Assembly (NCBI GenBank): GCA_028284155.1
Contig: JANQSF010000117.1
Span: forward strand, 1 to 64,000
DNA from: Phycisphaeraceae bacterium
Lineage (GTDB): Bacteria > Planctomycetota > Phycisphaerae > Phycisphaerales > Phycisphaeraceae
Reading direction: 5' to 3'
Length of the DNA stretch: 64,000 bases
The notes under the pieces were generated by a model. The model made no database searches, had not been told where the DNA came from, and worked only from the letters and a program-made list of their open reading frames with translations. Shown in pieces: positions 1-64,000 of this stretch. Position 1 is the stretch's first letter. Every line of letters begins with the position of its first letter. The position numbers and the translations under genes were made by a program.

Positions 1-1
1 T

Positions 2-112
2 GCCGCAGTCTGGAACAGCCAATTGCTCGAACGCGAGCTGGCGGTGTACCGCCAAGAGCGTCAACGCATGCCACCGAGGCAACGATGGCACTATACACCG
101 GCGCAGACTACT
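2..112 (+). pseudogene. N-terminal remnant of a different integrase
   Basis: The first ~37 codons read in frame as a fragment with LLERELAVYRQERQRMPP followed by HYTPAQ. This resembles the N-terminal region of planctomycete helix-turn-helix/rve integrases (R-x-R-M-PP-x2-R then HY-P-x2-R). It is not present in the intact IS copy at 25552-27121; similarity between the two copies begins only around position 113. The fragment runs in frame into the transposase below, so the junction looks like a recombination scar between two mobile elements. It continues beyond the left edge of the window. The family assignment rests on memory of the motif and is tentative. Confidence 0.4.
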
Positions 113-154
113 CGATGCTTGGGACTGAACGACGTGCTCATCGGAGAATCCGTC

Positions 155-1240
155 GTGAGTTCTATGTTGCATCCCTGGCAATTGCTGATCGCCGTCATCT
201 GTGGCTGGGTCAATCGACATCAGCAACACATTATCGATCTTCAGAACGATCAGCTTCAGACGCTGCTCAAAGCTCAGGGAAAGAAGTGCGTCAACTTGAG
301 GGACGAGGATCGTCGATGCCTGGCGGTCAAAGCCAAACGTATCGGTCGGAAGGCCCTGCTTGAGCTAACCACCATCGTCACGCCCGACACCATCCTCCGC
401 TGGCACCGCCAACTGGTCGCCCAGAAGTGGAACTACTCGAAGCGTCGAAAGAAGCCGGTGGGCCGCCCCGCGATCACGAGCGAGGTCAAACGACTGGTCT
501 TGCGCATGGCCAGGGAGAACCCCGAATGGGGCTACGACCGGATCTCCGGCGAGATGGGCAACCTGGGACATGTCCTTTGTGATCAGTCGGTGGGCAACAT
601 TCTTCAAGAACACGGCATCGAACCGGCGCCGCAGCGCAAGCGAATCTCGTCCTGGAAGGAATTCATCAGCGCGCATTGGGATGTGTTGGCTGCGGTTGAA
701 TTCACGACGATTGAGGTCGGGACGTGCCGAGGCCTGGTGACGTATCAACTGTTGTTCGTCATGGATCTGTCGTCACGACGAGTTGAGTTCGCCGGGATGA
801 CACCCAATCCCACGGGAGCGTGGATGGATCAAGTCGCCAGGAACCTGACGGATTGTGAGGCCGGGTTCCTGAGAAGGCATCGTTGCCTGCTGATGGATCG
901 TGACACCAAGTCCTGCCAGTCGTTTCGTGATCTGCTTGAGCATGCAGGCGTCAAGCCAAACCGCTTGCCCGCGCGGTCGCCGAATTTCAACGCACATATT
1001 GAGCGGTTCATGCGTAGCCTGAAAGACGAGTGCCTGAATCGCATGATCTTCTTCGGCGAGTGGTCTATGCGCAACGCGGTCAATGAGTTCTTGAAGCACT
1101 ATCACCACGAGCGTAATCATCAGGGCGTTGGGAATGCGATTATTGACGCGGGTGACGAAGTCGGGCGGGTTGCCGGCACGATCAAATGTCGACAACGGCT
1201 TGGCGGCCTGCTCAAGTACTATCATCGCAAAGCTGCTTAG
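155..1240 (+). CDS. rve-type DDE transposase, probably inactive
   Basis: This is an integrase-core transposase of 361 aa. The GTG start at 155 matches the start of the intact copy (25695), which has the same length; the open frame extends further upstream only through foreign sequence. Motifs visible are WHRQLVAQKW near residue 85, NPEWGYDRI, the DRDTK segment carrying the second acidic residue, SPNFNAHIERF with the third (Glu), and the C-terminal signature RLGGLLKYYHRKAA. The first catalytic position reads AVEFTTIEV, with Glu where the intact copy has Asp (AVDFTTIEV). Nearby W-to-G (EVGTCRG) and F-to-S (DRDTKS) changes also point to decay. The frame is still open, so loss of function is inferred from residues only. 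Family membership is certain. Confidence 0.85.
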   Translation: MSSMLHPWQLLIAVICGWVNRHQQHIIDLQNDQLQTLLKAQGKKCVNLRDEDRRCLAVKAKRIGRKALLELTTIVTPDTILRWHRQLVAQKWNYSKRRKKPVGRPAITSEVKRLVLRMARENPEWGYDRISGEMGNLGHVLCDQSVGNILQEHGIEPAPQRKRISSWKEFISAHWDVLAAVEFTTIEVGTCRGLVTYQLLFVMDLSSRRVEFAGMTPNPTGAWMDQVARNLTDCEAGFLRRHRCLLMDRDTKSCQSFRDLLEHAGVKPNRLPARSPNFNAHIERFMRSLKDECLNRMIFFGEWSMRNAVNEFLKHYHHERNHQGVGNAIIDAGDEVGRVAGTIKCRQRLGGLLKYYHRKAA

Positions 1241-1251
1241 GCGGGCTTATC

Positions 1252-1515
1252 ATGCTTCGATGGATCAAAACGAGATTCTGAACATCCGTGGATCAGGCCT
1301 ACGACCGAAAGATTGAACGTCTGACGCAGAAGTCACGCGCCTTGAAAGCGGAGTTGGAAGAGCTCAACGGCGGCAAGCCCATCGTTCTTTCTGAAGAAGG
1401 CCGTGCACGATTGCAAAAGCTCAGAGAGGGCATCGATCCGAAACGACTCTAGCAGATCTGTGTCTTTGATCTTGATGAACCGAAGGAAGACGACGCTCGG
1501 CCAGATTCAACATGA
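1252..1515 (+). pseudogene. Decayed IS passenger ORF
   Basis: This is collinear over 88 codons with the 87-aa passenger ORF of the intact IS (26792-27055). It begins with ATG at 1252 (MLRWIKTRF) and is broken by TGA after nine codons and by TAG late in the frame (CGA CTC TAG, where the intact copy has AAG). Between the stops it still reads as the same coiled-coil-like sequence (LKAELEELNGGKPIVLSEE). Its equal length and matched ends show that point mutations, not deletions, broke it. Confidence 0.8.
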
Positions 1516-1581
1516 CCAGTCGAATCGAAGTCCGTCTCTGATCCCGATTTATCCTTGGGCGCAGTCAATTGACCACACGGG

Positions 1582-1994
1582 ATGTACTTGATCGCCAAGC
1601 TGTACGAGGACAACGACATGGACAATCTTGAATCCTCTCTGTACTCCCATCATTTCTTACTGACTTGCGATGCCCCGTAACCGGCATGAACGAGGCATTC
1701 GGCGACGCCCATGTCGAGTGGAAGATGAAAGAGGCGTTCACCGGTATCGAGCTTATGGCGACTCCGTGGCTGTACCCGGAGGGCTCTGTAGGGGCCGCCC
1801 GTGTGAACGGTGATACGTGTTTCTTTTGACATATGGGCGGTTTTTCGGGCAATTCGCGGTTTTTAGGTGGTTTTGCGTCGGCATGTGGTACACTGAAGGC
1901 GCGTGTGTCTGCCGCGCGGCGGGGTCTTAGGTTAGAGCCTCGCCTCAAATGTCGGGAATGTGAGAGTGCTGAAACCTGTAAGCGTACGGAGTGA
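1582..1994. other. Intergenic stretch with no convincing gene
   Basis: No recognisable gene lies between the IS right end and the LamG gene. Two short open frames (about 1581-1679 and 1686-1829, plus strand) read as ordinary protein-like sequence, for example MNEAFGDAHVEWKMKEAF, but are under 50 codons and not recognised. They may be pieces of a gene disrupted by the IS. The last 100 bases precede the LamG gene and presumably hold its promoter; no clear -35/-10 pair was found. Confidence 0.4.
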
Positions 1995-2000
1995 ATGGTT

Positions 2001-3584
2001 ATGACGCGTGTCCGATTGCTATCTGGTGTCTTGGCGGTGATGGCCCTGTTGCTGTGCGGCGCCCCGACGAGTTGGGCGGTGGTTTCCGGCGGCATCCCCG
2101 ACGCCAGCCACCCGGACCTTAAGTTCTGGCTCGACGCGAACGACGCCAGCTCGTTTTCGTTGTCCGGCACAACCGTCAACTCATGGTCCAGCCGGGACAC
2201 GAACGACGCGGTGACGGCGACGCCCAGCGGCGGCACGATCACGCGCACGCTGACCGGGCCCGGCGGGACGGGTATGGTCAACTTCGACACCAGCGGGCAT
2301 ATGGTCCTGGACAACTTGGTGACGTTGTCGGTCGGTGACGGCGGCGACGCCAGCGCGTTCGTCGTAGCCAAGACGAACAACACGGCCAATCAGACCCTGA
2401 TGTCGCGCGCCGGCCAGAACCGGCAGTTCTTCCGTAGCAACGGCAACACGGTCATCTTCTTCAAGGGCACGAACCCCGACCCCAACATTCCCAACCAGGG
2501 CGTGACCGAGGATCGGATTCAGTACGCCGAGTTCTTCGGCGCGCCGAAGCCCAACGGCGACGTCAACTTCTTCCGCAACGGTGTATCGCAGGTGGTGAAC
2601 AACCCCGGCAACATCGGCACGCAGGACTGGGAGTTGAATCGTCTGGCCGGCGGCGGCGGGTGCTGCGGCGGCAACTGGAACGGTACGATCTCGGAAATCA
2701 TCCTCTACGACCGCGCCCTGACCCCCGACGAGCAGAACGAGGTCGGCACTTATCTGGAGAACAAGTACGCCATCGCGACGGCCTACGGCCCGCCGCCGAT
2801 CGTCCCCAACCCGTACGACGTCGAGGTGCTGAGCGACAACCCGTTGGTCTACTACCGGTTCGGCGAAGCGCCGGGCTCGATGATTGCGATCGATTCGTCG
2901 GGCAACGGGAACGACGGCACGTACTTGGGCGGCGTGACGCTGGGCGGCCCCAGCGCGACGCCTGAACTGGGCGGCGCGGCAGAGTTCGACGGGTCCAGCG
3001 GCTGGGTCGATGTGCCCGCGCTCGGTACGCTCGAAAAGAGCACGATCGAGTTCTGGGTCAACGCCGACGCGCTGGCCGGCGGGTGCTGCACGTCGATCTT
3101 CTCGACAGACACTTTCGCCACGGGCAACCTGCACTTCAACCTCAAGGGCGGCCTCGATATCGAGCACGCCATCGCCGGCGGCGGCCCGAACAACAACAAC
3201 ACCCCGGACGGCGCGATCGCCTTCGACGACTGGTTCCACGTCGTGGTCACCTACGACGCCGAAGACATCGCCAATGGCGAGACGAACTTTTACGTCAACG
3301 GCGTGTTGATCACCACCTCTAACCACGCGAACGACCCGGATATGGTGTTGATCGGCGGTGCCATCGCCGCCTGGAATCAGAACGGCAACAACGTCATTCG
3401 GTTCTTCAACGGGGAGTTGGACGAGTTCGCCATCTACGACTCGATTTTGAGCGAAGAACAGATCATCGCACACTACAACGCCCGCCTGGGCGTCAACGTT
3501 GCAGTCCCGGAGCCGGCCACCGCGACGCTCGCGCTGCTCGGCTTTGCCGGCTTGGCAATGCGACGTCGGCGACGGATGAACTGA
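2001..3584 (+). CDS. LamG-domain PEP-CTERM secreted protein
   Basis: An exported surface protein of about 527 aa. The signal peptide is LLSGVLAVMALLLCGAPTSWA. Two concanavalin/LamG-like units follow, roughly residues 30-250 (starting DASHPDLKFWLDANDASSF) and 275-490 (starting NPLVYYRFGE and ending LDEFAIYDSILSEEQIIAHY). LamG folds usually bind carbohydrate or protein ligands; the ligand here is unknown. The C-terminus is a PEP-CTERM sorting signal: VPEPATATLALLGF, a short hydrophobic stretch, then MRRRRRMN. The start at 2001 is preferred over the ATG at 1995 because GGAG lies about 8 bases upstream of 2001. Exosortase-type sorting is inferred; no exosortase gene is in the window. Confidence 0.88.
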   Translation: MTRVRLLSGVLAVMALLLCGAPTSWAVVSGGIPDASHPDLKFWLDANDASSFSLSGTTVNSWSSRDTNDAVTATPSGGTITRTLTGPGGTGMVNFDTSGHMVLDNLVTLSVGDGGDASAFVVAKTNNTANQTLMSRAGQNRQFFRSNGNTVIFFKGTNPDPNIPNQGVTEDRIQYAEFFGAPKPNGDVNFFRNGVSQVVNNPGNIGTQDWELNRLAGGGGCCGGNWNGTISEIILYDRALTPDEQNEVGTYLENKYAIATAYGPPPIVPNPYDVEVLSDNPLVYYRFGEAPGSMIAIDSSGNGNDGTYLGGVTLGGPSATPELGGAAEFDGSSGWVDVPALGTLEKSTIEFWVNADALAGGCCTSIFSTDTFATGNLHFNLKGGLDIEHAIAGGGPNNNNTPDGAIAFDDWFHVVVTYDAEDIANGETNFYVNGVLITTSNHANDPDMVLIGGAIAAWNQNGNNVIRFFNGELDEFAIYDSILSEEQIIAHYNARLGVNVAVPEPATATLALLGFAGLAMRRRRRMN

Positions 3585-3630
3585 CGGTTGCTGGCTACCA
3601 GTGTCGTAAAACTTGAATGACACAACTCAA

Positions 3631-3666
3631 ACGCCTTCCGGCCTAGAGCCGGAGGGCGTTGTGTTT
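3631..3666 (+). terminator. Intrinsic terminator after LamG gene
   Basis: An inverted repeat ACGCCTTCCGGC / GCCGGAGGGCGT (one internal mismatch, 5-base loop) is followed by TTGTGTTTT. It lies 47 bases after the stop codon of the LamG gene and suits a Rho-independent terminator. Confidence 0.7.
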
Positions 3667-3849
3667 TGGAGCACACACCAACGGCCGCAGTCAATCTGGC
3701 ACCGCCGTCATGGCCAACTGAATGGCGATAACTGATGAGTTAATCAGTCTGGGATACTCAGCAGATCCCTTTGATTCGTACTTCCTGCCATCGCGCGAGA
3801 GCAAATTGAAATCCAGTTCCATGTGGCATCAGATGTGGCCGCAATGAAA

Positions 3850-6800
3850 TCATGGCGCGGTCAATGTGATAGAAGATCGATTCAGACTCGGCTTGATGAC
3901 ATGTTCCGTTGCCTCGCCACTGGGCCATCGAACAAATGCGGTGGCGTTGCCGGTGCCGTCACCGAGCCCGAACATCAGTCGGGGAGGTGATTGAGACAGA
4001 TAGCCCTCGCCCGCGTACACCTCGGCCGTCTGAGAGGGAAGCCCATTAACACGCAAGGTGATCCGCGCGCCAATTGCGGTCGGGTTGCCCTTGCCACCGC
4101 GCAAGCTGATTTGAATCACACGCCCAGTTGTGTTGGACGTGCTTGTGAATGCCGAGACTCGGTCGTCATTGACGCCAAACAACAAGTCCGCCCGGCCATC
4201 GTTGTTCAAGTCCGTCCAGGTCAGTGCCTTGGCGTCGCCGGCGACCACGATCCCGCTTGAATTGGGCCATAGTGCCTTGAACCGGCCGCCGCCAAGGCCC
4301 TTCAATACGAGGCCGAGTCCGCCGTCCATTCGGCCGGTTTCTCGTTGCGGGCTGAAGGAATTCTGGGCGAGACAGAGATCGGCCTGTCCGTCTCCGTCTA
4401 GTTCGGTGAGCAACACGCCAAACGAGGGCGAGATCTGACAGAGTCGCGGTAACGGACGACGCGTAAAACGCCCCTTGCCGTCATTGATCCAGGCGGCCGA
4501 CTCCAGCGTTGTCGCGGCCAACCGTTTCGCATTCTTCAACCCGGCTGGCGTGTAGATATCCGCCAGGGGCGCTAGAGCGAACTTCTCGAATGTCGGAAAC
4601 CGTTCGCCCAGACTCGGCATCGCGTGGGTAGAGCAACTCCGCCCGCGGAGCGGGTACAGGGTGTTTCCTTCATACTCCGCTTCGACGAGTCGCAATTGGC
4701 CAGTACCATCCATGTTTCCGTAGAACAGCAGCGCGGGATGTGGCCCACTGGCGTGGTACTTTGTGTTCAGACCCAAGTTTGTAGCGACGTAGTCAATGTC
4801 ACCGTCAGCATCGAGGTCGCGCCCAGTTATCCCGTTCCACCAGCCGGTGTGACGGGCGAACCCCGCCTCTTCCGTCGCTTCCTGCAAACGACCGTCTTCG
4901 TTGCGATATAGCCGAATGGGGCCCCACTCGGTAGCCAAGAGCAGGTCCGGGTCACCGTCATTGTCTGCATCAGACCACAGAGCGGCGCACACCATGCCGG
5001 CTCGTTCCAGATCGGGGGCCTGCATGCGGGTTATGTCGACCAGTTGACCGGCGTCGTTGCGTAACAACCGGCTTGAAGGTGCCAGTGGATACTGGCCGGG
5101 GATTGTGCGTCCGCCGACGAACAGATCGAGGTCGCCATCGCCGTCAAAATCTGCTGCTGCGACCGTGCTGCCGCTGTCGCGTGTATCAGGGGTCCGGTCG
5201 GAGTTGGCACGTTTGAACCATCCCGACCCGTCATTCGTATACAAGCGGTCTCGAAGCATGGGCTGGTCTGGCGCAGTCTCCACCCCACCACTAACTACGT
5301 ACAGATCCAGATCGCCGTCCGAATCGACGTCGAAGAAGATGGCCCCCATGTCTTCACACGTCGCGTCGTCTTGAAGCGCGGGCAAGGGACGCCACACAAG
5401 CTGTTCTCCGTCACGCAGGAAGAGTCGGCCGCTTTCGCCACGGGCACCACCGAGATAGAGATCATCGTCTCCATCCTGATCGACGTCGCCCCACGCCATT
5501 CCCGGACCGAGTTGTGACAGTTTGAACGGCAGCAGCGGTTGACGCCGAAAGTCGTCAAACGGCCGCTCCTTGTGTCGGACGTGATCCGCCAACGCGATGT
5601 TCTTGAACATCGTTGGGGCCGGAGGCGTTCGGCGGTTCGATGTCACGGGCTGGTTTGGCTCGGTTACTACATGAATGTGATTAACAGAAACATCGTCAAG
5701 CTCCTGCCGTATCCCGCTGGGCCAATTCACGATGACCCGAGTAATCCGCTGGTCCTCGCCCAAACCAAAGTGCACTTCGGGATTGTCAGCACTCATGAAG
5801 CCGCGTGACAGCGTGTGATATCGAACATGCTGCAAACCGCTTGTTTCGACCCGCACCGTCGCGCCGATGCCGTAGCGATTGCTGGTCGTGCCACGCAAGC
5901 GAAAAACTAGTCGCCCACCTGTCCGCGACCGATTGCGGTACAGGGAGGGCGCGGACTCAAAGTTATTGACGATGAGATCCAGGTCGCCGTCGCCATCCAG
6001 ATCACCCATTGCCGCACCGAAACTCACGCCAACCTCGTCCAATCCCCACTGCTTCGAACTGTCTTGAAACACCAGGTCCCCAAGATTTCGGAAAGCGAAA
6101 TTGGCTTCGGCCTGTTTGGGCGAATCGAACCACTTCCGCTTGGCGTCACTGTCCCAACGATCGCCCCATTGGGCTCGCATGTCGCTATTGAACCAGGCGC
6201 GGGTCATGCCGTTCGTAACATACACGTCAACACGGCCATCATTGTCCAGGTCAGCAAGCTTCACGGCCCAGGTCCAGTCTGTCGCGGCGAGGCCGGTCAG
6301 GTGAGCGACCTCCATGAAACGACTCATGCCGGAATTGAGGTATACAGCGTTCCGCATGTATTGTCGGGGAAACCCATGTTCAAGGAACCAACCGGACTCG
6401 TTCATCTCCCCCATCATGAGCTTGGACTTGAAGTGACTCGAACCGGCCATGTCAGATGCCATGAAGTCGAGCAGGCCGTCGTTGTTCAGGTCACCAACAT
6501 CCGAACCCATTGAGAACCAAGGTGTGTGCGGCAACACATCCGGCGCTACGTCTGTAAAAGTCCCGTCGTGGTTGTTGCGGTAGAGGTGATCAGGCCCCCA
6601 GAAGTCGTTAGCCACGTAGAGATCCGGCCACCCGTCACTGTTGTAATCCCACCAGGTCGCCGACAGGCCGTAGTGATTCCCGCGGATGCCGGCCGCCTCG
6701 CTGGCATCTGTGAAAGTGCCGTCACCGTTGTTGACGTAAAGATGGTCAAACTGCCCCGCACCGATCTCCTGGATCGCTCCGTCCGACCGGACGATGATGT

Positions 6801-7656
6801 CGTGGTACTCGCGAAATCGTTCAGGAACGGCGGGACGGCCATCCGAGTCGAATTCGTAGAACGCCTTGGTGTCCTTGGCCGGTTCGATTCGATTGGTCAA
6901 CAGGTAGCCGTCCAAGTCGCCGTCACGGTCGTAGTCGGCAAACGCGAGCATGATGCTGGCGCCAGTGAAATCCAAGCCATGGGACTTGGCTTGCTCTTTG
7001 AAAGTACCGTCTCCCTGGTTGACATAGAGCAGGTTCGGGCCGCGATAGACACACACATATAGGTCCAGGTCACCATCGTTGTCGATATCAACGAACGTCG
7101 GACCGAGGCACCAGGCACCGTTCCCATCGACACCGGCTGTTGAGGTCACGTCCTCGAAACGCATGCCTCCGAGGTTGCGATAGAGCCGACTGCCACCTTG
7201 AGGGCGGGTCAGGAAAACATCTGGCCGACCGTCTTGGTCGTAGTCGCCAATACAGACACCGCCGCCTGCCATCTGACTGGTAATCAGTTCGTCCCGTTCC
7301 GGCGGCGGATTCCATATGTGTTCAAAGTCGATGCCCGCCGACTTGGGATCGATTTGCTCGAACAAGGATTGGCTGGTTAGTGCAGAACCGTCTTCGAAGT
7401 CTGCCAGCGGGGACGAAGTCACCAATCCTGCATCGACAGATAGCGTCTGGTTGTTCGATTCCCCAACAGCTTCCTCAACCGAGTCAGAGGCAGGTGGGGG
7501 ATTCTGATCGCAGCCAAGAGTAACGAGCACACAGAATACAACTAGAACAAGAAGCAGATTAGCGTTGGAGAGGCACAGATCGCACAAGCATACAAGGCGG
7601 GTGACCGAAGTTTTCAGGAACGGAATGAGCTTGACTTGGTGATTGTTGACGATCAT
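3850..7656 (-). CDS. FG-GAP/VCBS repeat protein with two ASPIC/UnbV domains
   Basis: A large exported beta-propeller protein of about 1268 aa. The N-terminus has a hydrophobic segment ending LLLVLVVFCVLVTLGCDQN, which reads as a lipobox (TLGC), so a lipoprotein is likely. The first half carries calcium-binding D-x-D-x-DG repeats (DYDQDGRPD, DIDNDGDLD, DYDRDGDLD, DYNSDGWPD, DLNNDGLLD, DLDNDGRVD, DLDGDGDLD) and ends in an ASPIC/UnbV domain (RGFMSADNPEVHFGLGE, NWPSG). The second half repeats this plan with further D-rich repeats and ends in a second ASPIC domain (LMFGLGDGTGNA, RWPSGEA). The whole protein thus looks like a duplicated CRTAC1-like unit. The ATG at 7656 is chosen over the one at 7716, whose extra 20 residues look untranslated. 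Function is unknown; this family is expanded in planctomycetes. Confidence 0.85.
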   Translation of the reverse strand: MIVNNHQVKLIPFLKTSVTRLVCLCDLCLSNANLLLVLVVFCVLVTLGCDQNPPPASDSVEEAVGESNNQTLSVDAGLVTSSPLADFEDGSALTSQSLFEQIDPKSAGIDFEHIWNPPPERDELITSQMAGGGVCIGDYDQDGRPDVFLTRPQGGSRLYRNLGGMRFEDVTSTAGVDGNGAWCLGPTFVDIDNDGDLDLYVCVYRGPNLLYVNQGDGTFKEQAKSHGLDFTGASIMLAFADYDRDGDLDGYLLTNRIEPAKDTKAFYEFDSDGRPAVPERFREYHDIIVRSDGAIQEIGAGQFDHLYVNNGDGTFTDASEAAGIRGNHYGLSATWWDYNSDGWPDLYVANDFWGPDHLYRNNHDGTFTDVAPDVLPHTPWFSMGSDVGDLNNDGLLDFMASDMAGSSHFKSKLMMGEMNESGWFLEHGFPRQYMRNAVYLNSGMSRFMEVAHLTGLAATDWTWAVKLADLDNDGRVDVYVTNGMTRAWFNSDMRAQWGDRWDSDAKRKWFDSPKQAEANFAFRNLGDLVFQDSSKQWGLDEVGVSFGAAMGDLDGDGDLDLIVNNFESAPSLYRNRSRTGGRLVFRLRGTTSNRYGIGATVRVETSGLQHVRYHTLSRGFMSADNPEVHFGLGEDQRITRVIVNWPSGIRQELDDVSVNHIHVVTEPNQPVTSNRRTPPAPTMFKNIALADHVRHKERPFDDFRRQPLLPFKLSQLGPGMAWGDVDQDGDDDLYLGGARGESGRLFLRDGEQLVWRPLPALQDDATCEDMGAIFFDVDSDGDLDLYVVSGGVETAPDQPMLRDRLYTNDGSGWFKRANSDRTPDTRDSGSTVAAADFDGDGDLDLFVGGRTIPGQYPLAPSSRLLRNDAGQLVDITRMQAPDLERAGMVCAALWSDADNDGDPDLLLATEWGPIRLYRNEDGRLQEATEEAGFARHTGWWNGITGRDLDADGDIDYVATNLGLNTKYHASGPHPALLFYGNMDGTGQLRLVEAEYEGNTLYPLRGRSCSTHAMPSLGERFPTFEKFALAPLADIYTPAGLKNAKRLAATTLESAAWINDGKGRFTRRPLPRLCQISPSFGVLLTELDGDGQADLCLAQNSFSPQRETGRMDGGLGLVLKGLGGGRFKALWPNSSGIVVAGDAKALTWTDLNNDGRADLLFGVNDDRVSAFTSTSNTTGRVIQISLRGGKGNPTAIGARITLRVNGLPSQTAEVYAGEGYLSQSPPRLMFGLGDGTGNATAFVRWPSGEATEHVIKPSLNRSSITLTAP

Positions 7657-7754
7657 CTTAGACGGGCCTCGACCCCATGGACAATCAAGTCCGCCGCAAC
7701 TGCCGCGACAGAGCATTGTACTAGACCTGTCCTGTCAAATTCTCACATCTATCA

Positions 7755-7960
7755 GTGATCATGTTGTGGCGCCACGGCGACGCGGCGCCCGACGGCAATG
7801 GCGAGTTTGAAAAGTTCTGTGCACCTTTGCTCAACAACGCTGGCCAAGCTGCGTTTTTCGCTGACCTGGCCGAGACCAATGGCGGAGCAAGTGATAACTT
7901 TGGCTTTTTTTCGTGCCGATATAGTGGCCCAGCATTTAGTGAGCCTCCTTTCTCGGCGTT
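7755..7960 (+). pseudogene. Fragment of a DUF7453-like secreted protein gene
   Basis: The frame from 7755 reads GDAAPDGNGEF, then FCAPLLNNAGQAAFFADL and GGASDNFGFF. This is the repeat unit of planctomycete secreted proteins in which GDAAPDGNG alternates with LNDAGQVAF. After a run of seven T (about 7911) the expected continuation (FFRADIVAQ) moves to another frame, indicating a frameshift. No signal peptide or C-terminal anchor remains. It is interpreted as a one-repeat relic of a lost gene; the family name is from memory of the motif. Confidence 0.5.
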
Positions 7961-8059
7961 TGGAGGCCGAGTCTCCAGATTTCAACGCAGGTCAGATAGG
8001 ATGAGCACTCCTTGATTGGGAAGACTTGTCTTTCGTGGGATGCGACCAGTCCCGAATAG

Positions 8060-8332
8060 CTAACCTCTTTTGGCATTGACGGCTAGGGCAATTGCCAACG
8101 CGCGTGAGACACACACGTGGGTCACTCTGACGTCTTGGATTGTCTGAGGGGATGCAATATGCGCGACGAGGATTCTGCCGCTACCATCGTGCATGAATGC
8201 CTCCTCCGGAGACACATTTGGACTTCCATCGCTTGATACGGTTGCAAGCCAACATGGCACGCTCGACTCAATAGACTGTGCGACATCCGCGGTAGTTATC
8301 AACTGCTCTATTGTCTGTGAAGAGGCTGCCAC
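8060..8332 (-). CDS. Truncated pyridoxamine 5'-phosphate oxidase-family protein
   Basis: A 90-codon frame (GTG start) whose first ~70 residues match the flavin-binding split-barrel family: VPCWLATVSSDGSPNVSPEEAF then ILVAHIASPQTIQDVR, then HVCVS. The typical family sequence continues for another 50-70 residues after VCVS, but here it ends in an unrelated tail (RALAIALAVNAKRG) and a stop. The gene is thus probably a 3'-truncated remnant. It lies 54 bases downstream of the RidA gene on the same strand and would be cotranscribed with it. Whether the short protein folds or binds FMN cannot be told. Confidence 0.55.
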   Translation of the reverse strand: MAASSQTIEQLITTADVAQSIESSVPCWLATVSSDGSPNVSPEEAFMHDGSGRILVAHIASPQTIQDVRVTHVCVSRALAIALAVNAKRG

Positions 8333-8386
8333 CTGAATCTGAATCAGCCGTACGCCCAGCCAGCATGGCGAGGCTACCCATCAGGC

Positions 8387-8770
8387 CTACATTGCAATCG
8401 CATCCACTTCGAATTCAACCAGTATCTCGGCGGACACCATCTTGCACTGGATCAGGCTGACAGCTGGTCTTACTGACCCAAGGAATTCAACATAGGCAGG
8501 GGCGATCAGTTTCCAGTCGTCGAGATCACTCAGGTAGATCCTGGTTCGGATGATGTTCTCTGCATCAACGTGAACGGCCTTGAGAGCAGCACGAATGTTC
8601 CCTAGCGCATGTCTCGCCTGCTCAAGAGGGTCGTTACCCCCCTGAATACTCCCATCGCTATCGACGGACGATGTCTGCGACAGCGCAACATACGACCCAA
8701 TACGAACAGCCCGAGAATAGGGAAGCGATGCGTCCCACGGCGTGTTTGACGGTATCTCGATTCGATCCAT
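8387..8770 (-). CDS. RidA-family (YjgF/UK114) deaminase-like protein
   Basis: A 127-aa protein matching the RidA family in length and layout. RidA proteins hydrolyse reactive enamine/imine intermediates released by PLP enzymes. Visible features are the N-terminal PYSRAVRIG strand (usual P-YSxAV-x-G), the middle IIRTRIYLSDLDDW, with the family arginine in TRIYLSD, and the C-terminal VRPAVSLIQC-x-MVSAEILVEFEVDAIA. The ATG at 8770 gives the family N-terminus; a longer frame to 8815 adds 15 residues with no similarity. The truncated PNPOx-like gene follows on the same strand. True RidA activity is inferred; paralogues with other roles are common. Confidence 0.85.
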   Translation of the reverse strand: MDRIEIPSNTPWDASLPYSRAVRIGSYVALSQTSSVDSDGSIQGGNDPLEQARHALGNIRAALKAVHVDAENIIRTRIYLSDLDDWKLIAPAYVEFLGSVRPAVSLIQCKMVSAEILVEFEVDAIAM

Positions 8771-8975
8771 GTTGTATCTACCACATTTAACAAGAAGTGT
8801 CAGTTTCCAATTCAATGGTCATGCTGCCGTGCCGAATCATCGATTGCCTACTCAGGCGACGACTGGCAAGTTGTTGATTCGGCCGGAAACCTTATATCAA
8901 TAGTCATTAATCGCGAGCTCATCGGCACACGCGACATCACTCGGTCGCGTTGGCAGCGTTCTCGCTACACACTGA

Positions 8976-9454
8976 ATGGCCAAGCATCTGCATTATCTTC
9001 GATACGCGGGATTCTGGGTCATGCTGGCAAACCACGGAGAGCACGAGTTCTTTCAGCGCGAGAAGAAGGTCATTCGGGATGTTCGCCGCTCTCCGATCGC
9101 GTTAGCCGGCTACAGCATCGGATACAGCGAGGGCACCGATGGATGATACCACGTGTCGGTGCGTATTCACCTGCTGAATACCGATGGCTGAAGGACTTCA
9201 TTCTGCATTACTGCAAGCACGGGGCTACGGCCGATGTCGCTCTTGAATTTCGGATGCTGCGGTATGAACCCTATGCGCCCGTCGTTCGACAGCTCCACTG
9301 CATGCGTCGCGCGGTCAACAGAACACGCAAGACTGCTGGACTCGAGCCTGTAACCAACGATGCGGCACGGACACGGCGTCGTGTATTACGACCGTTCGAT
9401 GACACAGTTGGAAGCCCGGGGGTAATTGGCCGTGGCCTAGCCAAGGCCATATGA
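8976..9454 (+). pseudogene. Decayed conserved ORF of unknown family
   Basis: Two adjacent frames read as one protein. Frame 1 (ATG 8976 to the TGA at 9140) gives HLHYLRYAGFWVMLANHGEHEFF through LAGYSIGYSEGTDG. After that TGA the same frame continues YHVSVRIH, and then the sequence shifts frame into PAEYRWLKDFILHYCKHGA, YEPYAPVVRQL and RRRVLRPF. The stop falls where a Trp codon (TGG) would restore the reading. A nonsense mutation plus a frameshift therefore explain the present state. The family is not recognised with confidence. Confidence 0.5.
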
Positions 9455-9694
9455 CTGATTACAGTCAGTGAACTCCGATTCGTGCGGGCTGCGCCCTAGC
9501 GATCCTGCTCGTGGCGGCTGAGTACTTTGTGCTGGCAAACGTAAGCCAGATGTGATACACGATGGAACTTGCCGCTTCACGGTGCGTCAAAGATCTTGCG
9601 GAGCGGATCTTGGGGTGTGCCAATCGAACATTGATGTGTTATCAAGCTCAATCGAACGATGCCTTGGTAGCGAATTGCGCATTGGAGCCCACAA

Positions 9695-10399
9695 ATGAGC
9701 CGCTTAGCCCTATTCTCGGCCGCTGTTCTGTCGGCCTTTGTGTCCGGTTCGGCAACCAGCTATGCCCATGAGCCTTCTCTGGTAGCCATCGATTGCCCGC
9801 GGGGACAAGAGAGCAAACAACTTCTTAAGTATTGGAATCAGCTGCCCCCACAGACTCGCAAGACAATTGAAACAACAATTGTCACAGACGAAGGGCTCGG
9901 GCTTTCGGCGGTAGGTGTCGTCCAACTAGTCGGAGTCTACAACTACCCTGACAGCGGCAAAGATGAACCGAAGCGTCTGTTCCATCTGCGCCAAACCGAC
10001 CAAGTTGGAAGTAGTCTGATGTGGTCGATCCTCGTCAACGCTGAGCAGGGAAGATACAGAATCCTGTTTCATTCCGATGAACTCCGCCGCCGTCGCTCGT
10101 CGTGGCTGACACTAGGCGACGGAATCGCCCAAGCGAAGAAGGAGGAAAGAGCTGCAGAAAGCTTTGAACCACGAGTGCCGCCCATCACGCTTGAGGAAGC
10201 CATCTTACGTTTAAAGGAGCACTTTAGGGACAAAGAACAGCCGGAGCATTTTATCGACGAAGCTACCTTTGTCAGAAAGGGAAAGGATTCATATTGGCGA
10301 ATCGCCACAAGAGGAACCAAACGAGAGACGGGGCACGCGATCTATGCCGTAGACCTTGACGGAACGGTCGAACTCCGCTCAGTCATCAAGAATGGATAA
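9695..10399 (+). CDS. Secreted hypothetical protein
   Basis: A 234-aa protein with a clear signal peptide (LALFSAAVLSAFVSGSATSYA, cleavage likely after AYA-type SYA). The mature part has a beta-rich middle (GVVQLVGVYNYPD, GRYRILFHSDE), a charged helix (AQAKKEERAAESFE), and a C-terminal half with LEEAILRLKEHF and SYWRIATRGTKRETGHAIYAVDLDGTVE. This last stretch resembles the layout of small secreted PepSY-like or NTF2-like folds, but no family could be assigned. The region is less GC-rich than most of the window. Confidence 0.65.
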   Translation: MSRLALFSAAVLSAFVSGSATSYAHEPSLVAIDCPRGQESKQLLKYWNQLPPQTRKTIETTIVTDEGLGLSAVGVVQLVGVYNYPDSGKDEPKRLFHLRQTDQVGSSLMWSILVNAEQGRYRILFHSDELRRRRSSWLTLGDGIAQAKKEERAAESFEPRVPPITLEEAILRLKEHFRDKEQPEHFIDEATFVRKGKDSYWRIATRGTKRETGHAIYAVDLDGTVELRSVIKNG

Positions 10400-10463
10400 T
10401 GACAGGACGCTTGACGCATCGTCCCATGAGAGTCAAAGGCCGACCTGATGCACTAGCCGTCTG

Positions 10464-10715
10464 TTGTCGTATGAGTTCAAAACCGGGGCATTCGACCAGA
10501 TTGGGTGGCGTTTCATGCACATCAAGGATTACCTGGATGGAGGTAAGGGCGATTGGCCGCCGGACGGTGCGCCCATTGTGGAATCACCATGGTTGGACTT
10601 CTCGACGCTGCAGGTGCGCGGAAACTCGATCTGGATCGCCGATCCCGATGTGTTCTGCTTGGAGGCCGGAGCAACTCGAATCTTCGAATTATCCGAAGAT
10701 TGGCAGGCTTCGTGA
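10464..10715 (+). CDS. Small hypothetical protein, possibly partial
   Basis: An 83-codon frame that needs a TTG start; a stop codon sits 15 bases further upstream and no ATG occurs before residue 18. Composition is protein-like and acidic, with FDQIGWRFMHIKDYLDGG and NSIWIADPDVFCLEAGATRIFEL. It lies 64 bases after the secreted hypothetical gene. It could be a genuine small gene or the 3' part of a decayed one; the second is somewhat favoured because no good start exists. Confidence 0.4.
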   Translation: MSYEFKTGAFDQIGWRFMHIKDYLDGGKGDWPPDGAPIVESPWLDFSTLQVRGNSIWIADPDVFCLEAGATRIFELSEDWQAS

Positions 10716-11154
10716 TTCAAACGAGCAGTGATCCACCTATCCAAAGCCTGATGAGGCAAATCCATGGCCACCAAGTCGAACCGCAAGGCAACCCATAGAA
10801 CGGTCAAGGCAGCCTGACGATGTCAACAAGGACCCGCCGCAATCGAACGGCGTGATCCATTGCAAACGTTTACTTGGGGGACTGCTCAACCATGAGCGGC
10901 GCCGCATGAACTCCCGGGCAATCGGGTTTGGCCCGACAGATTCGCCCGCCGCCGAGAAGTGCCCGCATCAAGATGAGCCGAACGATCATTATCGCCACAC
11001 GGTGATATGGGCGATTGTTCGTCGGGCAGGGTCAGCGCATAATAGGGTCAATCCGCGTTCGACCGATTCGCGTGAATCACGCGACTCTCCCGCTGTTGTC
11101 CTGTGGTTCTGTTCGTCACCGCTTGAAAGGGCACGGCACGCCGCTGCTTGAACC
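10716..11154. other. Intergenic stretch with no convincing gene
   Basis: No recognisable coding sequence, repeat or hairpin was found. It precedes the PQQ-propeller gene and presumably carries its promoter and leader; no clear sigma-70 boxes were seen. Confidence 0.5.
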
Positions 11155-11160
11155 AGGAGG
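11155..11160 (+). promoter_or_regulatory. Strong Shine-Dalgarno AGGAGG
   Basis: AGGAGG lies 5 bases before the ATG at 11166. It fixes the start of the PQQ-propeller protein at MNRSGVRSS rather than the ATG-like start at 11148, which overlaps the site itself. Confidence 0.8.
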
Positions 11161-11165
11161 TCATC

Positions 11166-14153
11166 ATGAATCGATCCGGCGTCCGGTCGTCTTGGGGTAT
11201 CGCTCTCTTGTTGGCTATCCCGCTGGCAGGCGGCTTGACCGTCACCGCGGATTCCGCATCAGGCACGCTGGATCGGATCGGCGTTGATCGGGGCCTGGTC
11301 GTGATCCTCGGGCCCGGTGCCGGCGAGCTTGCCCTGAAGGTTGTGGCCGAGAGTGAACTGACCGTCTTCGTACAGACTCCGGCGCATGGCGAGGCCAACC
11401 GTTGGCGACGTGCCGCGGATGATGCGGGGCTGCTCGGATCGCGCATCTACGTCTCGGAATCAGGCTACAGGAGGATCGGGCTGGCAGACAATCTCGCCGA
11501 CGGCGCCCTCGTCACCGGCGGCAGCGTACCGCTTGATGAACTGAAGCGCGTCGTTCGGCCCGGCGCCGCGATCGTGACGAAGGAAGGTGTCGTCCGCAAG
11601 AGGCCGGTCGTTGGCACGGACGTCTGGAGTCACCCCTACCACGGGCCCGACAATAACCCCCAATCAACCGACCAGGTCGCCCGCGGCCCTTTTCGAACAA
11701 AGTTCCTCGCCACGCCTTGGTACGGCCCGATGCCCCAGGTCACCGTTGCGGCCGACGGTCGTCTGTACAAGGCGTTCGGGCATATCGCGTTCAAGAAGCG
11801 CGAGTGGCCACTGGTCAACAAGCTCGTCTGCATGAGCGCCTACAACGGCACGGTCCTCTGGGAATACAAGTTGACCGAAGGGTTCATGATTCATCGCAAT
11901 ACGATGGTTGCTCTGGACGGCCTGCTGTACATCGCTGACAACGAGTCGTGCAAGGTCCTGGACGGAGCGACCGGCGCGGTGAAGCACGAGATCAAGGTCG
12001 CGGACATCGCTCCCGACGCCAAGGATCAACCCGGTTGGAAGTGGATGGCCATCCGGGACGGCGTGCTTTATGCCCTGGTCGGCAAACCCGACCCGCTGGA
12101 CGAAACGCTCAAGGGCGGTCGGACTCAATCCGGTTGGCCGTGGAGCGGGATGGGACGCATGTACGCTCGCGGCCCGAAGGATCATTCCTGGGGGTTCGGC
12201 CACACGGTCGTCGCAGTCGATCTGAAGAACAAGAAACTGCTATGGTCGTTATACGAGAAGGAGCCGTTAGACAGCCGAGCCTTCTGCATGAACAGGGGGC
12301 AGCTCTTTATCTACTCGCACCAGAAGTTCCTCGCTGCGATCAACACCGACACCGGATCCCTGATGTGGCGGTCAAGCGATTCCGAACTCATGGCCGCGAT
12401 CGGCGAACACGACAGGGCACAAACGTGGAAGAAGGGGTACTCCACCTCTGCCTACGCGAAGTGCGACGACAAGGCCATTTTCTTTGCCGGCCCGCAACGA
12501 TCCAAGCTTGCCGCCGTCAGCGCCGAATCGGGGAAGCTGATGTGGACTCACGACGACGGCAATGTCCAATTGGTGCTGCGTGAAGATGCGCTGTACGCGA
12601 TGGCGCGGGAGAACATGGCCAAGAAGTTCGACCTCTACACCGGCAAGCTGCTGGACGAGTTCGAATGCCACCGCGGCAACTGCACGCGTGCGACCGGCAC
12701 GGTTGAAAGCATCTTCGCGCGCGGCCAGCGTCACGGCGGGACAGTGCAGCTGGGCGTGGCCGACGACAAACCCAGGCGCATCCCGGCCATGCGGCCCGCA
12801 TGCCAGGACGGTGTCCTTGTCGCGCACGGGCAACTCTACTGGGGCCCGTGGATGTGCGACTGCAATCACTCGCTGGTCGGCATCATCAGTCTCGAGCCAG
12901 CGGGATCGCACACCGATCAAGACGATTCGACCGACCGACACGTCACACGGCCTGATGCCGCGTCCAAGGCCAACGCGTTTCCCGTCGATCAGCGCGACTG
13001 GCCGACGTACCGCCAGAACAACAGGCGGACGTCGATCACACCCGTTCGGACGCCGCAGAAGCATCGGCTGCTCTGGCAAACCAGCGCCCGCGTGGGGTCG
13101 GACCCGACGGCGCCGGTGGTAGCCAATGGCACTGTCTTCATTGGCGGACAAGACGGCGCCGTCCGTGCGATCGACGCTGCAACCGGCGAGTCGCTCTGGA
13201 ACGCCTACACCGGCGGACCGATCAGATACCCACCGGCCGTGACGGACAATCGTGTGTTCGTCGGATCCGGTGACGGCCAGGTCTACAGCCTCGACCCTCG
13301 ATCCGGTTCCGAGATCTGGCGTTTTCGGGCGGCCCCCATCGACCGCCGTATCCCCGTATACGGTCGGCTGTCTTCCACCTGGCCGGTACATACCGGTGTG
13401 CTTGTCGGCAACGGCGTCCTGTACGCCGGTGCGGGGATCGTCAGCCATGACGGCACGCACGTGTATGCCCTCGACGCCCGTACGGGGCGCGTCAAGTGGC
13501 ACAATAACACGTCCGGCAAACTGCTCAGCGACGACGTCGTCACTGGCGTGAGCGTGCAGGGACACCTGCTGATGAACGACGGAAAGCTCTACATGGCCGG
13601 CGGGAACGTCGTATCACCGGCAATCTACGACGCAAAGACCGGCGAATGCAGGAACACGCTGCAGGACATGTGGCAGAAGGCCCCGCGTGGCAGCGAACTG
13701 TTCCTGATGCCCGACAGCAGCGTAAGCGTCACCGACCAACTGATGCACTCGCCTCGTCGCTACATTCCATCGCGATATCACAAGAACTACCTCGTGCAAG
13801 CGGGTGAAGGCGACGCGATCCTTCGCTGCAATAGGGCTGCAACAACACACTTCGCCAGGTCAGCAGACGATGGCAAACACGGCGTCAAGTGGCAGCACCA
13901 GTTCATGGTCGAAACTCAGGGTGCGGTCCTGAGTGCCAACGCGGCGCTGGTGGTCGGGACAACCCCAGACAAGACCGACCCCAATGGCGTCCCGTTACCC
14001 GCACTCTTGTCATTCGACCGTGAGTCGGGCGCGGTGATGTGGGCCCAGCAGTTGCCCGCCCTTTGCACCCCGTGGGGTATCGCGGTCGATCGCGATGGTC
14101 GAGTTATCCTGACTCTCGTCGACGGACGGGTAATGGCCTTCGGAAGCGAGTAG
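11166..14153 (+). CDS. PQQ-like beta-propeller protein with methyltransferase-like N-domain
   Basis: A 995-aa exported protein (signal LLLAIPLAGGLTVTA). Residues ~35-150 look like a Rossmann methyltransferase fold: GLVVILGPGAGELALKVV, a central GSRIYVSESGYRRIGLADN, and LDELKRVVRPGAAIV. This arrangement is seen in planctomycete proteins that fuse such a domain to a propeller. The acidic residue expected after strand 2 is replaced (VFVQTP), so SAM binding is doubtful. The rest is a PQQ/BamB-type propeller with repeated blade motifs (GTVLWEYKL, GSLMWRS, GKLMWTHD, ESLWNAYTGG, SEIWRF, RVKWHN, AVMWAQQ). A low-complexity junction around residues 585-615 splits two propeller halves. Quinoprotein activity is not implied. 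The gene stands alone. Confidence 0.85.
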   Translation: MNRSGVRSSWGIALLLAIPLAGGLTVTADSASGTLDRIGVDRGLVVILGPGAGELALKVVAESELTVFVQTPAHGEANRWRRAADDAGLLGSRIYVSESGYRRIGLADNLADGALVTGGSVPLDELKRVVRPGAAIVTKEGVVRKRPVVGTDVWSHPYHGPDNNPQSTDQVARGPFRTKFLATPWYGPMPQVTVAADGRLYKAFGHIAFKKREWPLVNKLVCMSAYNGTVLWEYKLTEGFMIHRNTMVALDGLLYIADNESCKVLDGATGAVKHEIKVADIAPDAKDQPGWKWMAIRDGVLYALVGKPDPLDETLKGGRTQSGWPWSGMGRMYARGPKDHSWGFGHTVVAVDLKNKKLLWSLYEKEPLDSRAFCMNRGQLFIYSHQKFLAAINTDTGSLMWRSSDSELMAAIGEHDRAQTWKKGYSTSAYAKCDDKAIFFAGPQRSKLAAVSAESGKLMWTHDDGNVQLVLREDALYAMARENMAKKFDLYTGKLLDEFECHRGNCTRATGTVESIFARGQRHGGTVQLGVADDKPRRIPAMRPACQDGVLVAHGQLYWGPWMCDCNHSLVGIISLEPAGSHTDQDDSTDRHVTRPDAASKANAFPVDQRDWPTYRQNNRRTSITPVRTPQKHRLLWQTSARVGSDPTAPVVANGTVFIGGQDGAVRAIDAATGESLWNAYTGGPIRYPPAVTDNRVFVGSGDGQVYSLDPRSGSEIWRFRAAPIDRRIPVYGRLSSTWPVHTGVLVGNGVLYAGAGIVSHDGTHVYALDARTGRVKWHNNTSGKLLSDDVVTGVSVQGHLLMNDGKLYMAGGNVVSPAIYDAKTGECRNTLQDMWQKAPRGSELFLMPDSSVSVTDQLMHSPRRYIPSRYHKNYLVQAGEGDAILRCNRAATTHFARSADDGKHGVKWQHQFMVETQGAVLSANAALVVGTTPDKTDPNGVPLPALLSFDRESGAVMWAQQLPALCTPWGIAVDRDGRVILTLVDGRVMAFGSE

Positions 14154-14552
14154 TCGGTTGAAATTCAAACTGCTGGTGAGTCGGGCCGGATGAAGCCCCG
14201 AGACTCACGCTGATCTTGGTACAGAAACAGGTGCAGGCGCAGAGCTGGAATCTGTAACATAGACGGTGATATCACACGTGGGGGCGGGTCCGTGACGTGC
14301 AACCGGAACGCTAGGTAGCGCATCCATCAAACCTTCGGCGTCGGCTGAATTCGAATTCCTAGGGGCGCGGCTAGTGCAGAATCTAGTAAAATCGAGGTGA
14401 TTGGCATTGCGGTCAAGTTGCTTGCAAAAATTGTCTTTCATGCATTTGGGGTGTCGGGATCATTCCTCGGCCTAACGCGCAGTTCTAGGAGCTGGTATGG
14501 GGAGTGAATCATCCAACATGATCCCACCAACTCAGCTTCAGGGGCATTTTCG
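14154..14552. other. Intergenic stretch with one hairpin
   Basis: A hairpin with arms GTGAGTC (14176-14182) and GACTCAC (14202-14208) and complementary G/C runs inside lies just after the PQQ gene. It may be a terminator, though no T-run follows. The remaining 340 bases precede the giant Rhs gene; no promoter boxes or gene could be supported. Confidence 0.4.
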
Positions 14553-17500
14553 ATGAATCACAAATCGCGTGATCAGGGGCACTTTCGACACAGAGTCAGA
14601 CGCCAATCGTATAGTCGTGTTCGATCGCTGCTGGCCTCGTTCAAGCCGTCAAAGCGCCGTCACTCGCAAGAGTGTTGGGCTGGTCGGCTGGAACCGCTTG
14701 AGCCACGTGTCCTGCTCACCGCCGACCTATTTGGTGTGTTCGTCGACGTCAAGGCACCCGAGCCGGTCGTGCCCGGCGACAGTCTCACCGCACGGGTCGC
14801 CGTGGTCAACGACGGACCGGACGACGCGGACGGCCACGTGACCATCGACCTGTTCGCCTCACTGGATGGTTCGATTGACGAAGCGGAGGACGTGCTGTTG
14901 GGTTCACTGACCCAGTCGGCGCGGATCGCCGCCGGCCGATTCAAGACGTTCAACTTCCGCGAAACGATTTCGGCCGACGTCGCACCGGGTGATTACCGAC
15001 TACTGGCGCGCATCACGTCCGACGCGGCGGTCGATGACAACAACCCGGCCAACGACATCATCACGCTCGACGAAGACGGTGCGCCGGTCGCGGGCACGGT
15101 CGTACATCGGTTCGGCCAGGTCGGCGACAGACGTAACACGAAGTTTGTCTACACCGAGCCGGACGGCACAATCGTCACGCTCCAACTGTCGGGCGACGGC
15201 ACGGGCGACGTCACTTTCGACGCGCAGGGTGTTCCGACGATCACGCTAACCGACACGACCACACGTTCGTCGCTGAAGATCAATCCCAAGGCAGACCGCA
15301 ACGCGGGCGACGACGGGGTCGCGTCCGTCAACGACATCATCGTCGTCGACGGTGCGTCGGCCGACGACGGCGCGCTGAATCAGATCTCGGGCAAGAAAGT
15401 CGACCTGCTGGGCGACATCACCGTGCCCGGGGCCGCCAAGAAGATCGACCTGCGCCATGCCACAGCCGGGTCACAGATCACCGTCGGCGGCGACCCGGCC
15501 GGCCGCGACACGCTGTCGCTCACACTCGACCGCGTCGAGAACCTGTCGATCCAGTCGACGATCGGCATCAACCGGTTGACGTTCACCGACTGGCGAAACA
15601 ACGGCGACGTGATCAATCAGGTCGTAACACCGTTCATCGGCCGAATGCAATCCAAAGGCGACCGCAACGACCCGCTGATCGATGGACGGTTCGAGGCCGA
15701 CCTACTGCTAAATCAGGACGACACCTCGACCGCGCGCATGACGCTGGGCAATGTCACGCTGGCCGGGCCGATCAACGGGACGACGTGGGACATCCGCGAC
15801 GACGTCGGCAACGTCAAGATGCAGGACGCGACCGACTGGACGGTCAACATCGCGTCGGAGCTGCGCGGATTGACGGCCGGCGTCCTGAACAACGTCAACC
15901 TGATCGTCGACGGCGGCGCGGGCAACATTAAGGTCGTTCAGTGGCTCGGTGGGCTGCTCGACGCGTTCAGCGCGAAGAACATCCGCGTCGACGGCGACCG
16001 ACGGAGCGACACGCCCGGCGACGCGAACTTCGACATCAAGCTGTCGGGTGAAGACAACCCGCGCAACGTCGTCAGCGGCGTGCGCGTGAAGGACAACGTG
16101 TTGGGCGGTCTGTGGTCGTTCATCGGCGCGGTCGGCAACGTGCAGGCCGGCGCAACGGCTGCGACGTGGGCAATGAATGTCGTCGGCGACTTGCGCGGTA
16201 TATCAACCTCGGTCGGCGACCTGGCCGGCACTGTCGCGGCCACGACGATCAACAGCGTCAAGTCCAAGCTGGACCTGATCGACGCGACGATCCTGGCCGG
16301 CACCAGCCTCGGCAGCGACGGCGCACTCGGCGGAGCGGGCGACGCGGCCGACACGTTTGGTCCCGGGTCGATCCGCACGGTCAATGTCGGGCAGAACATG
16401 ACACGCAGCGCCGTGATCGCCGGCGTGGATCCGCTCGACGGCTCGATCAACGACGCGGCCGACTCGATCGTCGGGTTTGACGAGAACGACCCCGAGGCGG
16501 ACGACGCCAGTTCGATCCGCACATTCAACATCAAGATCGATGTCGATACCGACAGTGTCATCGGCGCGGGCCTGCTGCCGCGATTCGTGCGCGTTGGGAC
16601 CAACCGTGTCGAACCCGGCGACGCGGGCGACCCGCTGAGCATCGACCTGTTTCTCCAGCCGCAACTGCTCAGCGCTCTCCTGCCGATCATCCAGGCGTTT
16701 CTGACGCACGATTCCGGCGTGAGCACCAGCGACGGCGTCACGTTCGACCCACGCATCAGCGGGATGATCGACAGCCCGACCGACGTGGTTTCATTCCTGG
16801 CCAGTTTCGGGTCGTCGCCGGGCGTGCCGGCGATCGACGTGCTGAGCAACCTGAACGCCGACGGGTCGTTCGCGTTCGACACGGCGGCGCTCGAAGCGCT
16901 GCTCGGCGGCGTGCTGACCGACGGTGACCTGACGCTGAATCTCATCGCGACAAACGACGCGGGCGTCGATTCCAGTGTCGTGTCGGTGACCTTCACGCTC
17001 GACCGCGTCGCGCCGACGGCGCCGCAGGCGGGCCTGACCATCGCCACCGACACGGGCGACCCGGGTGACGGCTTCACGGAACTGGCCGACGTCGCGCTCA
17101 CCGGTACGGGCGAGACCGGCTCAATCGTTGAACTGCTGGGCACGATCCTTTCGACGACACCCGACGCGCAGGGCGACTTTACGATCAACGGTGTTTCACT
17201 GTTCGATGGTTTGAATGAGCTGATTCTGCGCGCCCGTGATACGGCCGGCAACACCAACCAATCGACAGTGCCGGTGACATTCGGCGCGCCGCCGCTCATT
17301 CTCCGCGAGAGCACCGACTTCTTCGTTGAGCAGAGCGTCACCGTCGATCTCGGTCAGGCCGCGGGCACGCGCTCCGTCAGCTTCGACATCGATGCGACGT
17401 TCGACACGTCGGATGTGTCAGCCGCGCTCGAGGACCTGTTGCTGGTGTACTTGGTCGATCCGGCCGACCGCGCGCAGACGCTACTGGACGGCGGCGAACC

Positions 17501-20500
17501 GGGCGAGCCGGTGTTCAGCCTCGCCGACGGCGTCGCCAGTTATCCCGCGGGGCTCGTGTCGTTCGACGGCACGACGGTGTCGATTGACGTGACCGAACTG
17601 GGGGCGTTGACCACAGGCGACCTCGTCTTCCAACTAATCAACAGCGACAGCGACACGGGCACGACCGCGTCGCTTTCGCGCATCGTGTCGCAGGTCGATG
17701 AAAACGGTGTCGAGCCGATGCGTCTGGACCCGCAGGTCGTTCGGGCCGACGCGGGCGACGACACGGCGTTGGCCGGCCTTTTCGCGACAACCGACCTGGC
17801 TGTGCTGATCGACCGAGTCAGTTACGACCCGACGGCCAACCGTTTCGCGGCCGACCTGCAAGTCACGAACGCGGGCGACGGCGTCGGCCGACGAAATGTC
17901 GTGGTATTCGCCGACCTGCCCGCCGGCGTCGATGTTGTGAACGCGTCGGGCGTGGACGGCTTCGGAGACCCGTTTATCAATCTGGATCAGTCAATCGACG
18001 ATGGCGGCCTCGCGTCGGGCGACACGTCGATGCCGATCCGCGTGCTGATCGACAACCCGGGCGGTGTCAAGTTCAACCTGTCGCCGACACTCATGACGGC
18101 CGGTCCCAATCAAACGCCGCAGTTCGACCCCGTTGCGCCCATCGCGATGCAGGCGGGCGTGCCGACCATGGTCGAGCTGACCGCCAACGACCTGGACGGC
18201 GACGCGGTGACATTCAGTATCGAAGTGGATGACGACTTCGACCTGCCCAACGTCACCCTGATCGGCGACGGGACACTGATCTTCGACCCGTCGCCCGATC
18301 AGGTCGGTGTTTACAACATCCCGATCATGGCGACCGACGGCGCGGGCGAGTCGATGCAGACGATCACCTTCACCGTCGAAGCTGACCCGATCACGACGAC
18401 GCGCTTGAGCGGCTTCGTACTGGACACCAACGAACAGCCGCTGGCCGGCGTGCCCGTCGCGATCGGCGACGCGACTGCGACGACCGACGACACGGGCGCT
18501 TTCACGATCGAGTTCAGCGGCCCGACCACGTCGGACACGCTTGTCATCCACGGCGAGGACGAGCCGGGGCCGAACGTCTACCCGTTCATCGCGGAGAAAC
18601 TCACACTGCTATTGGACCGCGAGCTTTACGAGGGCGCGGCGAACGTTGTCGATCGGCCGGTTTACCTACCCGCACTCGACGTCGCCAACGGGACGACAAT
18701 CAACCCGGCGCAGGACATGACCGTCACGACGCCGAATATTCCCGGCGTTGCGCTCGGTGTGGCCGCGGGCTCGTTGCAGACACGCGACGGCCAGCCGTTC
18801 AACGGTGTGTTGAGCATCACGCAGGTCCCGCGCGACTTCACCCCCGCCGCACTGCCCGACACGGCGATGGGCGACCTCGTGCTCACTATTCAGCCGGGCG
18901 ACATGGTCTTTACCACGCCGGCGCCGCTGTCGTTCCCTAACACCGACGGCTATAGCCCCGGCGACGAGTTCAATCTGTTCTCGATCAACCCGGAAACCGG
19001 TCTCTTCGACATCGTCGGTCGCAACGTCGTCAGTGAAGACGGCACGACGATCGACACCGTCGAAGGTGGCGTGCTCAACAGCAGTTGGCACATCATCATT
19101 CCGGACGGCGACGACAATGTCATCGAACCGCACGAAGAAGGTTGCGAGGATTGCGAGGAGGGTGCCCCGGCGAGTTCCCAGGTGGCGCTCTACACAGGCG
19201 CGTTGACGGAGACACACGAGCTGGTGACATACAATTCGGTGGGCGTGTCACGAGGCGTTGTATTGCACTACGAATCGACCCGCGCCGACCCACGGCCGGT
19301 TTTCCGCTTTGGCGTACCGCGTACCCCGCTCGACGTGGGACCTGATGTGTTCGACACAGTGAGGATGTACGCACGGATCGAGCTAGCGCGCGGGAATCAG
19401 ACTTACGTCGTTCCCGGTTGGGACGGCGTGTTCAATCCTGAAGACGATCCGTTCGCACCATTGGTCAACGCCCACTTCTGGAAGTTGCCCGAGTCGTTGA
19501 CACCCGAAGCGTCGCTGCGTGTGCCCGCGCGCAACCTGCGCACCGGTGTGTGGCAGTACACCGCGAGCACGGGTATGACAGTCGGCCCGGGCGCGCCACA
19601 AACCAATGGTCTGGAAACAACGGGCGACCTCGTCGTCGTCAATCAACGCGGCAGCGATTTCGGCGCCGGCTGGTCGATTGCGGGCCTGCAACGCGTCGTC
19701 CGCAACCCCGACGGGTCGGCGTTGCTCATCGACGGCAACGGCAATGAACTGATCTTCCGGGCCGGTGAAGACGGCGAACCGTTCATCTCACCGCCGGACG
19801 ATTACTCGACCTTTGAGACGATCGACGGCGGATTCCGCCGCACGCTCAAGGACCAGACGGTCTACGACTTCAGCGGCTCCGGGCGGCTCCAGACCGTCAC
19901 CGACCGCAACGGCAATCAGACGACGTATGACTACAACGACGACGGACAAATCGAGTTCATCACCGATCCGGTCGGCCTCGTGACGACCTTCGGCTACATC
20001 GACCACGACGAAGACGAGGACACGCGGATGAAGGTCGGGTCGATCACGGACCCCGCGGGTCGCGTGACGTTGCTCGAATATGACGGACGTGGCGACCTGA
20101 TCAAGATCACCGACCCGGACGGCAGCGCGCGTCAATTCGACTACGACGGCAGCCACCGGCTGACGAGCGAGTTCAATAAGCGCGGCTTCAGTGAGCGTGT
20201 GTTCTACGACATCGCCGGCCGGGTAAGCGGCGCGATCCAGGCCGACGGGGCGCGCATCAGCGTCAACCCGGCCCAAACGCGCGCGATCTTCCCGTTCAAG
20301 CAGACCCGGCGTCACCCGTTTGAGACGGATCCGCCAACCGCCAAAACCATCGACGAGAACCCGACGGCCACTTATGCCGACGCCAACGGCAACGTCACCG
20401 AATATGTGCTGGACGCCCGCGGACGATACGTATCGGCGCTGGACGGCGAGGGACAACTGCCAAGCGTGCGCTTCGATGGGCGCGGCCGGGTCGCCGAGAC

Positions 20501-23500
20501 GATCACGGGCGAAGGGCACAGCACGTTCTTCGAGTACGACGACCGCGGCAACATCATCAGCATCCGCGACGAGCTGTCTGCCCAGACGGCGCGCGTCGCC
20601 AACCTGTTCGACGACCCGGCCTACGGCGTCGGGCAGTTCGCGTTCACGATCGAGTCGGTCGACATCGACGGCGACCTCGACATCGACCTGGTCGTCACCA
20701 GCGACGAACAACTCGTCGATGTGTTGATCAACAACGGCGACGGGGTGTTCGGTCAACGGGTTTCAACGATGGCGGGCGACCCAAGTACCGGCGTAAGTAC
20801 GCCGGTCGATGTCGCGATCGGCGATGTGGACGAGGACGACACGCTCGACCTCGTGACGGCCAACAACGACGGGACCGTGTCCGTCCTGCTCGGCCTGGGC
20901 GATGGGTCGTTCGCGGACCAAACCCTGATCGATGCGCAGGGCGCGCCGCAATTCCAGGGCCGAACGCGCGCGGTCGAATTGGCCGACACGAACGGCGACG
21001 GTCACCTGGACATACTGGTGACCACGCACATCAACTTCGGCAACGACGGCCAGGTGCGCGTGCTGCCCGGCGTCGGCGACGGGACATTCGGCGCGGGGAT
21101 CGTCACGGAGGTCGGTGATCAGCCGAACCGTCTCGAGGTCGGCGACCTCAACGGCGACAACATCATCGACTTCGCGACCTCAAACGTCGGCGACGGCACA
21201 GCGTCAGTACGCTTCGGCAACGGCGACGGGACTTTTTCAGGCGGTCAGGACTTCGACGACGGGAACGTGTCGTTTACCGGCCGACTCGGCTTCGTGACGC
21301 TACGTGATATGGACCTCGACGGCGACCTGGACCTGGGGCTGTACGACGGTGACTTGAAGCCGATATTCCTGAACGACGGCGCGGGGAACTTCACGCAGAT
21401 CACACAGGGCGGCACGTTCTCCGGCAATATTCACTACGAGATCGCGGACGTGACCGGCGACGGCATCCTCGACGCGATCGCCCCGGTCAATGACCGGCTG
21501 CACCTGCACGTTGGCAGCGGCAACGGCGTCTTCGCGGTCACCGAACAACAGATCCCCAACCCCGGCGCGATCGCTGCCTTCAAACCCGTCGTCGCCGACC
21601 TTGACGGTGACGGCGATATGGACATTGCCACCGCCAGCGGTGACAACCAACTTGTCGTGATCCGATTTAATGATGGCGGGACGTTCCCCTCGGCCCCCAG
21701 TCCGTTCATCTCGTTCCCGACCTCGGGCCTTGAGCTTGTCGATGTGAACAACGACGACCTGCCCGACCAGGTGCACCTCGAATTCGACCAGGGGCAGAAC
21801 GTCATCGCCGTGTACCCAAGCAACGGCGACGGGACATTCGGCGGGCGGTCGGCGGTGCAGCCCGTCGGCCCGGCCGACGTGACGCGCGTCGCCGACCTGA
21901 ACGAAGACGGGCGCGACGACGTGGTGCTCGGCGGCAACGTCGGCTTCCCGCAGGCCGGGCAGTTGCAGGTCGCGCTGAGCAACGGTGACGGCACGTTCGA
22001 CATAGGCGACGCGATCGACCTGGCCAACCCGAACCTGGCGGACTTCAAGATCGAAGACGTCAACGGCGACGGTGACCTCGATGCCGTCGTGCTCGCGTCC
22101 TTCTCGCGCAACGAGGTGCTCGTGCTGCTGGGCAACGGCGAAGGCGGGCTCGGCGCGCCGACACTAGCGTTCACGTCCGACGAACCCGGCCTCGCGATCG
22201 CCGTCGGCGACGTCACGGACGACGATGTCCCCGACGTCGTCATCGCCAATCAATTCCGACGCCAACCGGATGGGCGCGAAGCATTTGTCTTCCCCGGCAA
22301 CGGCGACGGCACGTTCGGCGACCATTTCGATCTCTCGATCGGCGGCGACCCCAGCCAGGTTGAGATCGCCGATTTGAACAACGACGGCCTGAACGACATC
22401 GTCGTCGCCTCCGACTCCCGCGACCTGTTCAATAGCTTCCGGATTGGCCAAAGCGTTTCGATCCACTTTCAGGGGATTGGCGTGAACGGCGGGTTCCTGA
22501 GTCGCAACTATCAGGTCGGCGTCGGCGCGGTGGACCTGGAAATCCTCGATATCGACAACGACGGCAACCCCGACATCGCCACGGCGAACAACGACGGCGG
22601 GACGGCCGGTGCATCAATGGGGCGTTCAATCACCGTCCTGCGCAGCGACGGGATCGACGACTTCCCGCAACGCCTCGATTACGCGGTGGGCGTCGGCGCG
22701 CAACACCTGGCGTTCGGCGACATCGACGGCGACGGCGACCAGGACTTCGTCACGATCAACCAGGCCGGCCAGCAACGGTCGGTGTCGGTGCGACAGAACA
22801 AGATCATCAATGCGGATGAGGGGCCGGTGCTGCCGGGGGCGACGTTGTTTAGTTACGACCCTGTCTTCAACGTGGCCGTTTCCAAGACAGACGAACTCGG
22901 GCGCGTTAAGCGCTTTGGGTTAGACGCGAATGGAAACGTCATCAGCCTGCGTCACGAGACCGGCGGCGACGATGTCGTCAGCACGCTCACTTACACGGAC
23001 GATGGTCAAATCGAGACCGTAACCGACCCACTGGGCCGAGTCGAGCGGCGGACCTACGACGCGCAGGGGCGGCTGGCAACGACCACGTACGCGGAAGGCA
23101 CCGCCGACGAAGCGGCCGTGTCCTTCGAGTACGACCCGGCGACGACGGCCGGGCTCGCCGGGCTGGCCACGGCTTTTGTTGACGAGTTGGGACGCCGCAC
23201 CGCGTTCGAGTATGACGTGATGAACCGGCTCGTGAACTTCACAGAACCCGATCCGGACGGCAGCGGCCCGCTGACCGCGCCGGTTTCGTCGTTCACCTAC
23301 GACGCGGCGGGCAACCAGGTGTCGTCGACCGACGCTGCGGATCAGACCGCGACCGTGGTGCGCAACGCGGCCGGACTGATCGCGCAGATCACCAACGCGG
23401 ACAACGAATCCACACGCTACGCATACGACGCGGCGGGCAACATCACGGCCGTAATCGACCCGCTCGGCCGGCGCACGCGCTACCGCTACGACACGCGCAA

Positions 23501-25523
23501 CCGCCGCGTCGAGACCATCGATCCGCGAGGCGGCAGGGAGACCCTCACCCTCGATCAGGACGGCCTGCTCACCGCGATCACGGACCCCGTGGGCAACGTC
23601 CATCGGTTCGTTTACGACGCGCGCCAACGCATGATCCGGGAGATCGACGCGGACGGCAACGTCATCGCCGCCGAGTACGACGATGTCGACAATCTGATCG
23701 CCAACGTCGATCGTAACGGCAGGCGCGTCGAGTACGGTTACAACGAACTGGACCTCCGTGTGACCGAAGACTGGATCGAAGACGGCCAGATCGTGAACAC
23801 GGTCGTGACGTCGTACGACGCGGCCGGCAACGAAACCCGACTCGTGGACGCGCACAGCGCCTTCGCGTTCACCTACGACAGCCGCAACCGTGTCGCCACC
23901 GTGGACAACGACGGCACGCCCGGTGCGCCGCACGTCGTCCTAACGTATACCCGAGACGCCGCCGGCAACCGCACGTCGACGACCGAGTCCATCGACGGCG
24001 CGGCCGGGGCCACCACGAACTACACCTACGACGGCCTGAACCGGATCACGCAGATCACGCAGTCGGGCGGCGGCGCCAGCGAGAAGCGCATCGACCTGGC
24101 CTACACCGGGGCGAACGCGATCGCAACGATTGACAGGTACAGCGACCTGGCCGGCACGCAGGCGGTTGTGAGCAGCGCATTCACCTACGACGCCCTGGAC
24201 CGCCTGACGCAATTGACGCACGCGGCCGGGCAGACAGTCGTGGCCGAGTACGCCTTCGATTACGACGGTGCGACCGGCATCCGCCAGATCATCGACAACG
24301 ACGGCACGACCGATTTCACCTACGACACGGCCCGCCGACTGATAGAGGCCGAACACACACCCGCCGACGGCGGGTCGGCACGGGAAGACGAATCATACGC
24401 GTACGACGCCGCGGGCAACCGCGTCGGGTCACACCGCCACGGCGCCGACTACGTGACCGAAAGCGGCAACCGGCTCGTGTCGGACGGCGATTTCACTTAC
24501 GCGTACGACAACGAGGGCCAACTCGTGCTGCGGACGCACGTCGCCACCGGCACGACGCGCACCCTAGAGTGGGACCACCGCGGCCGGCTGATCGCGGTGA
24601 CCGATCGGAGCGGCCAGGGCACGCTCGTGCAGACCGTGACCTACGCCTACGACGCCATCGACCGCCGCATCGCCAAACAGGTCGACTCGGCCGGACAAAG
24701 CCAAACGACCTACTTCATCTACGACGGCCTGGACGTCGCGCTGGACTTCACCGACACCGGATCGGGACCGGAACTGGCGATGCGCTACGTCCACGGGCCC
24801 GTGTTCGACCAGATCATCGTCCAGGAGACGGGCGACGGCCAGTTGCGGTGGCTGCTGACCGATCACCTCGGGACCGTGCGCGACATCGTCGACAACAACG
24901 GCGACGTGTTGAACCACCTGACCGTCGACGCGTTCGGCAACCTGCTGGCGCAGACGAACGCCGAGATGGTGACGCGCTACCTGTTTACCGGCCGAGAATT
25001 CGATGCGGACACAGGCCTCTATTACTACCGATCGCGCTATTACGATCCGCTGATCGGCCGGTTCATCAGCGAGGATGCACTCTTCGACAGGGAGGCGTCG
25101 AATCAATACCAGTACACCTTCAACGAGCCCGTCCTTTTCACCGACCCCACCGGCGAGATGCCCAAACCCCTGAAGGGCACGGTGCAGGATCGGCTCAGAG
25201 CGATGCGGTGCCGCAGCAAGGTCCGCGTCAGGCCCAAGGTTGACGAGCGTTCCAACATCCCGAAGCCGAAGCCCCAGCCGCGCCCGGAGCCCGTGGAGGA
25301 CACAAACGGTGTCGACGACGACGCCGACACCGAACCGGATGAGGTGCGGTTCTCCATTCCACGGGAGTTGATTATTTCGGTCATCTGCGGCATCATCGTC
25401 ACAAGGTTTGCCCCGTTCTTAGGCGGCAGCCCCACCGGCGGCCCGCTGGCGTCACCGGCGGGCGTGCCGTTGTCCATGACCCCGATTGACTTCGGGGCCA
25501 GCGGTCCACCGCAGGTCTTCTGA
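14553..25523 (+). CDS. Giant LEPR-XLL / YD-repeat (Rhs) protein with embedded FG-GAP propeller
   Basis: 3656 aa. The LEPR-XLL motif (LEPRVLL, residues 49-55) marks a planctomycete class of very long secreted or surface proteins; no classical signal peptide is seen. Domains in order: CARDB-like unit (~58-170), long beta-rich region, Ig/cadherin-like units (~825-910 and ~1185-1280), a carboxypeptidase-regulatory-like unit (LSGFVLDTNEQPLAGVPVAI, ~1288), first Rhs/YD block (~1545-2015), FG-GAP/VCBS propeller (~2029-2750, with DIDGDLDID, DLNGDNIID, DLDGDGDMD, DINDGN-type Ca loops), second YD block (~2768-3480), Rhs core motif (YYYRSRYYDPLIGRFISEDALF split over ~3490-3512, DPTGEM). The ~115-residue tail after the core is proline-rich, then has one hydrophobic helix (ELIISVICGIIVTRF). 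No known toxin motif is seen in it. A role in surface binding or effector delivery is inferred from family only. Confidence 0.9.
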   Translation: MNHKSRDQGHFRHRVRRQSYSRVRSLLASFKPSKRRHSQECWAGRLEPLEPRVLLTADLFGVFVDVKAPEPVVPGDSLTARVAVVNDGPDDADGHVTIDLFASLDGSIDEAEDVLLGSLTQSARIAAGRFKTFNFRETISADVAPGDYRLLARITSDAAVDDNNPANDIITLDEDGAPVAGTVVHRFGQVGDRRNTKFVYTEPDGTIVTLQLSGDGTGDVTFDAQGVPTITLTDTTTRSSLKINPKADRNAGDDGVASVNDIIVVDGASADDGALNQISGKKVDLLGDITVPGAAKKIDLRHATAGSQITVGGDPAGRDTLSLTLDRVENLSIQSTIGINRLTFTDWRNNGDVINQVVTPFIGRMQSKGDRNDPLIDGRFEADLLLNQDDTSTARMTLGNVTLAGPINGTTWDIRDDVGNVKMQDATDWTVNIASELRGLTAGVLNNVNLIVDGGAGNIKVVQWLGGLLDAFSAKNIRVDGDRRSDTPGDANFDIKLSGEDNPRNVVSGVRVKDNVLGGLWSFIGAVGNVQAGATAATWAMNVVGDLRGISTSVGDLAGTVAATTINSVKSKLDLIDATILAGTSLGSDGALGGAGDAADTFGPGSIRTVNVGQNMTRSAVIAGVDPLDGSINDAADSIVGFDENDPEADDASSIRTFNIKIDVDTDSVIGAGLLPRFVRVGTNRVEPGDAGDPLSIDLFLQPQLLSALLPIIQAFLTHDSGVSTSDGVTFDPRISGMIDSPTDVVSFLASFGSSPGVPAIDVLSNLNADGSFAFDTAALEALLGGVLTDGDLTLNLIATNDAGVDSSVVSVTFTLDRVAPTAPQAGLTIATDTGDPGDGFTELADVALTGTGETGSIVELLGTILSTTPDAQGDFTINGVSLFDGLNELILRARDTAGNTNQSTVPVTFGAPPLILRESTDFFVEQSVTVDLGQAAGTRSVSFDIDATFDTSDVSAALEDLLLVYLVDPADRAQTLLDGGEPGEPVFSLADGVASYPAGLVSFDGTTVSIDVTELGALTTGDLVFQLINSDSDTGTTASLSRIVSQVDENGVEPMRLDPQVVRADAGDDTALAGLFATTDLAVLIDRVSYDPTANRFAADLQVTNAGDGVGRRNVVVFADLPAGVDVVNASGVDGFGDPFINLDQSIDDGGLASGDTSMPIRVLIDNPGGVKFNLSPTLMTAGPNQTPQFDPVAPIAMQAGVPTMVELTANDLDGDAVTFSIEVDDDFDLPNVTLIGDGTLIFDPSPDQVGVYNIPIMATDGAGESMQTITFTVEADPITTTRLSGFVLDTNEQPLAGVPVAIGDATATTDDTGAFTIEFSGPTTSDTLVIHGEDEPGPNVYPFIAEKLTLLLDRELYEGAANVVDRPVYLPALDVANGTTINPAQDMTVTTPNIPGVALGVAAGSLQTRDGQPFNGVLSITQVPRDFTPAALPDTAMGDLVLTIQPGDMVFTTPAPLSFPNTDGYSPGDEFNLFSINPETGLFDIVGRNVVSEDGTTIDTVEGGVLNSSWHIIIPDGDDNVIEPHEEGCEDCEEGAPASSQVALYTGALTETHELVTYNSVGVSRGVVLHYESTRADPRPVFRFGVPRTPLDVGPDVFDTVRMYARIELARGNQTYVVPGWDGVFNPEDDPFAPLVNAHFWKLPESLTPEASLRVPARNLRTGVWQYTASTGMTVGPGAPQTNGLETTGDLVVVNQRGSDFGAGWSIAGLQRVVRNPDGSALLIDGNGNELIFRAGEDGEPFISPPDDYSTFETIDGGFRRTLKDQTVYDFSGSGRLQTVTDRNGNQTTYDYNDDGQIEFITDPVGLVTTFGYIDHDEDEDTRMKVGSITDPAGRVTLLEYDGRGDLIKITDPDGSARQFDYDGSHRLTSEFNKRGFSERVFYDIAGRVSGAIQADGARISVNPAQTRAIFPFKQTRRHPFETDPPTAKTIDENPTATYADANGNVTEYVLDARGRYVSALDGEGQLPSVRFDGRGRVAETITGEGHSTFFEYDDRGNIISIRDELSAQTARVANLFDDPAYGVGQFAFTIESVDIDGDLDIDLVVTSDEQLVDVLINNGDGVFGQRVSTMAGDPSTGVSTPVDVAIGDVDEDDTLDLVTANNDGTVSVLLGLGDGSFADQTLIDAQGAPQFQGRTRAVELADTNGDGHLDILVTTHINFGNDGQVRVLPGVGDGTFGAGIVTEVGDQPNRLEVGDLNGDNIIDFATSNVGDGTASVRFGNGDGTFSGGQDFDDGNVSFTGRLGFVTLRDMDLDGDLDLGLYDGDLKPIFLNDGAGNFTQITQGGTFSGNIHYEIADVTGDGILDAIAPVNDRLHLHVGSGNGVFAVTEQQIPNPGAIAAFKPVVADLDGDGDMDIATASGDNQLVVIRFNDGGTFPSAPSPFISFPTSGLELVDVNNDDLPDQVHLEFDQGQNVIAVYPSNGDGTFGGRSAVQPVGPADVTRVADLNEDGRDDVVLGGNVGFPQAGQLQVALSNGDGTFDIGDAIDLANPNLADFKIEDVNGDGDLDAVVLASFSRNEVLVLLGNGEGGLGAPTLAFTSDEPGLAIAVGDVTDDDVPDVVIANQFRRQPDGREAFVFPGNGDGTFGDHFDLSIGGDPSQVEIADLNNDGLNDIVVASDSRDLFNSFRIGQSVSIHFQGIGVNGGFLSRNYQVGVGAVDLEILDIDNDGNPDIATANNDGGTAGASMGRSITVLRSDGIDDFPQRLDYAVGVGAQHLAFGDIDGDGDQDFVTINQAGQQRSVSVRQNKIINADEGPVLPGATLFSYDPVFNVAVSKTDELGRVKRFGLDANGNVISLRHETGGDDVVSTLTYTDDGQIETVTDPLGRVERRTYDAQGRLATTTYAEGTADEAAVSFEYDPATTAGLAGLATAFVDELGRRTAFEYDVMNRLVNFTEPDPDGSGPLTAPVSSFTYDAAGNQVSSTDAADQTATVVRNAAGLIAQITNADNESTRYAYDAAGNITAVIDPLGRRTRYRYDTRNRRVETIDPRGGRETLTLDQDGLLTAITDPVGNVHRFVYDARQRMIREIDADGNVIAAEYDDVDNLIANVDRNGRRVEYGYNELDLRVTEDWIEDGQIVNTVVTSYDAAGNETRLVDAHSAFAFTYDSRNRVATVDNDGTPGAPHVVLTYTRDAAGNRTSTTESIDGAAGATTNYTYDGLNRITQITQSGGGASEKRIDLAYTGANAIATIDRYSDLAGTQAVVSSAFTYDALDRLTQLTHAAGQTVVAEYAFDYDGATGIRQIIDNDGTTDFTYDTARRLIEAEHTPADGGSAREDESYAYDAAGNRVGSHRHGADYVTESGNRLVSDGDFTYAYDNEGQLVLRTHVATGTTRTLEWDHRGRLIAVTDRSGQGTLVQTVTYAYDAIDRRIAKQVDSAGQSQTTYFIYDGLDVALDFTDTGSGPELAMRYVHGPVFDQIIVQETGDGQLRWLLTDHLGTVRDIVDNNGDVLNHLTVDAFGNLLAQTNAEMVTRYLFTGREFDADTGLYYYRSRYYDPLIGRFISEDALFDREASNQYQYTFNEPVLFTDPTGEMPKPLKGTVQDRLRAMRCRSKVRVRPKVDERSNIPKPKPQPRPEPVEDTNGVDDDADTEPDEVRFSIPRELIISVICGIIVTRFAPFLGGSPTGGPLASPAGVPLSMTPIDFGASGPPQVF

Positions 25524-25694
25524 CACTGATGTATGCCCTGGCTTGACCTTGCCCGTGTGGTCAAAATACTCTGCTGAAACGCAATTGATTGTACCAGCGC
25601 AGGTTGTACTCGCCAAGATGGTCACACATTTGACAGTCAGTGCCGGCTGTCCGATGCTTGGGTCCGAACGATTGGTTCGATCGGAGTATTTGCT

Positions 25695-26780
25695 GTGAGT
25701 TCTGTGTTGCAACCTTGGCAACTGCTGATCACCGTCATCTGCGGCTGGGTCAATCGGCATCAGCAGAACATCATCGATCTTCAGGACGACCAGATTCAGA
25801 CGCTGCTGAAAGCTCAGGGAAGGAAACGGATTCCGTTGACCGATGACGATCGCCGACGCCTGGCGGTGAAAGCCAAACGGATCGGCCGCAAGGCCCTGCT
25901 CGAACTGACCACCATCGTGACGCCCGACACGATCCTCCGCTGGCACCGTCAACTGGTTGCGCAGAAGTGGAACTACTCGAAGCGTCGAAAGAAGCCGGTG
26001 GGCCGGCCCCCGATCACGGATGAGGTCAAACGGCTGGTCGTGCGGATGGCCAAAGAGAACCCCGAATGGGGTTACGACCGGATCGCCGGCGAGGTGGGCA
26101 ACCTGGGACACCCCCTTTGTGACCAGTCGGTGGGCAACATCCTGAAGGAACACGGCGTCGAACCGGTACCCGCCCGAAAGCGAACGACATCCTGGAAGGC
26201 ATTCCTCAGAGCTCACTGGGACGTGTTGTCGGCGGTTGATTTCACGACGATTGAGGTCTGGACGTGCCGAGGCCTGGTGACGGTTTACCTGTTGTTCGTC
26301 ATGGATCTGTCGTCACGACGCGTCGAGTTCGCCGGGATGACGCCCAACCCCACAGAAGAATGGATGAATCAGATCGCCAGGAACCTGACGGATTGTCAAG
26401 ACGGGTTTCTCACTGGGAGCAGGTATCTGTTGATGGATCGAGACACCAAGTTCTGCCAGTCGTTTCGCGATATGCTTGAGCATTCGCGTGTGAAACCCAA
26501 ACGCCTGCCGGCGCGATCGCCGAATCTCAATGCCCACATAGAACGTTTCATGCGTAGCCTGAAAGACGAGTGCCTCAGTCGCATGATCTTCTTCGGCGAG
26601 CGGTCCGTGCGTAACGCGGTCAAGGAGTTCCTGAAGCACTATCACCATGAGCGCAATCACCAGGGACTTGACAACACGATCATTGACCCGGGTGAGGAAG
26701 TCGGACGCATTGCCGGAAAGATCGAATGTCGGCAGCGGCTGGGCGGACTGCTCAAATACTATCATCGCAAAGCGGCTTAG
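25695..26780 (+). CDS. rve-type DDE transposase
   Basis: 361 aa, GTG start at 25695. An N-terminal helical region (VNRHQQNIIDLQDDQIQTLL) is followed by a DNA-binding-like region with WHRQLVAQKW, SKRRKKPVGRPPI and NPEWGYDRIAGEVGNLGH, and then the RNase H-fold core. The catalytic triad is complete: Asp in AVDFTTIEVW, Asp in LMDRDTKFCQSF, and Glu in SPNLNAHIERF. The C-terminus HYHHERNHQG...RLGGLLKYYHRKAA is typical of planctomycete integrase-core transposases. It is expected to catalyse cut-and-paste or copy-out transposition of the element. The 87-aa ORF starts 11 bases after its stop, so the two are probably cotranslated. Confidence 0.92.
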   Translation: MSSVLQPWQLLITVICGWVNRHQQNIIDLQDDQIQTLLKAQGRKRIPLTDDDRRRLAVKAKRIGRKALLELTTIVTPDTILRWHRQLVAQKWNYSKRRKKPVGRPPITDEVKRLVVRMAKENPEWGYDRIAGEVGNLGHPLCDQSVGNILKEHGVEPVPARKRTTSWKAFLRAHWDVLSAVDFTTIEVWTCRGLVTVYLLFVMDLSSRRVEFAGMTPNPTEEWMNQIARNLTDCQDGFLTGSRYLLMDRDTKFCQSFRDMLEHSRVKPKRLPARSPNLNAHIERFMRSLKDECLSRMIFFGERSVRNAVKEFLKHYHHERNHQGLDNTIIDPGEEVGRIAGKIECRQRLGGLLKYYHRKAA

Positions 26781-26791
26781 GCGGGCTTATC

Positions 26792-27055
26792 ATGCTTCGA
26801 TGGCTGAAGACCAGAATCTCTGACTGGGCGGATCGAGTCCTCGAAGAGCGAATCGCGAGCCTAGCCGAAGAGACGCGAGCCTTGAAGGCAGAACTGGAGA
26901 AACGCAACGGTGGCCGACCCATCGTGCTGTCCGACGAAGATCGTGAACGATTGCGGAAAGCGAGCGAGGGAATTGATCTCGAACGACTCAAGAGGATCTG
27001 TGTCTTCAATCTTGATGAACCTGACGAAGACGACGCTCGGCCAGATTCAAGCTGA
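26792..27055 (+). CDS. IS passenger coiled-coil protein
   Basis: An 87-aa protein carried by the IS. It begins MLRWLKTRISDWADRVLEE, continues as a heptad-rich helix (IASLAEETRALKAELEKRNG), then GRPIVLSDEDRERLRKASEG and an acidic tail (LDEPDEDDARPDSS). The same ORF, of equal length, lies at the same place in the degenerate copy. It was therefore part of the element before the copies separated and is not a chance frame. Function is unknown; a regulator or accessory DNA-binding subunit of the transposase is an inference from the coiled coil and the linkage. Confidence 0.65.
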   Translation: MLRWLKTRISDWADRVLEERIASLAEETRALKAELEKRNGGRPIVLSDEDRERLRKASEGIDLERLKRICVFNLDEPDEDDARPDSS

Positions 27056-27221
27056 TCAATCAAATCAAAGTCCGGCTCAGATCTAGAGTTGCCATTGGGC
27101 GGAGTTATTTGACCACACGGGGACGCGTCTGTCCTTTGGGGAAGCGGCGAGACCGTGGTTGTCGTTGCAGCGGGTGGTAGCAATTTGGTAGCAATTCCGC
27201 TGTGACGACCTCCGGGGTCAA

Positions 27222-27250
27222 CAAAAAAGGACAGACACAAGTGTCTGTCC
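27222..27250 (-). terminator. Terminator of the tRNA-Met gene
   Basis: The perfect inverted repeat GGACAGACAC / GTGTCTGTCC (27229-27250, 2-base loop in DNA, effectively a tight tetraloop) is followed on the minus strand by TTTTTTG. It lies 20 bases downstream of the minus-strand tRNA. A partial third copy of the arm (GTCTGTCCTTT) lies at 27128-27138, so the hairpin may itself derive from a repeat. Confidence 0.75.
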
Positions 27251-27269
27251 CTAAGCGAATTGCTTTCAA

Positions 27270-27343
<74 letters not shown>

Positions 27344-27448
27344 ATCAGGTTGCCGCATTAATAGCCCGTTGGCAAGGGGGTGTCAATTGGTGGGACACCT
27401 TGTGGCGCGTTCTGGAGGTTTGAGTTCGATACTTGGCCAACGTGCGGC

Positions 27449-28372
27449 TCACGCGTCGACGGCGGCGAGTGCGACGAGTTCGACGATCAGGTCGTCGATG
27501 GTGTAACGCTTGGACAGGTCGACGGGCAGGGCCATGCCGCATTCGTGGTCGGTGGTGACGATCAATTGTGAGCGGTTCTGGATTTCGTAACCCATCGGGG
27601 CAGGTTGGTGGCCGACGACGACGGTGTTGGCCCCCCACTGCTTGGCTAACTCGTCGGTCAACTCCTGCGGGTGGTGTCGGCCCCAGACCATGTCATAGGC
27701 TGAGCCTTTGCTGCGCAGGTCTTCGTCGGTCAGGTCGCGGTCGATCACCGTCGGGTCGAACCGTTTCATGGCCGCGGTACCGGGCAAGCTGTGGGCGCAG
27801 AACAGGCCTCGCGAGCAGCGGACGCACAGCGGGTAGTTGCGGATGAAGCGGTTCATCGCTTCGCGGACTTGGTCAGCCTCGTCGCGGTACATGAAATCGA
27901 TGCCTTCGTCATAAGCCTCGGTCACGCTGTGGCCGTCTTTCATGATGCCCGAGCCGAGCATCTGGGCGAGCTCGTGATTGCTTTGCAGCAGGCAGACCTG
28001 CTCGGGGTACATGACCTTGTAAGCGGCGACGCGGATGAGCGTGCGGATGGACATGTCTCGGCCGTCCATCAGGTGCGGGCCGTGGATGACCTCCTGCAAG
28101 ATGACGTGGTTGCGCGGCGACTCGTGCAGGGCGGCGAGGTGGATGGTCTTAAAGAAGTTGTTGCCGTTGTCGTGGATGTCGCCGGTGATCAGCAGTCGGC
28201 CGGAGGAGCCGAGCATGATCGAGGCGCCCTTGCGTCGGCGGTCGTCGAGGTTGGCCTGAGCGGCTTGGTCGAACAGGTCGGCCACGACCTGCGGGTCGCG
28301 GAGGTCCATGCCCGAGCCGGGCAGCGGCGGCGGGCCAGACGGGGCGGGCGAGGTTGAAGTGGAATCACTCAT
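27449..28372 (-). CDS. Calcineurin-like metallophosphoesterase
   Basis: 307 aa, cytoplasmic, with a proline-rich N-terminus (SPAPSGPPPLPGSG). The metal-binding motifs of the PPP/calcineurin fold are all present: GDIHDNGNNF (GD-x-H), LLQSNHELA (NHE, with Ser for the usual Gly), LFCAHSLPG (metal-binding His) and VVVGHQPAP (GH). It is expected to hydrolyse phosphomonoesters or act as a Ser/Thr phosphatase with two divalent metals; the substrate is unknown. The ATG at 28372 (MSDSTSTS) is chosen over an upstream frame without similarity. It is transcribed divergently from the sigma-factor gene across 256 bases, so a regulatory link is possible but unproven. Confidence 0.85.
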   Translation of the reverse strand: MSDSTSTSPAPSGPPPLPGSGMDLRDPQVVADLFDQAAQANLDDRRRKGASIMLGSSGRLLITGDIHDNGNNFFKTIHLAALHESPRNHVILQEVIHGPHLMDGRDMSIRTLIRVAAYKVMYPEQVCLLQSNHELAQMLGSGIMKDGHSVTEAYDEGIDFMYRDEADQVREAMNRFIRNYPLCVRCSRGLFCAHSLPGTAAMKRFDPTVIDRDLTDEDLRSKGSAYDMVWGRHHPQELTDELAKQWGANTVVVGHQPAPMGYEIQNRSQLIVTTDHECGMALPVDLSKRYTIDDLIVELVALAAVDA

Positions 28373-28471
28373 GGGTCGGGTAGTATGGGGGAAAACGGGG
28401 TTGGACGCCAGTAGCGCGGGATTGTTGGGTGGATTGGGCTGATAATGGTCGCTGTCAGCGGGATTTGGGGC

Positions 28472-28499
28472 GATCCGGGTCCGCGGACAGACCCGGCTT
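28472..28499. repeat. 28-bp palindromic repeat, copy 1
   Basis: This copy and the one at 54084-54111 agree at 26 of 28 positions. The core CCGGGTC (28476-28482) pairs with GACCCGG (28490-28496). It lies in the divergent region between the metallophosphoesterase and the sigma-factor genes, about 130 bases before the sigma ATG. Confidence 0.7.
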
Positions 28500-28628
28500 T
28501 GGGGGGCTGATTGGGCGATAGTGATTACGATTAGCTCGGCTGAGCAGATTGGGCGATTCTGGCCCATCAGCCCGGATCACGGCGATGCAATACCCTTGTC
28601 AGGCAGGCGTTTTACCGGTGAGCGGCCG

Positions 28629-29273
28629 ATGAGTGACCTCACGCCCGACCATACGCTCGACGCCACGCTTCAGGCGGCGGCATCCGGCGACGGCGACGCG
28701 TGGCGTCGACTCGTCGACGCTTACGCTCCGCGCGTCTTCGCCTTGGTCTTGCGACAGTGCGGCGACCGCGAGTTGTCGGAAGAGATCGCTCAGGCGACGT
28801 TTGTCAAAGTCGTGACACACCTGAGCAAGTACAACGAGCAGGGCCGATTCGAGCCGTGGCTGTTCCGCATCGCGATGAACAAGCTGCGGGACGAGATGCG
28901 ACGCCAGAAGCGTCAGGCCCGGCCGATGGACATGAGCCCCGGCAGCGCCCCGGGCAGCACGTCGTCCCGTGGGGGCGGCGGGCAATGGGCGGCTGTGCAC
29001 GACAACGTTGCTGACGACAAGTTGACCAGCCAGGACACCCCGCTCGAGCAGTTGACCCGTGGCGAGCAGATCGAGGAACTACGACGCGTCATCTCGACGA
29101 TGACAGAAGCAGACCAGGAAGTGCTCTACCTGAGGCACACCGCCGGGCTGAGCTTCGCGGAGATCGCCGAAACGCTCGAACAACCCTTGGGCACGGTGCT
29201 GGCCCGCGGCCACCGGGCGTTGATCAAACTGCGAAAGCTCATGCTCGAAAGCGAGCCGGAGCCAACGACCTGA
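28629..29273 (+). CDS. ECF-type RNA polymerase sigma factor
   Basis: 214 aa. Region 2 reads WRRLVDAYAPRVFALVLRQC, then ELSEEIAQATFVKVV and FEPWLFRIAMNKLRDEMRRQKR. A glycine/serine-rich linker of about 40 residues follows. Region 4 reads EADQEVLYLRHTAGLSFAEI and then AETLEQPLGTVLARGHRALIKLRK, a helix-turn-helix that contacts the -35 box. The ATG at 28629 gives the usual short ECF N-terminus. It is followed by a one-TM protein (gap 102 bases) and a secreted helical protein, a typical planctomycete sigma / anti-sigma / periplasmic layout. The signal is unknown. Confidence 0.9.
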   Translation: MSDLTPDHTLDATLQAAASGDGDAWRRLVDAYAPRVFALVLRQCGDRELSEEIAQATFVKVVTHLSKYNEQGRFEPWLFRIAMNKLRDEMRRQKRQARPMDMSPGSAPGSTSSRGGGGQWAAVHDNVADDKLTSQDTPLEQLTRGEQIEELRRVISTMTEADQEVLYLRHTAGLSFAEIAETLEQPLGTVLARGHRALIKLRKLMLESEPEPTT

Positions 29274-29375
29274 CCGGCCGAAGCGAGCAATGAATCTGAC
29301 GACGCATTAAACGACCCCGACGTTTCGTTAGACCCGCGAATTCCATAGAATGCCCCGCACGAACTGAGCCCTGCC

Positions 29376-30002
29376 ATGACCCGGCCCAACGACCCCAACG
29401 CGCACCCGACCGAATCACCGAACGACCCGGTGCTGACACCGTTGCTCGACGAGGCGCTTTCCGCCAAGTCGTCTGACGTGCGTGCCTCGGCCGACCTGTC
29501 GGACGGCGTGATTGCCGCGACGGCCCACCACTTCGCGCCGCCCAGCGACGCGACGCTCGACCCGCTGCTGGACGAAGCTCTGACGCCAAGCGACGTGCCC
29601 GCGGACCTGACGACCACGATCTACGCGGCGACCCGCGAGCACTTCGAAGAGAGCGCCGTGCTGGCACGGCTGACGCCCGGTCGATGGACGGCTTGGTCGG
29701 CCGCGGCGGCGATCGTGCTGATCATCGCCGGTGTCTGGGTATTCGGCCCGGAGACAAACAAGATTGAGCCGGCGCCGCACTTGGCCGAACTGGAAGAACA
29801 ATTCAACGAGCGAACTGACATCGTCCTGGGCGTGAAAGACCCGGAGCATGAGTCGTTTGAAGTGCCGGCCATCGACACGCAGTTGAGCCAACTCGGCGTG
29901 ACGGCCGACCGGATCGAGGCCGGCTTCGAAGCCGCCAGCGAATTGGATGAGACATTCGCCGCGCTCGACCAGACTCTCCGCGAGGAACTCGGCGGCCTGT
30001 AA
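29376..30002 (+). CDS. Single-TM protein, probable anti-sigma factor
   Basis: 208 aa with one transmembrane helix (~104-123, WTAWSAAAAIVLIIAGVWVF). The cytoplasmic part holds an internal duplication: LTPLLDEALSAKSSDV with DLSDGVIAATAHHF (~18-53), and LDPLLDEALTPSDV with DLTTTIYAATREHF (~59-90). The external part is acidic and helical (LAELEEQFNERTDIVLG, LDQTLREELGGL). Position directly after an ECF sigma gene and the one-TM layout suggest an anti-sigma factor. No zinc-binding HxxxCxxC motif is present, so it would not be a ZAS-type anti-sigma. The role is an inference from context. Confidence 0.65.
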   Translation: MTRPNDPNAHPTESPNDPVLTPLLDEALSAKSSDVRASADLSDGVIAATAHHFAPPSDATLDPLLDEALTPSDVPADLTTTIYAATREHFEESAVLARLTPGRWTAWSAAAAIVLIIAGVWVFGPETNKIEPAPHLAELEEQFNERTDIVLGVKDPEHESFEVPAIDTQLSQLGVTADRIEAGFEAASELDETFAALDQTLREELGGL

Positions 30003-30032
30003 GGGCTGACCGATGCCCCTTGGAACAGGATC

Positions 30033-30842
30033 ATGTTGCCCACCCCCTCCAGCAAGTCGTTTGCCTTGATCGTGGCGTTCACGCTTGTCATGTGGTGTGT
30101 CGCCGACAGTGTGGCCCGCTCGCAGAACAAAGCGGGTAGGAAAGATGACGGCGCCAAGTCGCAGCAGCCGACCGATGCGGCGGGGCGTTCACACGACCGG
30201 GACAAGGCCGATCGGCCGAACGCTCCTGCGCGCTCGGGCGAACGTCGATTCGGCCGACACCGCCCCAGCAGTTCCGACAGCTTCTTCAAGGGCAACAGCA
30301 AGCCGTTCCCGGAGCCCTTCGATACCGAAGAGAAGGCGCTGGCCGAAGGCGTCCGCATGTTCAAGCTCATGCAGGGGCCGGAGATGACCAAACGCCTCGA
30401 CGAGGCACTCAAGAGCCACCCGGAAAAGGTGCACGGCATTGTCAAGCGGGCCTGGCCGCGTCTGAGCGTGCTGTTCGATAACGAAAAGCGTGACCCGAAG
30501 ATGTTCAACCTGCGCATCGCCGAGCAGCGCGACAGCATGCGCGTCCGCTACCTGTTTTACAAGTTGAAAGACGCGAGCGAGAAAAAGGATACGGTCGCGG
30601 TCTCGAAGTACCAGAATGAACTCCGCGACGTGTTCGCCCGACGGTTCGATACACGCATGGCCATCCGCCAGCACGAGTTGGAAGCACTCGAGCGGCGCAT
30701 CAAATCGATGCGTGACGAGATGGCGAAGATGAAGAGTGGTCGCCAGCAGTACATCGATCAGATGATCGAACGCGGCAGTCGCTGGTCGTCCGCACCCGGC
30801 AGCCGTCGGCCGGGCCGGCCGGATAAGCCGAAGCAGGACTGA
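30033..30842 (+). CDS. Exported helical protein of the sigma-factor operon
   Basis: 269 aa. The N-terminal hydrophobic segment (SFALIVAFTLVMWCVADSVA) is a signal peptide or anchor. A ~65-residue low-complexity basic linker follows (rich in R, D, S, Q), then an all-helical domain: FDTEEKALAEGVRMFKLM, MTKRLDEALKSHPEKV, YLFYKLKDASEKKD and a final coiled coil (HELEALERRIKSMRDEMAKM). The size and helical repeats recall CpxP/Spy-like periplasmic sensors, but no motif such as LTxxQ was found. It lies 30 bases after the probable anti-sigma gene with an AGGA-like site, so the three genes look like one transcript. A sensor or chaperone role is an inference. Confidence 0.65.
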   Translation: MLPTPSSKSFALIVAFTLVMWCVADSVARSQNKAGRKDDGAKSQQPTDAAGRSHDRDKADRPNAPARSGERRFGRHRPSSSDSFFKGNSKPFPEPFDTEEKALAEGVRMFKLMQGPEMTKRLDEALKSHPEKVHGIVKRAWPRLSVLFDNEKRDPKMFNLRIAEQRDSMRVRYLFYKLKDASEKKDTVAVSKYQNELRDVFARRFDTRMAIRQHELEALERRIKSMRDEMAKMKSGRQQYIDQMIERGSRWSSAPGSRRPGRPDKPKQD

Positions 30843-30964
30843 CGGCTCTACTAATCAATCGAGAGACCGGGAAAGCCGAACGTTGACGTGCGGCGTGACT
30901 TCCGACTGTTCAGACGCCACCCCGGCGCGGTCACAAACCACTCATACAAAGTAAACCAGAGCCC

Positions 30965-30992
30965 TTGACCCGGCGTTCCAGCCGCCTATCCT
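30965..30992 (+). promoter_or_regulatory. Probable sigma-70 promoter of the EF-G gene
   Basis: TTGACC (30965-30970) and TATCCT (30987-30992) are 16 bases apart and lie in the 475-base gap upstream of the EF-G gene. The match is fair (4-5 of 6 at each box). It would give a leader of more than 300 bases. Confidence 0.4.
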
Positions 30993-31057
30993 TTGCCCGC
31001 CGCTGCTTCAGCCAACCCCCGGGTCTGGCCGATAAACCCAGCGACGAGAGGCTCACC

Positions 31058-31144
31058 ATGAGGCGACCTATTAAAACAGGCAAGGCTGGGGGTGATCGGT
31101 ACATCGCCGCCGCCCCCCGCCCGTGGAAGCATCCCTTGGCTTAG
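31058..31144 (+). CDS. Possible short leader ORF before EF-G
   Basis: A 28-codon frame starting ATG at 31058 ([20 protein letters not shown]...) with GAGAGG 7 bases upstream and ending at TAG. It lies between the probable promoter and the EF-G gene. It could be a leader peptide controlling EF-G expression, or chance. No comparison is available. Confidence 0.25.
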
Positions 31145-31317
31145 CCTCGGCCCCGCAGCAACCCATCGGGCCGACCGCCGAAGCGAGCAACGACGCCCGC
31201 TCCGGTCCCGCCAAGGCCCGACGTAACCCAACATCGACAAACTACCCCAAACCCACCGACCGCGTGGGGACCAGCGTCCCTCGTTCACGCGGCCGACCCT
31301 TGCAAAGGATCGCCGTT

Positions 31318-33432
<2,115 letters not shown>

Positions 33433-33463
33433 GTCGGTTGCAACTCAATACAGTTTGAACACC

Positions 33464-33500
33464 GAAGCCCACGGACTCCAATCCGTGGGCTTCTGTCTTG
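33464..33500 (+). terminator. Intrinsic terminator after fusA
   Basis: A perfect 12-base stem GAAGCCCACGGA / TCCGTGGGCTTC with a 6-base loop is followed by TGTCTTG. It sits 31 bases after the fusA stop and only 29 bases before the next ATG. Confidence 0.8.
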
Positions 33501-33522
33501 ACCCGCACCTAAACTCACCCCC

Positions 33523-35505
33523 ATGGCTGTCGTTACCGCCGCCAATGTCGTGCTTGCGTTCGGTGATCGTCACGTGCTTGACGGCGCAAACCTGACGCTT
33601 GCGCCGGGTGAACACGTCGGCATGGTCGGGCGGAACGGGTGTGGCAAGTCGACGCTGATGAAACTCATCGCCGGACTCGGCGGCCTCAAGCCGCAGGCCG
33701 GTCAGATTCAGGTCGCCCGCGGCGCGACGGTCGGCTACCTGCACCAGGACCCCGACCTCGACGCCGACCGCACGCTCCGCCAGGAGGCCGGCCGAGCGTT
33801 TGACCACCTTAACGCGCTGCACGCCAAACTCGACGGGCTCACGCACGACATGGCCGAGGCGTCCGGCGACGCGCTCGAACGCCTGCTCAAGCAGTACGAG
33901 CAGGTCGAGCACGAGGTTGAGGCGGCCGGCGGTTACGCCGTCGATCACAAGATCGAAGCGACACTCCACGGCGTCGGCCTCGGTGACGAAACATTCGACG
34001 TGCCGGTGTCAGGCCTGTCCGGCGGGCAGCGCGGACGACTCGCGCTGGCCAAGCTGTTGCTCTCCGAACCCGACGTGCTGCTGCTGGATGAACCGACCAA
34101 CCACCTGGACATCGCCGGCCGACAGTGGCTTGAAGAGTACCTGACCGGCTACGGCGGCGCGGTCATCGTCATCAGCCACGACCGTTGGCTGCTCAACCGC
34201 GCCGTCACGAAGATCTACGAGATCGAAGAAGGCCGTGTGTATGAATACCCCGGCAACTACGACCAGTACCGCGAACTGCGCGCCGAGCGCCGCGCGGCAC
34301 TGCTGCGTCAATACGAAAAGCAACAGGAAAAGGTCAAGCGCGAGCAGGCGTACATCGACCGATACCGCGCGGGCCAACGTTCGCGACAAGCCAAGGGCCG
34401 CGAGAAACGACTCGACCGGTTCCGTCGCGACGACATGATGGACCGCCCGATCGAGCAGGGCGACGTGGCCATCCGCATGCGGCCCGTCCCACGTTGCAGC
34501 GAGCAGGTCATCACGGCTGAACATGTGCGCAAGGCGTACGACGGCGTTACGCTGTTCAACGACGTGACGATCACGATCAAGCGCGGCGACCGGATCGGCG
34601 TGATCGGCCCGAACGGCGCGGGCAAGTCGACGCTCGTGCGTTGCCTGATCGGCGAACAGGCGGCCGACGGCGGCACGTCGCGTATCGGGTCGGGCGTCGA
34701 GCTTGGGCATTACCGGCAGACGCACGAACACATGAACCTGGACGCGACGGTGGTCGAGTACCTCCAGCGTTTCGTGCCTAACGAGACCGAGCAAGAGGCC
34801 CGCGATTTGGCCGGCGCGTTTCTGTTCAGCGGGCTGGACCAGGACAAGCCGCTGGGCGTGCTGTCCGGCGGCGAGCGCAGCCGGGCGGCGTTGGCGGGCC
34901 TGGTCGTCGCGGGCCACAACGTGCTCGTGCTCGACGAGCCGACCAACCACCTGGACATCCCCAGCGCCGAGCGGCTCGAAGACGCCCTCCGTCACTTCAC
35001 GCGCGACACGAAAGGCTACGGCCAAAACGCCCTGCAAGGCGGCGGGACGCTCATCCTCATCACGCACGACCGGATGCTGCTGGACGACCTGGTCGACCAG
35101 TTGATCGTGCTGGACGGCCTGGGCGGCGCGAAGCATTTTCTTGGGACGTACAGCGACTACATCGAAAGCCTGCGCGCGGCCGTGCGTCAGGACACGACGC
35201 CCAAGCCACAGCCCAAACCACGCAACAAGTCGTCGAAGAAGAAGGGCAAGACGACGAAGACCGAGTCCACTCCGGGGGCGAGGGCGAAGCGCAAACAGAC
35301 GGCGTTGTCGCTGGTCAAGCAGGAAGACCTCGAAGCACGCATCGAAAAGATCGAGGGCCAGATCGAACAGGTCGACGCGCAGCTCGCCGACCCGGACACT
35401 TACCGCGACCCGGAAAAAGCCAAAAAGTTGCAGCTCAAACGCGAAGAACTTGCGGCCGACCTTGAGCCGCTTGAAGAAGAATGGATGGCGCGCGCGGAGC
35501 CGTGA
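33523..35505 (+). CDS. ABC-F family ATPase
   Basis: 660 aa with two ABC domains and no membrane segments. First domain: Walker A GRNGCGKST (36-44), signature LSGGQRGRLALAKLL, Walker B VLLLDEPTNHLD. Second domain: GPNGAGKST, LSGGERSRAALAGL, VLVLDEPTNHLD. Between them is the arginine/lysine-rich linker (QQEKVKREQAYIDRYRAGQ) that reaches toward the ribosomal P site in this family. The C-terminus has a basic stretch followed by a coiled coil (ALSLVKQEDLEARIEKIEGQ), as in the Uup branch. ABC-F proteins act on ribosomes, relieving stalls or conferring antibiotic resistance. The exact subfamily is not assigned. The start codon lies just after the fusA terminator, so its transcript starts within or before that short gap. 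Confidence 0.92.
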   Translation: MAVVTAANVVLAFGDRHVLDGANLTLAPGEHVGMVGRNGCGKSTLMKLIAGLGGLKPQAGQIQVARGATVGYLHQDPDLDADRTLRQEAGRAFDHLNALHAKLDGLTHDMAEASGDALERLLKQYEQVEHEVEAAGGYAVDHKIEATLHGVGLGDETFDVPVSGLSGGQRGRLALAKLLLSEPDVLLLDEPTNHLDIAGRQWLEEYLTGYGGAVIVISHDRWLLNRAVTKIYEIEEGRVYEYPGNYDQYRELRAERRAALLRQYEKQQEKVKREQAYIDRYRAGQRSRQAKGREKRLDRFRRDDMMDRPIEQGDVAIRMRPVPRCSEQVITAEHVRKAYDGVTLFNDVTITIKRGDRIGVIGPNGAGKSTLVRCLIGEQAADGGTSRIGSGVELGHYRQTHEHMNLDATVVEYLQRFVPNETEQEARDLAGAFLFSGLDQDKPLGVLSGGERSRAALAGLVVAGHNVLVLDEPTNHLDIPSAERLEDALRHFTRDTKGYGQNALQGGGTLILITHDRMLLDDLVDQLIVLDGLGGAKHFLGTYSDYIESLRAAVRQDTTPKPQPKPRNKSSKKKGKTTKTESTPGARAKRKQTALSLVKQEDLEARIEKIEGQIEQVDAQLADPDTYRDPEKAKKLQLKREELAADLEPLEEEWMARAEP

Positions 35506-35510
35506 TCACC

Positions 35511-35581
35511 GTAGGGTGGGCACTGCCCACCATATTTTACATCGCGTCGCCGTGATCTGTGGTGGGCAGTGCCCACCCTAC
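35511..35581. repeat. Two-arm palindromic repeat (GGTGGGCAGTGCCCACC type)
   Basis: Two perfect 21-base inverted arms (35511-35531 and 35561-35581) are separated by 29 bases. Each arm contains its own palindrome (GGTGGGCA/TGCCCACC), so each can fold alone or the two can pair. It lies between convergent genes and its last base touches the stop codon of the next gene. It may act as a bidirectional terminator; the form suggests a dispersed repeat family. Confidence 0.85.
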
Positions 35582-35582
35582 G

Positions 35583-35906
35583 TCATTTCTTGCGACGGGC
35601 CAATCGTTCGGCATCAACGCGTTCGATCTCAGCGACGGTTTCACACCACTCTGAATCGTTCATTGCGTATTGAATGTTTTTTGGTATGCCGGGACGCTTG
35701 CCCCATCGATATCCACCAGCCTTGGTTTCGCAAAGCTCCTTGTGCCATGCAATCAAGTCGTATCCGTGATCACATCCACACATTTGGACGAGCATCCGGT
35801 GTCCTTCGCGGATTCTTTGCTCCCTAGAAGCCGTTCTGCCCCAGCCCATCGGCGGAAAGTGGCCGCAGACTAGACGGAAAGCAACCTGTGCAGGAAGTAG
35901 ACGCAT
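35583..35906 (-). CDS. Hypothetical protein
   Basis: 107 aa from the ATG at 35906 (a GTG 21 bases upstream is possible). It is basic at the C-terminus (EIERVDAERLARRKK) and contains MCGCDHGYDLIAWHKELCE, with clustered Cys and His that could bind a metal. It also has GYRWGKRPGIPKNIQYAMNDSEW. No family was recognised. A small nuclease or DNA-binding role would be a guess. The gene stands alone between a palindromic repeat and the TolB-like gene. Confidence 0.5.
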   Translation of the reverse strand: MRLLPAQVAFRLVCGHFPPMGWGRTASREQRIREGHRMLVQMCGCDHGYDLIAWHKELCETKAGGYRWGKRPGIPKNIQYAMNDSEWCETVAEIERVDAERLARRKK

Positions 35907-35941
35907 GACTTGTGAACGCAAGGCCACCGACCTTACCTATA

Positions 35942-37006
35942 TCAATCCCCCCTATAAACCCAATCCGCGATCCACAACTGGCTCGTCACTTCGCCGTCGC
36001 GGTTCTTGCCGCGCTTGGACGTCCACATCAGCTTCTTGCCGTCAGGGCTGAACACGGGCAGGACGTCGGCGCCGAAGGTGTAGGTGACGCGCTGTTTCTT
36101 GCGCGTCTCGATGTTCATCAGGTACAGCTCGTAGTTGTAGTGGCCGTGCTTCGACGTGGACCAGATGATGTGCTTGCCGTCCGGGTGCCAGTACGGGCCC
36201 CAGTTGACGTCGTTGTTGTCGGTCAGTTGAATCTCCTGCCCACTTCCGGGTTTGGCGTCGGCGGGGATGATGAAGACTTGAAGATACTTGCGGCGTCGCA
36301 CCTCGCCGCGGAAGACGACCCACTTGCCGTCGGGTGAGAAGAACGGCCCGCCGTCGTAGCCGGGCGAGTCCGTCAATTGCCGCTTGTTGCCGCCGTCGGC
36401 GTCCATGATGTAGATGTCGCCGCTGCCGCTGACGAACGAGCAGTAAACGACCTGCTTGCCATCGGGCGAGTAAGACCCCTCGGCGTCGTAGCCGGCCGCC
36501 TTGGTCAGTTGCTTCAACCCGCTGCCGTCGAGGTTGGCCTCGAAGATGTCCATGAACGGGTCGAACGCCCACGAGTACGAACGCCGGCGCGGGTTGCGAC
36601 GCAACTCGGCCAGTCGTTTCAGTTCCTTATCGACCTCTTCGTCGCGATTGGGGTCGAGGTGGCTGGACGCGTAAATGATCTTCTTGCTGCTCGGGTGGTA
36701 GTACGCGCAGGTCGTTCGGCCGTGGCCGGTGGAGACGAGCGTTTCCTTGCCCGTTTTCATGTCGCGGGTGTAGATCTGATAGAACGGGTTTTTGCCGCGG
36801 ATCGACTGGTAGATGATCGACTTCATGTCGGGCGAGAAGTAGCCCTCGCCGGTCTTGCCGATGTCGGTGACCTGGCGGACGTTGGCCAAGAACTTCGACT
36901 CGCGTTTGGCGGCCTCAGCCGGGTCGAGTCGTTCAAACGGGGCACCGCCGGGGGCGCCGGGCTGGGCGAGCAGGGCGGCGGTGAGCGTCAGGGTGGAAAG
37001 CAGCAA
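35942..37006 (-). CDS. Exported TolB-like (PD40) beta-propeller protein
   Basis: 354 aa if begun at the TTG at 37006. That TTG is preceded by AAAGGA 6 bases upstream and starts a clean signal peptide (LLSTLTLTAALLAQPGAPGG). The longer frame to 37150 adds a proline-rich N-terminus without a signal. The mature protein is a WD40-like PD40 propeller with repeated blades: GEGYFSPDMKSIIYQS, GSYSPDGKQVVYCSF, GPFFSPDGKWVVFRG, GPYWHPDGKHIIWST and LPVFSPDGKKLMWTS. These match the TolB C-terminal repeat, but no TolB N-terminal domain is present and no tol-pal genes are nearby. A periplasmic scaffold or binding role is inferred. Confidence 0.85.
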   Translation of the reverse strand: MLLSTLTLTAALLAQPGAPGGAPFERLDPAEAAKRESKFLANVRQVTDIGKTGEGYFSPDMKSIIYQSIRGKNPFYQIYTRDMKTGKETLVSTGHGRTTCAYYHPSSKKIIYASSHLDPNRDEEVDKELKRLAELRRNPRRRSYSWAFDPFMDIFEANLDGSGLKQLTKAAGYDAEGSYSPDGKQVVYCSFVSGSGDIYIMDADGGNKRQLTDSPGYDGGPFFSPDGKWVVFRGEVRRRKYLQVFIIPADAKPGSGQEIQLTDNNDVNWGPYWHPDGKHIIWSTSKHGHYNYELYLMNIETRKKQRVTYTFGADVLPVFSPDGKKLMWTSKRGKNRDGEVTSQLWIADWVYRGD

Positions 37007-37261
37007 GGGGCGTCCTTTCTCAATGAGCAAAGGGGAAGGCCAACTAAAGGCCGATTCGGGCGTGCCCTTCCGGGGGCGAGTCGGGGGGGGCGGGTTATCT
37101 ATTTTAACCAACCCGCACACGGCCACGCGGTTTGCAGATGAAAGCGGCATTTCGTTGGCCGATCACTTCCGCGAACGGGGAACGGTGATACATCCAGAGT
37201 AACGCCGACGTTCGGGCGACCGCAACGCTCGGCTTCACTCATCCCTGTTTCGGACAACACC

Positions 37262-38182
37262 GTGCCCCCCACCCCGAGCCAACCCGTGGTGCGCGATCGC
37301 TGCGCCCTCGCTCGACGGACCGCCCGCCTCATGGGCGCGCCGCGCACGGCCTTTTCACTGATCGAGTTGCTCATCGTTATCGCGATCATCGCGATGCTCA
37401 TGAGCATCCTGCTGCCCGCGCTGAGCAATGCGCGGTGCAAGGCCAAGATCGCCAAGTGGAACGTCTTTATCCACAGCATTCAGTCGGACGACGGCCTGGT
37501 GGCGTTGTACCGGTTTGACCCACAATCGACGGGGCGCGAGAACCGCGTGCCCAACGTCGCGTTCACCCCGCTTGCGCAAGACCACGACCGCCCGCCCAGC
37601 GACCTGGACGGCATCGCCGTCAACGCCGTCGTTTCGACCGTCGGCCGATGTGGCAAGGGCGGCATGTACTTTGACGGGTCGAGCACGTACGTCGATTGCG
37701 GGCGGAACGAAAGCCTCGACCTCGGCCACCGGTTTACGGTCATGGCGTGGGTGTACCGCGTCGAGCCGGGGTCGTTCTCCGAGGGCATTGTCAACACGCA
37801 CAGCTCCGTGCTTGACACGGGCCTCACGTTCTTCATCTTCTCGCACCGGCTGGTCCTGCAATGGGGCGACGGCGGCGGCGGTTGGCCTTACAGCGGTACG
37901 CGGCTGTCGAAGCAGCGCATCCCGTTCGGCGAATGGGTTCACCTCGCGGCGGTGCGCGACCGGACGGAGATGAAGTACTACATCAACGGGCAACTGGACA
38001 GCACGTTCACCGTCGGGGCGAACGCGCTGAAGATCGGGCCGAACAACCTCTGGCTCGGCGCGGATACGAACATCCCCGGCGCGAGCCACCTGCGCGGGTA
38101 CATCGACGAAGTGGTGATCTACTCACGTGCGCTCAGTGATTACGAAGTGAGCCGGTTTCACAAGGCGGGGGCGATTGAGTGA
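37262..38182 (+). CDS. Pseudopilin-like protein with LamG domain
   Basis: 306 aa from GTG 37262, or 283 from ATG 37331. The segment AFSLIELLIVIAIIAMLMSI followed by LLPALSNAR is a type IV prepilin/pseudopilin N-terminus, with the G/A-F-x-L-I-E cleavage pattern. The rest is a LamG/concanavalin-like domain: LVALYRFDP, GGMYFDGSSTYVDCG, FTVMAWVYR, EWVHLAAVRDRTEMKYYING and HLRGYIDEVVIYSRAL. This fusion is common in Phycisphaerae and gives a surface lectin-like domain presented through a pilin-type leader. Alanine instead of glycine at the cleavage site (APRTAF) is unusual for prepilin peptidase. No secretion or pilus genes are adjacent. Confidence 0.85.
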   Translation: MPPTPSQPVVRDRCALARRTARLMGAPRTAFSLIELLIVIAIIAMLMSILLPALSNARCKAKIAKWNVFIHSIQSDDGLVALYRFDPQSTGRENRVPNVAFTPLAQDHDRPPSDLDGIAVNAVVSTVGRCGKGGMYFDGSSTYVDCGRNESLDLGHRFTVMAWVYRVEPGSFSEGIVNTHSSVLDTGLTFFIFSHRLVLQWGDGGGGWPYSGTRLSKQRIPFGEWVHLAAVRDRTEMKYYINGQLDSTFTVGANALKIGPNNLWLGADTNIPGASHLRGYIDEVVIYSRALSDYEVSRFHKAGAIE

Positions 38183-38204
38183 TGTTCAGTTAATCGGACA
38201 CTTG

Positions 38205-38280
38205 GGTGCCACTGGCGGCTTGACCGCCAGTGCATTAGCCGATCGACAACAACACTGGCGGGCAAGCCGCCAGTGGCACC
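38205..38280. repeat. Two-arm palindromic repeat (GCCACTGGCGGCTTG type)
   Basis: The inverted arms GGTGCCACTGGCGGCTTG (38205-38222) and CAAGCCGCCAGTGGCACC (38263-38280) match perfectly. Each arm also lies beside its own hairpin (ACTGGCGG / CCGCCAGT at 38211-38231 and again at 38253-38274). The architecture equals that of the 35511-35581 repeat, but the sequence is unrelated. It lies just after the pseudopilin-LamG gene. Confidence 0.85.
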
Positions 38281-38325
38281 GGGAATGAAGCAAGCGCTGC
38301 GAACACTCGGATTGATTGACTCACC

Positions 38326-39048
38326 ATGCTGACCGTGTTCACGTCCATCCCGATGATCGTGCTGCTCGGCCTGGCCGGGTGGTTCGGCGTACGGCGAATG
38401 GGGCATGGGCCGACCGACTGGTGGGCGTGGACGTTGCTGATTTCAGGCGGCGTGGGTGCGCTGATGGGCGTCACACGCATGATCACGCACGAGGGCAAGG
38501 CGATTGAGTCACGCCGCGTGGCGATCGAGTCGCGGGAGACGGACCTCGACGTCTGTCTGGTGTTCGTCGGCAGACAGATCGCCGAACGACGCGAGGGCAG
38601 CCGGGTGCTCTTGCTGACCAACGACCCGACGCTGGTCGACCGGATCACCGAAACGTTGACCGACGGGTTGGACGACGGCGACGCGAGCGTAAAGGTGCGC
38701 GTGCTCAAGCCGACGCCGACACCGCAGCAATGGGCTGACCAGTTCGTCGCGGCGGTGAACGCGCACCCCGATTGCGACACGGTCGTGAGCACGTTCGACC
38801 TGCCGCGCGGGGTCGACCCGCTGGCGCATCTTTCGACCGTGCAGAGCGGGCGGGCGCGCATGATCGTACTGAACGGCGACCCCCATCGGCTGCGCAAGGC
38901 CGTGGCGAACGGCGCGGTGTCGCTGGTCGTGCGTCGGCCGATCGCCGTCGAAGATGAAGACGCCAACGGCGACAACGAACTGACCGAGGATGACGACTTC
39001 TACCGCCTGTTCGGGTGGATCGATCGCGAGCGCCCCAAACTGCAGTGA
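38326..39048 (+). CDS. Conserved-type membrane protein
   Basis: 240 aa. Two transmembrane helices lie near the N-terminus (~3-22 and ~32-50). They are followed by a soluble cytoplasmic domain with alternating strands and helices: DLDVCLVFVGRQIAE, SRVLLLTNDPTLVDRITETL, ADQFVAAVNAHPDCDTVVST and ARMIVLNGDPHRLRKAV. The pattern resembles a Rossmann-like or receiver-like fold that has lost family signatures. The C-terminus is acidic. It is not recognised. A perfect hairpin terminator follows 38 bases after the stop. Confidence 0.65.
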   Translation: MLTVFTSIPMIVLLGLAGWFGVRRMGHGPTDWWAWTLLISGGVGALMGVTRMITHEGKAIESRRVAIESRETDLDVCLVFVGRQIAERREGSRVLLLTNDPTLVDRITETLTDGLDDGDASVKVRVLKPTPTPQQWADQFVAAVNAHPDCDTVVSTFDLPRGVDPLAHLSTVQSGRARMIVLNGDPHRLRKAVANGAVSLVVRRPIAVEDEDANGDNELTEDDDFYRLFGWIDRERPKLQ

Positions 39049-39085
39049 ATGATGGGCCGTGGAGGGGGTGTTGGGATGAGTGACG

Positions 39086-39116
39086 CCGCCGGGCCGAAAG
39101 GCCCGGCGGTTGTCAT
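39086..39116 (+). terminator. Intrinsic terminator
   Basis: A perfect 10-base stem CCGCCGGGCC / GGCCCGGCGG is closed by a GAAA tetraloop and followed by TTGTCATTT. It terminates the membrane-protein gene upstream. Confidence 0.75.
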
Positions 39117-39148
39117 TTCATCGAATTCAACAGAGACGGATCTGCGTG

Positions 39149-39287
39149 CCTGTGAATAAGCGAAGCGTTTCACGGACTAGGCACAGCTTGACCTAGAAGC
39201 GGGGCAGACATTCCTGTCTGCTGATTTGTCGATCGGCAGAGAGGAGTGTCTGCCCCACTGCTGTGAAACGCTCCGCTTATTCACAGG
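39149..39287. repeat. Nested palindromic repeat
   Basis: Outer arms 39149-39173 (beginning CCTGTGAATAAGCG, ending GTTTCAC) and 39263-39287 are inverted over 25 bases with one mismatch. Inside, GGGGCAGACA (39201-39210) pairs with TGTCTGCCCC (39247-39256), and a smaller hairpin CAGACA/TGTCTG (39205-39220) lies at the left inner arm. The element fills most of the gap between two convergent genes. Confidence 0.8.
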
Positions 39288-39341
39288 CTCCCGTTGCTTA
39301 GCTCATTCAGAGGCACCCGATCGCACGCAATTTCGAATCGT

Positions 39342-40343
39342 TCACACCGCCGCCGTCGCGCGGGCGGCCTGTTCGCCGGCGGCGCGTTCGCGCATGATGT
39401 CGAGCATGCCGCGGACCTCTTCGGCCATGCGCGACTGAGGGAACGCGCGGACCAGTTCCTCGCCGATGTTCACCGCCCGCGTCCATTCCTTGTCGTGCAC
39501 AGCCAGCTTGAACTGCACGCCCAGGTTGTCGCGGGCCTTGGTGACGACGCCGCGTGCGACCTCGCGCAGCGGCTCGCCCTCAGCCTCGGTCAGATACTTG
39601 TCCAGTTCCTTCAGCAACGCCATGGCCCGATCGACCTCGTCGCGGTTGGCCGCATTGAGGAACTCACGCTCCAGGTTCTGCACATAGCGGTGTCGCGCCT
39701 CGGTGACGCGTTGTGTCAGGTCTTTGAGCGCCGGCTCGCCGGGGTACATGCGCTGCGTCCGGCCCGCGTGCGCCAACGCCGCGTCCCACTCCTTGACGTG
39801 GATGAGTTTTTCGAGGTGCTCGATCGACTCCTGCACCTTGTGCTTGACGTCGGCTGCGCGGGCGTCCTCGATCTCGCTGCGGTATTTCTCAGCCTCGTGC
39901 CGGTAGCCGTACACCTGCGCCATCTGGTTGACCATGACCAGCGCGGCCTCGAAGTCGCCCTTGTCGATGTCGTGCCGAATCGCGTCGCGCAGCGCTTCGC
40001 GGTCTTTCTCGCGGTAGGCGATCCGCTTGGCCGCGTCGCTGACCAAAACGCGGTCGTTCAACTGGCGCAGCAGCGTCACCACATCGTCGCCGCCCTCGCC
40101 GGCGCTCGCGCCGCCGCGGCCACGCGACGCCAACTGGCTGGCCACCGGGTACAACGCGGCCGGCACAATGACCGCCAGCGCCCCCGCACCGAGCAACACG
40201 GCGTCGCCCCCCGGCTCGAGGTACCGCATGATGCCCATGACCAGCAGCGCCAGGCCGCCGACCATCAGCATCCCGTAAAGCATGAGGAGCATCCCGTCGC
40301 CTTTCGGCGCACCCTGCTTGTTGCTTTCGCCCTGTTCACTCAT
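39342..40343 (-). CDS. Membrane protein with TPR-like helical domain
   Basis: 333 aa. Two transmembrane helices (~18-39 and ~47-66) are followed by a glycine-rich linker (SRGRGGASAGEGGDD) and a long cytoplasmic helical-repeat domain. Repeats read like TPRs: LRDAIRHDIDKGDFEAALVM, HLEKLIHVKEWDAALAHAGR, DEVDRAMALLKELDKYLTEA and LAVHDKEWTRAVNIGEELVR. Such domains scaffold protein complexes; no partner is indicated by the neighbours. The C-terminus is alanine-rich. I recognise the layout as common in planctomycetes but know no name for it. Confidence 0.72.
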   Translation of the reverse strand: MSEQGESNKQGAPKGDGMLLMLYGMLMVGGLALLVMGIMRYLEPGGDAVLLGAGALAVIVPAALYPVASQLASRGRGGASAGEGGDDVVTLLRQLNDRVLVSDAAKRIAYREKDREALRDAIRHDIDKGDFEAALVMVNQMAQVYGYRHEAEKYRSEIEDARAADVKHKVQESIEHLEKLIHVKEWDAALAHAGRTQRMYPGEPALKDLTQRVTEARHRYVQNLEREFLNAANRDEVDRAMALLKELDKYLTEAEGEPLREVARGVVTKARDNLGVQFKLAVHDKEWTRAVNIGEELVRAFPQSRMAEEVRGMLDIMRERAAGEQAARATAAV

Positions 40344-40482
40344 TGTTCAGCCCTGCTTCGGAAAGGGGGAACCAGTACCTCTTAATCATAGCCTCGTAAG
40401 ATGTCGATCTCCCGGGCGACGCGAGGCCAGAAAATAGTTCTGCACCGCCCGGTAACCGAACCGAATCGCAGGAGTTTCAACC

Positions 40483-40860
40483 ATGTCCAGGATCAACCGT
40501 GTCGTGCTGGTCGGCCACTGCGGGGCCGACTCGTGGTCGTTGACCCGCGCGGTGCGCGACGCGCTGGGCGACATGGACGTCGCCACCGCCAACAACACGT
40601 CGGAACTCGACGCACTGGCTGGCCCCGACGCCCTGCTGCTGGTCAACCGCGTGCTGGACGGCCGATTCGACGTGGCCGACGGGATCGACCTGATCGGGCA
40701 GGTCACGTCGTGCGACGACGCCGGGCCGGCCATGTTGATCTCCAACTACGACGACGCGCAGGCGGAAGCCGAGTCGGCCGGTGCGGTGAGGGGATTTGGG
40801 AAGTCGGATGTCTCGTCGCCGGCGACGGGGGAGTTGCTGCGTGCGGCGTGTGACAACTGA
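40483..40860 (+). CDS. Small receiver-like cytoplasmic protein
   Basis: 125 aa with a good AGGAG 8 bases before the ATG. It begins with a hydrophobic strand (INRVVLVGHCGADSWSLTRA) and continues with alternating helices and strands (DALLLVNRVLDG, GPAMLISNYDDAQAEAESAG). The fold pattern recalls the response-regulator receiver domain or a small flavodoxin-like fold, but the phospho-acceptor Asp pattern is not clear. It ends GFGKSDVSSPATGELLRAA, reminiscent of the receiver-domain Lys and alpha5 region. Function unknown. Confidence 0.6.
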   Translation: MSRINRVVLVGHCGADSWSLTRAVRDALGDMDVATANNTSELDALAGPDALLLVNRVLDGRFDVADGIDLIGQVTSCDDAGPAMLISNYDDAQAEAESAGAVRGFGKSDVSSPATGELLRAACDN

Positions 40861-41000
40861 CCTGCGTTGAGGAATTAGCCTGCCAGCAACCCACTACACT
40901 TTTTCAACCCTTGTTTCGCACCGCGTCCCGCACGCCCAGCCGCTCCACCCTTTACACAAGTGTTACAGAGTGACAAACCGTTTTCGCATACCCTATCGAT

Positions 41001-41669
41001 ATGAAAGCATGCACTCTTGTCGTCGCCCTCCTGCTCGGTCTCAGCTTCGTTGTCTTGGCGGCGGACACATCGCCGAAGCTCGACAGGACGAACCTGCACC
41101 AGATGGAAGACCTGGTCAAACAAGGGGCGGATGTCAACGCGCCGATTGGGCACGTCAGGATGCTCCGAGAGGGCGAAAGGCCGGCCGACGTGCCTGGCAG
41201 TTACTTCCCGCTCGACGCGGCCGTCGAGAGTAAACAGCACGTCTTGGTGAAGCGCCTGCTCGCGCTGGGCGCAAAACCGCGCGGGAACGAATTGGCCGAC
41301 GCGGTCTTTCAGGGTTGTTCGGTCGACATGGCTAAAACGCTGTTGGCTGCGGGCATCGACCCCAACAGCCCCAAGCATCGGGTTTACGGGCCGGCCCTGG
41401 TCGCCGCCGCAAGCCGTGGAAACGAACAGGTCGTTGCCCTGCTGCTCGAACAACCGAACATCAAGGTCGACATCCGCGACGTCGATGGACAGACCGCGCT
41501 GATGCTCGCCGCGAAGCACGGCTCGACTCGCATCGTCGACATGTTGCTCGAAGCGGGTGCGAACCCCATCGCCAAGAACCGCCACGGTCAGACAGCCGCG
41601 TCCATCGCGCAGCGCGAGATCGACACGCGGCGCAAGATCATCTCGAGTATGGAAGCTGTGGCGAGATAG
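41001..41669 (+). CDS. Exported ankyrin-repeat protein
   Basis: 222 aa with a signal peptide (CTLVVALLLGLSFVVLAAD). Ankyrin repeats follow: LVKQGADVNAPIG, HVLVKRLLALGAKPRG, SVDMAKTLLAAGIDPNSPKH, NEQVVALLLEQPNIKVDIRD, and a canonical repeat GQTALMLAAKHGSTRIVDML with LEAGANPIAKN. Ankyrin stacks mediate protein contacts; here they act outside the cytoplasm. The gene is convergent with hemB, with only 6 bases between the stop codons. Confidence 0.82.
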   Translation: MKACTLVVALLLGLSFVVLAADTSPKLDRTNLHQMEDLVKQGADVNAPIGHVRMLREGERPADVPGSYFPLDAAVESKQHVLVKRLLALGAKPRGNELADAVFQGCSVDMAKTLLAAGIDPNSPKHRVYGPALVAAASRGNEQVVALLLEQPNIKVDIRDVDGQTALMLAAKHGSTRIVDMLLEAGANPIAKNRHGQTAASIAQREIDTRRKIISSMEAVAR

Positions 41670-41675
41670 GCCGCC

Positions 41676-42668
41676 CTACTTCAACCACCGCGCCGCCTGA
41701 CGTGCGAAGTACGTCAGGACGATGTCGGCCCCCGCGCGGCGGATGGCGAGCAGGCTTTCCAGGACGACGTCGCGTTCATCGAGCCAACCGTTGGCCGACG
41801 CGGCTTTGAGCATCGCGTACTCGCCGCTGACCTGGTACGCCGCGACGGGCAACGAAGTCGCCTCGCGCACACGGCGGATCACGTCGAGGTACGGGCCGGC
41901 CGGCTTGACCATGACCATGTCCGCACCTTCCGCCTCGTCGTGCGCGACCTCGCGAGCCGCTTCGCGCGCGTTCGCTGGGTCCATCTGGTAGGTCAGTTTG
42001 TCGCGCGGTATCGGCTTGCTTGACCCATCCGAACGCGGCGCGGAGTCGAGCGCGTCGCGGAACGGGCCGTAGAAAGCGGACGCGTACTTGGCGGTGTAGG
42101 CGAGGATCGACACATCCGTATGACCCGCGTCGTCGAGTGCGTCGCGGATCGCGCCGACCCGTCCGTCCATCATGTCGCTGGGCGCGATGATGTCCGCCCC
42201 CGCGTCGGCCTGCGCCACCGCCTGCCTGCAAAGTACCGCCACGGTCTCGTCGTTCAGGATGCGCCCGTCGTCGCTGACAATCCCGTCGTGCCCGTCACTC
42301 GAATACGGGTCGAGCGCGACATCGGTCGTGACGATCAACTCGGGGAACCTCGACTTCAGGTCGCGGATCGTGCGCGGGATCAGACCATCGGGATTAAACG
42401 ACTCGTCGCCGGTCGGTGACTTCAATGCGTCGTCCACGCGTGGGAAGAGCACGACGGCGTTGATGCCGTCTTCGCGTGCGCCTTCGACCTCGCGCAACAG
42501 CCCACTTGGGCTGAGCCGGTGGCAACCGGGCATCGAGTCGATCGGCTGATCGTCGTCGCCCTCATGGATGAACAACGGGTAGATGAAGTGCGCAGGCGAC
42601 AGGTGCGTCTCGCGATGGAACGCGCGGATCGCGGTGTGTTTTCGGTTTCGGCGTGGTCTGCTTCGCAT
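41676..42668 (-). CDS. hemB: Delta-aminolevulinic acid dehydratase (porphobilinogen synthase)
   Basis: About 330 aa. It condenses two 5-aminolevulinate molecules to porphobilinogen in haem synthesis. The Schiff-base lysines are in ILAYTAKYASAFYGPF and MVMVKPAGPYLD. The metal site reads DVALDPYSSDGHDGI, with Asp in place of the zinc-binding cysteines, so this is the cysteine-free, magnesium-type enzyme. Other signatures are HFIYPLFIHEGDDDQPIDSM, APSDMMDGR and PVAAYQVSGEYAML. The ATG at 42668 is preferred; a TTG six bases upstream is possible. No other haem genes are adjacent. A compound palindromic repeat lies just upstream. Confidence 0.93.
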   Translation of the reverse strand: MRSRPRRNRKHTAIRAFHRETHLSPAHFIYPLFIHEGDDDQPIDSMPGCHRLSPSGLLREVEGAREDGINAVVLFPRVDDALKSPTGDESFNPDGLIPRTIRDLKSRFPELIVTTDVALDPYSSDGHDGIVSDDGRILNDETVAVLCRQAVAQADAGADIIAPSDMMDGRVGAIRDALDDAGHTDVSILAYTAKYASAFYGPFRDALDSAPRSDGSSKPIPRDKLTYQMDPANAREAAREVAHDEAEGADMVMVKPAGPYLDVIRRVREATSLPVAAYQVSGEYAMLKAASANGWLDERDVVLESLLAIRRAGADIVLTYFARQAARWLK

Positions 42669-42699
42669 CGTCAATCAACTCTCGAAGTCCCACATCGTA

Positions 42700-42900
42700 C
42701 TCGTAATCGTAATCGACCAGGCCGCGGCGTTCGTTGACTGCAAGCGTATCAAACGGCGTGATCATAGTCTTGATTGGGATTGAACCGCAGAGAGCGCAGA
42801 GGTCGCAGAGGAATTCAATTGCCTCAAACTCTGCGTCCTCTGCGCACTCTGCGGTGAAACAGTTTGGCGTGGCTTGGTCGATTACGATTACGATTACGAG
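42700..42900. repeat. Compound nested inverted repeat
   Basis: The outer arms 42700-42723 (CTCGTAATCGTAATCG then ACCAGGCC) and 42871-42900 are inverted copies that differ in one base and in the number of TAATCG hexamers (two versus three). Nested inside, ACCGCAGAGAGCGCAGAGG (42784-42802) and CCTCTGCGCACTCTGCGGT (42837-42855) form a second inverted repeat with one mismatch. The element fills the region between hemB and the M32 peptidase gene. Confidence 0.85.
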
Positions 42901-42920
42901 GACGATGACGATTGTGAGCG

Positions 42921-44465
42921 TCAATCAACGCCATAGATCGGTAAGAGTTTCGACTCAAGATAATCCATCAACGGTTCAGCGCTCAGCGGATGACCGGTGA
43001 CGTGTTCGCACAATTCGCCTGCCCGATACCGCATGCCGTGAGCGTGCACGTTTTCGTTGAGCCAGGACTTGAGCGGGCTGAACTCGCCGCGTGCGAACTG
43101 TTGGTCAAGATCGGCCAAATCGGCCCGCGCCTTGTCGAACAGTTGGGCCGCGTACAGGTTGCCGAGCGTGTAGGTCGGGAAGTAGCCGATCGCCCCCATC
43201 GACCAGTGGATGTCCTGCAGGCAGCCGTGCGCGTCGTCCGGTACGTCGACGCCGAGGTATTGCTTGTAACGCTCATTCCAGAACGCGGGCAGGTCGCCGG
43301 TGGACAGGTCGCCGCGCATCAGGGCGCGTTCGACCTCGAAGCGAACGAGGATGTGCAGGTTGTACGTCGCCTCGTCCGCCTCGACTCGGATCAGGCTCGG
43401 CCGAACGATGTTGATTCCGCCGTACACGTCGTCGATCGACAGGTCGTTCAATGCGTCCCCGAAGTAGTCTTTCAACAACGGCTGACACCACTGCCAGAAT
43501 GCGCGCGATCGCCCGACCTGGTTCTCCCACATGCGGCTTTGGCTTTCGTGGATGCCCAGCGACACGTCGTCGCCCATCGGCTCGCCGATGTGGTCGGCAG
43601 GCAGGCCCTGGCCGTAGATACCGTGGCCGGACTCGTGCATGGTCGAGCCGAGCGCGTCGCCGAGCATGTTCTTGTGAAAACGGGTTGTCATCCGCACGTC
43701 GTTGCAGTGCGTGCCGCCGCAGAACGGGTGCGTCGAACGGTCGAGTCGGCCGCGCTCGAAGTCGAAACCGATCTGCTCGGCCACGAAGCGGACGAAGCGC
43801 TCCTGCGCGTCAATCGGCAACTCGCGTTCGTTGAACGCGTTGCTCGGCGGCGTCGCGCTGCCCATGAGTTTGCCGACCAATTCGACGAGGCGAGGTCGAA
43901 GGCCGTTGAATAACGCCTCGACCTCAGCGGCCGTGCTGCCCGGCTCGTATGTATCCGCCAGCGCGTCCCACGGCTCGGCCGTGTCGCTGGTCGACAAGCA
44001 CTCGGCCTTGCGGCGTGACATCCCGACGACCTCACGCAGGCTCGGCTCGAAACGCGCAAAGTCGCTGGCCTTGCGCGCCTCTGCCCACTCGACTTTCGCC
44101 AGGCTGGTCGTGCGCGCGAACGCTTCGACGAGGTCGGTCGGCAGCTTGGTCGCCAGGTCGTACGCGCGGCGAACTTCGCGGACGTTGACAGCCTGCGGCG
44201 AAAGCGGGTCGGCCAACAGGTCGTTGTCAGCCTCGCAGTCGGCCAACCAATCGCCGACGCGCGCGTCGGTCTTGCGTTCGTGGATGAGCTTGGCCAACTG
44301 CGCGAGTTGCTTGCTGCGGAACGCGACGCCGCCGGCCGGCATCATCGTCTCCTGGTCCCAACCGAGCAGGCCGGCCGTGCCGGCAAGCAGATTCGTCTCG
44401 CGGATGTGCGCGATCAACGCGTCGTACGCGGCGGAAGTGGCGGGTTCGGCGGTCGCGGTCGTCAT
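42921..44465 (-). CDS. M32 family carboxypeptidase (Taq-type)
   Basis: 514 aa, the normal length for carboxypeptidase Taq. The zinc-binding HExxH motif is in GSTMHESGHGIYGQGL, followed by the conserved DDVSLGIHESQSRMWEN with the third ligand Glu. Other family signatures are LGWDQETMMPAGG at the N-terminus, THPFCGGTHCNDVRMTTRF before the active site, VEADEATYNLHILVRFEVE and IHWSMGAIGYFPTYTLGNLY. These cytoplasmic metallopeptidases remove C-terminal residues from peptides with broad specificity. The ATG at 44465 is used; a GTG three codons upstream is possible. It is divergent from the Nudix gene. Confidence 0.93.
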   Translation of the reverse strand: MTTATAEPATSAAYDALIAHIRETNLLAGTAGLLGWDQETMMPAGGVAFRSKQLAQLAKLIHERKTDARVGDWLADCEADNDLLADPLSPQAVNVREVRRAYDLATKLPTDLVEAFARTTSLAKVEWAEARKASDFARFEPSLREVVGMSRRKAECLSTSDTAEPWDALADTYEPGSTAAEVEALFNGLRPRLVELVGKLMGSATPPSNAFNERELPIDAQERFVRFVAEQIGFDFERGRLDRSTHPFCGGTHCNDVRMTTRFHKNMLGDALGSTMHESGHGIYGQGLPADHIGEPMGDDVSLGIHESQSRMWENQVGRSRAFWQWCQPLLKDYFGDALNDLSIDDVYGGINIVRPSLIRVEADEATYNLHILVRFEVERALMRGDLSTGDLPAFWNERYKQYLGVDVPDDAHGCLQDIHWSMGAIGYFPTYTLGNLYAAQLFDKARADLADLDQQFARGEFSPLKSWLNENVHAHGMRYRAGELCEHVTGHPLSAEPLMDYLESKLLPIYGVD

Positions 44466-44530
44466 CAAAAACACTCACGTTCAATCGAGATGATGGGGCG
44501 TATCATACGCGTTTTCCAAGGTCGAACACG

Positions 44531-44992
44531 ATGTCAGCCGAACGCCCCATCCCCCCGCCGTTGTCCGACCGCCCGACGCAGGCCGACGGCCGCGTGCACG
44601 GCGTGATCGTCGGCTGCCGGCGCGACGACGGGCGGTGGTTGCTCATCCGACGCAGCGAGCACGTCATCGCACCGGGCAAGGTCTGTTTTCCGGGCGGCGC
44701 GGTCGACGTGGACGAAGACTACGCCAACGCCGCGCGACGCGAATTCCGCGAAGAGGTCGGCGTGGACGTCACACTGGTCGAGCAGGTCTGGACGATGGTC
44801 AGCGACATCAAACCGCTCACACTGTTCGGCTGGCTCGGCACGCTCGAAAGCTTCGACCTCCAACCCGACCCGGCCGAGGTCGCCGAGGTGCTCTGGCTGA
44901 CGCAGCGCGAAGCGGCGGATCACGTGGACGCCCTGCCGCGGACGGGCGAATTCGTCCAAGCGCTGACTAGAGCCGACCGCGCCGCGCGCTAG
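44531..44992 (+). CDS. Nudix hydrolase
   Basis: 153 aa. The Nudix box is intact: it begins GGAVDVDE, continues through DYANAA and ends REFREEVGV, matching G-x5-E-x7-RE-U-x-EE-x-G-U. It hydrolyses a nucleoside diphosphate linked to another group; the substrate is not predictable. The N-terminal strand (VHGVIVGCRRDDGRWLLIRR) and the substrate-side LTLFGWLGTLESFDLQPD are typical. The region around PDPAEVAEVLWLTQREA resembles CoA-pyrophosphatase-like members, but their UPF0035 motif is not seen. A minus-strand terminator lies 13 bases downstream, belonging to the next gene. Confidence 0.88.
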   Translation: MSAERPIPPPLSDRPTQADGRVHGVIVGCRRDDGRWLLIRRSEHVIAPGKVCFPGGAVDVDEDYANAARREFREEVGVDVTLVEQVWTMVSDIKPLTLFGWLGTLESFDLQPDPAEVAEVLWLTQREAADHVDALPRTGEFVQALTRADRAAR

Positions 44993-45004
44993 CTCGGTGC
45001 ATCC

Positions 45005-45045
45005 ATCAAAAAAGAAGCGACGCCCGCAACCTGGCGGACGTCGCT
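45005..45045 (-). terminator. Terminator of the LamG PEP-CTERM gene
   Basis: The hairpin arms AGCGACG / CGTCGCT (45016-45045) with a partly paired interior are followed on the minus strand by TTCTTTTTTGATGG. This serves the minus-strand PEP-CTERM gene ending at 45070 and may also stop the Nudix transcript. Confidence 0.7.
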
Positions 45046-45069
45046 GTGTTGGTGTTTGTGTTGATCGAC

Positions 45070-46413
45070 TCAGGCCGCCCGTCGCCGCCGGCGTAGCAAC
45101 GCCAGGCCCGCGACGCCAAGCAGGCCGACAGTCGCCGGCTCCGGAATGTTCACCAGGTTGCCTACAAACCGCACCTCCGCCAGACCGACCCGGTCGCCGC
45201 CGGCACCGAACCCGACCCAGTTGGTGTCGAAGGTAAACCGTACGGCGTCGGCCCGCACGGTCTGACCCAGTGACAGGATGTGCGACACGGACGTCTGCTG
45301 CGGCACCTCAAGAATGATCGGGTTGCCGAACACGCCGTCGATACCGGTCGTCGAAAACTCCGCGGTAATCTGACGCGCGGCGTTGCCCGGGATGCTGTAG
45401 TTCCACGCCACCACTTCGGTCAGGTCGAACTTATCACCCAGGTCGAAAGTCATCACCGGGACAGGCCCGCCCCCGCTGTAGTAGTTGGGGAAGAAGGCGT
45501 CGGTCGTCCACATGGTCGTGCCGCTGTTGGCGTGCAGGACCTCGGTCACGTTGTCAACCGTCGGGACGGCGCTGAGCCCGTTGCTATCGCCGTCGATCAG
45601 GTTGTCGACCACAAAGGTCGAAAACTCCGAACCGGCGTCGAGCCTGACAGACGTGGGCGTGACGATCTCGGGCGTCGCGCCGGACAGGAAGTTGTTCACG
45701 CCAACCGCCTTGATCCGCTGAATCGCGCCGGCGCTCAACGTCGTGTCGAAGATCGCCACATCGTCAATCTGGCCGGCCCAGTAGAATTGGTTTCCGCCGT
45801 CAGCACCTGAACCGATGTGCAGGTCTTCCATCTGCAGACCGTTGGGCGCATAGGCCTGCGTGTCATCCGACGCGGCAAGCGCCCCGTCGATATACAAAGA
45901 CTTTGTGTTTGTTGCCGAGTCGTACGAGATGGCCACGTGCGTCCAGTTGTTGTTAGCGACCGCCGGCCCGCTCAGGATCGGCCAAGAGGCGACACCGCTG
46001 CCCGTCCAGAACTGCCAGTCTCCGGCCGGATTGTTGTAGACGATGTAGCCAAACCGGTTGGCCGCGCCGTTCGCTTCGTCGCGGCTCGTGATCGGCGATC
46101 GGTGCGTGCCGCCCACCGCGGTCGGCCGAGCCCACAGCGTGACCGTGAAGTCGGTCGGGTTGATGGCCGGGCTGTGCGGCACGTCGATGTGACCGTTGTT
46201 CGGGAAATCAGCCGACAGGCCCGTCCCGATACCGCCGCCGACTTGGCCGAAGTTGACCGACCCGCCGACGACCGCGCCGTTGTGGTTGCCGGTCGTGTCC
46301 GACGCGTCCACCCCCAGGTCGTAGTGCGCGACCAGCGCAGCCTGCGACTGCCCGATCCCGATCAACATGCTCATGCACGCGACAACCAATGCGATCAACT
46401 GGATGCGTTTCAT
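45070..46413 (-). CDS. LamG-domain PEP-CTERM secreted protein
   Basis: 447 aa from ATG 46413, which has GGAGAGA a few bases upstream. The signal peptide is RIQLIALVVACMSMLIGIGQ with cleavage likely after SQA. The N-terminal half is a LamG domain: LVAHYDLGVDASDTTGNHNG, FTVTLWARPTAV, WTHVAISYDSATNTKSLYID and GQIDDVAIFDTTLSAGAIQR. The second half is a discoidin-like or beta-sandwich region (VDNLIDGDSNGLS, VMTFDLGDKFDLTEVVAWNY). The C-terminus is IPEPATVGLLGVAGLALL followed by RRRRRAA, a PEP-CTERM signal. It is expected to be sorted to the cell surface. Confidence 0.87.
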   Translation of the reverse strand: MKRIQLIALVVACMSMLIGIGQSQAALVAHYDLGVDASDTTGNHNGAVVGGSVNFGQVGGGIGTGLSADFPNNGHIDVPHSPAINPTDFTVTLWARPTAVGGTHRSPITSRDEANGAANRFGYIVYNNPAGDWQFWTGSGVASWPILSGPAVANNNWTHVAISYDSATNTKSLYIDGALAASDDTQAYAPNGLQMEDLHIGSGADGGNQFYWAGQIDDVAIFDTTLSAGAIQRIKAVGVNNFLSGATPEIVTPTSVRLDAGSEFSTFVVDNLIDGDSNGLSAVPTVDNVTEVLHANSGTTMWTTDAFFPNYYSGGGPVPVMTFDLGDKFDLTEVVAWNYSIPGNAARQITAEFSTTGIDGVFGNPIILEVPQQTSVSHILSLGQTVRADAVRFTFDTNWVGFGAGGDRVGLAEVRFVGNLVNIPEPATVGLLGVAGLALLRRRRRAA

Positions 46414-46751
46414 CGGTCTCTCCAATGGGTGTTGGCCTCTCGAATCAATCTGCACATTCTCCGACCTGACCGAGCGGATCGAACGACCGCCTTCGGCTAC
46501 ATACTAACAGCATGAGATGCACGAGTCTCGATTCGATCTCGATGTTTCGCCAACAACAAACCGTGCACCGAAATGAACGACCAGGCCGGCAGGAAACGGC
46601 CATTCCCAGATTGCCTGATTTGACATCCGGCCGGATTCAGGCCGACCCACGTCACCGAGATTGCCCCGCGAGGGCGGGTCAGAGATGACGAAAGCGATTC
46701 GCAGACGTTTCGGCCCCCGCCCAGCCGCTCGCGGCTTAGCGCGCCTCCATC
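46414..46751. other. Intergenic stretch with repeat copy
   Basis: This 338-base region lies upstream of the LamG PEP-CTERM gene and downstream of the glycoside hydrolase gene. It holds CCGCTCGCGGCTTAGCGC at 46725-46742, the reverse complement (one mismatch) of the repeat at 61121. No gene or promoter boxes could be supported. Confidence 0.5.
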
Positions 46752-48590
46752 TCAATCACTCACACGAACCGCACCCGCGCCGTCGAACACCACATACTTC
46801 GGGTATGCCGACGCCGACAGTGTCACACTGCCGGCGTCGTTCTTTTGCAGCACATGCCCCATCGGCCCGATGACGCTCGACGACCTGCTGTCGCTCGTCA
46901 GCGACACGCGCTTCGGCTCGCCCGTCGTGAATACGGACACGACCTTGCCGCTGGGCGTGTCGAACGCGTAGACGTGCAGACCGCCCTTCTCGACCAGCAC
47001 GCGCTCAAAACGAGCTGACGCGAACGTCTTCATGAACGACGCGACCGCGCCGTAAGCGAAGCGGGGGCAGAAGTTGTAGTCATACAGACCGAAGTCACGG
47101 TCGTTGCGGGCCGGGCCGCTGGTCATGCGTGAGCAGAACAGCAACACGCCCTCGTCGCCGTGCGCCCAGCAATAAAGCAACTTCTGCAACACGGCGATCG
47201 CCTGCGCCCGTTCCTGGTCAAGCCGCCAGGCCGCGTAGCCCGTCTCCGTGTTGATGAACCGCGGCGACTCGTAGCCGGCCTCGCGATGGATCAGCCGAGC
47301 CTCGACAAAGTCGCGGCGCAACTCGCGCAGGTTGCCGTGCGAGTGGTACGAAACCAGGTCGAGTTTGCCCTTCAGTTGCTTCGCGAAATAGCGGGTCAAC
47401 TCCGGCTTGATAAACGCGTACCCACCGTTCGTGATCGGTGTGTCGGGCAAGCGTCGTCGCACGACGCGCGACGCCAGGTCGAACATGTGCACAAACTCGC
47501 TCGGCTCGCCCGACCAGAACAACGGCTGGTCCGGCTCGTTGAACACCTGCACGAATGCCGCGTGCTTGCCGTACCGCGTGACCAACTCATCGACGTACCG
47601 CTCGTACACGTCGTCGCGGTGCGGGTACCGCCAGAGGTTCGACTTCACGCCTGCATACTTCGGCGCGATCGCCCAGTCCGGCGGGTTCATCAGTTGCAGG
47701 TCGAGTTTCAAACCACGCGACGTGAACGCCGCGACCGACGCGTCCATCCGCGCCGCGTCAATGCGCGGCTCGCCGCCTCCATCCTTCGGCGGGTACATGC
47801 TCATTGACACGTCAACGCGCGCGATCTGTACGCCGAGCCGGGCGGACAGCTCCGCGTCCAACTCGCGGGCCGACTGTTCGGTCATGTCCGGCGGGTGCAC
47901 CGTCTGCCCGTCGCGCGTCCAGTGCATGCGACCCGGGAAGCTGCACAGGCCGACGAAGAACCGGTCACGTTTTTCTGTGCTGCTCGCCTTGTAACTGACC
48001 CAGGCTGACGGGTCGTTCCGCGGCGCGACGGCGAACGACCGCACCAGCCGAAACAACGTCTTGTCCCCCTGCCGACCGTCAAACGTCAACAGATAAACGC
48101 CCTGCCCCGCCACGTCGAGTGAAACACGCTCATCAACTCCCGCCCCCGGAATGCCTTGCGCATTGGCCCCCGCCTCCGGTTCGGTCGCCTTGCGATCCCA
48201 TGCCCGCCGAGCGATCGGCCGATTGTGCCAGTCCCACACGGTCATCTCGATCCGGTCAGCCTCGCACGTGTCGTCCGTCGCCACATCAATCTCAACCCGC
48301 CGCGTCGCCGACTTGTCGTTCGCCGCACCACTCTTCACCGCCCCCGGACCCGCCCCCGAACCAGGCTCAAACACCCACCGATACGCCTCCCGCGGCGACA
48401 CGGACAACCCCGTCTTCATCGTGTTCCCGTCCGGCAGTTTGATGTGCAACAACGGCACGGCAACGTCCCGCAACGCGGGCATGCCGGGGCGGAGGGCGAT
48501 GGCGTTGGCATCACGCGCGGGTTGCGCGCAACAGCCCGAGGCGATCAGGAGTGTGAACAGGACGACGCAAACGGATGGAGGGCGACGCAT
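46752..48590 (-). CDS. Glycoside hydrolase lipoprotein (clan GH-A-like)
   Basis: 612 aa. The N-terminus MRRPPSVCVVLFTLLIASGC carries a lipobox (ASGC), so it is an outer-membrane or periplasmic lipoprotein. A beta-sandwich region (~30-200) is followed by a TIM-barrel glycosidase: DAELSARLGVQIARVDVSMS, RGLKLDLQLMNPPDWAIAP, and AFVQVFNEPDQPLFWSGEP with the acid/base Glu in NEP. The nucleophile is probably the Glu in FINTETGYAAWR. The C-terminal beta-domain reads GLHVYAFDTPSGKVVSVF. The layout resembles GH39/GH5-like enzymes acting on beta-linked polysaccharides; family and substrate are not certain. The ATG at 48590 is chosen because it begins the lipoprotein signal. Confidence 0.8.
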   Translation of the reverse strand: MRRPPSVCVVLFTLLIASGCCAQPARDANAIALRPGMPALRDVAVPLLHIKLPDGNTMKTGLSVSPREAYRWVFEPGSGAGPGAVKSGAANDKSATRRVEIDVATDDTCEADRIEMTVWDWHNRPIARRAWDRKATEPEAGANAQGIPGAGVDERVSLDVAGQGVYLLTFDGRQGDKTLFRLVRSFAVAPRNDPSAWVSYKASSTEKRDRFFVGLCSFPGRMHWTRDGQTVHPPDMTEQSARELDAELSARLGVQIARVDVSMSMYPPKDGGGEPRIDAARMDASVAAFTSRGLKLDLQLMNPPDWAIAPKYAGVKSNLWRYPHRDDVYERYVDELVTRYGKHAAFVQVFNEPDQPLFWSGEPSEFVHMFDLASRVVRRRLPDTPITNGGYAFIKPELTRYFAKQLKGKLDLVSYHSHGNLRELRRDFVEARLIHREAGYESPRFINTETGYAAWRLDQERAQAIAVLQKLLYCWAHGDEGVLLFCSRMTSGPARNDRDFGLYDYNFCPRFAYGAVASFMKTFASARFERVLVEKGGLHVYAFDTPSGKVVSVFTTGEPKRVSLTSDSRSSSVIGPMGHVLQKNDAGSVTLSASAYPKYVVFDGAGAVRVSD

Positions 48591-48710
48591 GTGCAATCGT
48601 ACGTCAAGAAGAGGTTGGTGGCTGTGGCAAAGGCTCGGCGTCGACGACACCGACAGAAGGAATGCCGCGGTGTTAAGCTAACACGCGTTCTTCCATATGG
48701 GGCCGGTGCG

Positions 48711-49277
48711 ATGATTTGGCGAATAGTCGGCCACCTGACGTTGCTATACATCACGTTCGGTGTCGTAGCGGTGGTAAGCAACGTGCTCGGTGATGTGTCC
48801 ATCCTTCCGCAGGACATTGATTGGGCGATGGTACCGGACAAGGCTGTTGTGTGGTTGTGGCTGGACAGAGTCAATCCAATCCCTTTGCTCACTGCTCTGG
48901 CCCTTCTCGCGCCATTCGGGTTCTATCCACGTCAACCCAGTCGGAATGCCCAGGTCCTACTTGGGGTCTACGCGCTCACCACCCTGCCTGTGTCAATCAC
49001 GCTGGTTGTCGCGAGAGTCGCCATGTGCTCCTTACGAACGGTACCGACCGGCTACGGCATTGCTCTGTATTACTGGAGCGACGTGATCGAAACGATCATT
49101 ACATACTTGATCGTTTCATTTCCAGCCATACTGGCACTCGTGCGGCTTTACACAATCCGTCGGAAATCAAACACCGACCAACTCTGTCCAACCTGCCGTT
49201 ACGACTTGCGAGGCAATCCTGATGCTGTGACTTGTCCCGAATGCGGCGAGGTAGTAACCCGGGCCGCAGGAGCGTAG
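48711..49277 (+). CDS. Membrane protein with C-terminal zinc ribbon
   Basis: 188 aa with four predicted transmembrane helices (IVGHLTLLYITFGVVAVVSN, PIPLLTALALLAPFGFY, VLLGVYALTTLPVSITLVV and IIVSFPAIL-type YLIVSFPAILALV). The cytoplasmic C-terminus has CPTCRYDLRGNPDAVTCPEC, a four-cysteine zinc ribbon. This C-x2-C-YDLRG signature is very common in Phycisphaerae membrane proteins. The ATG at 48711 is chosen because it begins the first helix; the open frame upstream overlaps the divergent glycosidase gene. Function unknown. Confidence 0.75.
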   Translation: MIWRIVGHLTLLYITFGVVAVVSNVLGDVSILPQDIDWAMVPDKAVVWLWLDRVNPIPLLTALALLAPFGFYPRQPSRNAQVLLGVYALTTLPVSITLVVARVAMCSLRTVPTGYGIALYYWSDVIETIITYLIVSFPAILALVRLYTIRRKSNTDQLCPTCRYDLRGNPDAVTCPECGEVVTRAAGA

Positions 49278-49752
49278 CCCATTCAGATTTGGAGTTCGCC
49301 TGCGGCAATGACCTTGCAAGCCTCAGTTCGGATGCGAGCAGAATACCAACCCAAGGGATCGACACGCATTGATCTTTGCGTCCCCCGTGCGCACGCCCCC
49401 TCTCCTCAGGCCCACCGGGCCGACCCGATGACAGCCCAGGGCAGAGCGAGGTCGGCTTGGTGACCGAGCGCCGGCCGATTCGTGTCGCCCTTACAGGGCT
49501 TGATGGCAAATCACCAATCCAACCCAGGGCGACGTTCCGCTGCGCTGCACTTGCCCTGGCCTTTCGTCTGGCCGGCCCGTTGGGCCTCGGGACGGGACGG
49601 AATCAGCTGAGTCCCAACACCCAGCCGAAACGACGCCGCAGACAGTGCGATATCAGTTGCGTGCGATCACCCGGTCGCTCAATCACGTCCGGCACGACTC
49701 TGCCGTCGCCCTTCGGCTGACGACCACAACGTGGTACGCGGCCATGTCGTTA
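49278..49752. repeat. Intergenic region holding a degenerate CCCAGGGC-type repeat
   Basis: No gene is supported. GACAGCCCAGGGCAGAG (49432-49448), CTTACAGGGCTTGATGG and CCAACCCAGGGCGACG (about 49519-49534) with TTGCCCTGG downstream form an inverted, low-identity repeat of the CCCAGGGC/GCCCTGGG type that I recall from planctomycete genomes. A shorter copy, GACAGCCCAGAGCAGAGAT then CCAACCCAGGGCGACG, lies at about 53011-53046. Confidence 0.5.
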
Positions 49753-51006
49753 CTACGCCGTCTGACGACGGCGCCGCATCAGACATCCGCCGAGGCCGAG
49801 CATTGTGAGCGTCGCGGTGGCCGGCTCGGGGATCGGCGCGGGGCCTGTGAGGACGAACGACAGGTTGTCAGCCGTACCGTCGTTGAATCCGCCGCCTGTC
49901 CGGGTGAAGGTCAGCGTCAATTCAACGGATCGCGTATTGGCGGGCAGGAGGCCGGTGTCCGAATCGGGCAGGAAGATGGATTGGCTTCCCCGATCGGCGG
50001 CCAGGAAACCGCCGATGGTGGTCGAGCCGAGTGTCTGATTGGCATCGTCAAGAAACGTTGCGGTCAGCGTGGCGTTGTCATCTTGGCCTTGCCAACCACC
50101 AAAGAACCCGGCAAGGTCAAAGGTGACCTCACCGCTGTCAATCGAAGCGGCCAACGCGGACACGTCAATGAGATCGGTGAGCGTCGACTGCGCGTTGTTG
50201 GGGCCGCCATAGAAAAAGGCGTTCCCGAATTCCGGGCCAGGGGCATTGGAGCCCCACCAATCCAGATTGAATTCCTGTTGGGTGGCAGGACCGGCGTCGT
50301 CCCAGAGGGGCACAACCAGGTTGACACCATTGGGTGTGGTTGGCGGGGTTTCTGCGTCGGGGTTGTCGATGAGATTGAAACCGGTCAACGGCCCGACGGG
50401 AGTAGCGGCCTGAGTGAACGAAATCGAGTCCACCGCCTGATCAGCCCCGCTGCCGCCGGGGGTCGTATCCTCGATGCGCAACAGCACAGGACCTGCGAAG
50501 GGGGCGCCCATGCCGGTGGCCACGGCGAGATTCTGTCCGTTGGCGGTCACCTCGCTGCCGGATGCGATGACCGGTCCCGCGGCGTCGTTCTGGAACAATG
50601 TCCAGTCGAACGTGTTGCCGGCGGCGAAGCCGGCGTAGTCGTCGAAAACGAATGAGTCGACGTTCACACCAAAACCGGCATCAGGCGTGAATGTCAAGTC
50701 GAATTGATTGCCCGTCTGGAAGTTGTCGAGTTGCGCCGCCCCGGTCCACTCGGCGTCGTTATAGAACTGCCAGGTGCCACCCGACGAAGACCATGTCAAG
50801 TCGATGTTGGGCGTCGTTCCGTTGACAACGCTGATGCCGGTTTCCGCGGCGGCAATGTTATCACCGAAAGTGTTGGGAATATTGATGTTTGTGCCTGTCC
50901 CTTCAAACGTCAGCACGGTTGCGTTCGCGGGGGAAAGTTCGGCGCTCAAGATTGCGCAAGCTGCCAATGCCATCACGTTGACGGACCATCTTTGAGTCAG
51001 TGTCAT
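49753..51006 (-). CDS. PEP-CTERM secreted protein
   Basis: 417 aa from ATG 51006, preceded by AGGAG. The signal peptide is SVNVMALAACAILSAELSPANA. The mature protein is beta-rich and acidic, in two parts: one rich in TFEGTGTNINIPNTFGDNI and VDSFVFDDYAGFAAGNTFDW, the other a carbohydrate-binding-like sandwich (VNLVVPLWDDAGPATQQEFN, VTFDLAGFFGGWQGQDDNAT, SVELTLTFTRTGGGFNDGTA). It ends IPEPATATLTMLGLGGCLM then RRRRQTA, a PEP-CTERM sorting signal. Ligand and role are unknown. Confidence 0.85.
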   Translation of the reverse strand: MTLTQRWSVNVMALAACAILSAELSPANATVLTFEGTGTNINIPNTFGDNIAAAETGISVVNGTTPNIDLTWSSSGGTWQFYNDAEWTGAAQLDNFQTGNQFDLTFTPDAGFGVNVDSFVFDDYAGFAAGNTFDWTLFQNDAAGPVIASGSEVTANGQNLAVATGMGAPFAGPVLLRIEDTTPGGSGADQAVDSISFTQAATPVGPLTGFNLIDNPDAETPPTTPNGVNLVVPLWDDAGPATQQEFNLDWWGSNAPGPEFGNAFFYGGPNNAQSTLTDLIDVSALAASIDSGEVTFDLAGFFGGWQGQDDNATLTATFLDDANQTLGSTTIGGFLAADRGSQSIFLPDSDTGLLPANTRSVELTLTFTRTGGGFNDGTADNLSFVLTGPAPIPEPATATLTMLGLGGCLMRRRRQTA

Positions 51007-51319
51007 CGTTGAATCTCCTAGCCGACATTTCCCATAGCGAGGCTTCGCCCGACGACACCGTCGGGACTCCTCGGTTGCCAGTATAACGCCTCCCTCGCGA
51101 CTCCAAGCCCGAGTGACCATTGCTTGCAGATTTCACGCTTCCCGGAGCGGCAATACTGTCGTTCGGCGTGTGGCTGCGGCTGCTGCTTTGAGCAACGCCG
51201 GCTCGGCCCGACGCAGCGTGACCGACCATCGCTGAAACGAGAACGTCGATCATTACTCGGCCGGGGTTGACCCAAGCGTCAACCCCAGCCACGCGGATCG
51301 TTACCAACACGTCGCGAAA

Positions 51320-51681
51320 CTACGCCCTTCGCTCGCACACCTCGACCGTCCGCCCGTCCGGGTCTTCGACGAGCAATCTTGGACCCCAGGGGTATTCGGT
51401 CGGCGGCTGAACGATATTGGCGCCTTGGGCTTGAAGCGCTTCGAGCGCGCGATCTAATGAAGCGACGACGAAGCCGGCATCGTCCCGCCGGCCGCGCGGG
51501 ACGGGGGCGGCTTGCCGTCCGTTCCTTCGAACACCGCGAAGTGAACCGGGCCCAAGTCACAGGCGAAGTGCGGCACGCCGTCTTCGTGGTCTTCGATCTC
51601 CAGCGGCGCGCCGATCGCCTGGTAGAAGGCGACCACCTCGTCCAAACGATCCGTAAACAGGATGAGGGCTCCGAGTTCCAT
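51320..51681 (-). pseudogene. Frameshifted VOC/glyoxalase-family gene
   Basis: The N-terminal half reads in one frame (ATG 51681): MELGALILFTDRLDEVVAFY, GAPLEIEDHEDGVPHFACDL, HFAVFEG. After RAAGG (about 51490) the family sequence continues in another frame: DDAGFVVASLDRALEALQAQ, GANIVQPPTEYPWGPRLL and VEDPDGRTVEVCERRA, then TAG at 51320. Joined, the halves give a normal ~120-aa vicinal-oxygen-chelate protein, with the metal Glu in TVEVCE. A C-rich run (CCGCCCCCGTCC) lies near the shift, so a sequencing error is as likely as a true mutation. Confidence 0.8.
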
Positions 51682-52128
51682 ACAGCGTTACTCGTGTTGT
51701 GGCGCGTGCGCGTGCGCCTGTTGCAACGACTCTTCGTGACTCAGGTCGGAGGCGGTCAGTCCACCATCGCGCGGCCGTGTAACGGCTGTCACCACATGGC
51801 CGAGGCGAAGCCGCGGGCAGCGGGATTTCGGGCGTGCGATCAACCCCACTACACATGCAAGTTCGTCACGACGTTGGCGTCAGCCTTCAGCCGACGACCG
51901 CATCCCGCCAACCGGCTACCCCGACGATGACGAATCGATGTCGCCTCACAGGTCATTAGTGACAGTACAGGCCCTTTGAAGCTTTTCAATCATGGTGGAC
52001 CCCATGCTCGATTAGGCGATCGAGCTCTTTACTGCTCTACCCAACGATCAATATATTGAAGGTGTGGCAATTGACTGTCCACTTGAAGGTTCAGGGAAGT
52101 GAGGCCCATCTAACACGCGAGGTGAATC
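51682..52128. other. Intergenic stretch with no convincing gene
   Basis: Open frames on both strands here lack family features and good starts. The last 40 bases carry GAGGTGA, the ribosome site of the next gene. No repeat or terminator was recognised. Confidence 0.45.
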
Positions 52129-52962
52129 ATGCAGACGCGCATCCATTCCCGAGTGACGTTGGTGGTCGTCGGTGTTGTGCTTGCCGGTGGCTTCAACCCG
52201 GCCCAGGCATTGCCGACTTTCAGGGTGGGTGAGGGCGGTGTTCCGTGGAACATCGCCGGGCCGGGCACGCTACCTGGGGGTGCACAAATCAGGGCTGTGC
52301 AAGCGGCGGACGGACTCACCGGCGCCGCGCAAGAGTTTTACACCCAGCAAGGCTCACCCTTTGAATTGGTGGATTCAAACATCGAGGCGATCGGCCCGGT
52401 GACGCTGAACGGCCAGACCCACGACGCGCTGTTGATGGAGTGGAATCCCGCCAACATGAGCGCACCGCCGGAGAACCTGAACATCGCCGCGTGGGAGTAT
52501 GTGTACGGTGTCGACCCCGATCTCAGGGGCACGACGATCCACTTCTCAGTCGGTGTGCCGGGCTTCCCGCCGGGAACGCCTCCCCCGCTTCCGCCGATCT
52601 GGGACATCTCGCTCGAATTGATCGATGCCAACGGCGGCTCCGCGGGTTGGTTCCTGCCCAGTCCCGTGTTCGGCTGGACGGACTACTGGATCGATCCCGA
52701 CAACCCGATGAACCAGAGCGGTTTTCTCTACTTCGAAGACCCGACCCTTGGGTTCGACTTGTCACAGGTGGTCGCGATCCGGTTGGACGAGGCTGGCACG
52801 ACGACGATGTTTCCGGTCAATCCGGGTGGAACGGCATTCTGGGATTGGAATGTCTGGAACCACCTGGAAGTCGAGAGTGACCCAATCGTCCCTGAGCCTG
52901 CCACCGCTTCGCTGGCGCTGCTCGGCCTTTCCGTCTTAGTGCGTCGACGGCGGATGACATAG
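52129..52962 (+). CDS. PEP-CTERM secreted protein
   Basis: 277 aa with GAGGTGA 4 bases upstream of the ATG. The signal peptide is VTLVVVGVVLAGGFNPAQA. The mature part is a single beta-rich domain of aromatic- and proline-rich strands (FRVGEGGVPWNIAGPG, LLMEWNPANMSAPPENLN, IWDISLELIDANGGSAGWFL, FGWTDYWIDPDNPMNQSGFL). The end is VPEPATASLALLGLSVLV followed by RRRRMT, a PEP-CTERM signal. No family was recognised for the core; it could be a surface-binding domain. Confidence 0.83.
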   Translation: MQTRIHSRVTLVVVGVVLAGGFNPAQALPTFRVGEGGVPWNIAGPGTLPGGAQIRAVQAADGLTGAAQEFYTQQGSPFELVDSNIEAIGPVTLNGQTHDALLMEWNPANMSAPPENLNIAAWEYVYGVDPDLRGTTIHFSVGVPGFPPGTPPPLPPIWDISLELIDANGGSAGWFLPSPVFGWTDYWIDPDNPMNQSGFLYFEDPTLGFDLSQVVAIRLDEAGTTTMFPVNPGGTAFWDWNVWNHLEVESDPIVPEPATASLALLGLSVLVRRRRMT

Positions 52963-53052
52963 CGAAGAAGAATAACCGAAAGCGACCCATTCTCAACCGG
53001 CCTGAGCAGACGACAGCCCAGAGCAGAGATCCAACCCAGGGCGACGCTGCGT

Positions 53053-53550
53053 TCAACCCTCGGCCGACGACCGCATCGCGGCGTCCGGCGTCCAGTTTGC
53101 GCAGACGTGGCGGACGAAGTCACCAAACGTGCTGTGGAAAAGCCTTTCGCTGATCTCGACTTCGACCCCCAGTTCTTCCCCGATGGCAAACTTCGCCTCA
53201 AGGTATCCCAGACTGTCTATGTCTAGCAGCAAAAGGCGGAGTGGGTCTTCGGGCAGGAAGTGGTGGTTGGGCAATGCCAGTCGGTCGGCGATCGCCAAAG
53301 CGACCCGCTCCGCGTCGGCCGACGCGACGCCGACGTCGTCCCATGCCTCGGTCGGAAAGCAGTCCCGCCGCTCCAATTGGTCGTGGACCGCCAGGATGGC
53401 CCGCTCGAGTCGGCCGGCCTGCATCAGGCCGGCGATCAACCAGCCGACAACCGGGAACCAACCCAGCCTGTTTTCCCAAATGCCGGAACAGAGCAACGCC
53501 TCCTCGTCCAGTGACAGCGGCGAAAGGACTTCTGCTTGCATGACAGTCAT
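53053..53550 (-). CDS. Hypothetical protein with carrier-protein-like end
   Basis: 165 aa from ATG 53550 (or 162 from 53541). Two-part protein. The N-terminal part is helical (LIAGLMQAGRLERAILAVHD, DVGVASADAERVALAIADRL). The C-terminal ~60 residues read LLLDIDSLGYLEAKFAIGEE then LGVEVEISERLFHSTFGDFV, which resembles an acyl-carrier-protein helix II (D-S-L) through helix IV. If real, Ser of DSL would carry phosphopantetheine. No acyltransferase or ligase gene is nearby. The resemblance is from reading only and may be superficial. Confidence 0.55.
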   Translation of the reverse strand: MTVMQAEVLSPLSLDEEALLCSGIWENRLGWFPVVGWLIAGLMQAGRLERAILAVHDQLERRDCFPTEAWDDVGVASADAERVALAIADRLALPNHHFLPEDPLRLLLLDIDSLGYLEAKFAIGEELGVEVEISERLFHSTFGDFVRHVCANWTPDAAMRSSAEG

Positions 53551-54161
53551 GTTAATCCATGGGCACGTCCAGACCTGAACGGTTCTGGCGGTGTCGTGAC
53601 AGGCCGTGTCTGCTTGGGGTGATGTTTGCGAAGCGCGCAAGTTTCAATCGGTTCGGGAAGCGACGGGTGTGTGCGCACGGCGTGTGCTGGGAAGGGTGAC
53701 GAACAACGAAGGGTTTTGACTTACAAACGTAGGGGTGAACGCGCTCACCCCTTCAAGTATGTGCGCGCGTTGCCGGCCAATGCCCCCCGTCCGTGACGGA
53801 TCGTCTCATTCAATGTGTGGCATGCCAAACCGCGACGGCGGCTGCGGCGTCAGGGTGTGTCGGGTTGTTGTCCGGCCTGACACGTCATCGCCCGTTGCGG
53901 CTTGTGCCGCAGGTTTGGTGTGTCGGGGTGACAAACACGCCACAGAACGGTAAAGGCTTGTTGGGTCGTGTGTTGTCGCCGGTTTCGGTGGGGTTTGGGA
54001 GGGGGAGACTCGCCAACCTGACATGGGGGCGGGGTGTGGGGCGTCGAAGGGGTGTGGGAATGGGGGACTCGGAAGAGTCGGATGATCCGAGTCTGCGGAC
54101 AGACCCGGCTTATTGGGTTGCTTCACTACGATGGCATGACTGTGACTCGGGACGCCTTTTG
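53551..54161. other. 611-base region without a clear gene
   Basis: An open frame on the plus strand runs through to the ABC ATPase, but its sequence (rich in Gly, Arg, Val) is not protein-like and has no domain. The region is rich in GTGTG-type runs. It contains copy 2 of the 28-bp palindromic repeat at 54084-54111 just before the ATPase start. A regulatory leader for the transporter gene is possible but no known riboswitch core was identified. Confidence 0.4.
54084..54111. repeat. 28-bp palindromic repeat, copy 2
   Basis: It matches the copy at 28472-28499 at 26 of 28 positions (CGGACAGACCCGGCTT identical at the right end). It lies 50 bases before the ABC ATPase start codon. Confidence 0.7.
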
Positions 54162-55007
54162 ATGAGTGACGGCGCGGACAAGCCGGTGATGGTGCTGAAC
54201 GGACTGCGGTTCGGGTATGCGCCGGATCGGGACGTGATCGCCGACGTATCGGCCGAGTTGCGGGCTGCGCGGGTGACGGCGTTGGTTGGGCCGAACGCGG
54301 CGGGGAAGACGACGCTGTTGCGGTTGATGCTGGGTCAGCTCGACCCGGCGAGCGGGTCGGTAAGCATCGACGGACAAGACGTGCGGTCGTTGCGGGCGGC
54401 GACGCGGGCGGCGTGGGTCAGCTACGTGCCCCAGCGATCGGGCGCGGCGTTGGGTTTCAACGTGGAGCAGGTCGTGGCGATGGGCCGGTTCGCGATGCGC
54501 GGGATGATCCGACTGGGGATGGACGCCGCGTCGCGTTCTGCCGTCGATGCGGCGATCGACGCGTGCGCCTTGAACGACCTGCGGGGTGAGCCGTTTACGG
54601 CCCTTTCGGTCGGGCAGCAGCAGCGGGTCATGTTGGCCCGAGCGGTAGCGCAGTCGGCGGGTCGCGGGCGGGTCATGCTGCTGGACGAGCCGGGCAGCGC
54701 GATGGACCTGCGACATCTGCACGCGACGATGCGGATGCTGCGCGACATGACGCAACGCGGACTGGCTGTGCTGATCGTCGTGCACGACCTGAACCTGGCG
54801 GCGAGGTACGCCGACGACGTTTGGCTGCTGGACGGCGGTCGGCTGATCGCGGCTGGTCCGTGGCGGGACGTGCTGCGCGAGGACTTGTTGGAACAGACGT
54901 TCGGCGTTTCGATTCGTCGGCTTGAGGGCGGGGAACGAACCGATGATGGGAATGGCGGGTCGGATCGTCCCGTGTTTGACATGGCGGCATCGGATACACT
55001 GACCTAG
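54162..55007 (+). CDS. ABC transporter ATP-binding protein (FecE/BtuD-like)
   Basis: 281 aa with one ABC domain: Walker A GPNAAGKTT, Q-loop YVPQRSG, signature LSVGQQQRVMLARAV (Val in place of the usual Gly after LS), Walker B VMLLDEPGSAMD, and H-loop IVVHDLNLAARYADDVWLLD. The signature, short spacing and HDLNLA motif fit the iron-siderophore/cobalamin importer ATPases (FecE/FhuC/BtuD). No permease or binding protein is adjacent, so it is an orphan here. The ATG at 54162 begins just before the first strand; the long upstream frame is not coding-like. A membrane coiled-coil gene follows after 32 bases. Confidence 0.88.
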   Translation: MSDGADKPVMVLNGLRFGYAPDRDVIADVSAELRAARVTALVGPNAAGKTTLLRLMLGQLDPASGSVSIDGQDVRSLRAATRAAWVSYVPQRSGAALGFNVEQVVAMGRFAMRGMIRLGMDAASRSAVDAAIDACALNDLRGEPFTALSVGQQQRVMLARAVAQSAGRGRVMLLDEPGSAMDLRHLHATMRMLRDMTQRGLAVLIVVHDLNLAARYADDVWLLDGGRLIAAGPWRDVLREDLLEQTFGVSIRRLEGGERTDDGNGGSDRPVFDMAASDTLT

Positions 55008-55039
55008 CCGAGCGAGCACCACGACGCAGGAGCACGCAC

Positions 55040-55849
55040 ATGACCACATGGATGCCGATCACGCTTGGGTTTATTCAGGAGTTGTTCGCGGTCATCGTGA
55101 TCATCATGGTGATCGGCAGCGCGATCAAGAACGCGACAGCGAAGAGACCGAACCAGGGCGGAGGGTCGGCCGGTCGGACGACGGGCGGCGGGGCCGGACG
55201 AACAACGCCGCGCGGTCAGGCGGGCGGCGGTTCGCCGACGGCGGACGAGTTGGCGGCGCGTCGTCGTGCGCAGTTGGAGGAGTTGGCGCGGCGACGTCAG
55301 GCGCGCGTGGGCGGACAGGGCGGCGGACAGGCTAGTCGGCCGAGCGCCCCGCCGCTGGGGCCGGACACATCGATGGGCGAGCGGCAGCAATTGGAAGCGC
55401 AACGTCGCGCGCAGGCGGAACGGGCTGAGGCGATGCGTCGACAGGCGCAGGCCGCGGAACAGGAACGAGCCCGCGCAGCCGAGGAGGCGCGCCGCCGACA
55501 AACGGAGATTGAACGTCGACGGCAGTTGGCCGCGCAGCAACGCGCGCAGGAAGAGGCCGCGCGACGGCAGCAGGCCGAGCAGCGGCAGCGTCGGCTCAGT
55601 TCGATTGAAGATCGGCCCGCGCCGGGCAGCCGGCTGGGTCAGGGCGTGACGCTAGTCGATGAAGACGACCCGCACGTCGACCTGGACACGGGGATGAGCA
55701 CGGTCCACCGTCACGTGCCGGACGCCGACACGCCTTACGCGATCGCGCACGTGCGCAAGGGCAAGCTGCGCATCACGCGCGATGGTTTGCGTCAGGCGAT
55801 CATCCTAAAGGAACTGCTCGATCGGCCGGTGTCGATGCGCGAGGGCTGA
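55040..55849 (+). CDS. One-TM coiled-coil protein
   Basis: 269 aa with AGGAG upstream of the ATG. One N-terminal transmembrane helix (FIQELFAVIVIIMVIGSAI) is followed by a glycine-rich linker and a very long Arg/Ala/Gln/Glu coiled coil (ELAARRRAQLEELARRRQAR and AEEARRRQTEIERRRQLAAQ). A short C-terminal folded part follows (DADTPYAIAHVRKGKLRITR, LRQAIILKELLDRPVSMREG). The C-terminal stretch with ILKELL resembles planctomycete proteins of unknown role. It is cotranscribed after the ABC ATPase and followed 19 bases later by the macro-domain gene. Confidence 0.72.
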   Translation: MTTWMPITLGFIQELFAVIVIIMVIGSAIKNATAKRPNQGGGSAGRTTGGGAGRTTPRGQAGGGSPTADELAARRRAQLEELARRRQARVGGQGGGQASRPSAPPLGPDTSMGERQQLEAQRRAQAERAEAMRRQAQAAEQERARAAEEARRRQTEIERRRQLAAQQRAQEEAARRQQAEQRQRRLSSIEDRPAPGSRLGQGVTLVDEDDPHVDLDTGMSTVHRHVPDADTPYAIAHVRKGKLRITRDGLRQAIILKELLDRPVSMREG

Positions 55850-55868
55850 CGAACCGGGGATAAATGTC

Positions 55869-56471
55869 ATGCCACCAAACGATCACGACGCCGCGCTGGA
55901 CCGCATCGAGATCACCGTGGCGGACATCACGACGCTGGCGGTTGACGCGATCGTGAACGCCGCGAATGAAAGCCTGCTGGGCGGCGGCGGCGTAGACGGG
56001 GCGATCCACCGGGCGGCCGGGCCAAGACTGCTCGAGCACAACAGGTCGTTAGGCGGCTGCCCGACCGGATTGGCCAAGGCGTCGCCGGCGTTCGACCTGG
56101 AAGCACGCGGCATCCGGCACATCATTCACACCGTTGGGCCGATCTGGGGCGACGCGCACGACGACGAGGCGATGTCGCTGGGCAACACGCCTTCGGACGT
56201 GCTGCTGGCGTCGTGTTACACGCGCAGCCTGGAGTTGGCGCGTGACGTTGGCGCGGCGTCCGTCGCGTTCCCCGCGATCAGCACGGGCGTTTACCGCTTC
56301 CCCAAGGAACGGGCCGCGAAGATCGCGTTCGGCCACGTGCTCGGTTGGCTCACCCAAGCCGATCTGCCGCAGCGTGTGACGTTTTGTTGCTTCGCGGACG
56401 CGGACGCTCAGGTTTACAAGCAAGTAATTGAGTCGCGCGGGCAGTGGATGTTTAACCGGAAGCGGGCGTGA
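55869..56471 (+). CDS. Macro-domain protein (O-acetyl-ADP-ribose deacetylase-like)
   Basis: 200 aa. The ADP-ribose-binding fold is clear: ITVADITTLAVDAIV, then NAANESLLGGGGVDGAIH (ligand loop), GCPTGLAKASPAFDLEARG, IRHIIHTVGPIWGD, and the second loop VAFPAISTGVYRFPKERAA. The N-A-A-N/GGGGVD and STGVYGFP-type motifs are those of the YmdB/MacroD class, which hydrolyse O-acetyl-ADP-ribose or mono-ADP-ribose from proteins. It is convergent with trmL, 14 bases apart. It forms an apparent operon with the two genes upstream. Confidence 0.92.
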   Translation: MPPNDHDAALDRIEITVADITTLAVDAIVNAANESLLGGGGVDGAIHRAAGPRLLEHNRSLGGCPTGLAKASPAFDLEARGIRHIIHTVGPIWGDAHDDEAMSLGNTPSDVLLASCYTRSLELARDVGAASVAFPAISTGVYRFPKERAAKIAFGHVLGWLTQADLPQRVTFCCFADADAQVYKQVIESRGQWMFNRKRA

Positions 56472-56485
56472 CAATGACCGAGCAA

Positions 56486-56944
56486 TCACGTGTCGTAACC
56501 GCCGCTTGTGAGGCACGCCTGCGCCATGACGATGGCCGCGGCGTTGGCCAGGTTGTAGCTGCGGATCGACCCGAGGATCGGGATGACGACGGTGCGCGTC
56601 GGCCAACGTTCGATCCAGGCGTCGGGCAGGCCTTTCAGTTCGTTGCCGAAGATGAGCACGTCGTCGGCGGCGTAGTCGGCCTGGTCGTAGCGGACTTGGC
56701 CGAACTTCGTGACCAGCCAGGGTTCGCGGTCGCCGAGCCAGTCGAGGAATGCGTCGGCCGAGTCGTGGACGGTCAGGTCCAGGTGCTCCCAGTAGTCGAG
56801 GCCCGCGCGTCGCACGGCCTTGTCGTCGAGATTGAAGGCGCACGGGCTAATCAGGTGCAAGCGCATGTTCATGCCGACGCACTGTCGGGCGATGTTGCCC
56901 GTGTTGGGTGGGATCGACGGTTGATAGATCACAACGTGCGACAT
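56486..56944 (-). CDS. trmL: tRNA (cytidine/uridine-34 2'-O)-methyltransferase
   Basis: 152 aa, the short single-domain SpoU/TrmL type that 2'-O-methylates the wobble base of tRNA-Leu. Knot-fold motifs are YQPSIPPNTGNIARQCVGM (motif 1), VLIFGNELKGLPDAWIERW (motif 2) and VVIPILGSIRSYNLANAAAI (motif 3). E. coli TrmL has RSLNLSNAV-type sequence at motif 3, here RSYNLANAA. It lies 10 bases downstream of mfd on the same strand and is the last gene of the GNAT-mfd-trmL operon. Confidence 0.9.
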   Translation of the reverse strand: MSHVVIYQPSIPPNTGNIARQCVGMNMRLHLISPCAFNLDDKAVRRAGLDYWEHLDLTVHDSADAFLDWLGDREPWLVTKFGQVRYDQADYAADDVLIFGNELKGLPDAWIERWPTRTVVIPILGSIRSYNLANAAAIVMAQACLTSGGYDT

Positions 56945-56954
56945 GACGAAGTCA

Positions 56955-59900
56955 TTACGACGTGGCGGCGGAGACAGGCGACGGTGCGTCGTCCGGCACG
57001 GTCAGCAGCTTGCGCAGGACGGCGAGCAGGGTCGACGGCGGTTCGAGGTAATTGCTCGGCGGCCGCCAGTAAACGGTGCGGTCGTCGATCAACGTCGTTC
57101 GGCCGGGCGCGCCGCGGAGCAACGGCTCAAGCGTTGGCACGTGACGTGCGCGGAAGATCAGGTCGGAGCCTTCGAGCTTGATGCCCTCGACCTGCAGCGC
57201 GCCGGCGAGCACGCGGATTTCGGTCAGGTCGATCAGGGCCTGCGTCGCGTCGGGCGGGTCGCCGTACGCGTCGGTCAGGTCGTTGGCGACGGCCTGCACC
57301 TGGTTGCGGGTCATCGCCCGGCTGAGCCGCTTGTAAGTCTCCATGCGGTGCTTGGCCGAGGCGATGTAGTTGGCGGGGATTCGGCCGACGATGGGCAGTT
57401 CCAGGTGCGGCCTGACTGGTTCGACATAACCGGCGTCACGCAAACGGTGCGCGGCCTCTTCGAGCATGTTGCAATACATCTCGTAGCCGACGGCCGCGAT
57501 GTGGCCGGACTGCTCGGCGCCCAGCAGGTTGCCCGCGCCGCGGATTTCCAGGTCGCGCATGGCGATCTTGAAACCCGCGCCGAGCATGGCGTATTGCTCG
57601 ATGGCCTTGAGGCGACGCGCGGCGACGTCGGTGATGGGTCGGTCCTGCGGCAGCAGCAGGTAGCAATACGCCCGGTGCTTGTAACGACCGACGCGGCCGC
57701 GCAACTGATGCAACTCGGCGAGGCCGAAATGGTCGGCCTGATTAATAAGCATGGTGTTGGCCGACGGAATGTCGATACCCGACTCGATGATGGTGGTCGA
57801 GACGAGGATGTCGACCTCGCGCCGCATGAACTGCAACATGACCTGTTCGAGTTCGCGGGGCGGCATTTGGCCGTGTCCGACGGCGATGCGGGCCTTGGGC
57901 ACGAGTCGGCGGATGTCGTTGGCGACGGAGCGGATGTTGTGCACGCGGTTGTGAACGAAGAAGACCTGACCGTCGCGGTTGAGTTCGCGGTGGATGGCCT
58001 GTTTGATGCGGCCCTCGTCGTATGGCGCGACCTCGGTGACGATGGCGCGGCGGTCCAGCGGCGCGGTCGAGAGCGAGGAGATGTCACGCAGGCCGAGCAT
58101 GGCCATGTGCAGCGTGCGCGGGATCGGTGTGGCACTCAACGTCAGCACGTCAGCGGTGAGTCGGAATTGCAACAGGCGTTGCTTGTGCTCGACGCCGAAT
58201 CGTTGTTCCTCGTCGATGATGACCAGCCCGAGGTCGGCGAAGTGCACGTCTTTGCTGAGCAGGCGGTGAGTGCCGACGACGATATCGACCTTGCCCTCCT
58301 TGACGTCTTTGAGGATCGCCTTCTGCTGCTTGGCGGTCTTGAATCGGCTGAGGGACTCGATGCGGAACGGGTAATCCGCCATACGGTCGCGGAAGGTGCG
58401 TTCGTGTTGCTCGGCCAGGACTGTTGTGGGGACGAGCACGGCGACCTGCTTGCCGAACTCGACGGCCTTGAAAGCGCCGCGGATGGCGACCTCAGTCTTG
58501 CCGAACCCGACGTCGCCGCAGATGAGGCGGTCCATCGGCTGTTCGTCGGCCATGCTCTTTTTCATGGCGGCAATGGCGGCGAGTTGGTCTTCGGTTTCGT
58601 CGTAGGGGAACTCGGCCTCGAACTCGGCCTGCCAAGCGGTGTCGGGCGGGAAGCGCGTGCCGGGCAGCGATGCGCGGGCCGCTTGAATCTGGATCATCTG
58701 CGCGGCGAGTTCCTTAACGGCTTCGCCGACGGCCTCCTTCTGGCTCTTCCAACGCTTGCCGCCGATCGACGACAGCGGCGGCTTGCCCTCGAAGCCGCCG
58801 ACGTATTTCTGCACCAGGTCGATGCGCGTCGCGGGGACGTGGATCAGCGCGTTGCCGGCGAACTCGAGCGTCAGGAAGTCTTCCTGCTTGCCGCTGCGCC
58901 GCATGGCTTTGAGGCCTTTGAAACGCGCGACGCCGTGTTCGACGTGAACGACGTAGTCGCCCGGTTCGAGATCAAAGAACGCGTCGCGGGCCGCGTCGGG
59001 CGAGCCGGACATCGTCGATGTAACGCGGCGGATGCGACGGCGGGTGTGGTAGCGGTGGAAAAGCTCGTGGTGGGGAAGCAGATGAATGGCGAGTGGCGAG
59101 TGGCGAGTGGCGAGTGGCGAAGTCGGAGGGGAAGGGTCGTCACTGTTTTGCCCTTGATCGCTTGGTGGCTTGGATCCTTGGTTGCTTCTTCCCCCTTGGT
59201 CGCTTGGTGACTTGACCCTTTGGGCCCTATCCGAATCGTCCCAGACGTAGCCCCGATGCAAGTAACCCACTTCGAGGTCGAGTGCGCCGTTGTTACCCGG
59301 TGCGTGTTCGTCGAGCAGTTCCTGGAGTCGTTCGCGTTCGGCGGGTTGCTGGCAGAGGACGGTGACCTGTTGTTCGTCGGCGAGCGCGGCGACTTCCTTG
59401 ACAGCCTCGGCGGCGTCCTGCGCGAAGGACGGGAGGGGACGGACGGGCAGTTCGACGACGTCGGCGTTGGGCGCGGTGGCGCTGTATTGATTGACCTGCA
59501 CGTGCGGCCGTTGGGTGAGGTGTTTCAGCACGGCGTCGGAGCCGTAGATGCCGCGGGCGTCGGTGAGTCGTTCGTAATAACCGCGGGCCTGCTCGGAGAG
59601 TTCGAGCACTTCGTTAAGGACGACGATCGTGTCACGCGGCAGGAGTTTGATCAGGTTGACCGTGTCGTCGTCGGATTGGATGCGGTCGACCGACGCGCCG
59701 ACGATCTGGACGCGGTCGACCTTGTCGCCGGAGCCCATCGTGTCGGTGTTGATCAGGTGGATGGCGTCGATGTCGTCGCCGAAGTAATCGAGTCGGACGG
59801 CGGCTGGGCCGACGGCGTTGGGGATGCCGCCGGGCGACGGGAGGTAGAGGTCGATGATGCCGCCGCGGGTGGCGAAGTCACCGGGCTGTTCGATCACGTC

Positions 59901-60440
59901 GTTGCGGGTGTAGCCGGCGCGGTCGAGCCAGTCGAACAGTTCGGCCGGCGGCAGCGCGTCGCCGACGGCGACGGTGCGCTGGAACTGAGCGAGTGTGCGC
60001 GGGTCGGGGACGGATTGCATCAGCGCCTGGATCGGCGCGACGATCAGCGGCGGGCAGTGCGTGACGTCGAGGTCGGGCTGGGTCAGGTGTTCGACGACGG
60101 CGAGGCGTTCAGCCAACAGTTCGAGGCTGACGTTGGACTCGCCGGGGAGGACTTCCAGTGCGCCGAAGCGGTTGGTCTTGAAGGGCGGGGCAAGCCCCGC
60201 GCCTGAACGGTTGAACAGCTGCAGGTCGTCGAGCGCGTCGTCGGCGTCGTCGAGGTGCGCGACGACCAGGAGGAACGGGCGTCGCATGCGGACGGCCAAC
60301 GCGCCGGTGACCAGGGTCGTGCTCGAGCCGTGGACGCCGCGGGCGACGGCCTTGCCTTGCGCGTTCAATCGCTGCTCGATCGCGTGCAGCGCGTCGGCTT
60401 GGATCAGGCGTTGCGTCCATGCGTGCGCGGCGTCACTCAC
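56955..60440 (-). CDS. mfd: Transcription-repair coupling factor
   Basis: 1161 aa, close to the usual length. Mfd removes stalled RNA polymerase and recruits UvrA. Domains in order: UvrB-homology N-terminus (~1-330), linker and D3 (~330-480), RNA polymerase-interacting domain (FFDLEPGDYVVHVEHGVARF onward), translocase with Walker A GDVGFGKTEVAIRGAFKA, helicase motif IIDEEQRFGVEHK, LSATPIPRTLHMAMLG, VVHNRV-type FFVHNRVHNI, GHGQMPPRELEQVM, and TRCF domain (~1020-1161). Residues ~406-453 are unusual: simple-sequence repeats (SDQGGRSNQGSKPPSDQGQ and SPLATRHSPLATRHSPLAIH) are inserted in frame just before the HELFHRY strand. It overlaps the GNAT gene by 4 bases (ATGA). Confidence 0.93.
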   Translation of the reverse strand: MSDAAHAWTQRLIQADALHAIEQRLNAQGKAVARGVHGSSTTLVTGALAVRMRRPFLLVVAHLDDADDALDDLQLFNRSGAGLAPPFKTNRFGALEVLPGESNVSLELLAERLAVVEHLTQPDLDVTHCPPLIVAPIQALMQSVPDPRTLAQFQRTVAVGDALPPAELFDWLDRAGYTRNDVIEQPGDFATRGGIIDLYLPSPGGIPNAVGPAAVRLDYFGDDIDAIHLINTDTMGSGDKVDRVQIVGASVDRIQSDDDTVNLIKLLPRDTIVVLNEVLELSEQARGYYERLTDARGIYGSDAVLKHLTQRPHVQVNQYSATAPNADVVELPVRPLPSFAQDAAEAVKEVAALADEQQVTVLCQQPAERERLQELLDEHAPGNNGALDLEVGYLHRGYVWDDSDRAQRVKSPSDQGGRSNQGSKPPSDQGQNSDDPSPPTSPLATRHSPLAIHLLPHHELFHRYHTRRRIRRVTSTMSGSPDAARDAFFDLEPGDYVVHVEHGVARFKGLKAMRRSGKQEDFLTLEFAGNALIHVPATRIDLVQKYVGGFEGKPPLSSIGGKRWKSQKEAVGEAVKELAAQMIQIQAARASLPGTRFPPDTAWQAEFEAEFPYDETEDQLAAIAAMKKSMADEQPMDRLICGDVGFGKTEVAIRGAFKAVEFGKQVAVLVPTTVLAEQHERTFRDRMADYPFRIESLSRFKTAKQQKAILKDVKEGKVDIVVGTHRLLSKDVHFADLGLVIIDEEQRFGVEHKQRLLQFRLTADVLTLSATPIPRTLHMAMLGLRDISSLSTAPLDRRAIVTEVAPYDEGRIKQAIHRELNRDGQVFFVHNRVHNIRSVANDIRRLVPKARIAVGHGQMPPRELEQVMLQFMRREVDILVSTTIIESGIDIPSANTMLINQADHFGLAELHQLRGRVGRYKHRAYCYLLLPQDRPITDVAARRLKAIEQYAMLGAGFKIAMRDLEIRGAGNLLGAEQSGHIAAVGYEMYCNMLEEAAHRLRDAGYVEPVRPHLELPIVGRIPANYIASAKHRMETYKRLSRAMTRNQVQAVANDLTDAYGDPPDATQALIDLTEIRVLAGALQVEGIKLEGSDLIFRARHVPTLEPLLRGAPGRTTLIDDRTVYWRPPSNYLEPPSTLLAVLRKLLTVPDDAPSPVSAATS
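59087..59211. repeat. Repeat block inside the mfd coding region
   Basis: Two repeat types lie next to each other. TGGCGAG is tandemly repeated about 4.9 times at 59087-59120. CCCTTGATCGCTTGGTG (59151-59167) recurs as CCCTTGGTCGCTTGGTG (59193-59209) with a 42-base period. On the minus strand they encode the low-complexity loop of Mfd (residues ~406-453). Confidence 0.85.
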
Positions 60441-61036
60441 GGGGCCTCGTCCATCTTGGGTCGTCGGCCGTCGTGCGTTGCGGAGGGCTGACCGATCGTG
60501 ATCGGGACGGGGACATCGAACGACGACGCGTCAGCATTGCCGGTTGGCGGTGTTTCGACCTTGGGTTCAGGCACGCCCTCGAGCACGTGGATCATGGCGA
60601 TCTCGTCGCAGGCGTCGTTCTTCATGCAATGGATGCACTGCGACCAGACCTTGAGCGGCAGCGTCTGGCGGTCGACCACGCTGAAGCCGAGCCATTCAAA
60701 GAACCGCTGTTCGTAGGTCAACGACATGACTCGCGGGATGCCGACTTCACGTGCGTCTTCCAGCGCAGCGCGGACGAGCGCCGCGCCGATGCCCTTGCCG
60801 CGTTGCGACGGCGCGACGGCCAGCGCGTAGACCTCGGCGATGTTGGCCCAGACGACGGCGAGGCCGCAGACACCGACGACCTGCGAGGCGTCGTCGTCGT
60901 CGACGGCGACTTGGAAGTCGCGGACGTTCTCAAACAAATAGGCCTGCGAACGGTGGAGCATCAGGCCGTACTCGGCCGCAGCGTTGATGATGCTGCCCAT
61001 GGCGGGGACGTCGGCGACCGTGGCTCGGCGGATCAT
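60437..61036 (-). CDS. GNAT N-acetyltransferase
   Basis: 199 aa. The first ~150 residues are a GNAT fold: MIRRATVADVPAMGSIINAA, then FENVRDFQVAVDDDD, GVCGLAVVWANIAEVYALAV (strand 4), and the acetyl-CoA loop VAPSQRGKGIGAALVRAAL (Q/R-x2-G-x-G/A). The later YEQRFFEWLGFSVVDRQTL resembles the ArgA-like N-acetylglutamate synthase branch (FFxxxGF). A C-terminal tail of about 50 residues is low complexity. The CIHCMKNDACDEIAM segment with two cysteines is also seen in ArgA-like proteins. It heads the mfd-trmL operon, with a 4-base overlap. An arginine-synthesis role is possible; no arg genes are near. Confidence 0.82.
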   Translation of the reverse strand: MIRRATVADVPAMGSIINAAAEYGLMLHRSQAYLFENVRDFQVAVDDDDASQVVGVCGLAVVWANIAEVYALAVAPSQRGKGIGAALVRAALEDAREVGIPRVMSLTYEQRFFEWLGFSVVDRQTLPLKVWSQCIHCMKNDACDEIAMIHVLEGVPEPKVETPPTGNADASSFDVPVPITIGQPSATHDGRRPKMDEAP

Positions 61037-61120
61037 CGGCGATTGTAGGCTGGGGGGTTATCGGGTCGGGTGGGTGGTGTTGTGTTCGATTGGGTGCGGG
61101 TGTTGGGGGCGTCGGGTATC

Positions 61121-61160
61121 GCGCTAAGCCGCAAGCGGTGTGGGCGCTAAGCCGCAACGG
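61121..61160. repeat. Tandem GCGCTAAGCCGC repeat
   Basis: GCGCTAAGCCGCAAGCGG (61121-61138) is followed by a second partial copy, GCGCTAAGCCGCAA (61144-61157). A further inverted copy lies at 46725-46742. It is located in the divergent region between the GNAT operon and lpxC-fabZ, where promoters of both are expected. Confidence 0.7.
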
Positions 61161-61219
61161 GCAGGGAGCCTAGAATCGGGTTGGACTTGGCCACCGAACC
61201 TCGACGATAACTACCAAGC

Positions 61220-62545
61220 TTGGTACTCAAGAGCGAAAACGCGAATCAAACGACGCTGGCGGGCGAATCCACGATCTCCGGCCCGGGTCTATTCATGGGC
61301 GAGCCGGCGACGGTGACATTCAAGCCCGCGCCGGCCGACCACGGGATCGTGTTCATCCGGACCGACCGCGGCAACGCGCGCGTGCCGGCCAACATTCAGC
61401 ACGTCGTGAAGCGCCCGCGTCGGACTTGCCTGCGCAACGGCGACGTGACGATCGACACCTGCGAGCACGCGTTGAGTGCGCTGGCGGGCCTCGCCGTCGA
61501 CAACGCGATCATCGAGATGGACGGCCCGGAACTGCCCGCGCTCGACGGCTCTGCCAAGCCGTACCTCGACGCGCTGAAGCAGGTCGGGATCGATTCCGTC
61601 GACGCGCCGCGTCAGGCGTTGATCATCAACGAGCCGGTCGTGGTGAAGAACGGCGACGCGATGATCGTGGCGACGCCCTGCCCCGAACCTTACATGCAGG
61701 TCATCTACGACCTGGACTACGGCGTGGACACGGTGATCGGCCGACAGGTCCGCGCGTTTGATTTTTCCAACGGCAACTACGCCGACGAGATCGCACCGGC
61801 GCGGACGTATTGCCTCGAGCGCGAGGCGATGGAGTTGCGGTCGCGCGGGTTGGCTTCGCACCTGACGGCCGCGGACATGCTCGTGCTAGGCGACGAAGGC
61901 CCATTGGGCGGCAACAGCTTGCGCTACACGGACGAGCCCGTGCGGCACAAGATCGTTGACCTGATCGGCGACCTGTACCTGCTGGGCGCGCCGATCCACG
62001 GGCGAATCTTCGCTTACAAGTCCGGCCACGCGTTGAACCACGCGCTGGTCCGCAAGCTCATCCGCCAGCACCAGGCCCAGCGGCACAAGACGCTGGCGAT
62101 CGAGCGGCCGGTCTTCGACATCCGCAGGCTGACCAAGATGCTGCCCCACCGCTACCCGATGCTCCTGGTCGACCGCGTGGTCGAATTGGACGGGGCGCGG
62201 CGTGCGGTGGGCATCAAGAACGTGACGATCAACGAGCCATTCTTCCAGGGGCATTACCCGGGCACGCCGATCATGCCCGGCGTGCTGGTCGTGGAGGCGA
62301 TGGCGCAGTTATCGGGCGTGCTGATCGGCCAATCGCTGGAGCACACCGGTAAGTTGGCTGTGCTGCTGAGCTTGGATCGCGTCAAGCTGCGAAAGCCCGT
62401 CACACCGGGTGACCAGCTAGTATTGGAGGCGGAGTCTGTGCGGGTCCGGAGCCGGATCGCCCATATGCGTTGCCGGGCCTACGTGGGCGAAAACCTCGTG
62501 GCCGAGGCCGAGGTGAAGTTCATGTTGGTGGATGATGAAGAGTGA
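61220..62545 (+). CDS. lpxC-fabZ: Fused LpxC deacetylase / FabZ dehydratase
   Basis: 441 aa. Residues ~1-290 are LpxC, the zinc UDP-3-O-acyl-GlcNAc deacetylase that commits to lipid A: ISGPGLFMGEPATVTFKPAP, the ligand DTCEHALSALAGL (first His), APARTYC region, and RHKIVDLIGD with KSGHALN (remaining His/Asp/His). Residues ~294-441 are FabZ, the beta-hydroxyacyl-ACP dehydratase: LPHRYPMLLVDRVVE and FFQGHYPGTPIMPGVLVVEA, with catalytic His and Glu. The usual GLH of LpxC is GLF here. A stop codon 10 bases upstream leaves TTG at 61220 as the only plausible start. The fusion is known in Bacteroidetes and planctomycetes. lpxA follows after 118 bases. Confidence 0.92.
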   Translation: MVLKSENANQTTLAGESTISGPGLFMGEPATVTFKPAPADHGIVFIRTDRGNARVPANIQHVVKRPRRTCLRNGDVTIDTCEHALSALAGLAVDNAIIEMDGPELPALDGSAKPYLDALKQVGIDSVDAPRQALIINEPVVVKNGDAMIVATPCPEPYMQVIYDLDYGVDTVIGRQVRAFDFSNGNYADEIAPARTYCLEREAMELRSRGLASHLTAADMLVLGDEGPLGGNSLRYTDEPVRHKIVDLIGDLYLLGAPIHGRIFAYKSGHALNHALVRKLIRQHQAQRHKTLAIERPVFDIRRLTKMLPHRYPMLLVDRVVELDGARRAVGIKNVTINEPFFQGHYPGTPIMPGVLVVEAMAQLSGVLIGQSLEHTGKLAVLLSLDRVKLRKPVTPGDQLVLEAESVRVRSRIAHMRCRAYVGENLVAEAEVKFMLVDDEE

Positions 62546-62552
62546 GTGAGAG

Positions 62553-62668
62553 ATTCATTGCCGATTTGCGAATGCCGATTGTCGATCGGCAGAAGCGACG
62601 AGCCACGAGCGACTAGCGACAAGGGCTTGAGAGGCACCATCAATCGGAAATCGACAATCGCCAATGCC
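62553..62668. repeat. GATTGTCGAT-type inverted repeat between lpxC-fabZ and lpxA
   Basis: CCGATTGTCGATCGG (62573-62587) and CGGAAATCGACAATCGCC (62645-62662) are inverted relatives, with a related ATTGCCGATTTGCGAATG before the first. The right arm abuts the lpxA ATG at 62664, leaving no separate Shine-Dalgarno site. Related stretches lie at about 63546-63578 (TTGTCGATTTC, CCAATCGCCGATTG) and 63728-63755 inside the start of the next gene (CAACAATCGCCGATCGACAA). Confidence 0.6.
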
Positions 62669-63539
62669 CAAGGTTCACCCCACCGCCGTTGTTGACCCCA
62701 AGGCCGAGGTCGCCGAAGACGCGATCATCGGGCCGCTGTGCCATGTCGGCGCAGGCGTCAAGATCGGCAGCGGGACGAAGCTGGTCAGCCACGTGACGGT
62801 GCTCGGCCCCACGACGATCGGCGAGGGCAACACGATCTGGCCACAGGCCGTGCTCGGGGCCGACCCGCAGGACCTGAAGTTCCACGGCGAGCGGACCGAG
62901 TTGATCATCGGCAACCACAACGACATCCGCGAGTTGGTCACCATCCACCGCGGCACCGGCAACGGCGGCGGCGTGACGAAGGTCGGCAACGACAACCTGA
63001 TCATGGTCGCCTGCCACGTCGCGCACGACTGCATCATCGGCAGCCACGTCGTAATTGCGAACAATGTCGGCTTCGCCGGTCATATCCACGTGAAAGACCA
63101 CGCGGCGATCGGCGGCTACGCGGCGTTCCACCATTTCGTGACAGTGAACGAGTACGCATACATCGGCGGCATGTCGCGCATCGTTCACGACGTCCCGCCG
63201 TTTGTGCTCGTCGAGGGCAGCCCGGGGCGTGTTCGCGGGCTGAATACGAAAGGCCTGGCGCGGCACCGGTTCCCCGACGAGCAGTTGCGGAACCTGAAAG
63301 ACGCGTACCGCACGCTCTACCGCGGCAACGGCAACGGGACAGGTCACACAGACGATGAACGACCGGGCAATATGGCTGAGAACCTCGACAAGGTCGACGC
63401 CGCCTACCCCGGCGACGAATGCGTCCAACTGCTCACCGGCGCCGTGCGTCGCACGATGAACAGCGTGCACGGCCGATACCTCGAAACGCTCCGTCAGGAC
63501 GACCCCTGGAAAAACAAGCCGAAGGCGATGGCGGATTGA
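62664..63539 (+). CDS. lpxA: UDP-GlcNAc acyltransferase
   Basis: 291 aa. LpxA catalyses the first, reversible acyl transfer of lipid A synthesis. Left-handed beta-helix hexapeptide repeats fill the N-terminal 190 residues (VHPTAVVDPKAEVAEDAIIG, IGEGNTIWPQAVLGADPQDL). Key motifs are the UDP-GlcNAc site GADPQDLKFHGERTELIIGN, and the catalytic His in VACHVAHDCIIGSHVVIANN. The C-terminal helical part has GLNTKGLARHRFPDEQLRNL with the conserved GLN. The tail is longer than usual (~30 residues). It follows lpxC-fabZ and suggests a lipid A gene cluster; lpxD is not in the window. Confidence 0.93.
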   Translation: MPKVHPTAVVDPKAEVAEDAIIGPLCHVGAGVKIGSGTKLVSHVTVLGPTTIGEGNTIWPQAVLGADPQDLKFHGERTELIIGNHNDIRELVTIHRGTGNGGGVTKVGNDNLIMVACHVAHDCIIGSHVVIANNVGFAGHIHVKDHAAIGGYAAFHHFVTVNEYAYIGGMSRIVHDVPPFVLVEGSPGRVRGLNTKGLARHRFPDEQLRNLKDAYRTLYRGNGNGTGHTDDERPGNMAENLDKVDAAYPGDECVQLLTGAVRRTMNSVHGRYLETLRQDDPWKNKPKAMAD

Positions 63540-63630
63540 ACTTCATTGTCGATTTCACTCCGCCAATCGCCGATTGAATGAGAGACCGGGCGGTTAGTTC
63601 TTCGACCGGTCGTGATGCTGCACACCCAAG

Positions 63631-63660
63631 CCGGGCCTTTCCGAAGGCCCGGATCCTTTG
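63631..63660 (+). terminator. Hairpin after lpxA
   Basis: CCGGGCCTT (63631-63639) and AAGGCCCGG (63644-63652) form a perfect 9-base stem with a TCCG loop, followed by ATCCTTTG. It may stop the lpx transcript before the epimerase gene; the T-run is weak. Confidence 0.55.
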
Positions 63661-63706
63661 AAGCCCTGCTCCCACCGCCCCAACATTTGCTTCCGAGCCA
63701 CCCGCT

Positions 63707-64000
63707 GTGCCCGAATCCACACAGACAGACAATCAACAATCGCCGATCGACAAAGTGCTGGTCACCGGCGCGGCCGGCTTCATCGGCTCGCATCTGACGC
63801 AGCGTCTGCTCGACGCCGGCGTTCATGTCATTGGGCTGGACAACTACTGCGACTTCTACTCACCGCAGGTTAAACGTGCGAACACCGAACCCTTCATGGG
63901 TCACGACCGGTGGTCGTTTGTTGAGGCGGACATCCGTCATCGTGACGGCGTGTTGCACGCGTTCGAGACGCACAAGCCGCGGGCTGTCATTCACCTCGCC
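63707..64000 (+). CDS. NAD-dependent sugar-nucleotide epimerase/dehydratase (partial)
   Basis: The gene runs off the right edge; 98 codons are visible from GTG 63707. The Rossmann glycine motif [19 protein letters not shown] is followed by [31 protein letters not shown] and KPRAVIHLA. The LDNYxDFYSPxVKRAN segment resembles UDP-glucuronate 4-epimerases and related extended short-chain dehydrogenases. The first ~15 residues are encoded by sequence of the GATTGTCGAT repeat family ([10 protein letters not shown]). It would supply sugars for surface polysaccharide. The exact substrate is not certain. Confidence 0.85.

Follow-up and report, generated by a model that had tools for sequence, protein, structure and literature searches.

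A compound palindrome between the M32 carboxypeptidase and hemB genes of a Phycisphaeraceae bacterium: one palindromic repeat probably lodged in the loop of another

The 250-bp gap between the carboxypeptidase M32 gene and hemB is occupied by a compound palindrome. This probably consists of two non-coding palindromes from separate repeat families, of which the second entered the loop of the first, with the number of hexamers drifting; the order of events at the locus is one that we infer. The two families exist separately, in other lineages members of both are found in some species and missing from others at orthologous intergenic sites, and in this genome foreign palindromes lie in the loops of both. 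Insertion at the M32-hemB gap itself was not seen directly: 41 genomes were searched (including its own), of which 29 have a hemB match, and M32 occurs in the hemB flank (within 1.5 kb) only at the locus studied here, so that no close relative offers an orthologous gap for comparison, and no empty or half-filled form of the locus was found. The locus looks like a minor instance of the way in which such repeats accumulate in intergenic DNA, and not like a novel gene or machine. Its features are listed below, numbered within the window (the whole 64-kb stretch of DNA that was analysed).

41676 to 42668, minus strand: hemB, delta-aminolevulinic acid dehydratase (ALAD/hemB, PF00490), flanking gene, outside the element
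42695 to 42715, plus strand: outer left arm, three TNNTCG hexamers (NN = AC, AA, AA), with complementarity continuing to 42726
42716 to 42878, no strand: outer loop, 163 nt, containing the inner element
42771 to 42782, plus strand: TGATTGGGATTG, flank of the inner arm, also found at the inner-type copy C64
42784 to 42810, plus strand: inner left arm, three 9-mers, ACCGCAGAG AGCGCAGAG GTCGCAGAG
42829 to 42855, minus strand: inner right arm, three 9-mers, ACCGCAGAG TGCGCAGAG GACGCAGAG
42879 to 42911, minus strand: outer right arm, five TNNTCG hexamers (NN = CA, CC, AA, AA, AA), with complementarity from 42868
42921 to 44474, minus strand: carboxypeptidase Taq (M32) (Peptidase_M32, PF02074), flanking gene

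The preliminary description, made from the sequence alone, named both flanking genes correctly, as the Pfam matches confirm. It also described a second inverted repeat enclosed by an outer one, and coordinates, complementarity and fold stability all agree with this. The outer repeat (42695-42726 and 42868-42899) has arms of 32 nt that are 91% complementary, and within it the inner repeat (42784-42810 and 42829-42855) has arms of 27 nt that are 93% complementary. The sequence ACCARGCCRCG at each end of the outer loop prolongs the outer arms by about 11 nt per side. The arms of the inner hairpin are each made of three CGCAGAG-type 9-mers, which pair except for single mismatches at the unit junctions. 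Within the 64-kb window TAATCGTAATCG has five matches at one mismatch or fewer, four of them at the compound locus; the mean in shuffled sequence is 0.07, and none of 100 shuffles reaches five. On the minus strand, which is the coding strand of both genes, folding gives z = -10.1 for the complete region and z = -8.2 for the inner hairpin, with no equally stable structure among 200 shuffles in either case. The outer arms had been said to differ by exactly one TAATCG unit. This holds for TAATCG itself (two on the left, three on the right), but not for the hexamers overall, where three face five and the difference is two.

The compound block lies 9 bp from the M32 stop and 20 bp from the hemB ORF, for which the likely start is the ATG at 42668, the mechanical ORF beginning at a TTG at 42674. 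This closeness, together with the very stable coding-strand fold (z = -10.1), might be expected if selection maintained the hairpin for regulation or termination in the M32-hemB transcript. We regard such a role as very unlikely. An intrinsic terminator has a GC-rich hairpin followed by a U-run, and after the inner hairpin a T-run is absent on both strands, the sequence there being TCAATCCC on the minus strand and GAAACAG on the plus strand. Rfam gave no match at the gathering score, the only hits being miRNA families far below it. Moreover, the same families occupy unrelated gaps, and the orthologous gaps of another genus contain different palindromes or none, as described below. If the region is transcribed, the M32-hemB intergenic RNA would contain a long hairpin, which we take to be a by-product.

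The outer family occurs at 23 sites in the genome, identified by pattern and partner searches. This count excludes lone or low-complexity matches (C28:262, C41:61751, C55, C66, C80, C81, C100, C115, C122 and C125). The sites fall into three forms, C87 being the locus studied here:

Compact elements (8): C30, C38 (three elements), C39, C54:25734, C107, C134
Long-loop elements (9): C26, C28, C34, C41, C42, C59, C83:92701, C87, C91
Single recognisable arm (6): C27, C54:18689, C77, C83:96600, C136, C157

In all eight compact elements the loop measures 14-15 nt and resembles GYARYGYNNCNGAGT. The GYAACGC of the compact copies is retained against one arm in four of the nine long loops, and is absent from the loop at C87. 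According to a crude ORF call, 18 of the 23 sites are outside ORFs, for the most part only some tens of bases away from the end of a gene; those overlapping a call are C30, C34, C38a, C83b and C136.

Gain or loss of hexamers within an arm, suggested earlier for this one locus, appears to be general. By a strict count the arms are unequal in 10 of 13 pairs in this genome (C28, C34, C38c and C54b were not readable by this rule) and in 69 of 81 pairs in foreign genomes. The two arms of an element resemble each other. Their likeness is 0.354 when correctly paired against 0.208 when re-paired in this genome (p 0.011, n=13), and 0.358 against -0.12 in the foreign elements (n=81), where none of 2000 re-pairings scored as high; the arms therefore seem to arise as pairs. 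Unit order within paired arms is not significant in this genome (p 0.23), and gives p 0.001 in the foreign set, which includes several elements per genome and is thus not made up of independent cases.

These observations bear on the possibility that the outer arms came last, either as a long-loop hexamer element or as two arms formed around a pre-existing inner palindrome. Six of the nine long loops have no second copy in the genome at E <= 0.01 (40 of 607 candidates scored), so that long loops need not derive from the insertion of a repeat, and at six sites there is only a single arm; both facts would fit late formation of the arms. However, the similarity of paired arms points the other way, as do the common compact elements with a conserved 15-nt loop and the finding that in Thiocapsa marina (see below) it is the compact form that differs between species. 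We consider a late origin of the outer arms unlikely, and prefer insertion into an outer element already in place.

Other nested palindromes occur in the same genome. The outer loop at C34 contains a repeat of about 110-118 bp (L003 1524-1632), which is found in at least 28 other places in the genome at 85-93% identity (40 of 607 candidates scored); 16 copies were aligned with C34. It is an inverted pair of GTAG-type, REP-like units of the GTAGGGTGCGC type, in which a GTAGGGTGCGCTTCAGCGCACC-like sequence appears twice in inverted order, with ends like AGGCTTCGTCCGAAA and TTTCGGACAAAGCC. At C59 the outer loop holds a composite repeat, with a second copy at L259 that has no hexamer arms. Similarly, at C107:307810 and C157 other palindromes lie within the loops of inner-type 9-mer arms. 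The stability of the loop was considered as a mark of nesting and rejected: the C34 loop is no more stable than shuffled sequence although it contains a repeat, and among the nine long loops only those at C59 and C87 clearly exceed shuffles in stability. Another palindrome family (GTGCCTGTGAATGAGCGAAGCGTTTCACGG) was seen beside or inside others, at C27:56018-56142, at C87:77646-77730 and in the C107:307810 loop.

Strict pairs or arms of the inner type are present at C64, C87 and C120, and looser relatives at C68, C106, C107, C85, C157 and C11. With two mismatches the inner search gave counts below the control, and mainly places with zero or one mismatch were used; C11, a two-mismatch place, was retained since its sequence shows a pair. 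Among the loci examined, TGATTGGGATTG adjoins ACCGCAGAG at C64 and at the studied locus and nowhere else, which suggests that the copied inner unit extends past its arms on the TGATTGGGATTG side.

The proposal that the two repeats belong to different families is borne out, since each occurs without the other in this and other genomes. Outer elements lack an inner repeat of the CRCAGAG type at 22 of the 23 sites, and the inner type is found without hexamer arms at C64, C120, C68, C106 and other places. Across the phylum, 10 of 392 genomes have the paired outer pattern (TCGTNN), at 1 to 293 matches per genome when the overlapping registers of an element are counted apart, and its backwards-read control has no match in the phylum sample. 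The inner pattern is present in 34 of 384 genomes. Within this sample the only genome with both patterns is the one studied here (G000), the nine other carriers of the outer pattern having no inner match at all; the two parts are thus not constantly joined at a fixed spacing. In the order, a one-arm outer pattern was found in 3 of 151 genomes, and the backwards control gave one match, in G133.

It might still be argued that the whole compound is mobile as a single element, with the inner hairpin a normal part of it. The inner repeat does lie inside the outer one, and the outer complementarity extends about 11 nt into the loop at either end. The combination has no second copy in the genome, however, the C87 loop matching only itself, and the parts occur separately both within this genome and across genomes. 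A single composite element is accordingly highly improbable.

Sites that are filled in one species and empty in another provide further support for insertion, in addition to the independence of the families and the nested repeats at other loci. Thiocapsa marina (L155 4039-4202) has a 164-bp block with a hexamer palindrome. T. roseopersicina and Thiocapsa KS1 lack this block, and in their orthologous gap only 2 bp separate the flanks. Identity of the flanks is 92% at one end and 75-87% at the other. Read base by base, this one pair, with its diverged junction, gives no clear target-site duplication. The copy in Thiocystis minor has extra DNA in the region of the palindrome, either in the right arm or next to it. 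A MITE-like element of about 155-164 bp, with the TCGTNN palindrome as its core, has copies in Thiocapsa, Thiocystis and Thiobaca; as seen at L155 4039-4202, this purple sulphur bacterial element has imperfect outer repeats like CCTTAACCCGGCA and CCCTTATGCCGCA.

For the 9-mer palindromes, two gaps were compared in six species of one genus in the phylum. The first lies between two genes which, from reading the sequence, we take to be eno and ispD. It contains a 9-mer palindrome in G387 and none in five congeners, and the second gap likewise contains one in G346 and none in five congeners. The remaining 10 gap sequences have no 9-mer units, and several of them contain other palindromes. Also in the eno-ispD gap, G275 and G396 have counterpart palindromes of another family, that of G396 being about 140 bp longer, and the extra DNA, which lies inside it, includes a 9-mer palindrome. 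The left arms of the two have diverged, and the junction is located approximately. Taken together, at the two gaps (L334-L343) each of the six species has its own palindrome or lacks one, as though palindromes between genes were replaced rapidly at set positions.

The locus probably arose in two steps. An outer element, with tandem TNNTCG/TCGTNN arms and a short loop, would have entered the M32-hemB gap, and a palindrome with CGCAGAG-type 9-mer arms would later have entered its loop. Arms would lengthen or shorten one or more complete units at a time, by slippage or by recombination between units, and both elements may be moved by an enzyme acting in trans. A RAYT was considered for this role. 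The genome has three Y1_Tnp matches, and within 1.5 kb of these there is neither a CCRCAGAG nor a hexamer array of at least two units; nor do the three loci have the GTAG repeat of C34 (best match 14 of 22 bases). A link between RAYT and the outer or inner family was thus not seen within 1.5 kb, with the reservation that the assembly (161 contigs, 96% complete) could be missing the cognate RAYT gene.

Among known repeats, Di Nocera 2013 (PMC3733652) describes REPs and REP dimers, tagged with GTAG or CGTC, as short interspersed intergenic palindromes, often in inverted pairs with variable spacers. The elements studied here are likewise short, interspersed, intergenic and palindromic. However, a REP is a single stem-loop of 20-40 bp, one end of which bears an unpaired tag, GTAG or CGTC, while the arms here are tandem 6-mers or 9-mers with no such tag seen on outer or inner arms, and no RAYT gene adjoins them. 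Nesting itself is already known, the same paper describing REP insertion within other palindromes in A. variabilis, T. roseum and H. neapolitanus. MITEs are described in a review (PMC10969869) as small, non-coding and intergenic, with inverted repeats and a patchy distribution. Our families resemble them in size, inverted repeats and patchiness: the outer family is non-coding, dispersed and multi-copy (23 sites, 18 of them outside ORFs), and its Thiocapsa relative, a block of about 164 bp, is intergenic and cleanly present or absent. They differ in that the arms vary by whole units; no clear target duplication was seen at the Thiocapsa site, and the search for a cognate transposase, which covered Y1_Tnp, identified none. 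Insertion of ISPpu9 in REPs (reported within PMC8450116) and QMITE2 as a target of IS1111 (mentioned within PMC10969869) are similar cases of a mobile element lodged in a palindrome, but the guest here is a short non-coding palindrome.

In a wider contig scan TCGTNN palindromes were found on at least 120 stretches, and 80 loci were viewed. The query required TCGT, so that TCGT is the only core covered. Taxa among the matches listed include Planctomycetota, Verrucomicrobia, Lentisphaerae, Kiritimatiellae, Chromatiaceae (purple sulphur bacteria), Desulfobacterales, Anaerolineae, Acidobacteria, Abditibacteriales, Riflebacteria and others. Between lineages TCGT is constant, while preferences at NN shift and the loops and flanks differ. 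No description of the hexamer or 9-mer families was found in the open-access PMC literature, searched by terms and by sequence words (subscription papers being mostly outside it). The same literature gave no account of arms built from tandem units or of how these families are distributed.

We tentatively suggest, at rather less than even chances, that these repeats form an undescribed cross-phylum class of mobile palindromes. The arms would be tandem degenerate words with a fixed core and two free bases (6-mers TCGTNN; 9-mers such as CRCAGAGNN, CACCGAGNN and CGCGGATNN), with no flank or loop in common between lineages; they would gain and lose whole units, be located at the ends of genes, and offer one another places to insert. 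If so, copying or recognition of the unit, rather than of a tagged stem-loop, would separate the class from RAYT-driven REPs. The TCGTNN family is of more interest than the single locus, which is minor, and it supplies pairs of filled and empty sites that can be used to seek the mobiliser.

Elements of the TCGTNN type also shape intergenic DNA and give rise to spurious ORFs. At the studied locus an ORF of 120 aa (42562-42924, minus strand) crosses the palindrome. It has no Pfam match and is probably spurious, illustrating how palindromic repeats like this one can seed false gene calls.
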